Shown one piece after another: positions 1-28,934 of a stretch of DNA of 28,934 nucleotides. The DNA lies in contig DGUD01000062.1 in NCBI GenBank assembly GCA_002393865.1, forward strand, positions 1 through 28,934, read 5' to 3'. Position 1 is the stretch's first letter, and every line of letters begins with the position of its first letter. The translations under genes and the position numbers were made by a program. The notes beneath the pieces are model-generated. The model was not told the DNA's origin. It saw only the letters and a list, made by a program, of their open reading frames with translations, and searched no databases. This DNA comes from Treponema sp. UBA4319. Lineage in GTDB: Bacteria; Spirochaetota; Spirochaetia; Treponematales; Treponemataceae.

Positions 1-495
1 GCCCAGTTCATCGGCGACACGAACCTCTTTGAGAGTTCCGTGGTGGAATGCGTGCCGCACCAGACGCCGGGCAAGGAGCCTGACTTTATGGTGACGCTGC
101 ATACCCCCGCGCTCGGCTTGCAGGCGCAGCTGAAAGGCGACACGCAGGCGACGAAGGAGGAGGACAAGAATATCCTCGTGACCGACTACGAGCACACGGA
201 TGTGGGGCAGAAGGTCTGCTTTACCATACGCCCGGAGAAAATCCGCATCACGCTGGAGGAGCCGGACGTGCACGGGCGCAAGGACATCAATGTGTTCAAG
301 GGCATCGTTGAGGAGCCGGTATACACGGGCTTCCAGTCAAAATTCTATGTGCGGCTGGAGAACGGTACCATCATCAAGGTCTTTAAGCAGCATACGAACT
401 ACCTTGACGACGGTCCGGAAATCCAGTGGAAGGACACGGTCTACGTGTCATGGTCTGCAGAGGACGGCTACATCGTCGAGGATATACAGAAATGA
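1..495 (+). CDS. potA: Spermidine/putrescine ABC transporter ATP-binding subunit PotA, C-terminal part (5' end outside window)
   Basis: The frame is open from base 1 and ends in TGA at 493-495, leaving 164 codons of the 3' end. The visible start, AQFIGDTNLFE, is the PotA/FbpC-type junction between the nucleotide-binding domain and the TOBE region. The rest (about residues 15-164) is the TOBE regulatory domain, including the IRPEKIRI segment typical of these ATPases. Walker A, signature and Walker B motifs would lie upstream of the window. PotA hydrolyses ATP on the cytoplasmic face to drive polyamine import through PotB/PotC. Its stop overlaps the potB start (ATGA at 492-495), so translation is probably coupled. 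The assignment rests on the TOBE sequence and the potBCD genes that follow. Confidence 0.9.
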   Translation, partial: AQFIGDTNLFESSVVECVPHQTPGKEPDFMVTLHTPALGLQAQLKGDTQATKEEDKNILVTDYEHTDVGQKVCFTIRPEKIRITLEEPDVHGRKDINVFKGIVEEPVYTGFQSKFYVRLENGTIIKVFKQHTNYLDDGPEIQWKDTVYVSWSAEDGYIVEDIQK

Positions 496-1454
496 GCGGC
501 GGGGCAGTTTCTTCCGGCGGCAAGTACAAGAAATCGAACCCCGGCCCGTTCTATGCGTGGCCGATGGGCGGCTGGTTCTCGCTCTTCTTTGTGGCGCCGC
601 TGCTCATCATCGTCGCCTATTCCTTTATGAAGCGCGATGTCTATGGCGGCGTTGTCCGCGAATTCAGCCTGAAGGCCTACCGGCAGATGTTTACCGCGGC
701 GTACGGGCTGATTTTCCTGCGCACCTTGTGGATTACCGTGCTTTCCACCGGCATCACCATACTGATTGCCCTGCCGTGTGGTTATGCGATGGCGCGCAGC
801 AAGCACCAGACGCTGCTGCTCATCCTCATCATCGTGCCCTTCCTGACGAATTCGCTTATCCGCATATTCGCGTGGATTACGATATTGGGCGACAACGGCA
901 TGCTTAACGGGATTTTCCGCACATGCTTCAATTTCTGGCACCATCTGGTGCTGCGCCGCAGCGCCGACACCTACGTCGCGCACAAGTTCATGTTCACGCA
1001 GGGTGCTGTCGTGCTCGTGAGCATCTATATGTATCTTCCGTATGCGGTGCTCCCGGTGTTCACCGCCGTGGATCGCTTTGACTTCAGCCTGCTGGAGGCG
1101 GCGCGGGATCTCGGCGCCACCAAGATGCAGTCGGTGCTGCGCGTGCTGCTGCCGGGAATCCGCAGCGGCATTGTGAGCGCGCTCATCTTTACGTTCATCC
1201 CGATATTCGGCTCCTACACCGTGCCCCAGCTGGTTGGCGGCAAGGACAGCTACATGCTGGGCACGCTCGTCGTCGATCAGGTGCAGAAGGTGCGCAACTG
1301 GCCGCTCGCGTCCGCGTTCAGCATGCTCATCACGGCGCTCAGTATGGCGGGAATCCTCTGGATGCTCGCCGCGAACCGCAAAGACGCGGAGATGAAGAAG
1401 GTTTCCGCCAAGGAAGACCCGGCTCCGCTCGGCACGGAAGGAGGCGCAAAATGA
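492..1454 (+). CDS. potB: Spermidine/putrescine ABC transporter permease PotB
   Basis: This 320-residue inner-membrane permease has several hydrophobic segments. The first is near residues 22-42, and the last lies just before the charged C-terminus. The EAA loop that contacts the ATPase is visible around residues 200-222 (LLEAARDLGATKMQSVLRV), which places it in the binding-protein-dependent permease family. The start is ATG 492, overlapping the potA stop. A longer open frame reaching back to 426 would lie inside potA and is not credible. Its stop overlaps the potC ATG (1451-1454). It forms the translocation channel with PotC and receives polyamine from PotD. The segment around residues 145-170, rich in His and Arg, is somewhat unusual and is probably a periplasmic loop. 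Confidence 0.93.
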   Translation: MSGGAVSSGGKYKKSNPGPFYAWPMGGWFSLFFVAPLLIIVAYSFMKRDVYGGVVREFSLKAYRQMFTAAYGLIFLRTLWITVLSTGITILIALPCGYAMARSKHQTLLLILIIVPFLTNSLIRIFAWITILGDNGMLNGIFRTCFNFWHHLVLRRSADTYVAHKFMFTQGAVVLVSIYMYLPYAVLPVFTAVDRFDFSLLEAARDLGATKMQSVLRVLLPGIRSGIVSALIFTFIPIFGSYTVPQLVGGKDSYMLGTLVVDQVQKVRNWPLASAFSMLITALSMAGILWMLAANRKDAEMKKVSAKEDPAPLGTEGGAK

Positions 1455-2326
1455 AGTACCAGCATCCGCTCCATCTTATGCTGACGCTCAAGCGCAAAAA
1501 GGCTTCTGAGCCGGGGCGCCACGCAAAGCGCCAGTGGAAGAAGCGCGCGCCTGCGTTCAGCTTTTCCGGCGCCGTGCTCTGCCTTGCGCTGCTCTTCCTC
1601 TTTATTCCGCTCTTTGTCATCACCGTCTACTCGTTCAACGGGTCGAAGGACACGACTTTTACCGGCGTCTCCTTTGAGTGGTACCAGAAGCTCTTCCTTG
1701 ATTCCTCCGATTTGTGGCACGCGCTGCTGAACAGCTTCTTTATCGCCTTTACGTCGGGCATCGCCGCCACCGTGCTGGGGACGCTCGCTGCAATCGGCGT
1801 AAGCTGGTACAAGTTCCGGGGGCGCTCCTACATACAGACGACGAGTTTTCTGCCGATGGTGCTGCCGGAAGTCATCATGGGCGTCTCGCTGCTGATTTTT
1901 TTCAGCGGCATCAAGATGGCGCTGGGACTCCTGACGATATTCATCGCGCACACGACGTTCTGTCTGCCCTTCGTCTACCTGATGGTCACTGCCCGCATCG
2001 ATGAATTCGACTATTCGATTATCGAGGCGAGCCACGATTTGGGGGCGAACGAGGTGCAGACGCTCTTCCGCGTGATAATCCCCGCGATTATGCCGGGTAT
2101 TGTCTCCGGTTTTATGATGAGCGTCACCATGTCGCTTGAGGATTACGTGATAACGTCGCTGGTCAGCGGGCCGGGCAGCACGACGCTCCCGCTCTATGTC
2201 TATTCGATGATACGTTTTGGCGTGAGCCCGGTGATAAACGCGCTTTCCTTCGTGCTTATACTTGCCATCTGCGCGGTTACCTTTGTCCTGCGCAAGGGGC
2301 TCAAGAGCTTTGCCGCGGCGCACTAA
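1451..2326 (+). CDS. potC: Spermidine/putrescine ABC transporter permease PotC
   Basis: This is the second permease of the polyamine importer, 291 residues. A basic cytoplasmic N-terminus of about 35 residues is followed by roughly six membrane spans, the first near residues 37-58. The EAA loop reads IIEASHDLGANEVQTLFRV at about residues 194-212. The PotC-like segment SVTMSLEDYVITSLVSGPG follows. The start is ATG 1451, overlapping the potB TGA by four bases. It is expected to pair with PotB as a heterodimer and to bind PotA through the EAA loop. The N-terminal extension is longer and more basic than in typical PotC. Confidence 0.93.
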   Translation: MKYQHPLHLMLTLKRKKASEPGRHAKRQWKKRAPAFSFSGAVLCLALLFLFIPLFVITVYSFNGSKDTTFTGVSFEWYQKLFLDSSDLWHALLNSFFIAFTSGIAATVLGTLAAIGVSWYKFRGRSYIQTTSFLPMVLPEVIMGVSLLIFFSGIKMALGLLTIFIAHTTFCLPFVYLMVTARIDEFDYSIIEASHDLGANEVQTLFRVIIPAIMPGIVSGFMMSVTMSLEDYVITSLVSGPGSTTLPLYVYSMIRFGVSPVINALSFVLILAICAVTFVLRKGLKSFAAAH

Positions 2327-2358
2327 GCGGCAGAATTTTAGTTTTTAAGAGGATTTTT

Positions 2359-3459
2359 ATGAAATACACTGCTACAAAGATTTCTAAGGCTGCCGCTGGC
2401 ATCGCTACGTTTGTTCTGGCTGCCGCCTCGGCGTTCGCGCTGTGCACGGCGCTTTCCGGCTGCTCCGGCAAGGGGTCTGACGGCGCCGGTAGCAAAGTTT
2501 TGTACCTGTACAACTGGACGTACTATACACCTGATGAGGTTCTGCGCGAATTCGAGCGGCGCTTCGGCTGCACGGTCAAAGTTGACAGCTACGCGTCCAA
2601 CGAGGAGATGTACTCAAAGCTGAAGGCGGGCGCCAAGGGCTACGACATCGTGTTCCCCTCGCAGGATTATGCCTCCATCATGATAAAGCAGAAGATGCTG
2701 CGCGAGCTTGACCAGAGCAAGCTGACGAACAAGGGCTACATCAGCCCTCTGGTGCTCAGCAAGGCGACCTATGACCCTGAGATGCGCTACTGCGTGCCGT
2801 ACTACTACGGTGCCGCCGGTATCTGCGTGAACAAGGCCAAGGCGACCGGTACCTACGAGCGGACGTGGAATATTTTTGCCGACCCGCAGTTCAAGGGGCA
2901 TGCGACGATGATGGACGACATGCGCGAGGTTATCGGGGACGCGCTTGCCTATCAGGGGCACGACGTGAACAGCCTTGACGATACGGAGCTCGCGCAGGCA
3001 AAGAAGCTCATCGAGGAGAAATGGAAGCCCAACCTGGTGAAATTTGACGCGGAAGGCTTCGGAAAGTCCTTTGCGTCCGGTGATTTCTGGCTCTGCCAGG
3101 GCTACGCGGAAGTCGTGCACGGCGAGGTGACGGAGGACAGGTGGGAGAACGAGATTGATTTCTTTATCCCGCAGGAAGGCGGACCGGCATATCTTGACAG
3201 CATGTGCATACTCAAGGACGCGCCCCACTACGAGCTTGCGAACGAATTCATCAATTTTATCCACGAGCCGCAGATTTACGCCCAGTTCCTTGACGCCTTC
3301 CGCTTTCCCTGCTCCGTGAACACCGAAGCCGGGCAGTACATGAAGACCAAGCCGATGTACGAGGCGTCGCAGATGGACAACTGCGTTCTCAAGGAGGATG
3401 TGGGCGAAGGGCTGGATAAGTACAACACTATCTGGCAGGACATCCGCTTCTCCGACTGA
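2359..3459 (+). CDS. potD: Polyamine-binding lipoprotein PotD
   Basis: This is the substrate-binding component of the PotABCD importer, 366 residues. A lipoprotein signal peptide covers residues 1-34 and ends in a lipobox LSGC with Cys35 as the lipidated residue. The mature protein begins with the PotD/PotF hallmark YLYNWTYYTPDEVL and carries the family segment GYDIVFPSQDYASIM near residues 93-110. It should capture spermidine or putrescine outside the inner membrane and deliver it to PotBC. A good ribosome-binding site (AAGAGGA) precedes ATG 2359. The 32-base gap from potC fits the same operon. Substrate preference between putrescine and spermidine cannot be told from the sequence by eye. 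Confidence 0.93.
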   Translation: MKYTATKISKAAAGIATFVLAAASAFALCTALSGCSGKGSDGAGSKVLYLYNWTYYTPDEVLREFERRFGCTVKVDSYASNEEMYSKLKAGAKGYDIVFPSQDYASIMIKQKMLRELDQSKLTNKGYISPLVLSKATYDPEMRYCVPYYYGAAGICVNKAKATGTYERTWNIFADPQFKGHATMMDDMREVIGDALAYQGHDVNSLDDTELAQAKKLIEEKWKPNLVKFDAEGFGKSFASGDFWLCQGYAEVVHGEVTEDRWENEIDFFIPQEGGPAYLDSMCILKDAPHYELANEFINFIHEPQIYAQFLDAFRFPCSVNTEAGQYMKTKPMYEASQMDNCVLKEDVGEGLDKYNTIWQDIRFSD

Positions 3460-3493
3460 CGCGGAGCGGTGCCGGGGGCGGCGCGCGCCTGTT

Positions 3494-3513
3494 CCCCGCG
3501 CCTCAGCGGGTTT
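3494..3513 (+). terminator. Possible weak Rho-independent terminator after potD
   Basis: CCCGC (3495-3499) pairs with GCGGG (3506-3510) across a six-base loop and is followed by TTTCTC. It lies 35 bases after the potD stop. The stem is short and the U-tract is interrupted, so termination may be weak. Confidence 0.35.
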
Positions 3514-3557
3514 CTCAGCCGGATTTGACCGGAATCAAGTACCACTCCCGCTGCACG

Positions 3558-3579
3558 CGGAACACAACATTGATTTCTG
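3558..3579 (+). repeat. Dyad-symmetric intergenic element, copy A
   Basis: CGGAACACAA, two bases, then TTGATTTCTG. The halves are near-inverted copies of each other (CGGAANNCAA / TTGNNTTCCG) with one deviation in the right half. Matching copies occur at 9298-9319 and, inverted, at 19442-19463. The element ends 19 bases before the -35 hexamer of the promoter at 3599-3627. Confidence 0.7.
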
Positions 3580-3580
3580 T

Positions 3581-3617
3581 GATTCCGGCGGCTCTTGATG
3601 GACAAGTGCCGGAAATC
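3581..3617. repeat. Inverted repeat overlapping a promoter
   Basis: GATTCCGGC (3581-3589) pairs with GCCGGAAATC (3608-3617), with one bulged A. An inner CTTG/CAAG pair (3594-3597 / 3603-3606) lies inside it. The -35 hexamer TGGACA (3599-3604) lies in the centre, so the structure could be an operator or an RNA hairpin at the very start of a transcript. Confidence 0.5.
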
Positions 3618-3627
3618 GGATTATAAT
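3599..3627 (+). promoter_or_regulatory. Strong sigma-70-like promoter with a distant downstream gene
   Basis: TGGACA (3599-3604), a 17-base spacer, then a perfect TATAAT (3622-3627). Transcription should start near 3634. The next convincing start codon is GTG 3954. The promoter lies inside an inverted repeat and just downstream of dyad copy A. Confidence 0.6.
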
Positions 3628-3899
3628 AGACTTGTCCGGGCGCTCTGTTTCTTTCCTCTCCGGCCTTGCATTTTGTAAGCTTGCTGGTTCTGGGCTGAGG
3701 CTTCCGGGCAGCGCTTATCGGATGGGTTTGAAGGGAATTCGGGCTCTTGCCGGATGTCTTTTTGCAGCGTGCGCCCGGCGGAAGGAATACCGTGCGCACA
3801 TGACAGGAATCCTGAAAATTCCCTTTACTTGTGTCTGGGGTTCCTGCGGCTTGGTGGTCGCTCTCATAGCGCGACTTGCAAGATTGCGGTTTTAAAGTT

Positions 3900-3926
3900 G
3901 CCTCTAAAAATAACGTTTTTGGAGGC
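3900..3926. repeat. 11-bp hairpin in the leader of the GGDEF/EAL gene
   Basis: GCCTCTAAAAA (3900-3910) pairs with TTTTTGGAGGC (3916-3926) across the loop TAACG. The only irregularity is one G-U pair. It lies 15 bases upstream of the ribosome-binding site GGGAG (3942-3946). There is no U-tract after it, so it is more likely a leader structure than a terminator. Confidence 0.5.
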
Positions 3927-3953
3927 TCCCTATAAGATTACGGGAGTAAAATA

Positions 3954-5750
3954 GTGCAGCTTGTCGATTACAAAATTGTTTTGGACTCTATTGCGACGGC
4001 GGTTTCTCTCTGCTCGCCGGTGTACGATGCGGCGGGTGACCTGATTGATGTCATCATAGAAAGCCAGAATACCTGCTGCCTTGCGCTGACGGGCAGGGCA
4101 TTCAAGAACGGTACGCGCTATACAACGATAAAGGATTCGCTGACCCCGGCGGCAGACTGGCTCGCCGTTGCCGATGCCGCGCTGCGGAGCGGTACCGCGG
4201 CGGAAAAAACGTTCTATTCGTATATCTGCAAGCGCTACATCAAGGCGTTTGTCACCACGGTGCCCGGAGGCATGCTCTGCCTGACGCTGATGGACGTGAG
4301 CGCGGAGAAAGAGGCCGAGCAGCAGCTGAAGCGTCAGAACGAGCGGCTTGCGGCGCTGACCGACGAGCTGAGCCAGAGCCGTGCGGGCCTGCAGAAGGAG
4401 CTCGGCAGCGTGGAGGCGCTGAACGAGCAGCTGCGGCTCGCCGCCTACCACGACACAATGACGAATCTGAACAACCGCGCCAGCCTGCATAAGACGCTTG
4501 AGGGCGCCGAGGCGGAGGCAAAGCGCTGCGGCGGCAAATTCGGCCTGATTCTTATAGATCTTGACAACATGAAGAGCATCAACGATTCCAGCGGCCATGC
4601 CGCCGGGGATGATGTCATCAGGAAATTTGCCGTGACGCTGCGCAAGCGGGAGGACGAGCACGTTACCGCCTTCCGTTTTGGCAGCGACGAATTTATCCTT
4701 CTGGTGCAGGGGATTGCCGGGCGTGAAGCCCTGCAGGATATGGCGCGCGAGCTTATCCGCGAGCAGAACGAGGAGAACCGGGGGCTTTCCTGCGGCATCT
4801 CGGTCTATCCTGACGACAGCGATTCCATTGCCGACCTGCTGAAGTACGCGGATATGGCGGTCATCGAGGCAAAGCGCAACGGCAAGAACCAGGCCTGCGT
4901 GTTCCAGCAGTACATCAGGGATAAATTCCTCCAGCGCATGAATATCGAGCAGAAGCTCTCGCGCGCTATGGCGGACAAAATATTCCAGCTGTACTACCAG
5001 CCGCAGTTCGATATCGATTCCGGAAAACTGCGGGGCTTTGAGGCACTGCTGCGCTGGCACGACGACGAGCTGGGCTGGATAAGCCCGGAACGCTTTATCC
5101 CGCTTGCCGAAGAATCCCGGCTGGTGGTGCCCATCGGCGACTGGGTCATGCAGACGGCGCTCACGACGCTGGCGGCGTGGGAAAAAGACTACGGCTTTGA
5201 CGGCGTGCTCTCGGTGAATGTGTCGCCGCTCCAGTTCAAGGAGGCGGATTTCCTGCGCAAGCTGGAGGACGGCGTAAAGCGCACGGGAATTCAGCCGGCG
5301 CACCTTGAGATAGAGATAACGGAAGGCATACTCATCGACAATTTCGATGAGATTCTGCGCAAGCTTAACGTCATACATGATATGGGGATAGGCATCTCGC
5401 TCGATGACTTTGGCACCGGCTATTCCTCCATGCGCTACCTGCAGGTGCTGCCGCTCACGACGCTCAAGATTGACAAGTCCTTTATCACCAATATCTCGGA
5501 GGCAGGCGGCAAGGAGACGGAGATTGCCGAGAGCATCGTGTCGCTCGTGTCGCATCTGGGGCTGGATGCCATCGCGGAGGGCGTGGAGACCGACGAGCAG
5601 CTTGCCACGCTCAAGAAATTCAACTGCAAGAACATAAACGTGCAGGGATTCCTCAAGGGCAAGCCGATGCCCCACGATTTGTGCGAGCGCATCCTGAGCG
5701 GCGACAATTCTGCCATACTTACCATCAAGGACAGCACGCCGGAGAACTAA
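3954..5750 (+). CDS. PAS-like/GGDEF/EAL cyclic-di-GMP turnover protein
   Basis: This 598-residue cytoplasmic protein has no membrane segment. Residues 1-115 look like a PAS-type sensor, residues 117-165 form a coiled-coil linker, residues about 166-320 are a GGDEF domain and residues about 335-590 an EAL domain. The GGDEF signature reads GSDEF (243-247), so the second Gly is Ser. Cyclase activity is possible but not certain. The EAL domain keeps its catalytic set: EAL (363-365), NVSP (422-425), EITE (454-457), DDFGTG (484-489), K505, EGVET (542-546) and Q564. Phosphodiesterase activity, hydrolysing cyclic di-GMP to pGpG, is therefore well supported. The start is GTG 3954 with GGGAG seven bases upstream. 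It is a stand-alone gene behind a long structured region. Confidence 0.9.
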   Translation: MQLVDYKIVLDSIATAVSLCSPVYDAAGDLIDVIIESQNTCCLALTGRAFKNGTRYTTIKDSLTPAADWLAVADAALRSGTAAEKTFYSYICKRYIKAFVTTVPGGMLCLTLMDVSAEKEAEQQLKRQNERLAALTDELSQSRAGLQKELGSVEALNEQLRLAAYHDTMTNLNNRASLHKTLEGAEAEAKRCGGKFGLILIDLDNMKSINDSSGHAAGDDVIRKFAVTLRKREDEHVTAFRFGSDEFILLVQGIAGREALQDMARELIREQNEENRGLSCGISVYPDDSDSIADLLKYADMAVIEAKRNGKNQACVFQQYIRDKFLQRMNIEQKLSRAMADKIFQLYYQPQFDIDSGKLRGFEALLRWHDDELGWISPERFIPLAEESRLVVPIGDWVMQTALTTLAAWEKDYGFDGVLSVNVSPLQFKEADFLRKLEDGVKRTGIQPAHLEIEITEGILIDNFDEILRKLNVIHDMGIGISLDDFGTGYSSMRYLQVLPLTTLKIDKSFITNISEAGGKETEIAESIVSLVSHLGLDAIAEGVETDEQLATLKKFNCKNINVQGFLKGKPMPHDLCERILSGDNSAILTIKDSTPEN

Positions 5751-5765
5751 GGCTGCGCCGCGATG

Positions 5766-6200
5766 CTACGGGGCAAAGTCCGGCAGATGGTATTCCACGT
5801 ATCTGACCCGCCCGTTGCGCACGGCGCTGCGGATTTCTTTTTCGCGGGCGGAAAGCTGGCTCGTGCCGGATTTTACCTCTATCAGCAGGATGTCGCGCAC
5901 CGGGCGCCCTTCCGCCGTGCCGGGAAAGGCGATGTAATCGACCGGTTTGCCGACAAAGCGGACGTCGCCGGGGTTGCAGGGAAAATCCGGCAGGTATGGC
6001 GCCAGCTGCTCCCCGAACTGCCCGCCGAGCACGGCTCGGCTCCGTTTTACCGCGTCCGCGCGTTCCCGCTGCAGCATGGCTGCGTCCCTGAGTTTCTGGA
6101 TGATGCCTCCGAGCGCCATGCCGACAAGCAGGGTTCCCAGAAGCACTGCGCCTGCCGCCGCAAGAAAAAGCGCCGGGTCGGAAAAAATAGTCTCCAGCAT
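5766..6200 (-). CDS. Membrane-anchored Holliday-junction-resolvase-like endonuclease domain protein
   Basis: This 144-residue protein has one N-terminal transmembrane helix (about residues 9-31), a basic/coiled segment, then a PD-(D/E)XK-type nuclease fold. The probable metal-binding residues are Asp88 (VGKPVDYIAF) and Glu108/Lys110 (LLIEVKSG), followed by TSQLSAREKEI. This pattern matches the predicted Holliday-junction-resolvase-related family (Endonuc_Holl type) from memory. The biological role of that family is not established. The gene is convergent with the GGDEF/EAL gene (15-base gap) and divergent from the OmpA gene. No Shine-Dalgarno sequence precedes ATG 6200. A TATGAT box ends six bases upstream, which suggests a leaderless message. 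Confidence 0.75.
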   Translation of the reverse strand: MLETIFSDPALFLAAAGAVLLGTLLVGMALGGIIQKLRDAAMLQRERADAVKRSRAVLGGQFGEQLAPYLPDFPCNPGDVRFVGKPVDYIAFPGTAEGRPVRDILLIEVKSGTSQLSAREKEIRSAVRNGRVRYVEYHLPDFAP

Positions 6201-6206
6201 GATGTA

Positions 6207-6234
6207 ATCATAGCGGAAATTCGTTGTTTGTTGA
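6207..6234 (-). promoter_or_regulatory. Promoter predicted to give a leaderless mRNA (nuclease-like gene)
   Basis: On the minus strand, TCAACA (6234-6229), a 16-base spacer, TATGAT (6212-6207), six bases, then ATG at 6200. The -10 is a 5/6 match and the -35 a 4/6 match to sigma-70. With transcription starting about seven bases after the -10, the message begins at or next to the start codon. Confidence 0.45.
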
Positions 6235-6271
6235 ATAGAGTCAGTTTCAAAACCGAAGAAGAGGAGTCGTT

Positions 6272-7621
6272 ATGGGTACCAAGCATATCTTCCGCGCCGC
6301 ACTTTTCTGCGTCCTTCCGGCGCTGTTCGTCTTCCATGCCGCTGCGCAGACCGCCGCCATGCCCACGGAGCAGTACGACGTGAGCGGCGGTCCCGTCACG
6401 TTCGAGTTCAAGTACCAGAAGGGCGACCACTACCGCATTCTCTCCACTGTCAACGAGGATGTCTTTGTGAACATGCGCCTTGACCACCACGCCGTCATCG
6501 TGAACCGGATTGCTGCCGAGGTGACTGACACCGACGGCAAGGGCGGCGCCACCCACGACGCTACGTTCATGACGTCGGAGGATTCCACCGGCTCGCTTAC
6601 GGGGGCGAAATTCTCGTACGGCGAGGAATACCACAGCGTTTTTAGCCGCGATGCGCGGGGCATCTATACCATCAGCGACGAATTCTTCATGCCGACCGTC
6701 CGCGATGTGCCGACTTTCCCCGAAGGTCCGGTAAAGCCGGGGGACACGTGGACTGCATCCGGGCACGAGGCGCACGACATGCGCCGCCAGTTTGGCATGC
6801 AGGCGCCGTACAAGGTGCCGTTCACCGCGACCTACACCTATCTGGGCACCGTGAGCAGGGAGGCGAGCGGCGTAAAAGGCGCATCTGCGGCCGATGCCGC
6901 GGCGGGCGGTCGCCGGGTGGACGGTGGGTCATCGGCCTCGCGCCTGCATGTGTTCAACGTGAGCTACACGCTCTATGCCGAGACGCCGCTCCCCTCAAAG
7001 GAATTCGCGTCCTCCGACTATCCGGTGCTCATGATGGGGTACAGCGACGAGCTCGTCTACTGGGACGCGGAGAAGGGCGCCATCGACCACTACACGGAGC
7101 GCTTCCGCATCATCATGGAAAGCTCCTTCGGCTATATCTACGAATTCCGCGGGACGGCGCATTCCGAGGTGACAGAATTTGAGCGTGCCGGCACGGATGA
7201 CAATGTGGCCGCCGTGCAGAAGCAGCTGGAAGACCTTGGTCTGGAAAACGTGACCGTGCAGAAGAGCGATATGGGGCTCACGCTGTCCATCGAGAATATC
7301 CAGTTCAAAGCGGAGAGCGCCGTCCTGCTTGACAGCGAGAAGGCAAAGCTTGACCAGCTTGCGCAGATATTGTCCGCCTACCCGGACAACGACATTCTGG
7401 TGAGCGGGCACACGGCAAAATCCCGCGGCGGCAAGGATCCTCAGCAGCTCAGCGAGGATAGGGCTCAGACCGTCGCGGACTACCTGATTTCGCTGGGCGT
7501 AAAGGACCGCTACCACATCTTTACGCAGGGCTTCGGCGACACAAAGCCGGTCGCGCCCAATTCGACAAAGGAAGGCATGGCGAAGAACCGCCGCGTGGAA
7601 ATCACCATCATGGACAAGTAG
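6272..7621 (+). CDS. OmpA-family outer-membrane/periplasmic protein
   Basis: This 449-residue secreted protein has a signal peptide (about residues 1-25, cleavage near HAAAQ). A beta-rich N-terminal domain (about 30-300) is not recognised. The C-terminal OmpA domain (about 325-449) contains the peptidoglycan-binding features LVSGHTAKSR, LSEDRAQTVADYLISLGV and NRRVEITI. OmpA domains tether the outer membrane or an envelope complex to peptidoglycan. A low-complexity linker rich in Ala, Gly and Ser (about residues 196-225) interrupts the N-terminal part. ATG 6272 has a clear GAGGAG ribosome-binding site. N-terminal domains of this style are familiar from treponemal OmpA-like proteins, but no specific orthologue is claimed. 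Confidence 0.88.
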   Translation: MGTKHIFRAALFCVLPALFVFHAAAQTAAMPTEQYDVSGGPVTFEFKYQKGDHYRILSTVNEDVFVNMRLDHHAVIVNRIAAEVTDTDGKGGATHDATFMTSEDSTGSLTGAKFSYGEEYHSVFSRDARGIYTISDEFFMPTVRDVPTFPEGPVKPGDTWTASGHEAHDMRRQFGMQAPYKVPFTATYTYLGTVSREASGVKGASAADAAAGGRRVDGGSSASRLHVFNVSYTLYAETPLPSKEFASSDYPVLMMGYSDELVYWDAEKGAIDHYTERFRIIMESSFGYIYEFRGTAHSEVTEFERAGTDDNVAAVQKQLEDLGLENVTVQKSDMGLTLSIENIQFKAESAVLLDSEKAKLDQLAQILSAYPDNDILVSGHTAKSRGGKDPQQLSEDRAQTVADYLISLGVKDRYHIFTQGFGDTKPVAPNSTKEGMAKNRRVEITIMDK

Positions 7622-7699
7622 CGGGCTTTGCCGGCAGCCTCTTCTGTTCCTCTGGGGGAGCCCGCATGCCTCCGCGCCCGATTGTATCCGCTTGCGTCC

Positions 7700-7715
7700 G
7701 CCCGCGGGCTTTTTT
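7700..7715 (+). terminator. Rho-independent terminator after the OmpA gene
   Basis: The palindrome GCCCGCGGGC (7700-7709) is followed by six T. An alternative longer pairing joins AGCCCGC (7659-7665) with GCGGGCT (7704-7710). It ends just before the stop codon of the convergent lipoprotein gene. Confidence 0.5.
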
Positions 7716-7720
7716 GCCGC

Positions 7721-9184
7721 CTATCTGCTTGTGCCGGAGAGCGCCTTTCCGTTCACGTAGACCGTATGCCCGTTGCTCTTGATGCGGGCGGCATTGCCGC
7801 TGAACGATGTGATTGAGCAGTCCTCCGTAAGGTTCCAGGTGCTGCTGTCGTCGATCGTCACGGCGACCGTCCCGGTCTTTGACGATATGCTGGCGCCGCT
7901 CGCATTGCTGATGTTCCCGCTGATGGTGCCGGTGAACGTAGAGCCGTCCGTCAGGTTCAGCGTGAGCTTTGAGTCGCTGCCCACGAGTATGGTGCCGGAA
8001 AGCTCCTGCTGCCTCGCGTTGAGCGTCGCCCTGTTAGAGGCGCCTTTCCAGCCGTCCGTGCAGACTGAGAGCAGTATGCCGGATGAGTCCTCGTTCACCA
8101 GCGTCACCTTGTTCAGCGTCAGGACGGCGTTCGTGTTGGTCACATGGAATACGTGCCCGTTCTTGCTGATGAGCGTGCCGCCGTTCATCGTAAAGGACGA
8201 GGTGCCGCTGTCTGCGTCGCCGGACATGGACTGGTATACCATGATGGTGTCAAGGAACTGCGCGTTGCCGTTCCGGTGGGTGTTCTCCGCGCTCAGCGTG
8301 CAGTTGTTCAGCGTGATGGAATTCTTTCCTTCGATGCAGACGCCTTCGGAAAGCTTTGATTCCAGCCGCGCGTTTGATACGGTGATGTCTGCCGTCGAGT
8401 AGATGGCGGGAGAACCGAGGCCGCTGGTCGTGTAGCTGCCGCCGTCCACCTCCACGGTGCCGCCGCCGCGGTCGGTGCGGATTGCCGCCGACGAGCCGCC
8501 GCTTGTGCTGATGGTCAGGTTCTTTGCCTTCGTCGTACCGCCGCCGGTGGTCATGATGCCGCCGGAGCCTGAGCCGCTCGTCGTGATGGTGGTGTCGCTG
8601 ATGATGACGGTGGTGCCGTCGCCCGCAGCGCCGTTCCTGCCGCCGTTGCCGCCGTAGCAGAAGACCCCGTTTGCCCCGGACGCGCTGGATTTGATGGTGC
8701 CACCGCTGATGGTGCAGGTGCTGCCGTCCTTGACGAGCACTGCGGCGTTCAGCCCGTAGAAATTGCAGCTGTCGCCGCCGTTGGAGCTGCCGGACTTGCT
8801 GACGGTGGGCGCCGTGATGGTGACGGCGTCCGCGGTGCTTACGAGCAGGGCGCTCTGGTCGCTTTTCCTCGAGCTGTAGCTTTTGCCGGACTGCGTTGCC
8901 CGTGCGCTGATGGTGACCGCGCCGGAGTAGTCGATGTCGGCAGCTGAGGCGCCCGGCGCTCCTCCGGGCGGCGGGGGCATCCGTCCGTCACCGCCGCCTG
9001 CATCCGGTGGCATGCCGTCTCCCGGTGGCATGCCGGGCGGCGCCCCGTTGCCGCCGTCAGGGCGCGCTGCAGCAACAGCCGTCGCTCCTTCCGCGCCGGC
9101 TGTATCCGTCGTTTTGCATGCGCTGATGCCCGTAAGCACCAGCACTGCGCTTGTTGCCAAGAAAAATGCCTGTGTTAATTTCAT
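7721..9184 (-). CDS. Surface lipoprotein with parallel beta-helix (adhesin-like)
   Basis: This 487-residue protein starts with a lipoprotein signal peptide (lipobox ISAC, Cys at about residue 23). A low-complexity Pro/Gly/Met/Asp linker (about 40-82) follows, then about 400 residues of short repeats rich in Thr, Ser, Gly and Asn. Units such as TCTISGGTI, TVEVDGGSYTTSG and SFTMNGGTL are the rungs of a right-handed beta-helix. No catalytic motif is evident, so adhesion or polysaccharide binding is the best guess. A frame extension to 9307 runs through the intergenic dyad element and was not used. ATG 9184 gives a proper signal peptide. It has no Shine-Dalgarno but a consensus promoter whose -10 ends six bases upstream. 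Confidence 0.8.
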   Translation of the reverse strand: MKLTQAFFLATSAVLVLTGISACKTTDTAGAEGATAVAAARPDGGNGAPPGMPPGDGMPPDAGGGDGRMPPPPGGAPGASAADIDYSGAVTISARATQSGKSYSSRKSDQSALLVSTADAVTITAPTVSKSGSSNGGDSCNFYGLNAAVLVKDGSTCTISGGTIKSSASGANGVFCYGGNGGRNGAAGDGTTVIISDTTITTSGSGSGGIMTTGGGTTKAKNLTISTSGGSSAAIRTDRGGGTVEVDGGSYTTSGLGSPAIYSTADITVSNARLESKLSEGVCIEGKNSITLNNCTLSAENTHRNGNAQFLDTIMVYQSMSGDADSGTSSFTMNGGTLISKNGHVFHVTNTNAVLTLNKVTLVNEDSSGILLSVCTDGWKGASNRATLNARQQELSGTILVGSDSKLTLNLTDGSTFTGTISGNISNASGASISSKTGTVAVTIDDSSTWNLTEDCSITSFSGNAARIKSNGHTVYVNGKALSGTSR

Positions 9185-9190
9185 ATAATT

Positions 9191-9219
9191 TTTATATAGT
9201 ATGCATACGGGCTTGTCAA
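9191..9219 (-). promoter_or_regulatory. Consensus promoter predicted to give a leaderless mRNA (lipoprotein)
   Basis: On the minus strand, a perfect TTGACA (9219-9214), a 17-base spacer, TATAAA (9196-9191), then AATTAT and ATG 9184. The predicted transcription start coincides with the A of the start codon, and no ribosome-binding site is present. Confidence 0.65.
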
Positions 9220-9297
9220 TTTTCCGCAGGGGGAATAACAGGATTTTACGCGCGGATAACACGATATTAGCCCGGCGCAGCCGGATTTGACTGAAAG

Positions 9298-9319
9298 CGG
9301 AGCACAAAATTGATTTCCG
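9298..9319 (+). repeat. Dyad-symmetric intergenic element, copy B
   Basis: CGGAGCACAA, two bases, then TTGATTTCCG. It lies in the 207-bp region between the divergent lipoprotein and histidine-kinase genes. As in copy A, CAGCCGGATTTGAC lies upstream (here 9278-9291), but with a shorter spacing. The -35 of the kinase promoter begins 35 bases further on. Confidence 0.7.
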
Positions 9320-9354
9320 TGCAGTGCCCTTGTGCCCCCTTCCTTTAAAAATCC

Positions 9355-9383
9355 TTGTTTTTCGTCATTTATGCTGCTATAAT
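9355..9383 (+). promoter_or_regulatory. Extended -10 promoter predicted to give a leaderless mRNA (hybrid kinase)
   Basis: TTGTTT (9355-9360), a 17-base spacer ending in TGC, then a perfect TATAAT (9378-9383). ATG 9392 lies eight bases after the -10, so the leader should be 0-2 bases. No Shine-Dalgarno is present, and an in-frame stop at 9383-9385 excludes an earlier start. Confidence 0.65.
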
Positions 9384-9391
9384 AGCATATA

Positions 9392-12300
9392 ATGAAGGTT
9401 CATGTTGAAATCCGGATAGCGAGATTGCTTCTTCTGCTGACGTGCTTCGCTTTTTTTATGCCGTCAGCCCGTGCGGAGGACGGCGCCTCAAAGACGGTCA
9501 GGGTAGGCTATTTTGAGAATGAGGTCTTTCAGGAAGGGGCACGCCCCGATACCATAAAACGCGGCTACGCCTACGAATACTACCGGAAAATCTCGGAATA
9601 CACCGGCTGGAAATACGAATACGTCTACGGAAGCTTTGTGGACGTGTACGATCTGTTCCTTGAGGGGAAGGTGGATCTTATCGCAGGACTCGCATGGAAG
9701 GAAGAGCGTGCCGGGCTGATGGGCTATCCGGAGCTTCCCATGGGGAAAGAGGACTACATCCTCATCAAGCATGAGAGCGACCTCAGCATAACGCCCGTGT
9801 ACGCGACGCTCAACGGCAAAAAAATCGGCGTGCTGAACGGAGCCGCCATGCTAGCCGTCATCAACGATTTTCTTTCCGCGCACAATATATCGGCCCAGGT
9901 GCTGCCTTTTGACTCCTACGAGGAACTTTCCAGCGGCTTTGAAAAGCAAGACTTCGATATTCTTCTGGCGGAAAGCGACGGTACCTCCGAGCGAGACTAT
10001 GCGGAAGTCCTGTATTCCATCGGGAGCGCCGACTATTACCTGTGCGTGAGCCGCACCCGCCCCGACATCCTTGAGGAGCTGAACGTGGCGCAGTCGCTCC
10101 TGATGGCGGACGAACCGGACTACCTGCATTCGCTCCGCATGAAGTATTATTCCTCCAGCATCTCCAGCAGGTCGTTCTCGGCCGCAGAGAAACGCTGGAT
10201 GCGCAATCACAACGAGGTGCTTGTCGGCTACCTGAACAATTACATCCCCTACAGCGGGACGGATGCGGCAGGCAACGTGACCGGTCTGGTAAAGGACATT
10301 GTGCCCCGCCTCTTCTCCGAGCTCGGCATAGGGGATATGTCCGTCCGCTTTGTGGGCTATGACAACTATGACGATATGGTGTCGCAGCTTGCGGGCAGGG
10401 TGGTCGATGTCGTCTTTCCGGTCGGGGGCGGGCTGTATTATTCCGAGGCCAGCGGAATCCACCAGTCTAGGCCGGTTCTCTCAAGCTCCTCCGCGCTGGT
10501 GCTGAACGCGCGCGATTACGACCGGGGGACGGACATATACGCGGTGGCCAGCTCCGCGCGTTTTGCCATAAACCGGAACAACAAGATACAGTATTACTAT
10601 GCGCGCAGCTCCTTCCCGTCCGCGCAGTTTTTCTTCTGCGATTCTATCGAGGAATGCCTTGATGCCGTCCTTGACGGGAGCGCCGACTGCACGACAATCA
10701 ACGGCTTCCGCCGGACGCTTCTGCGCAGCCGCAGGTACCACCCCCTCCAGGAATTCTATATCGCCGAGCTTGACGACCAGTGCTTCGGCGTGCGCATCGG
10801 GGACGAAGGGCTGCTGCGCCTGCTGAACAGGGGCATCGGCATCCTTGGGGCGGAATACTTCCAGGACTTTGCGTACCACTATGAGCAGCAGCTGTACGAT
10901 TATACCATCGGGGATTTTTTACGCGATCACATGGGGCTCGTCATCAGCTTTATCGTGCTGTTCTCCCTCTTCATCATATTCTTTCTTGGCCGATATGCGC
11001 GGCATTCCCGGATTGCGTCCCAGGCTGCCGAGAACGCCAACCAGGCCAAGACCATGTTCCTGAACAACATGTCCCATGAAATCCGCACACCTATCAATGC
11101 GGTTCTGGGCATGGATGAGATGATTCTGCGCGAGTCCCACGAGCAGTCCGTGCTGGCATACGCGCGGAACATCCGGTCGAGCGGCAACCAGCTGCTTGCG
11201 ATTATCAACGATATCCTTGATTTCTCAAAGATTGAGTCGGGCAAGATGGAGATTATAAACGAGGACTATGACCTGCGGCAGACAATCAGGGATGTCTCCT
11301 CCATGTGCAGGGAGCGCGCCCGCTCCAGGGGGCTTGACTTTATCGTGCAGGCCGACGAGGAGATGCCGTTCCTGCTGCACGGCGACGAGCTGAAGCTGAA
11401 GCAGTGCCTGCTGAACCTCCTTTCCAATGCCATAAAGTACACGCCGCATGGTTCCGTCACGACGACTTTTTCGTTCAGCAGGAAGGACGACACGCATGTC
11501 CTGCTGACTGCGACCGTGGCGGATACGGGAATCGGCATAAGGGAAGAAGATCTGCCGCTCCTGACCCGGCCGTTTGAGCGCATCGAGGTAAAGCGTAACC
11601 GTACCATAGAGGGAACGGGGCTGGGGATGAGCATCGTCAACGGGCTCTTGTCGCAGATGGGCGCCGAGCTGCAGATAGAGAGCGTCTATGGGGAAGGCAG
11701 CAGTTTTTCCTTTACGCTGGAGCAGGAAGTCCGCAGCTGGGAGCGCATCGGCGTCCTTGAGGATTCCCTTGCCGATGTGGACTCTGCTGCGGACGGTGGC
11801 TACGAGGAGATTTTCCGCGCGCCCTCTGCCCGTGTCCTTGTGGTTGACGATACCACCATGAACCTGGTGGTCTTTTGCGGGCTCCTGAAGCAGACGCTCG
11901 TGCAGATTGACACGGCGTCGGGCGCTGATGAAGGGCTTGCGCTTGCGCGGAAAAAGCAATACCACATTATCTTTATCGATCATTTTATGCCGAACAAAGA
12001 CGGCGTCGAGATGCTTAAGGCGCTGCGCGCCGATTCCCTTTCTTTGAGCCGGGAGACGCCGTGCATCGCGCTTACGGCAAACGCGGTGAACGGTGCGAAA
12101 TCCTTTTACCTTTCGCTGGGCTTCCAGGACTATCTCTCAAAGCCTGTCTCTCCGAAGCGGCTTGAAAAGATGGTCAGGGATTTCCTGCCGGCCGAGCTGC
12201 TGGAGACATCCTCCCGCGTTGCCGCCTCCGGGAATTCCGCCGCCGGCGGGCAGCAGTCAGGGCTTGGCAACGATGTGTCCCTGCTTTTTACGGAGACCTT

Positions 12301-12913
12301 TGGCCTTGATATCGACGCCGCCTTCCGCAACTGCGGCGGCAAGGATTTGTTCAGGGACTCCCTCCGCTACTTTTACGAATCCATCGGGGAAAAGGCGGAC
12401 GCCATTGTGCGCTATGTCGAAGCCGCTGACTGGAAGAATTTTACGATTCAGGTGCATGCCCTTAAGTCTTCCGCGAGGCTCATCGGTGCCACGGCGCTTT
12501 CCGACTACGCAAAGGATCTGGAGGAGGCGGGGAACAGGGCGCAGCAGGATGACGGCGCGGCGGTGCGGGAAATCCGGGAGCGGACACCGGTGCTTGTCAG
12601 CGCTTACCGCGGATTTGAGGAGCGCCTTGCGCCTTTGTGCAAAAAAACTGCCGATGCTGCCGGCGACGCCGAGAAAAAGCCGCTGCCCCCCGAGGTGCTG
12701 AAAGATGCCCTGAGCGCCCTCAAGGAAGTCGTGTCTGCCTTTGACTATAACAGTGCCGGACTCGTTATTGCTGAGCTTGATGGATATGCGATGCCGGAAA
12801 ACTGCAAGAAGACCTATGCGCATATAAAGAAAGCGCTGGAAAACGCGGATGCGGCCGCCCTGATAAAGGCGATTGAGGAATGTGAGCAGCTGCAGGAGGG
12901 GCAGGGGAACTGA
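9392..12913 (+). CDS. Hybrid sensor histidine kinase with two periplasmic SBP-type sensor domains, REC and HPt
   Basis: This 1173-residue membrane protein of the BvgS/EvgS architecture begins with a signal peptide (1-28). Two bacterial-extracellular-solute-binding (family 3) modules follow (about 35-255 and 272-495), then one transmembrane helix (about 514-534). HisKA carries the phospho-acceptor His562 (NNMSHEIRTPINAVLG). HATPase_c has the N box (NLLSNAIKYTP, 675-685), G1 (DTGIGI, 711-716) and G2 (GTGLGMSIV). The receiver domain has Asp863 and Lys917, and a C-terminal HPt domain has His1022 (QVHALKSSARLIGA). The internal His-Asp-His relay should pass phosphate to a separate regulator, and none is adjacent. 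Ligands may be amino acids or similar small solutes. It is convergent with murD. Confidence 0.92.
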   Translation: MKVHVEIRIARLLLLLTCFAFFMPSARAEDGASKTVRVGYFENEVFQEGARPDTIKRGYAYEYYRKISEYTGWKYEYVYGSFVDVYDLFLEGKVDLIAGLAWKEERAGLMGYPELPMGKEDYILIKHESDLSITPVYATLNGKKIGVLNGAAMLAVINDFLSAHNISAQVLPFDSYEELSSGFEKQDFDILLAESDGTSERDYAEVLYSIGSADYYLCVSRTRPDILEELNVAQSLLMADEPDYLHSLRMKYYSSSISSRSFSAAEKRWMRNHNEVLVGYLNNYIPYSGTDAAGNVTGLVKDIVPRLFSELGIGDMSVRFVGYDNYDDMVSQLAGRVVDVVFPVGGGLYYSEASGIHQSRPVLSSSSALVLNARDYDRGTDIYAVASSARFAINRNNKIQYYYARSSFPSAQFFFCDSIEECLDAVLDGSADCTTINGFRRTLLRSRRYHPLQEFYIAELDDQCFGVRIGDEGLLRLLNRGIGILGAEYFQDFAYHYEQQLYDYTIGDFLRDHMGLVISFIVLFSLFIIFFLGRYARHSRIASQAAENANQAKTMFLNNMSHEIRTPINAVLGMDEMILRESHEQSVLAYARNIRSSGNQLLAIINDILDFSKIESGKMEIINEDYDLRQTIRDVSSMCRERARSRGLDFIVQADEEMPFLLHGDELKLKQCLLNLLSNAIKYTPHGSVTTTFSFSRKDDTHVLLTATVADTGIGIREEDLPLLTRPFERIEVKRNRTIEGTGLGMSIVNGLLSQMGAELQIESVYGEGSSFSFTLEQEVRSWERIGVLEDSLADVDSAADGGYEEIFRAPSARVLVVDDTTMNLVVFCGLLKQTLVQIDTASGADEGLALARKKQYHIIFIDHFMPNKDGVEMLKALRADSLSLSRETPCIALTANAVNGAKSFYLSLGFQDYLSKPVSPKRLEKMVRDFLPAELLETSSRVAASGNSAAGGQQSGLGNDVSLLFTETFGLDIDAAFRNCGGKDLFRDSLRYFYESIGEKADAIVRYVEAADWKNFTIQVHALKSSARLIGATALSDYAKDLEEAGNRAQQDDGAAVREIRERTPVLVSAYRGFEERLAPLCKKTADAAGDAEKKPLPPEVLKDALSALKEVVSAFDYNSAGLVIAELDGYAMPENCKKTYAHIKKALENADAAALIKAIEECEQLQEGQGN

Positions 12914-12953
12914 TGCGCGCGGTATCAAGTTTCCCTGCGTAGCGCAGCTTCCC

Positions 12954-14567
12954 TTAGAAAAACAGCCCCTTGACCGCCTTCTTGAACTTTTCGCCGCGGT
13001 CAAATTCGTTCTGGAACATACCGAATGACGTCGCTCCCGGAGAGAATACGACCGGCAGGGATTTCTTGGAGCCCTGCACGCCGTAGATTGTCTTTGCGTC
13101 CGGGGCGGCAAGGTTCTGCTTGAGCTCTTTGAGCAGCGCCTCAAGGGAATCGAACGGTCCCCGGTATGCGATGTGCCGCGCGTCAAGCAGCGTCATGAGC
13201 TTGTCTGTGCCTGTGCCTGCCAGCAGGTAGAGCTCTTTCAGCTTATAGGAGCTGCCGTCTTCCCCGCTGATTGCCCGCGCGAGCGGCAGGAAGTCCAAAT
13301 CTTTGTCTGTTCCGCCGGTGATGAGGATGATTCCCGTACCGAAAGCCTGCGATGCGGCGGCAGCGGCCTCCGGTACAGTGGCGCAGCTGTCGTTGAAAAA
13401 GATGAGCCTGCGGCCGTCCGTGGGGCTGACCCACTTGTGGAAGGCCTCTAGCCGGTGGGGAATGCCGGGCCATTCCGCAAGGACATCGGCAATCTGTGCC
13501 GGTGTTATCCCGTACATCTGCATCGCGAGCGCCGCCGCAAGGGCGTTTGCCATCATGTGCTTGCCCGGCACCAGCAGCTTGCCCAGAACCTGCTCGTTTT
13601 CTATGGCGTGCGTCTGCGCGTACTTGCTGCGCATGCTGAACGGCAGGTTCGTCATGCCGCTGAGCGAGCCGTCCTTGTTCTGCCTGATGAACGCGCCGTA
13701 GCAGTTTGCGGGGAGCCTGCCGGTGCTGCAGACGCGCAGCACGGTTGCGGCGGCGTCCTGCGCAAAGTCATCGCTCCAGCTGCTGCAGCCCGGTCTTTTG
13801 TCCGCGCATTCTTCCTTGTAGCCGTCGGGGTCAGAGCTGAGGATAAGAAAATCGTCCTTGCCCTGATCCGCGTAGATGAGCCGCTTGTCGTCAACGTAGC
13901 TGTCCATGTTGCCGTACCAGTTCTGGTGATCCGGCAGGATTTTTGTTATGACGGCGACTTTGGGTCGCAGCGCTTTTCTGCCGCGCAGGTCGCGCAGCTG
14001 CCAGCTGGACAGCTCCAGCACGACGGGCGTCATGCCGTCCGTGCGGTCAAGGAAGCTGAGCGGGCTGACGGTGATATTCCCTCCGAGGAATGGTGTGAAT
14101 CCGGCTTTCTGCAGACCGTGATAGATTGCGCTTGCCGTGCTGGACTTTCCCTTGCTGCCGGTTACGGCGATAATCGGCGCCTTGGTAAAATGCAAAAAGA
14201 CGCTCAGGTCGGTCTCGATGTGTTTTGCCGCGGCAAGATACTTGTTCCCTTCGTAGCGTATGCCGGGGTTCTTGATGACGCAGTCCGCCTCCGCAAAGTC
14301 CTGCAGCCTGTGCTCGCCGAGCACGTAGCTCAGCCGTGATCGGTCGAGCATTTTGTCTGCCGAGAGCGCAAGGATTGTCGGCTCCAGCTCTTCCCTGCTC
14401 TTCATGTCGGTGACGGTGACATAGGCGCCGTGCGAGAGAAAGAAGCGGACGGAAGCCTCTCCGCCGCCGTTCAGCCCCAGCCCCATGACGGTTATGTGCT
14501 TGTCGCGGATGTCTTCCGGCGATTGGAAATAGCATCCTTCCGGGTATACGTGTGCGCTGTCTGCCAT
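12954..14567 (-). CDS. murD: UDP-N-acetylmuramoyl-L-alanine:D-glutamate ligase MurD
   Basis: MurD adds D-Glu to UDP-MurNAc-L-Ala in the cytoplasm. This version has 537 residues, longer than the usual ~450. Motifs in order are an N-terminal Rossmann segment (VMGLGLNGGGEA, 27-38), the ATP-binding loop TGSKGKSST (136-144, canonical GTNGKST), ELSSWQL (185-191), LPDHQNW (211-217) and the likely carbamylated Lys228. HRLEAF, NDSCATVPEA and the MurD-specific tail FSPGATSFGMFQNEFDRG follow. The start is ATG 14567 with a strong GGGGGAGG eight bases upstream. A longer frame to 14636 would overlap ddl. It is the third gene of murE-ddl-murD, 13 bases after ddl. Confidence 0.92.
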   Translation of the reverse strand: MADSAHVYPEGCYFQSPEDIRDKHITVMGLGLNGGGEASVRFFLSHGAYVTVTDMKSREELEPTILALSADKMLDRSRLSYVLGEHRLQDFAEADCVIKNPGIRYEGNKYLAAAKHIETDLSVFLHFTKAPIIAVTGSKGKSSTASAIYHGLQKAGFTPFLGGNITVSPLSFLDRTDGMTPVVLELSSWQLRDLRGRKALRPKVAVITKILPDHQNWYGNMDSYVDDKRLIYADQGKDDFLILSSDPDGYKEECADKRPGCSSWSDDFAQDAAATVLRVCSTGRLPANCYGAFIRQNKDGSLSGMTNLPFSMRSKYAQTHAIENEQVLGKLLVPGKHMMANALAAALAMQMYGITPAQIADVLAEWPGIPHRLEAFHKWVSPTDGRRLIFFNDSCATVPEAAAAASQAFGTGIILITGGTDKDLDFLPLARAISGEDGSSYKLKELYLLAGTGTDKLMTLLDARHIAYRGPFDSLEALLKELKQNLAAPDAKTIYGVQGSKKSLPVVFSPGATSFGMFQNEFDRGEKFKKAVKGLFF

Positions 14568-14580
14568 AAAAGCCTCCCCC

Positions 14581-15711
14581 TTACCTGCTTGTCCGCAGCC
14601 TGTCCCGTGCGCTGAACCGCGCCTTTGCCTCCGCAAAAAGCAGCTCCAGCAGCTCCTGGAACTGCATGCCCTCGGAAGCGCAGAGCTTGGGGAACATGCT
14701 TATGCTGGTAAAGCCGGGAATCGTGTTGATTTCGTTCAGGTAGATGGCGCCCGTAGTCCGGTCGATAAAGAAATCGACGCGGGCGAGGCCGCTCGCGTCC
14801 ACCGTGCGGTAGGCTTTTTTTGCAGTCTCACGGATGTATGCGATTTTGTCCGCGTCAAGCTCCGCGGGAATCTTCAGCTCCGCTCCGTCCGGGTCGTTAT
14901 ATTTTGCGTCGTAGTCGTAGAATGCGTGGCGGGGGACGATTTCGCCGGGGCCGTATGCGCTCAGCATCGTCTCAGGCTCGTCCGGGGAGCATGTTATGCT
15001 GTTGCCGGTCACGGAGCATTCCACTTCCCGCGCGTCTATGGCTTTCTCCACGAGCACTTTGTTGTCCCACTGGAATGCTTCCATCAGCGCCACGGAAAGC
15101 TCCTTCGCGTTGCCCGCTTTTGACGCGCCGTCGCTGGAGCCTGCCGCGCAGGGCTTCACGAAGAGCGGGAACCCCAGCTCCTGTATCGCACGCTCAACGA
15201 GCGCGTCGTATTTTGAGCTGTCGTTCACGTCGGCACGCGTGATGCAGACAGAGGGAACGACGGGAAGTCCCGCGTGCTCCCAGAGAATCTTTGTCGTGAC
15301 TTTGTCCATGGTGGCGGCGGAAGATAGCACCCCGCAGCCGACGTAGGGGATGCCCGCCATCTCGAACATGCCCTGGATGGTGCCGTCCTCGCTGTAGGTT
15401 CCGTGCATCACGGGGAAGACCACGTCGCAGGGAATGTAGTAGTTGTCCACAAAGAATGTTTTTTCCCTGCCGCCGCCGGGAACGAGCGAGACCCGCTGTT
15501 TTTCGACGGCGTGGACTGCCAGCTTTGCGTCTTTGTCTGCGCGGAGCTCCTGCAGGACTTTCTCGTCCTCCAGATACCACTTGCCGTCCTTGCTGACGGA
15601 AATGAGCGTGACTGTGTGCCGGGGGCTGATGTTGCGGGCAACCGCCGCGCAGCTGACGAGCGAAACCTCGTGTTCACCGGAGCGTCCGCCGTACATGAGC
15701 ACTATATTCAT
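14581..15711 (-). CDS. ddl: D-alanine--D-alanine ligase
   Basis: This 376-residue ATP-grasp enzyme makes the D-Ala-D-Ala dipeptide of the peptidoglycan stem. The N-terminus MYGGRSGEHEVSLVS carries the substrate Glu/Ser motif. ATP-grasp motifs follow: MHGTYSEDGTIQG, VEKAIDAREVECSV and LARVDFFID with the metal site NEINTIPGFT. The omega loop FYDYDAKY keeps the Tyr of D-Ala ligases rather than the Phe of D-lactate (vancomycin-resistant) ligases. ATG 15711 is preceded by AAGAGG. It lies between murE (96-bp gap containing two inverted repeats) and murD. Confidence 0.94.
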   Translation of the reverse strand: MNIVLMYGGRSGEHEVSLVSCAAVARNISPRHTVTLISVSKDGKWYLEDEKVLQELRADKDAKLAVHAVEKQRVSLVPGGGREKTFFVDNYYIPCDVVFPVMHGTYSEDGTIQGMFEMAGIPYVGCGVLSSAATMDKVTTKILWEHAGLPVVPSVCITRADVNDSSKYDALVERAIQELGFPLFVKPCAAGSSDGASKAGNAKELSVALMEAFQWDNKVLVEKAIDAREVECSVTGNSITCSPDEPETMLSAYGPGEIVPRHAFYDYDAKYNDPDGAELKIPAELDADKIAYIRETAKKAYRTVDASGLARVDFFIDRTTGAIYLNEINTIPGFTSISMFPKLCASEGMQFQELLELLFAEAKARFSARDRLRTSR

Positions 15712-15731
15712 ACAAAACCTCTTTAGAAAGA

Positions 15732-15755
15732 CCCGGAACGCGGTGGTTTTCCGGG
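15732..15755 (-). terminator. Hairpin between murE and ddl (attenuator or weak terminator)
   Basis: CCCGGAA (15732-15738) pairs with TTCCGGG (15749-15755) around a 10-base loop. Read on the minus strand it is followed by TCTTTCT, a poor U-tract, just upstream of the ddl ribosome-binding site. Confidence 0.35.
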
Positions 15756-15765
15756 CAAAGTATCC

Positions 15766-15805
15766 GGAGCAGCCTCAAAAGCAAGCGGCGTTTGAGACAG
15801 GCTCC
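15766..15805. repeat. Imperfect inverted repeat just after the murE stop
   Basis: GGAGC (15766-15770) and CTCAAA (15774-15779) pair with TTTGAG (15791-15796) and GCTCC (15801-15805). On the minus strand the hairpin begins three bases after the murE stop. There is no U-tract. It could be an mRNA-stabilising hairpin. Confidence 0.4.
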
Positions 15806-15807
15806 TT

Positions 15808-17538
15808 CTATTGCTTGCTGTAACCCATCTCGGAGAGCGCTTTCCGTGCTTCCGCAATTTCGTCATAGGCCATCACCCTGTCTTTGTAGATGATGGAATT
15901 TTCATGGGATTTGCCGAGCAGCAGCACGATGTCGTCCGCGCCCGCAAGGGCAAAGGCCTTTCTGATTGCCTTTGGCCTGTCCGGCTCAAAGAACAGGTCT
16001 TTCCCATCCTTTTTTCCGGCGCTCCGTGCCCCTTTCGCAATCATCTCCAGCAGCTCCATCGGGTCTTCGCCGCGGGGGTCTTCGTCCGTCAGGATGACGG
16101 TGTCGCAGAAACGCGCGGCAACCTCTCCTTGCAGCGGGCGCTTCTTGATGTCGCGTTCCCCGCCCGAACCGAAGATGCATATCATCCTGCCGGGGCAGCG
16201 TTTGCGTATCGGCGGAAAAATCGTCTCGAAGGACGAGGGGGTGTGCGCGTAGTCAACGATGACTTCAAAGGGCTGCCCGCAGTCTATGACGGTCATGCGG
16301 CCCTTGACCGGCTGCAGGGATTCCGCGAGCGCTGCCAGCTCCTCCAGTGGCTTGCCGGTGATACCGTGCACAGCAAGGAATGCAGCCATGATGTTGTACG
16401 CGTTGAACGCGCCGGGCAGCGGCGCCTTTACGTGGATGATGCGGTCTGCGTTCCCCAGCGAGTCGTGGTTCTCGTAGCGGCAGATGCTGAACGTGAGCCC
16501 GAAGCGTGCCGCCGCGATGTTCCGTGCGGAAAGGTATGCCATGTTGCCGGGAATGGGCGGGAGCGGCTTTGCCTGCAACTCCTCGCCTGCCTGTCTGCCT
16601 GCCTTGCCCTCGGTGGTGAAGCCGAACGTCTTCTTCTGTGTGCAGGAGGCAAAGTATGATGCGGCCGGATCCTCTAGGTTCACCACGCCGAAGGAAGGGA
16701 CTTTCGTCTCCTTGCCGCCGATGCATTTGACGTGGCTGAACTTGTCCAGCGCACGGAAAAGGTTCGCCTTGTCGCTGCGGTACTGCTCGTATGTCCCGTG
16801 GAATTCAAGGTGCTCCAGCGTCACGTTCATGAACACGCCGCAGTCAAAATGCACGTCGCCCAAGCGGTTCGTCCGCTCGCTGAGCCCGTGGGAGGAAGAT
16901 TCCACGACCGCGTAGGTGCAGCCGTTCTGCAGCATCTCGTACAGCTCGCGCTGTACGACGGGGGCTTCCGGCGTGGTCTGGTGCTGCGGGTTGTCTATGG
17001 CGTCTGATCCCAGCGAGTACTGCACGGTGGATATAAAGCCGGCCTTGTGCCCGCAGAGGCGTAGCAGCTGCCAGATAAAGGCGACGGTGGAGGATTTGCC
17101 CTCGGTGCCCGTCACGCCGATGACGGCAAGCTTGTCCGACGGCCTGTCGTAGAATTCTGCCGAGACGGGCGACATGGCAAAGCGGGCTGAAGGTACCCGC
17201 ACGAACAGCGGCGCGGTCTTGGCATCCTGCACGGCCTTTGCAATCCGCTCTTTTTCCTCTGCGGAAAACGTGCCCTCAAACACGACCGCGCTGGCACCGC
17301 CGCGCACTGCGTCCGCAACAAAGGCGTTGCCCGTCGTGTGTGTGCCGGGCAGCGCAAAGAATAGCGAGCCCTGCCGCACATCGCGGCTGTCAAATGCAAG
17401 TTCGCTGATGAGCGCCGCTGCCGCCGCCCGTGCGGCGTCGCTTTCCGGCAGGGCGGTCTCCCCGTCCTCCGTGGTGATGGTGCAGGCAAATGCATGCGGC
17501 TGCAGGCGAGCGAGCAGCTCTGCAAACGATTTTCTCAT
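15808..17538 (-). CDS. murE: UDP-MurNAc-tripeptide synthetase MurE (diamino-acid-adding)
   Basis: This 576-residue Mur ligase adds the third stem residue to UDP-MurNAc-L-Ala-D-Glu. Motifs are LAFDSRDVRQGSLFFALPG (UDP-binding, about 47-65), the P-loop GTEGKSST (144-151), HQTTPE (186-191), the likely carbamylated Lys257 (SDKANLF), PVKGRM (410-415) and GSGGERDIKKRP (457-468). The substrate loop LTDEDPRGEDP (483-493) stands where diaminopimelate enzymes read DNPR. Here it is EDPR, and treponemal peptidoglycan is known to contain L-ornithine. The start ATG 17538 has AGGGGA about 12 bases upstream. It is first in the murE-ddl-murD order. At 576 residues it is longer than the usual ~490-500. Confidence 0.92.
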   Translation of the reverse strand: MRKSFAELLARLQPHAFACTITTEDGETALPESDAARAAAAALISELAFDSRDVRQGSLFFALPGTHTTGNAFVADAVRGGASAVVFEGTFSAEEKERIAKAVQDAKTAPLFVRVPSARFAMSPVSAEFYDRPSDKLAVIGVTGTEGKSSTVAFIWQLLRLCGHKAGFISTVQYSLGSDAIDNPQHQTTPEAPVVQRELYEMLQNGCTYAVVESSSHGLSERTNRLGDVHFDCGVFMNVTLEHLEFHGTYEQYRSDKANLFRALDKFSHVKCIGGKETKVPSFGVVNLEDPAASYFASCTQKKTFGFTTEGKAGRQAGEELQAKPLPPIPGNMAYLSARNIAAARFGLTFSICRYENHDSLGNADRIIHVKAPLPGAFNAYNIMAAFLAVHGITGKPLEELAALAESLQPVKGRMTVIDCGQPFEVIVDYAHTPSSFETIFPPIRKRCPGRMICIFGSGGERDIKKRPLQGEVAARFCDTVILTDEDPRGEDPMELLEMIAKGARSAGKKDGKDLFFEPDRPKAIRKAFALAGADDIVLLLGKSHENSIIYKDRVMAYDEIAEARKALSEMGYSKQ

Positions 17539-17957
17539 AGTGGTACTAGTCCCCTGCGTAAGCCGTTCCGGAACTTCTGTTTCAGGACAGTTTACATTGA
17601 AATGCGATGAGGAAAGCTCTGGAAACGCCCCTGTTGCGGCACTTTGAGCTTTCTGCGAGTTGTAGGCCGCTATAACAGCGAGGCTTGCGACATCGCGTTA
17701 AAGGTGCCCCCTCAGAACCGGAGTTCCGGGCGGCTCCTGCGGGCAGCTCCTGAAGCCTTGGACTTTTGGGGCAGCCTCCGATGTTCAAAAGCTCGCTGTG
17801 TACGCGTTTGCAAACTCGCCGGCCTGCGCGGTAACGGAGTTTCCTGACAGGTCGGGTATTCCCTCTGGAATATGCTGTCCTATTCTAGCGCTTATGGGGC
17901 AAACTTGCAACAGAGCGGCCGTTGCGGCAGGAAAAACAAACAGGGCTCCTTCCGCTG
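17539..17957. other. 419-bp intergenic region between hisF and murE
   Basis: No gene is supported. Visible elements are the palindrome GTTCCGGAAC (17565-17574), the inverted repeat GAAAGCTC/GAGCTTTC (17612-17619 and 17646-17653), the palindrome GTTTGCAAAC (17806-17815) and a GCAAC/GTTGC hairpin near 17906-17924. The murE promoter must lie here if murE is not read through from hisF, but no convincing -35/-10 pair was found. A 68-codon minus-strand frame (17582-17788) has no recognisable content. Confidence 0.55.
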
Positions 17958-18722
17958 CTACAGCCGCACGGGGACTCCTTGTGCCGCCAGCGCCTGCTTG
18001 ATGGACTGCACGGTGTAGTCGCCGGAATGTACCATGGAGGCGATGAGCGCCGCATCCGCCCGGCCGCGGTCAAGGACATCCGCAAGGTGCTGCGGCGTGC
18101 CGCCCCCGCCTGATGCGATGACCGGTACCTCCACGGCATCGCTTATCAGCTTTGTGAGCGTAAGTTCGTAACCGTCGCGGGTGCCGTCCGCATCGATGGA
18201 ATTCAGGACTATCTCGCCAGCCCCCAGCCGTACCGCTTTCTGCGCCCAGCTGCGTGCGTCAAGCTCGGTCGCCGTCCTTCCGCCGTTGATATACACGCGG
18301 TAACCGCTGGGCATCGATTCGTCCTTTGCGGCATCCATGCCCAGCACGATGCACTGGTTCCCGAAGACCCGCGCGCCCTGCGTTATCAGCTCCGGGTTTT
18401 TGACCGCCTGCGAGTTGAGCGAGACCTTTTCCGCCCCGGCAAGGATTATCTGCCGTATGTCATCCAGCGTCGCGATGCCGCCGCCCACGCAGAAGGGGAT
18501 AAAGACCTGCGATGCGACGCGCGCTATCAGGTCGAGGATTGGCTTTTTGCCGCGCGCGCTCGCCATGATGTCGTAGAATACCAGCTCGTCCACGCCCTGC
18601 CGGTAGTATTCCGCCGCCATATCCACCGGGTCGCCGATGTCCTTGTTCTCCTTGAATTTGACGCCTTTTGTGGTGCGTCCGTCCTTTACGTCAAGACAGA
18701 TGATGATTCGTTTCTTCAGCAT
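17958..18722 (-). CDS. hisF: Imidazole glycerol phosphate synthase cyclase subunit HisF
   Basis: This 254-residue (beta/alpha)8 barrel has both catalytic aspartates: Asp11 (IICLDVKDGR) and Asp130 (VLGMDAAK). It also has the phosphate-binding glycines FCVGGGI (77-83) and ASGGGG. It uses ammonia from HisH to convert PRFAR to imidazole glycerol phosphate and AICAR, linking histidine and purine synthesis. Its ATG (18720-18722) overlaps the hisH stop by seven bases, as expected for subunits of one complex. No other his gene is in the window, so the rest of the pathway must lie elsewhere if it is present. Confidence 0.93.
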   Translation of the reverse strand: MLKKRIIICLDVKDGRTTKGVKFKENKDIGDPVDMAAEYYRQGVDELVFYDIMASARGKKPILDLIARVASQVFIPFCVGGGIATLDDIRQIILAGAEKVSLNSQAVKNPELITQGARVFGNQCIVLGMDAAKDESMPSGYRVYINGGRTATELDARSWAQKAVRLGAGEIVLNSIDADGTRDGYELTLTKLISDAVEVPVIASGGGGTPQHLADVLDRGRADAALIASMVHSGDYTVQSIKQALAAQGVPVRL

Positions 18723-19396
18723 GATGCGCCCCCGATGTCAGCCGCGGCAAAATTCCGCAGGATACGCAACCCGGCTTCCCCCGATTTTTCCGGGTGGAAC
18801 TGGAATACGGTGATGTTGTCCTTCTCTATGATTGCCGGAACCATGGTGCCGTAGTCCGCGTAGCCCTTGATGAGCGCGGGATCTTTCGGCTGCATGACGT
18901 AGGAATGGACGAAGTAGAAATCCGTGTGGTCGCCGATGCCTTCGCACAGCCTGGTACCCCCGTTGCAGAAGCAGACGTCGTTCCAGCCCATGTGCGGGAC
19001 CTTGAGCCCGTTGCGCAGCATGGCGCGCTCCTTGTGCTCCTCCTCATCCGGGTGGCGTTCCTGCCACAAGGCCGAAAAGTGCCGGATGCTGCCCGGAATG
19101 AGCCCCAGACAATCGGTGCAGCCTTCCTCGCTGTAGTCGAACACAATCTGCGCTCCGATGCAGATACCCATGAGCGCTTTGCCTGCCGCGGCCCAGTCCT
19201 TGATAAAGCTGTCAAAGCCCGTCTTGTGCAGCTGCTCCATGGCGTATGCCGCATCCCCGTCGCCGGGAAAAATTATCCTGTCAGCCCCTTCCAGCTCGGC
19301 GGGTTTGGAGGAAAGAATGAAGGGCGCCCCGATGAACTCCAGCGCGTGCTCCACGCTCCGGATGTTCCCTGCGTTATAATCGATGATTCCTGTCAT
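18716..19396 (-). CDS. hisH: Imidazole glycerol phosphate synthase glutaminase subunit HisH
   Basis: This 226-residue class-I glutamine amidotransferase has its catalytic triad as Cys79 (GICIGAQ), His201 and Glu203 (FQFHPEKSG). MGWND and the VHSYV segment are typical of HisH. It is slightly long (usual ~200) because of a charged insertion near residues 114-127 (about HPDEEEHKER). The oxyanion strand reads PGDGDA (44-49), whereas HisH usually has PGVGAF, which is an unusual change next to the active site. ATG 19396 lacks a Shine-Dalgarno sequence. A consensus promoter ends six bases upstream. It supplies ammonia to HisF. Confidence 0.92.
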   Translation of the reverse strand: MTGIIDYNAGNIRSVEHALEFIGAPFILSSKPAELEGADRIIFPGDGDAAYAMEQLHKTGFDSFIKDWAAAGKALMGICIGAQIVFDYSEEGCTDCLGLIPGSIRHFSALWQERHPDEEEHKERAMLRNGLKVPHMGWNDVCFCNGGTRLCEGIGDHTDFYFVHSYVMQPKDPALIKGYADYGTMVPAIIEKDNITVFQFHPEKSGEAGLRILRNFAAADIGGASC

Positions 19397-19402
19397 AAGC
19401 GA

Positions 19403-19431
19403 ATTCTAGCGGCAGATGCGCTGCGTGTCAA
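19403..19431 (-). promoter_or_regulatory. hisHF promoter, predicted leaderless
   Basis: On the minus strand, a perfect TTGACA (19431-19426), a 17-base spacer, TAGAAT (19408-19403), TCGCTT, then ATG 19396. The start of transcription should fall on the start codon. Dyad copy C ends 10 bases upstream of the -35. Confidence 0.65.
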
Positions 19432-19441
19432 CATGGAGGCA

Positions 19442-19463
19442 CGGAAATCAACTTTGTGTTCCG
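19442..19463 (-). repeat. Dyad-symmetric intergenic element, copy C (inverted)
   Basis: Read on the minus strand: CGGAACACAA, two bases, then TTGATTTCCG. It lies just upstream of the hisH promoter, in the space shared with the divergent DUF2087 gene. The flank CGTTTTGCGC (19482-19473, minus strand) also precedes copy D at 23194-23203. Confidence 0.7.
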
Positions 19464-19514
19464 CACCCGCTGGCGCAAAACGGCTTTCCTCGCCTTTCGT
19501 CCCGGAATTCCGTC

Positions 19515-19543
19515 TGGACTTTTGCATCTGCCTCTGGTATAGT
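19515..19543 (+). promoter_or_regulatory. Promoter for the DUF2087-HAD pair
   Basis: TGGACT (19515-19520), a 17-base spacer, then TATAGT (19538-19543). Transcription would start near 19550, giving a leader of about 15 bases that contains GGGGG (19554-19558) six bases before ATG 19565. Confidence 0.45.
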
Positions 19544-19564
19544 GGGGCGGTATGGGGGCAGGAT

Positions 19565-19855
19565 ATGGACGGGCTGGCGGAGCGTGCGGCGAAATTCCTT
19601 GATAAAGACGGAAAGATACAGTGCTGGCCGAAGCGCGGCGAGGACAAGGACGCCGTGGCGGCATACCTTGCGGCGCAATTCCAGCCGGGGTGCGTGTATT
19701 CGGAAAAAGAGGTGAACGCTGTCATACATGCGTGGCACAGCTTCTGCGACCATACCCTGCTCCGCCGCGAGCTGGTTGAGCGCGGCCTGATGCGCCGCAG
19801 CCCCGACTGCAGGGAATACCTCCTTGCGGAAAGGACGGAATCAGACGCTTTGTAG
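19565..19855 (+). CDS. DUF2087 domain protein
   Basis: This 96-residue protein is essentially one DUF2087 domain (about residues 15-90): IQCWPKRGEDKDAVAAYLA, then YSEKEVNAVIHAWHSFCDHTLLRRELVERGLMRR and DCREY. The pattern of charged, winged-helix-like segments is diagnostic of the family. In other bacteria the domain is found alone or fused to regulators and is thought to be DNA- or RNA-associated, but its function is unknown. ATG 19565 was chosen because the homology starts near residue 15 and a promoter lies 20 bases upstream. The open frame continues further upstream without support. The next gene starts 14 bases after its stop, so the two are probably co-transcribed. Confidence 0.8.
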   Translation: MDGLAERAAKFLDKDGKIQCWPKRGEDKDAVAAYLAAQFQPGCVYSEKEVNAVIHAWHSFCDHTLLRRELVERGLMRRSPDCREYLLAERTESDAL

Positions 19856-19869
19856 CACGGAGGCAGCTG

Positions 19870-20697
19870 ATGGCGCTGGACTTTGACAATTATATTTTTG
19901 ATTTGTACGGGACGCTGGTGGATATCCACACCGATGAATGGGACATGCGGCTGTGGGAGCAGATGGCCGCCATCTACGCGGTGTATGGCGCTGACTATAC
20001 GGCGGCATCCCTCAGGGAGCGCTATGAGTCGCTCGTAAAAGAGAGGGAGACCGCGCTCGGCAAGGCGCTGCATACGCCTTTCCCTGAGATTGACCTTGAG
20101 GGAGTCTTTGCGGAACTGCTGCGCGCGGCGCCCGCCGGGCATGCATCTTCCTTTGCGCCGGGCGGAAAGCCTGTCCGCGAGGCCTCCGCCGCCTCCCTCA
20201 GGAAAAGCGGTGTTACCTTTCACATTGCGAATACCTTCAGGGTGCTTTCCCGCCGCAGGTTCCGTCTGTACGACGGGCTCATTGCGCTCTTTGAGAACCT
20301 GAAGGCGCACGGGCGCCGGATTTATCTGCTCTCCAATGCACAGGAAATCTTTACCGTGCCGGAAATGCAGGTGCTGGGAATCTACGGCTTTTTCGACGGC
20401 ATCTATATCTCCTCCCGCAGACAGCTGCGCAAGCCGTCACCCGATTTTATCGGCGCCCTCATGGCGGAGCAGGCGCTTGAGCCCGCCCGCAGCGTCATGG
20501 TCGGGAACGAATGCGAGGCGGACATGGGGAGCGCGTGCAGTGCCGGAATCCAAGGTGTTTTCCTGAACACGGACGGCCTTGCCGACGCGGAGATTGAGCG
20601 GCGGCTTGCGCTTGTCCTTGCGCAGCATCCGGGCGCGGACAGGAGCTCCGTGCATGTGGTGCGGAGCGCTCCGTTCTATGCGCCGCTGATGCTGTAG
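19870..20697 (+). CDS. HAD-superfamily hydrolase
   Basis: This 275-residue HAD family (subclass IA-like) protein has motif I FDLYGTLVD (nucleophile Asp11), motif II LLSNAQ (Ser/Asn around residue 157), motif III Lys in LRKPSPDF and motif IV GNECEADMGSA. The usual second Asp of DxDGT is Tyr13 here (DLYGT), as in haloacid-dehalogenase and some nucleotidase-like members, so simple phosphatase activity should not be assumed. A helical cap with a Ser/Ala-rich insertion lies between motifs I and II. ATG 19870 follows a GGAGG ribosome-binding site. It forms an operon with the DUF2087 gene. The substrate is unknown. Confidence 0.85.
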   Translation: MALDFDNYIFDLYGTLVDIHTDEWDMRLWEQMAAIYAVYGADYTAASLRERYESLVKERETALGKALHTPFPEIDLEGVFAELLRAAPAGHASSFAPGGKPVREASAASLRKSGVTFHIANTFRVLSRRRFRLYDGLIALFENLKAHGRRIYLLSNAQEIFTVPEMQVLGIYGFFDGIYISSRRQLRKPSPDFIGALMAEQALEPARSVMVGNECEADMGSACSAGIQGVFLNTDGLADAEIERRLALVLAQHPGADRSSVHVVRSAPFYAPLML

Positions 20698-20708
20698 GTG
20701 CCCGGCCG

Positions 20709-21185
20709 CTATCGTTTGCCGATGCTTTCGATGGCGCCGATAACCTCTTCCGTGTCGTGGGCAAGATGTGCGGCAGCGTTCTCTACGGCGCCGGTCCCCT
20801 CTTTCATCTGGGCAAGCCCCTTGAGGAGCTGCGCATTTCCGACGCTCTGTTCCTGCATGGAACTTTTTACTTCCATCTCGTGCGATTTGACGGTCTCTGT
20901 CAGAGAGACGACGTTCGAGAATTCCTTGTTAGCCTCGCCCGTCTTGTCATAGGCGCCATCGACCATCCGTTTTATAGTCTTCAGGACTTCGCCGATTTTC
21001 TTTGCCTCGCGGCCGGAATCCTCGGCGAGCTTCCTGATTTCATCGGCGACGACGGAGAATCCGGCTCCGAATTCGCCCGCATGAGCCGCCTCGATGGCCG
21101 CATTCGTCTCGGAGCAGATTTTCCCGAAACCAAGTCGGTCCGCGAGTACTAGCAATTGTGCTGAAATTGTGATAGAATTGTACAT
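20709..21185 (-). pseudogene. Truncated methyl-accepting chemotaxis protein (C-terminal signalling remnant)
   Basis: The 158-codon frame matches only the C-terminal half of an MCP signalling domain. [30 protein letters not shown] (about residues 28-57) is the receptor tip and CheA/CheW contact region, followed by the descending coiled coil. The sensor, membrane spans, HAMP and ascending helix are absent. The first ~27 residues are unrelated to MCPs and are encoded in AT-rich DNA, so a breakpoint lies just upstream of NAAIEAA (about 21105). An extended -10 element (21225-21233) could still drive it. It might express a soluble decoy that binds CheA/CheW, but decay after a rearrangement is the simpler view. 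Confidence 0.75.
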
Positions 21186-21246
21186 AAGTTAAGTCCTTGT
21201 CTGTAATTGATTTATGGTAGAACCATTATAGCAAGGATCTTAACTT
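21186..21246. repeat. Nested inverted repeat in an AT-rich island
   Basis: AAGTTAAGTCCTTG (21186-21199) pairs with CAAGGATCTTAACTT (21232-21246), with one extra base in the right arm. Inside it, ATGGT (21214-21218) pairs with ACCAT (21222-21226) around AGA. The right arm is followed by TTTT. It sits at the broken 5' edge of the MCP remnant in DNA much richer in A/T than its surroundings. Confidence 0.7.
21225..21233 (-). promoter_or_regulatory. Extended -10 promoter element reading into the MCP remnant
   Basis: The minus strand reads TGCTATAAT (21233-21225), the same extended -10 seen before the hybrid-kinase gene. No good -35 is visible. It lies between the arms of the inverted repeat. Confidence 0.4.
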
Positions 21247-21430
21247 TTTAATAGATGCAATTTAGTTTATTGGACAGGAATGGTTGTTTATATACGTGCA
21301 AGTTATTTCCCTACTATATTATAGGGGAATATCTGAAAAACGCGCGGAAGCCCGCTGCGCTCGCATGTTTTCAGGCTGGGGCTTGGGGCTGCGCCTTAAG
21401 TTGCGGCTGTTTTCTGCCGATAGGGAAAGT

Positions 21431-21652
21431 ATGGATTCTGTCGCTTTTATACCGCTGATAAAGCAGGTCTTGTCGGACTGGCGTGTTATTTTTATCACGG
21501 TGGCAATGGTTTTTATCGTCTCCCTCGCCAAGTATGTGGTCAGCTACCGCAAGAAGCCCGCCGTCGTGCGGCAGAAGCGCGTCGTTGTCAAGAAGGCTCC
21601 TCCGCCTCCGCCTGCAGAGGACGCCGAGGACGAAGCCCCGGCCGAGGAATAG
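21431..21652 (+). CDS. Small single-pass membrane protein with charged tail
   Basis: This 73-residue protein has a short amphipathic N-terminus, one transmembrane helix (about residues 16-35, VIFITVAMVFIVSLAKYVV) and a very basic stretch (YRKKPAVVRQKRVVVKK). The tail is rich in Pro, Glu, Ala and Asp (PPPPPAEDAEDEAPAEE). The start is ATG 21431 with GGGA upstream. The frame is open further upstream (TTG 21284) but that part is compositionally odd. I do not recognise a named family. The layout suggests a small envelope or cytoplasmic-face scaffold. Its last 65 bases overlap the 3' end of the convergent recQ-like gene. Confidence 0.6.
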   Translation: MDSVAFIPLIKQVLSDWRVIFITVAMVFIVSLAKYVVSYRKKPAVVRQKRVVVKKAPPPPPAEDAEDEAPAEE

Positions 21653-23168
21653 CGCCCGCTCCGGCAGAGAGCCTTTTTTCCCAGAGCCGGGAGCCTTTCC
21701 GTGCCCGCTGCCCCTCGATGAGCGCCGCCACGATGCCCCGGCAGTCGCCGCTGCTCCACACAGACTGCGCGAACAGCTTCCTGTCCCTTTCGTTCAGCCG
21801 CCGCTGGATGAGCCTCGCGCACTCGTTTTCCGTATACACGTTCTTGTTCTCTGCGATGGACTGTTCCGCCAGCTGCGCATCGACGGCGGCCGGTGCCTCC
21901 GCGCCCCGCTCGCAGATGTCGCAGCCGCTGCATGCTGCCTGCTCCCCGCCGAGCGCGTCCAGCAGTATCTGGCGGCGGCAGCTCTTTGCCTCCGCAAAAG
22001 CCGTGAGAGCCCCTTTTTTGCGCGCGTCTTCCGGGCTCCACAGCAGGTAGGCATGTGCCGTGCGCCCGTCGCGTCCTGCCCGCCCGGCTTCCTGGACGTA
22101 GGCCTCTACCGAAGGGCTTGGCTCCAGATGGATGACGGTGCGGATGTCCTTTTTATCCACGCCCATGCCGTAGGCGCAGGTGCAGCAGAGGATTCCGTCC
22201 TTTTTTGCGTGGAACCACCGCTCTATGGCGGCTTTCTCGTCTTTTTCCAGCCCTGCATGGTAAAAGCGCACGGGGAGCTCTGATTCCGCCCTGTTCCTGC
22301 CGTAATATGCGGCGAGCTCCCGCGACATGTCCTCTGCCAGCGCCCGCGTGCCGCAGAAGATGAGCAGCGGCTTTTCCTTGGTGACGGCGAGCCTGAAGGC
22401 CTCCCGCTTTTTGGCGTAGGCGTTGATGACACTGTAGTGTATGTTGGGGCGGTCGCTTTCGCCGCGGACGATGTGCACGCTGCCGCCGAAGAGCAGCTCC
22501 GATACGCGGGCGAGCACCCCCGGCGATGCGGTCGCCGTGAACGCGGTGACTGCCGCAGGCCGCAGCGTGCGGATAATCGCGCCCAGCGTCCGGTATGCCG
22601 GGCGGAAGCTGTCGCCCCATTCGCTGACGCAGTGCGCCTCGTCTATGGCGGCATGCGCTATGCCGCAGCCGGCGAGCCGCCTCACGAGCCGCTCGTCCTG
22701 CAGCACCTCCGGGTTTGCGAGGATGATTTTTGCCCCGCCCTGAATGCGCGCCATGCATGATTCCCGTTCCTGCGGCGACTGCCCGCCGCGCAGCACCACG
22801 CAGCTGATGCCGCCGGATTCCATGCGCCGCTGCTGATCCGCCATGAGCGCGAGCAGCGGGTAGATGACGAGCGTGGGGCGGGGCAGCAGGAGCGCCGGCA
22901 CAAGGAAGCAGAGCGATTTGCCTGCGCCGGTGGGCAGCAGCACGATTTGCCGCCCGTTGCAGAACACGTCGCTTTCTTCCCCGGCCTCGCTTTCCTGCCG
23001 CCGGGGAGCCTGCGCCGCGTCCATGATGTTCGCGATGACGATGTGCTGCCATGCGCTCAGGCGCTCTATGCCGAATGCCTTCTGCGCGGCGGCTGTCGCC
23101 CGGTCAGGGCCAGGGGCGTCTGTGGCGCGGACAGTTGCCGCGCCGTATCCGATAAAGTCTTCTGTCAT
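21588..23168 (-). CDS. recQ: RecQ-family ATP-dependent DNA helicase
   Basis: This 526-residue 3'-5' superfamily 2 helicase carries motif I LLPTGAGKSLCFLVP, motif II DEAHCVSEWGDSFRPAY, motif III AFTATAS and motif IV LIFCGTRALAEDMS. Motifs V and VI are YGMGVDKKDIRTVIH and YVQEAGRAGRDG. A RecQ zinc-binding region follows (CRRQILLDALGGE, CSGCDIC). The C-terminus is short, with no clear HRDC domain, and its last ~22 residues are antisense to the small membrane protein gene, so the extreme C-terminus is probably not conserved. ATG 23168 precedes the homology. A longer frame to 23243 crosses dyad copy D. No Shine-Dalgarno is evident. RecQ unwinds forked and recombination intermediates. Confidence 0.87.
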   Translation of the reverse strand: MTEDFIGYGAATVRATDAPGPDRATAAAQKAFGIERLSAWQHIVIANIMDAAQAPRRQESEAGEESDVFCNGRQIVLLPTGAGKSLCFLVPALLLPRPTLVIYPLLALMADQQRRMESGGISCVVLRGGQSPQERESCMARIQGGAKIILANPEVLQDERLVRRLAGCGIAHAAIDEAHCVSEWGDSFRPAYRTLGAIIRTLRPAAVTAFTATASPGVLARVSELLFGGSVHIVRGESDRPNIHYSVINAYAKKREAFRLAVTKEKPLLIFCGTRALAEDMSRELAAYYGRNRAESELPVRFYHAGLEKDEKAAIERWFHAKKDGILCCTCAYGMGVDKKDIRTVIHLEPSPSVEAYVQEAGRAGRDGRTAHAYLLWSPEDARKKGALTAFAEAKSCRRQILLDALGGEQAACSGCDICERGAEAPAAVDAQLAEQSIAENKNVYTENECARLIQRRLNERDRKLFAQSVWSSGDCRGIVAALIEGQRARKGSRLWEKRLSAGAGAIPRPGLRPRRPLQAEAEEPS

Positions 23169-23207
23169 ACCATACAGATAGTCCGCGCCTGTGCGTTTTG
23201 CGCGGAG

Positions 23208-23229
23208 CGGAGCACAAAACTGGTTCGCG
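23208..23229 (+). repeat. Dyad-symmetric intergenic element, degenerate copy D
   Basis: The left half CGGAGCACAA is intact. After two bases the right half has decayed (CTGGTTCGCG). The upstream flank CGTTTTGCGC (23194-23203) is shared with copy C. It lies 40 bases upstream of recQ. Confidence 0.5.
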
Positions 23230-23234
23230 CGGAA

Positions 23235-23281
23235 GGGTTGCATCCCCCCGCCCCTTGGGGCGAAATAAGGGGGTGCAACCC
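23235..23281. repeat. Strong two-part hairpin upstream of recQ
   Basis: GGGTTGCA-T-CCCCC (23235-23248) pairs with GGGGGTGCAACCC (23269-23281), with one bulged T. CGCCCC (23249-23254) and GGGGCG (23257-23262) form an inner stem. There is no U-tract on either side. It could be a repeat unit or a regulatory structure between recQ and the + strand transcript candidate. Confidence 0.6.
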
Positions 23282-23295
23282 TGACTGCAATACCT

Positions 23296-23540
23296 TATAA
23301 GAACATGAACTGCGAAAGCAGTGAAGCTCGGCGAAGTAACATGGTAGGCGGCAAATTCGATTGTATTGGATCGTTCAGAAGTGAATCATACCTCGCTGCT
23401 CTGCGGCGAGGTTCGTTGATTTCCGTGGCATCTCAGGGCTTCAGCATTTTTCTGTACAAGTGAAGTATTCAAAAGGAGGCAGCGGGACGTAGGAAAAAAA
23501 TAAGGAGGGTCCCTTTAGGGAGGATTCCTTGTTTTTTTCC
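23296..23540 (+). ncRNA. Candidate small transcript (ncRNA or 52-codon small ORF)
   Basis: A TATAAG box (23296-23301) without a clear -35 is followed by about 240 bases ending in a strong terminator with seven U (23532-23538). Within it are a perfect ACTGC-GAAA-GCAGT tetraloop hairpin (23309-23322) and a 9-bp stem CCTCGCTGC/GCGGCGAGG (23391-23411). A 52-codon ATG frame spans 23305-23463 (MNCESSEARRSN...IFLYK) without a ribosome-binding site or recognisable family. Whether this is an RNA gene, a small protein or only repeat debris cannot be decided by eye. Confidence 0.25.
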
Positions 23541-23600
23541 GTTACTGGGACCCGCTGCTCATTTTGAGCGCTTGAAGTACCGTTTCATGCTGAAGCCCTG
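23434..23600. repeat. 167-bp imperfect palindrome (MITE-like or giant hairpin)
   Basis: The ends are a perfect 14-bp inverted pair, CAGGGCTTCAGCAT (23434-23447) and ATGCTGAAGCCCTG (23587-23600). Inside, GTAC matches on both sides, and CAAAAGGAGGCAGCGGG (23470-23486) matches CCCGCTGCTCATTTTG (23551-23566). GGAAAAAAATAAGGA (23492-23506) matches TCCTTGTTTTTTTCC (23526-23540), and TCCC/GGGA close a TTTA loop. CGTGGC occurs both at 23424-23429 and immediately after the right end (23601-23606), a possible but offset target duplication. No coding capacity. Confidence 0.75.
23502..23538 (+). terminator. Bidirectional terminator-like core of the palindrome
   Basis: AAGGA (23502-23506) pairs with TCCTT (23526-23530), with inner TCCC/GGGA around TTTA, followed by G and seven T. 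On the minus strand the same stem is followed by A then seven T, so it could stop transcription from either side. It also insulates the downstream O-acyltransferase operon. Confidence 0.6.
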
Positions 23601-23653
23601 CGTGGCGCCCGCTTGCAAAAGCTCGTGCAAGGGTATACTATTATTGCTGCATT

Positions 23654-25156
23654 ATGGTTTTCAGTTCGCTTTCGTTCCTGTTTTTCTTTTTTCCGGCAGC
23701 GCTCGTCCTGTACTACCTGCTGCGCGGGGAGGCCAGGAATGTGTTCCTGCTGTGTATGTCGCTGCTCTTCTATGCGTGGGGGAATCCCCGCTACGTCCTG
23801 CTCATGCTGCTTTCCGTCGTGATGAACTGGATGTTCGGGCAGCTGGTCTGCGGCAGGGGGGCAAAGGGCTTTCTGCTGCTTGCCGTCGCGGCGAACCTTT
23901 CCGTGCTGTTTGCCTTCAAGTACCTTGGTTTTGCGGGGAAAATCCTCTCCGTGCTCTGCGGGCAGGGCATCCCGCTGCCGCAGCTGGTGCTGCCGGTGGG
24001 CATCTCCTTCTATACCTTTCAGGCGCTCTCCTACGTGATAGACGTGTACCGCAATCACAGCCTTGTGCAGCGGAATCTGCTGCATCTGGGGCTGTACATC
24101 GCGTTTTTTCCCCAGCTCATCGCCGGGCCGATTGTGCGCTATGCGGACATCGCCCCCCAGATTGCCTGCCGCAGCCACAGCCTTGATAAAACTGTCTCCG
24201 GGGCGGAGCGTTTTGTCGTGGGGCTCGCAAAGAAGGTGTTGCTGGCGAACGTGCTCGCTTCCGGCGTGGACAGCATCTACGCGCTGCCGCTGGAATCATA
24301 CCGCTGGCAGGCCGCATGGCTTGCCGCCGTCGCCTATGCGCTGCAGATTTACTATGATTTCTCCGGTTACTCGGATATGGCAATCGGGCTGGGGCGCATG
24401 TTCGGTTTTACATTCAGCGAGAACTTTGACTATCCCTATGCCGCCTCCAGCGTAAAGGAATTCTGGCGGCGCTGGCATATCTCGCTCTCCTCGTGGTTCC
24501 GCGACTACCTGTACATTCCGCTGGGCGGGAACCGCAGGGGAAAGCTCCGTACGGTCATCAACAAATACATCGTGTTCTTTTTGACCGGGCTGTGGCACGG
24601 CGCCGCGTTCAATTTTATCGTCTGGGGCATGGGTCACGGAACCCTGCTCATGGCGGAAAGCCTTGCCGCCGGGCTCAGGGGCGGCAGGAAGGCTGCGGAC
24701 GGGGGCGCCGGGCGGCGTGAGGCATCCGCGGCCGTTGTGCCGGAATCGCGCGGCTCTGCGGCACAACGGCTTGCCCGCCTGCTGCGGGGCAGTGCCGCCC
24801 GGCTGTATACGCTTGGCTCCGTCTGCCTGCTCTGGGTTTTTTTCCGCACGGGCACAAAGACCGGGCTTACAATTATCCTGAAGATGTTCGGCATTGATGC
24901 CGGATGCGCATATCCGGCGCAGAATTCCCCGCGCCTGCTGCTCATCTGCGACGCGCGCTTCTGCCTGGTGCTCGCGCTTTCCGTGCTCTTTGCTTTTCCG
25001 TGGTGGCGCAGGCTGCCTGTGCTCCGGCGCGATGGCGGTGCTGCCAGTCCCGCCTGCGATGTGCTCCGCTATGCCGCGCTGCTTGTGCTCTTTGTGCTGT
25101 GCGCCGCGAGCCTTGCGGGCGGCTCGTACAATCCATTCATTTACTTTAGGTTCTGA
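23654..25156 (+). CDS. MBOAT-family O-acyltransferase (AlgI-like)
   Basis: This 500-residue polytopic inner-membrane protein belongs to the membrane-bound O-acyltransferase family, AlgI/DltB branch. Signature segments are LPVGISFYTFQALSYVIDVYR (114-133), DFSGYSDMAIGLGRMFGF (235-252), WRRWHISLSSWFRDYLYIPLGG (271-292) and the catalytic-His motif GLWHGAAFNFIVWG (312-325, His315). AlgI-type proteins pass acyl groups, usually acetyl, across the membrane to polysaccharides. A Gly/Ala/Arg-rich cytoplasmic insertion (about 335-375) precedes the last spans. ATG 23654 has no Shine-Dalgarno. A TATACT box lies 14 bases upstream (23634-23639), giving a very short leader. It probably starts an operon with the next two genes. 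Confidence 0.88.
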   Translation: MVFSSLSFLFFFFPAALVLYYLLRGEARNVFLLCMSLLFYAWGNPRYVLLMLLSVVMNWMFGQLVCGRGAKGFLLLAVAANLSVLFAFKYLGFAGKILSVLCGQGIPLPQLVLPVGISFYTFQALSYVIDVYRNHSLVQRNLLHLGLYIAFFPQLIAGPIVRYADIAPQIACRSHSLDKTVSGAERFVVGLAKKVLLANVLASGVDSIYALPLESYRWQAAWLAAVAYALQIYYDFSGYSDMAIGLGRMFGFTFSENFDYPYAASSVKEFWRRWHISLSSWFRDYLYIPLGGNRRGKLRTVINKYIVFFLTGLWHGAAFNFIVWGMGHGTLLMAESLAAGLRGGRKAADGGAGRREASAAVVPESRGSAAQRLARLLRGSAARLYTLGSVCLLWVFFRTGTKTGLTIILKMFGIDAGCAYPAQNSPRLLLICDARFCLVLALSVLFAFPWWRRLPVLRRDGGAASPACDVLRYAALLVLFVLCAASLAGGSYNPFIYFRF

Positions 25157-25159
25157 CGT

Positions 25160-26260
25160 ATGGAAAGCAAGCGTATTATCCGGATCGTATTCTTATGTGT
25201 GCTCCTGTGTTTTTTGCTGCTGCCCGCGCTGCTCTTTGACTGGCGCGGCGCTGAGTCCGCCGGTGAGAAACGCCTGCTCGCGCCGCCGCCCAGCCTGCTG
25301 TCCGGCACGGCGCCGAACCCGGCCTTCTTTGACGAGGCGGACGCGTACATTGCCGACCGCTTTGGCCTGCGTTCCCCGCTGCGCGCGCTGCACAGCACGA
25401 TTGACTTCGGGCTTCTGCATTCGAGCTTTGCGGACAGGATGGTGCTGATGGGCAAGGACGGCTGGCTGTTCTACATCGACGTGCGCGGCGGTGACGACGA
25501 CAACCTCCGGAATTTCCTGAAGGAGGATTTGCTTTCTGACGGGCAGCTGGAGCGCGGCATCGCGCTGCTGCAGAGCCGCCGCGACTGGTGCCGCGCCCAC
25601 GGCATGGAATTCCTTGTGCTCATCTGTCCTAACAAGCATAATGTCTACGAGGAATTCTACCCGCTCCGGCAGCCGGAGGGAATGCGCAGGGGAGAGCAGT
25701 TCGCATCCGCGCTCAGTTCCGCGGGTATTCCCTTTGTGTACCCGCTGGAGGAGCTGCGTGCGCGCAAGCAGGCATACGGCGTGCCCCTGTATTACAAAAC
25801 CGATTCCCACTGGAACGTGCTCGGCGCCATGACGGAGGCGGAGCTCATGCGGGAGCAGCTGTGCGCCTTGTTCCCCGGCACCGATTTCCCTGCGCCGCGC
25901 CATACACATTCCTTCTCGCAGGTGCGCGGGCACGGCGACCTTGTGTCTCTGCTGGGACTCCCGGTCTACGGCAGCGATTATGCGGTGAACGTCAGCGCCG
26001 TGCCGGATGCTGGCGGGGCTGATGGCGGCGCGGAAAAGCTTCCGCGCGCGATGCTCTTCGGCGATTCATTCAGCGAGGCGCTGCAGCCGTTCCTTGCAGA
26101 GCAGTTCGATTCCGTGGAATTCCGCTTTAAGCGCATCACGCCGGACTGCAAGCAGGACATCCTGCAGGTGCGTCCCGACATCGTGATATGGGAATGGGTG
26201 GAGCGCAAGACCGCTGACATCATCAAGGATGTTCCTGAGGATTTTTCCGATGAAGGCTAG
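25160..26260 (+). CDS. AlgJ/AlgX-like SGNH-fold O-acetyltransferase partner
   Basis: This 366-residue protein with an N-terminal signal anchor (about residues 7-26) faces the periplasm. It has the AlgX/AlgJ-type acetyltransferase features: the WLFY segment (GKDGWLFYIDVRGG, 98-111), LVLICPNKHNVYEEFYP (152-168), the catalytic Asp-His pair in KTDSHWNVLGA (213-223) and the nucleophile Ser in FGDSFSEAL (300-308). These proteins accept the acyl group from the AlgI-type partner and place it on glycan. It starts three bases after the AlgI-like stop, so the two form a two-component O-acylation system. No polysaccharide synthase is in view, so the acceptor glycan is unknown. Confidence 0.85.
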   Translation: MESKRIIRIVFLCVLLCFLLLPALLFDWRGAESAGEKRLLAPPPSLLSGTAPNPAFFDEADAYIADRFGLRSPLRALHSTIDFGLLHSSFADRMVLMGKDGWLFYIDVRGGDDDNLRNFLKEDLLSDGQLERGIALLQSRRDWCRAHGMEFLVLICPNKHNVYEEFYPLRQPEGMRRGEQFASALSSAGIPFVYPLEELRARKQAYGVPLYYKTDSHWNVLGAMTEAELMREQLCALFPGTDFPAPRHTHSFSQVRGHGDLVSLLGLPVYGSDYAVNVSAVPDAGGADGGAEKLPRAMLFGDSFSEALQPFLAEQFDSVEFRFKRITPDCKQDILQVRPDIVIWEWVERKTADIIKDVPEDFSDEG

Positions 26261-26283
26261 GCTGCGCTGTGCCATGCAAACCG

Positions 26284-26299
26284 CGGGGAACAGTCCCCG
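26284..26299 (+). repeat. Hairpin just upstream of the lyase ribosome-binding site
   Basis: CGGGGA (26284-26289) pairs with TCCCCG (26294-26299) around ACAG. It ends two bases before the AGAGGA region that serves ATG 26313. It may tune translation or mRNA processing between the acyltransferase pair and the lyase. Confidence 0.45.
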
Positions 26300-26312
26300 A
26301 AGAGAGGAATAT

Positions 26313-27890
26313 ATGAAGACTATTCTTGTGAATGGAGAGAAGCTTGGTATCGATGATGTCTGCGCCGTCGCATACAGCGGCGCTCCCGTAAAGCTCAGCG
26401 ACGACGCGGGCTTCCTTGAGACGCTGCGGAAATCCCGCGCATTCCTGATGGACTATATAGCGAAGGGCTTCCCCACCTATGGGGTCACGACGGGATTCGG
26501 CGATTCCTGCGCGAACCAGATAAGCCCGGAGAAGGCCGCCGCCCTGCAGCACAGCATCGTGACCTACCACGGCATCGGTATGGGGCAGCCGTTCAGCCGG
26601 GAGATTTGCCGCGCCGTCGTCCTGTGCCGCCTGAATTCAAATGTCAAGGGCGGCCATTCCGCCATCCGCGTGGAGCTTGCCCGCATGATGGAGACCCTGC
26701 TGAACAAGGACATCATCCCCGTTATCCCGCAGCTCGGCTCCGTGGGCGCTTCCGGCGACCTGACGCCGCTTTCCTACCTTGGCGCGGTTATGTTCGGCGA
26801 GCGCAGCGTATACTACAAGGGCGCCGTCGTTCCGACCGCAGAGGCGTTCCGGGCGGAGGGCATCTCGCCGCTGCCGCTTGAGGCAAAGGAAGGGCTTGCC
26901 ATCATGAACGGCACGTCCGTGATGACGGCGGTCGCCAGCCTTGCATGGAAAAAGGCGCGGCGCCTTGCGGACATCTCCGACTTCCTGACCGCCGCCACCT
27001 CCGAGATTGTGCGCGGCAAGGAGGTTCCCTTCCGCGCAAAAGTCAGCGCCATCAAAAATCATCCCGGCCAGATGGAGAGCGCCGCCTACATCTACAAGAT
27101 TGTCAAGGATTCGCGCCGCGTCTACAAGTACGAGGAATTCCTTAAGGAGATGGGCGCGCTGAGCGGCAAAGGCTACGAAAAGCGCGACCGCAAGATTCAG
27201 GACCGCTATTCCATCCGCTGCGCCCCCCAAATTAACGGCGTCCTGCGCGACACGCTGCACGTGGCGCACGACTGGATAGAGCAGGAGCTGAATTCCGCCA
27301 ATGACAACCCGCTCGTCGATATCGAGAGCGGCAGCCTCTTTAACACGGGGAACTTCTACGGCGGCCACATCTGCGCGGCATGCGATTACCTGCGCGTCGC
27401 GCTCGCGAACATCTCCGACCTTGCGGACAAGCAGGCGGAGCTTATCATCGACGGAAAATTCAACGGACTCACGGAGAACCTGATTCCCTATACGGACGAC
27501 GACGACCCGCAGGCAGGACTCCGCTTTGGCTTTAAGGCTGCGCAGATTACAATCTCTGCCATCCGCGGGGAAGTGCAGAGCTATGCCGCCCCGGTGAGCA
27601 TCACCTCAAGCCCCACGGAGGCGCTGAACCAGGACAAAGTTTCTATGGGAACGATTTCAGCCCGCAAGCTGGACGAGCAGATTGGCCTTATATACCAGCA
27701 GCTCGCCGTGCATCTGCTTGCCGTCTGCCAGGCGATGGATCTGGCCGGGCTGCGGGACTTCAGCCCCTTCTCCCGCACGGTGCATGAGCACGTGCGCCGC
27801 ATCTCCGCATTCGTGCAGGATGACCGCGCCCTTGATTCTGAGGCGGCGCAGCTTGCCCTTTGGCTGCAGCAGACAGAGCTTTTCGCGTAG
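26313..27890 (+). CDS. MIO-dependent aromatic/histidine ammonia-lyase family protein
   Basis: This 525-residue enzyme of the HAL/PAL/TAL family has the Ala-Ser-Gly triad that cyclises to the MIO electrophile at 146-148 (GSVGASGDLTPLSYLG). The catalytic Tyr56 lies in PTYGVTTGFG, and the NGTSVM segment is present. It should remove ammonia from histidine or an aromatic amino acid. Several active-site segments differ from standard HutH: Tyr85-His86 where histidine lyases have Ser-His, TGNFYGG instead of GGNFHG, and NQDKVSMG where HutH has QEDHVSMG and plant-type Phe lyases have NQDVNSLG. Substrate is therefore uncertain and hutH is not assigned. ATG 26313 has AGAGGA. It follows the AlgX-like gene by 52 bases. 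No hutU, hutI or CoA ligase is nearby. Confidence 0.85.
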   Translation: MKTILVNGEKLGIDDVCAVAYSGAPVKLSDDAGFLETLRKSRAFLMDYIAKGFPTYGVTTGFGDSCANQISPEKAAALQHSIVTYHGIGMGQPFSREICRAVVLCRLNSNVKGGHSAIRVELARMMETLLNKDIIPVIPQLGSVGASGDLTPLSYLGAVMFGERSVYYKGAVVPTAEAFRAEGISPLPLEAKEGLAIMNGTSVMTAVASLAWKKARRLADISDFLTAATSEIVRGKEVPFRAKVSAIKNHPGQMESAAYIYKIVKDSRRVYKYEEFLKEMGALSGKGYEKRDRKIQDRYSIRCAPQINGVLRDTLHVAHDWIEQELNSANDNPLVDIESGSLFNTGNFYGGHICAACDYLRVALANISDLADKQAELIIDGKFNGLTENLIPYTDDDDPQAGLRFGFKAAQITISAIRGEVQSYAAPVSITSSPTEALNQDKVSMGTISARKLDEQIGLIYQQLAVHLLAVCQAMDLAGLRDFSPFSRTVHEHVRRISAFVQDDRALDSEAAQLALWLQQTELFA

Positions 27891-27965
27891 CCGGGGAACG
27901 GCCGCGCATTGCGGCTCCGGCGGGCAGCACCGTGCCGTTTGCCGCACTCGCATGCAGTTTGGCGC

Positions 27966-27990
27966 GGGGCGTCTGGGGACTCTACGCCCC
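27966..27990 (+). repeat. Hairpin(s) between the lyase and the regulator gene
   Basis: GGGGCGT (27966-27972) pairs with ACGCCCC (27984-27990). An alternative overlapping dyad, TCTAC-GCCCC-GTAGA (27981-27995), abuts the -35 of the next promoter. It could end the lyase operon (no U-tract) or serve as an operator for autoregulation. Confidence 0.4.
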
Positions 27991-27995
27991 GTAGA

Positions 27996-28024
27996 TTTAC
28001 TTCCCGTTTCGAATCGCGTATACT
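27996..28024 (+). promoter_or_regulatory. Promoter predicted to give a leaderless mRNA (regulator)
   Basis: TTTACT (27996-28001), a 17-base spacer, TATACT (28019-28024), six bases, then ATG 28031. There is no Shine-Dalgarno sequence, and the predicted transcription start falls on the start codon. Confidence 0.6.
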
Positions 28025-28030
28025 TGCGCT

Positions 28031-28639
28031 ATGAACGCTGAAAAGACGGGAAATCTGATTCTGGAATTGAGGACGCGGCAGGGGCTGACGCAGAAAGAGC
28101 TTGCCGAAAGGCTGCACGTGAGCGACAAGACCGTCTGCAAGTGGGAGACGGGGCGCGGCTGCCCCGACATCACGGTTCTGAGCGGACTTTCCAATGCCCT
28201 TGGGGTTGACATTCCGAGCATACTTTCAGGCGAGCTGCCCCGTAAAAACTTTTGCGGCGGCAACCTGCGGAACCTGACCTTCTTCAGGTGCGAAAGCTGC
28301 GGGAATCTGATTGCCTCGACGAGCATGGTCGAGCTGAGCTGCTGCGGAAGACGGCTTGGGGGAATCTCGCTCCGCGGGAATGAGGCCCAGCTGCGCCCGC
28401 TGCGGGCTTCGCTTATCGAGGCGGACGACTCGTTCTATATCACGATGGAGCATGCCATGGAAAAGGCCGACTTCATCGCGGCTGCCTTTGCGGTCTATTA
28501 TGACCGCATCATCACCATGCCGCTCTATCCGGAGCAGGAGCCGTCCTTTACGCTCAGCCAGCTTGCCGGCTGTTCCCTGTATGCGCTGGACAATCATCAT
28601 GAGCTTTATATCATACGAATAAGAGAGGTTGGAACATGA
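28031..28639 (+). CDS. XRE-family regulator fused to a desulforedoxin/superoxide-reductase-like domain
   Basis: This 202-residue protein has an N-terminal helix-turn-helix of the HTH_3 type (about 8-62: LTQKELAERLHVSDKTVCKWETGRGCPD). A short metal-binding domain follows with Cys87-x-x-Cys90 (FFRCESCGN) and the Cys104-Cys105 pair (LSCCG), the four-Cys pattern of desulforedoxin. The rest (about 125-197), including EHAMEKADFIAA, resembles a superoxide-reductase-like fold. The metal site could sense redox state or metals and control DNA binding. Its stop overlaps the next ATG (ATGA, 28636-28639), so it is coupled to a flavin reductase. The SOR part lacks a clear canonical Cys-x-x-His ligand pair, so enzymatic activity is doubtful. 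Confidence 0.82.
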   Translation: MNAEKTGNLILELRTRQGLTQKELAERLHVSDKTVCKWETGRGCPDITVLSGLSNALGVDIPSILSGELPRKNFCGGNLRNLTFFRCESCGNLIASTSMVELSCCGRRLGGISLRGNEAQLRPLRASLIEADDSFYITMEHAMEKADFIAAAFAVYYDRIITMPLYPEQEPSFTLSQLAGCSLYALDNHHELYIIRIREVGT

Positions 28640-28934
28640 ATGTTCTGGTTCTGAACGGAAGCCCGAAAAAGAAGAGCGACACGATGGTTCTGACGGATGC
28701 ATTTCTGCGCGGAATGCAGGCGGCGGCTGTTCCGGGCGCGGGGGCAGCAGCTGTGTCTCCCGTCCACGTGGAAATCGTCAACGTTATTGAAAAGCAGGTG
28801 AAGCCGTGCCGGGGCTGCTTTGGCTGCTGGAAAACAGGCACGGGAAACTGCGTCCTGCAGGATGACCAGAACGACATCCTTGCGGGCTACCGGAACGCGG
28901 ACGTGGTTGTCTGGAGCTTTCCCCTGTACTGCTA
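28636..28934 (+). CDS. Flavodoxin-fold NAD(P)H-dependent oxidoreductase / iron-sulfur flavoprotein-like (3' end outside window)
   Basis: The first 99 codons are visible. The N-terminus MNVLVLNGSPKKKSDT is the FMN-phosphate loop of NADPH-dependent FMN reductase/flavodoxin-2 proteins. The segment CRGCFGCWKTGTGNC (about 60-74) is a Cys cluster typical of the iron-sulfur flavoprotein group. SFPLYC near the end is the flavin-contacting loop. ATG 28636 has GAGAGG upstream and overlaps the stop of the regulator gene. The pairing suggests that the reductase is controlled by, or supplies electrons related to, the redox-type regulator. The C-terminal half is missing, so the exact subfamily is open. Confidence 0.82.
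   Translation, partial: MNVLVLNGSPKKKSDTMVLTDAFLRGMQAAAVPGAGAAAVSPVHVEIVNVIEKQVKPCRGCFGCWKTGTGNCVLQDDQNDILAGYRNADVVVWSFPLYC

Follow-up and report, generated by a model that had tools for sequence, protein, structure and literature searches.

Palindromic MITEs with ISAs1-type ends recur at set distances upstream of predicted Treponema promoters

Introduction

Insertion sequences of the ISAs1 family generate target duplications of 8–10 bp and have termini that are usually, but not strictly, CAGGG. Repeats of the REP/RAYT and IS200/605 kinds have hairpin ends and come without target duplication. Bacterial transposons usually show a weak sequence preference or use a fixed site, and the yeast elements Ty1 and Ty3 integrate near Pol III genes, where they are aimed at the transcription complex. 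MITEs are normally intergenic (PMC10969869), and insertion sequences are reported to occupy promoter regions often, no more than 100 bp from a gene (PMC9208149).

A 22-bp dyad upstream of promoters had been noted in a 28,934-nt stretch of DNA from Treponema sp. UBA4319 (the whole stretch analysed, hereafter the window), and had been read either as the operator of a dimeric transcription factor or as a mobile repeat (the original prediction). We find that the dyad forms the right-hand tip of a palindromic MITE, which we call F1, and is not a free-standing operator; insertion is, we conclude, aimed at promoters, probably where the upstream edge of bound RNA polymerase lies.

Results

Dyad copies in the window

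Searching both strands of the window for CGGARNNCAA-N2-TTGNNTYCCG with at most 3 mismatches returned 8 matches against 1.08 expected, a number reached by 0 of 100 shuffles, so the dyad is real. The three good copies (A at 3558 and B at 9298 on the + strand, and C at 19442, best read on the − strand) and the decayed copy D at 23208 lie where they had been placed, and the flanks shared among window copies, CAGCCGGATTTGAC and CGTTTTGCGC, were confirmed. Of the degenerate copy proposed at 23416, the outer half plus TG stands, but the rest of the dyad is absent (Table 1).

As had been claimed, each good copy precedes a predicted −35: copy A by 19 bp, the main spacing described below; copy B by 35 bp, outside both spacing groups; and copy C by 10 bp, in the nearer group. 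Target duplications of the window copies are unreadable because none is full length. At hisH, the promoter TTGACA was kept in 9 of the 11 relatives listed and the dyad in 0 of 11; the nearest relative by hisH-region DNA (G208, 84%) has a different upstream gene. One of the 11, G187, carries a terminal repeat on its own 14 bp before its hisH −35 (L247); this appears to be an independent insertion at the promoter where copy C lies in the window.

Table 1 Element remnants and predicted promoters in the window
Feature	Position	Strand	Remark
Right-arm remnant CAGCCGGATTTGAC (3516–3529) and one 22-bp array unit (3529–3550)	3516..3550	+	Arm matches TCAGACGGATTTGCC in relatives
MITE right end: dyad copy A (3558–3579) and terminal TG (3580–3581)	3558..3581	+	
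Predicted promoter of GGDEF/EAL gene: −35 TGGACA (3599–3604), 17 bp, −10 TATAAT (3622–3627)	3599..3627	+	
MITE right end: arm remnant CAGCCGGATTTGACTGAAAG (9278–9297), dyad copy B (9298–9319) and TG (9320–9321)	9278..9321	+	
Predicted promoter of hybrid sensor kinase gene: TTGTTT (9355–9360), 17 bp, TATAAT (9378–9383)	9355..9383	+	
MITE right end: dyad copy C (19463–19442) and TG (19441–19440)	19440..19463	−	
Predicted hisH promoter: TTGACA (19431–19426), 17 bp, TAGAAT (19408–19403)	19403..19431	−	
Decayed dyad copy D	23208..23229	+	Leader of RecQ-like helicase gene
Half copy, terminal repeat TTGATTTCCGTG alone	23416..23427	+	

Six base pairs past the F1 half copy begins a 167-bp element of another family, F5 (23434–23600), with inverted ends CAGGGCTTCAGCAT / ATGCTGAAGCCCTG that look ISAs1-like, and with an imperfect 10-bp repeat (CGTGGCATCT / CGTGGCGCCC) on either side of it. 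It contains a GGGACGTAGGAAAAAA...GGGACCCGCTG repeat (23484–23558), and a similar stretch was seen before F1 ends in relatives (L063 and L073) and at another promoter (L281). An Rfam search of the window and 8 element loci found nothing at gathering score.

F1 is a mobile palindrome

F1 is about 150–330 bp long, and full copies end CACGGAAATCA...TGATTTCCGTG and have 9-bp target duplications. Of 60 distinct palindromic cores in relatives, at least 52 measured 145–172 bp. The left tip is an inverted copy of the right; in many cases a further stretch of about 100 bp comes after it and closes with the same terminal repeat. Dyad symmetry is a feature of the MITE, being that of the tip of a long palindrome, and the inner half-dyad belongs to the MITE alone. 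In many right arms of the UBA4319 genome, tandem 22-bp units (CCGGAATCARATRCCAYTCCCG) stand between arm and dyad (149 places; control, 0). These arrays, with a unit of two helical turns (for example, L014, L115 and L012), may be variable-number tandem repeats that lie ahead of promoters.

In 43 non-redundant cores, the 28 consensus pairs were 95% Watson–Crick (1142/1203 cells), with two-sided changes in 13 pairs; G–U filled 14 and A–C 10 of the 1203 cells, and neither strand's G–U was preferred. Pairing with two-sided changes and no G–U preference implies that the palindrome is kept or homogenised as DNA. We considered an RNA function for the palindrome and rejected it, as G–U and A–C cells were about equal and so gave no sign of one.

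The mobile-repeat option of the original prediction was right, as terminal inverted repeats, 9-bp duplications, empty sites and an ISAs1-family partner attest. In register, the insertion rule reads 9 bp, CACG...CGTG, 9 bp, and is obeyed in the UBA4319 genome by L111 exactly and by L028 with one mismatch. A duplication score of at least 6 was reached by 10 of the 17 copies whose extended left end was recognised, compared with 3.7% of mismatched pairings; with one trio and two pairs of orthologs each taken as a single copy, the count was 8 of 13. The 9-bp duplications do not fit a repeat of the REP/RAYT or IS200/605 kinds.

We searched 14 promoter segments in six genomes, which gave 56 stretches for 13 segments; 54 were used, two being too short. 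Orthologous promoters in close relatives were empty or held F1, inverted F1 or an unrelated repeat. One promoter had no element in G193 and G152 but was occupied in G058 and G119, where the junctions showed a target duplication, and G167 had a rearranged copy; another (L079) held F1 in G167, an inverted short F1 in G152 and an unrelated family, F2, in G193. At a further promoter three genomes (L163, L195 and L210) had the right dyad in common but differed in the remainder of the element, and in two of these just the two tips were left, back to back.

An ISAs1-family insertion sequence shares the F1 ends

A search of six more complete genomes with the end CAYGGAAATCARTTT revealed inverted pairs about 1.24 kb apart, and with them an autonomous partner, an insertion sequence of 1,238 bp that has terminal inverted repeats and one frame encoding a 389-aa DDE transposase. 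The transposase matched the ISAs1 family model NF033564 (E 3e-81, 273 bits against a cut-off of 70) and PF01609 (63 bits against 23), with PF13808 at 29.6 bits, under its cut-off of 32.3. F1 and this insertion sequence share the CACGGAAATCA ends, and were mostly seen in different genomes of the genus, the partner being found in more complete genomes only. The UBA4319 genome has, along with F1, a 5′ fragment of the insertion sequence on contig 225 (65% identity over 106 aa, reaching the contig end), whose left end points towards a promoter 18 bp away. Transposase matches, some of them distant, occurred in 27 of 200 genus genomes. A PF01609 search of six genomes gave 8 matches in 3 genomes, with these ends at 0 of the 8 loci.

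Among 14 elements of all sizes flanked by these terminal inverted repeats, the 9-bp duplication was exact in 8, had one mismatch in 2 and two or more in 4. Nine further stretches included two with exact duplications (L433 and L434), two with 2 and 3 mismatches (L436 and L438) and three that had no duplication (L435, L437 and L440); the other two (L439 and L441) repeat elements already among the 14. Three elements with the same ends (L365, L373 and L382) carry a gene for an Rpn-type PD-(D/E)XK nuclease (PF12784 and TIGR01784), and their 9-bp duplications are exact in two and have a single mismatch in the third; this nuclease gene has apparently been moved by ISAs1-type ends.

A divergent Treponema ISAs1 element (30% identity), with ends CAGGGCAAACGC and CAGGG termini, was present in nine copies in G237. 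Plasmid pTRESU01 of Treponema succinifaciens DSM 2489 encodes a transposase 100% identical to that of this element, and G237 is therefore probably that species. A search for this element in E. coli found no place covering 80% of it. Of 15 plasmid ISAs1 members examined, 9 had an exact 10-bp duplication; all 9 had CAGGG at the left end, and one (L444) had CACGG at the right end.

Distribution in the genome and the genus

The UBA4319 genome (2.76 Mb, 84% complete) holds 67 dyad places at up to 3 mismatches, compared with 0 for a reversed control. Copies lay outside long open frames well above the level of random positions, both there (24/30 copies against 39/150 random positions in the same loci) and in relatives (56/63 against 149/315). 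The outcome named in the original prediction as its refutation, a lack of enrichment between genes, was thus not what we saw. This test covered the 93 of 123 non-redundant copies with enough flank and is crude, as it flags copy C as inside a frame although that copy is located in the hisH leader.

Exact copies of the dyad were found in five Treponema MAGs (UBA3662, UBA6988, RGIG6799, RGIG10193 and RUI133; 18 stretches), of which RGIG6799 and RGIG10193 come, by record titles, from sheep and yak rumen; the MAGs are incomplete. Across 200 genus genomes, 8 had a match: UBA4319 itself, the five MAGs, G155 and, with one weak match, G172. The tip was absent from 193 of the 200, barring one weak match in one of them. 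A single 2-mismatch match in a genome of another family (G068) was found among 97 genomes searched.

Element ends tend towards two distances from the predicted −35

The placement of copies ahead of promoters was correctly described from the window, and is stronger than a single window could show. Right ends numbered 157 among the matches listed, 123 of them non-redundant, and 73 of these had a downstream sigma70-like promoter scoring at least 8, where promoters are predictions from an approximate sigma70 matrix. The gap from dyad to −35 was 18–22 bp in 52 of the 73, with a mode of 20. Shuffled downstream DNA gave a mean of 20.8 promoters, 1.6 of them in the 18–22 window (maximum 5), and the same interval held 0 of 9 promoters in DNA 100 bp further on and 0 of 7 in the reverse complement of upstream DNA. 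The spacing was found in 26 of 29 ends in the UBA4319 genome and 26 of 44 in relatives. No promoter scored 8 or more behind 50 of the 123 ends, and 21 of the 73 scored ends were off the main spacing, among them window copies B (35 bp) and C (10 bp), two of the three good ones.

Aligning the 123 ends on the tip alone, with no promoter scan, showed TG at +1/+2 (about 75% each), almost no sequence preference from +3 to +20 (0.11 bits or less) and then TTG at +21 to +23 (59, 46 and 40%). These data bear on whether the element itself carries or creates the promoter, either as a mobile promoter or by lending its end to a hybrid −35. MITEs can bring promoters, as the available part of PMC10969869 describes, but here both hexamers, −35 and −10, fall beyond the element, in non-homologous DNA past the nearly information-free +3 to +20 stretch, and hisH and several other promoters are conserved at sites without the element. 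We regard a promoter supplied by the element as wholly improbable.

An exact search across the 200 genus genomes, in which the gap was free (3–33) and TTGACA was required, gave 46 matches in 22 genomes and 0 for the reversed control. Counted after CGTG or its variants, the gap was 16–18 in 30 matches and 7–10 in 11, with 12, 14, 23, 28 and 33 once each. The peaks were at 18 and 8 bp, and the 41 matches left after removal of like spacers had the same shape. That the second group, at about 8 bp, is one helical turn closer suggests that the face of the helix matters. In the main group, the target of 9 bp would cover positions from about −53 to −45, which is the upstream edge of the RNA polymerase footprint.

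Untargeted insertion, followed by purifying selection that removes damaging insertions and spares those just upstream of genes, would fit the intergenic bias, and also the general intergenic position of MITEs and the proximity of insertion sequences to genes in the available parts of PMC10969869 and PMC9208149. Such purging predicts a broad upstream spread, but what was seen was peaks at 18 and 8 bp with 2 of 46 matches at 11–15; these are peaks rather than mere proximity, and are therefore unexplained by the loss of harmful insertions. Insertions confined to one genome and absent at 2–5 orthologous sites (L069, L162, L095 and L209) also stand at 19–21 bp. Purging is thus an unlikely account of the spacing, though the least improbable of the alternatives to promoter-directed insertion.

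Ends without the inner half-site keep a similar spacing

In a promoter-blind sample of ends of the insertion sequence and of other elements with terminal inverted repeats, 27 of 54 ends had a scored promoter and 17 were at 16–19 bp, compared with a mean of 0.5 (maximum 2) in shuffles; no inner half-site was present in the flanks inspected. Half of the near-full-length insertion-sequence copies (L364, L395, L396 and L398, 4/8) had an end at 16–19 bp with a score of at least 8, and the others (L370, L377, L421 and L433) did not. Five of ten extended F1 left ends scored at least 10, three at 18 bp and the others at 14 and 48. For inner left tips, beyond which the element usually continues outward, 13 of the 25 listed (from 64 strict copies) scored at least 10, and 4 were near the main spacing.

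F2 and the divergent ISAs1 element behaved similarly. F2, whose ends (RATTTGCACTTRCCTTCTRC) are unrelated to those of F1, occurs in six Treponema genomes (L316–L345; for example, L320 and L323), with paired tips mostly 230–260 bp apart, and its pattern was found at 157 places in 8 genomes against 7 reversed-control matches. Among 51 non-redundant F2 tips, 24 scored at least 10 and 20 of these were at 15–18 bp (shuffles: 2.6 scored, maximum 5). No target duplication was resolved in 20 F2 pairs, and an F2 transposase was not found. Five of the nine copies of the divergent ISAs1 element had an end at exactly 19 bp (one of them with its other end at 9), one had an end at 17 and three had none of these, measured from the terminal CTG by subtracting three bases. 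F5 (CAGGGCTTCAGCATGA), tried as a non-phased control, had 35 tips, 9 scoring at least 8 and 3 at 18 bp, which is too small a number for that purpose, and its end itself looks ISAs1-like. At 15 plasmid ISAs1 loci, 14 of them outside Treponema, 0 ends were at 16–19 bp with a score of at least 8; 5 of 30 best guesses fell at 17–19, all low-scoring.

These ends weigh on the operator reading, in which a dimeric activator would bind a dyad centred near −66 and act in a class-I-like manner, a repeat having spread the site. A near-perfect dyad, intergenic and upstream of promoters at two spacings about one helical turn apart, is what such a regulon would give, as is the right dyad kept in three genomes with differing DNA to its left (L163/L195/L210). 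However, ends of the insertion sequence, the extended F1 left end, F2 and the divergent ISAs1 element hold a similar spacing without the MITE-specific inner half; orthologous promoters, checked for retention, often lack the dyad; and so does nearly all of the genus (the 193 genomes above). Of 10 downstream proteins scanned, 9 had a Pfam match, and the genes behind phased copies in the UBA4319 genome include those for enolase, PEP carboxykinase, a Mur ligase, a DEAD/DEAH helicase, peptidase U32, an acyl-ACP thioesterase, a PTPS-family protein, an ABC transporter and a TetR regulator. With no function common to them, they do not form a regulon, and the operator half of the original prediction, very improbable on this evidence, gives way to the MITE.

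Discussion

We think it likely that F1 is a MITE with ISAs1-type ends that is moved in trans and inserted in a promoter-directed manner through the RNA polymerase–promoter complex. We infer both the mobilisation of F1 and the recognition of promoters by this transposase. An ISAs1-family transposase would move F1 in trans, and its complex would pick promoters by docking on the RNA polymerase–promoter complex or by inserting at its upstream edge, on one face of the helix. It might contact the polymerase directly or prefer polymerase-bent DNA. Insertion there would leave the −35 and −10 intact and park the element in permissive DNA. The wider proposition, that ISAs1-family transposases recognise RNA polymerase at sigma70 promoters and insert just upstream on one helix face, seems to us evenly poised.

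If correct, bacteria would have an equivalent of the integration of Ty elements at transcription complexes, and it would have seeded promoters throughout Treponema with MITEs. Promoter-phased insertion without a target sequence would make the host transcription complex the target, and would explain how an element multiplies without breaking genes. In uncultured spirochaetes it would also serve as a natural marker of where promoters lie, and it would offer a means of placing DNA beside active promoters; Treponema succinifaciens appears to be a culturable test bed.

Promoter-phased insertion of an ISAs1 element or a MITE was not reported in the parts of the open-access literature available to us. 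The partner is like ISAs1-family insertion sequences in family model, single frame, length of about 1.2 kb, terminal inverted repeats and 9–10 bp duplications, but its ends are CACGG where those of the other members seen are mostly CAGGG, and its promoter-spaced insertion is absent from the portions of the ISAs1 literature consulted. ERIC, Correia elements and BrickBuilt, as far as the available part of PMC10969869 describes them, are like F1 short, palindromic, non-autonomous and mostly intergenic with terminal inverted repeats, whereas F1 adds a fixed spacing to a native promoter that lies outside the element. IS5 at the E. coli glpFK promoter likewise inserts at one place and in one orientation upstream of a promoter (PMC2753651, available part), but at a single locus with a CTAA target, compared with dozens of unrelated promoters and no shared target here. 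For insertion sequences in promoter regions, the accessible part of PMC9208149 gives distances to genes; ours is a fixed spacing to the −35. Like Ty1 and Ty3, the elements described here seem to be aimed at the transcription complex, although the mover is a bacterial DDE transposon and its tethering is proposed by analogy.
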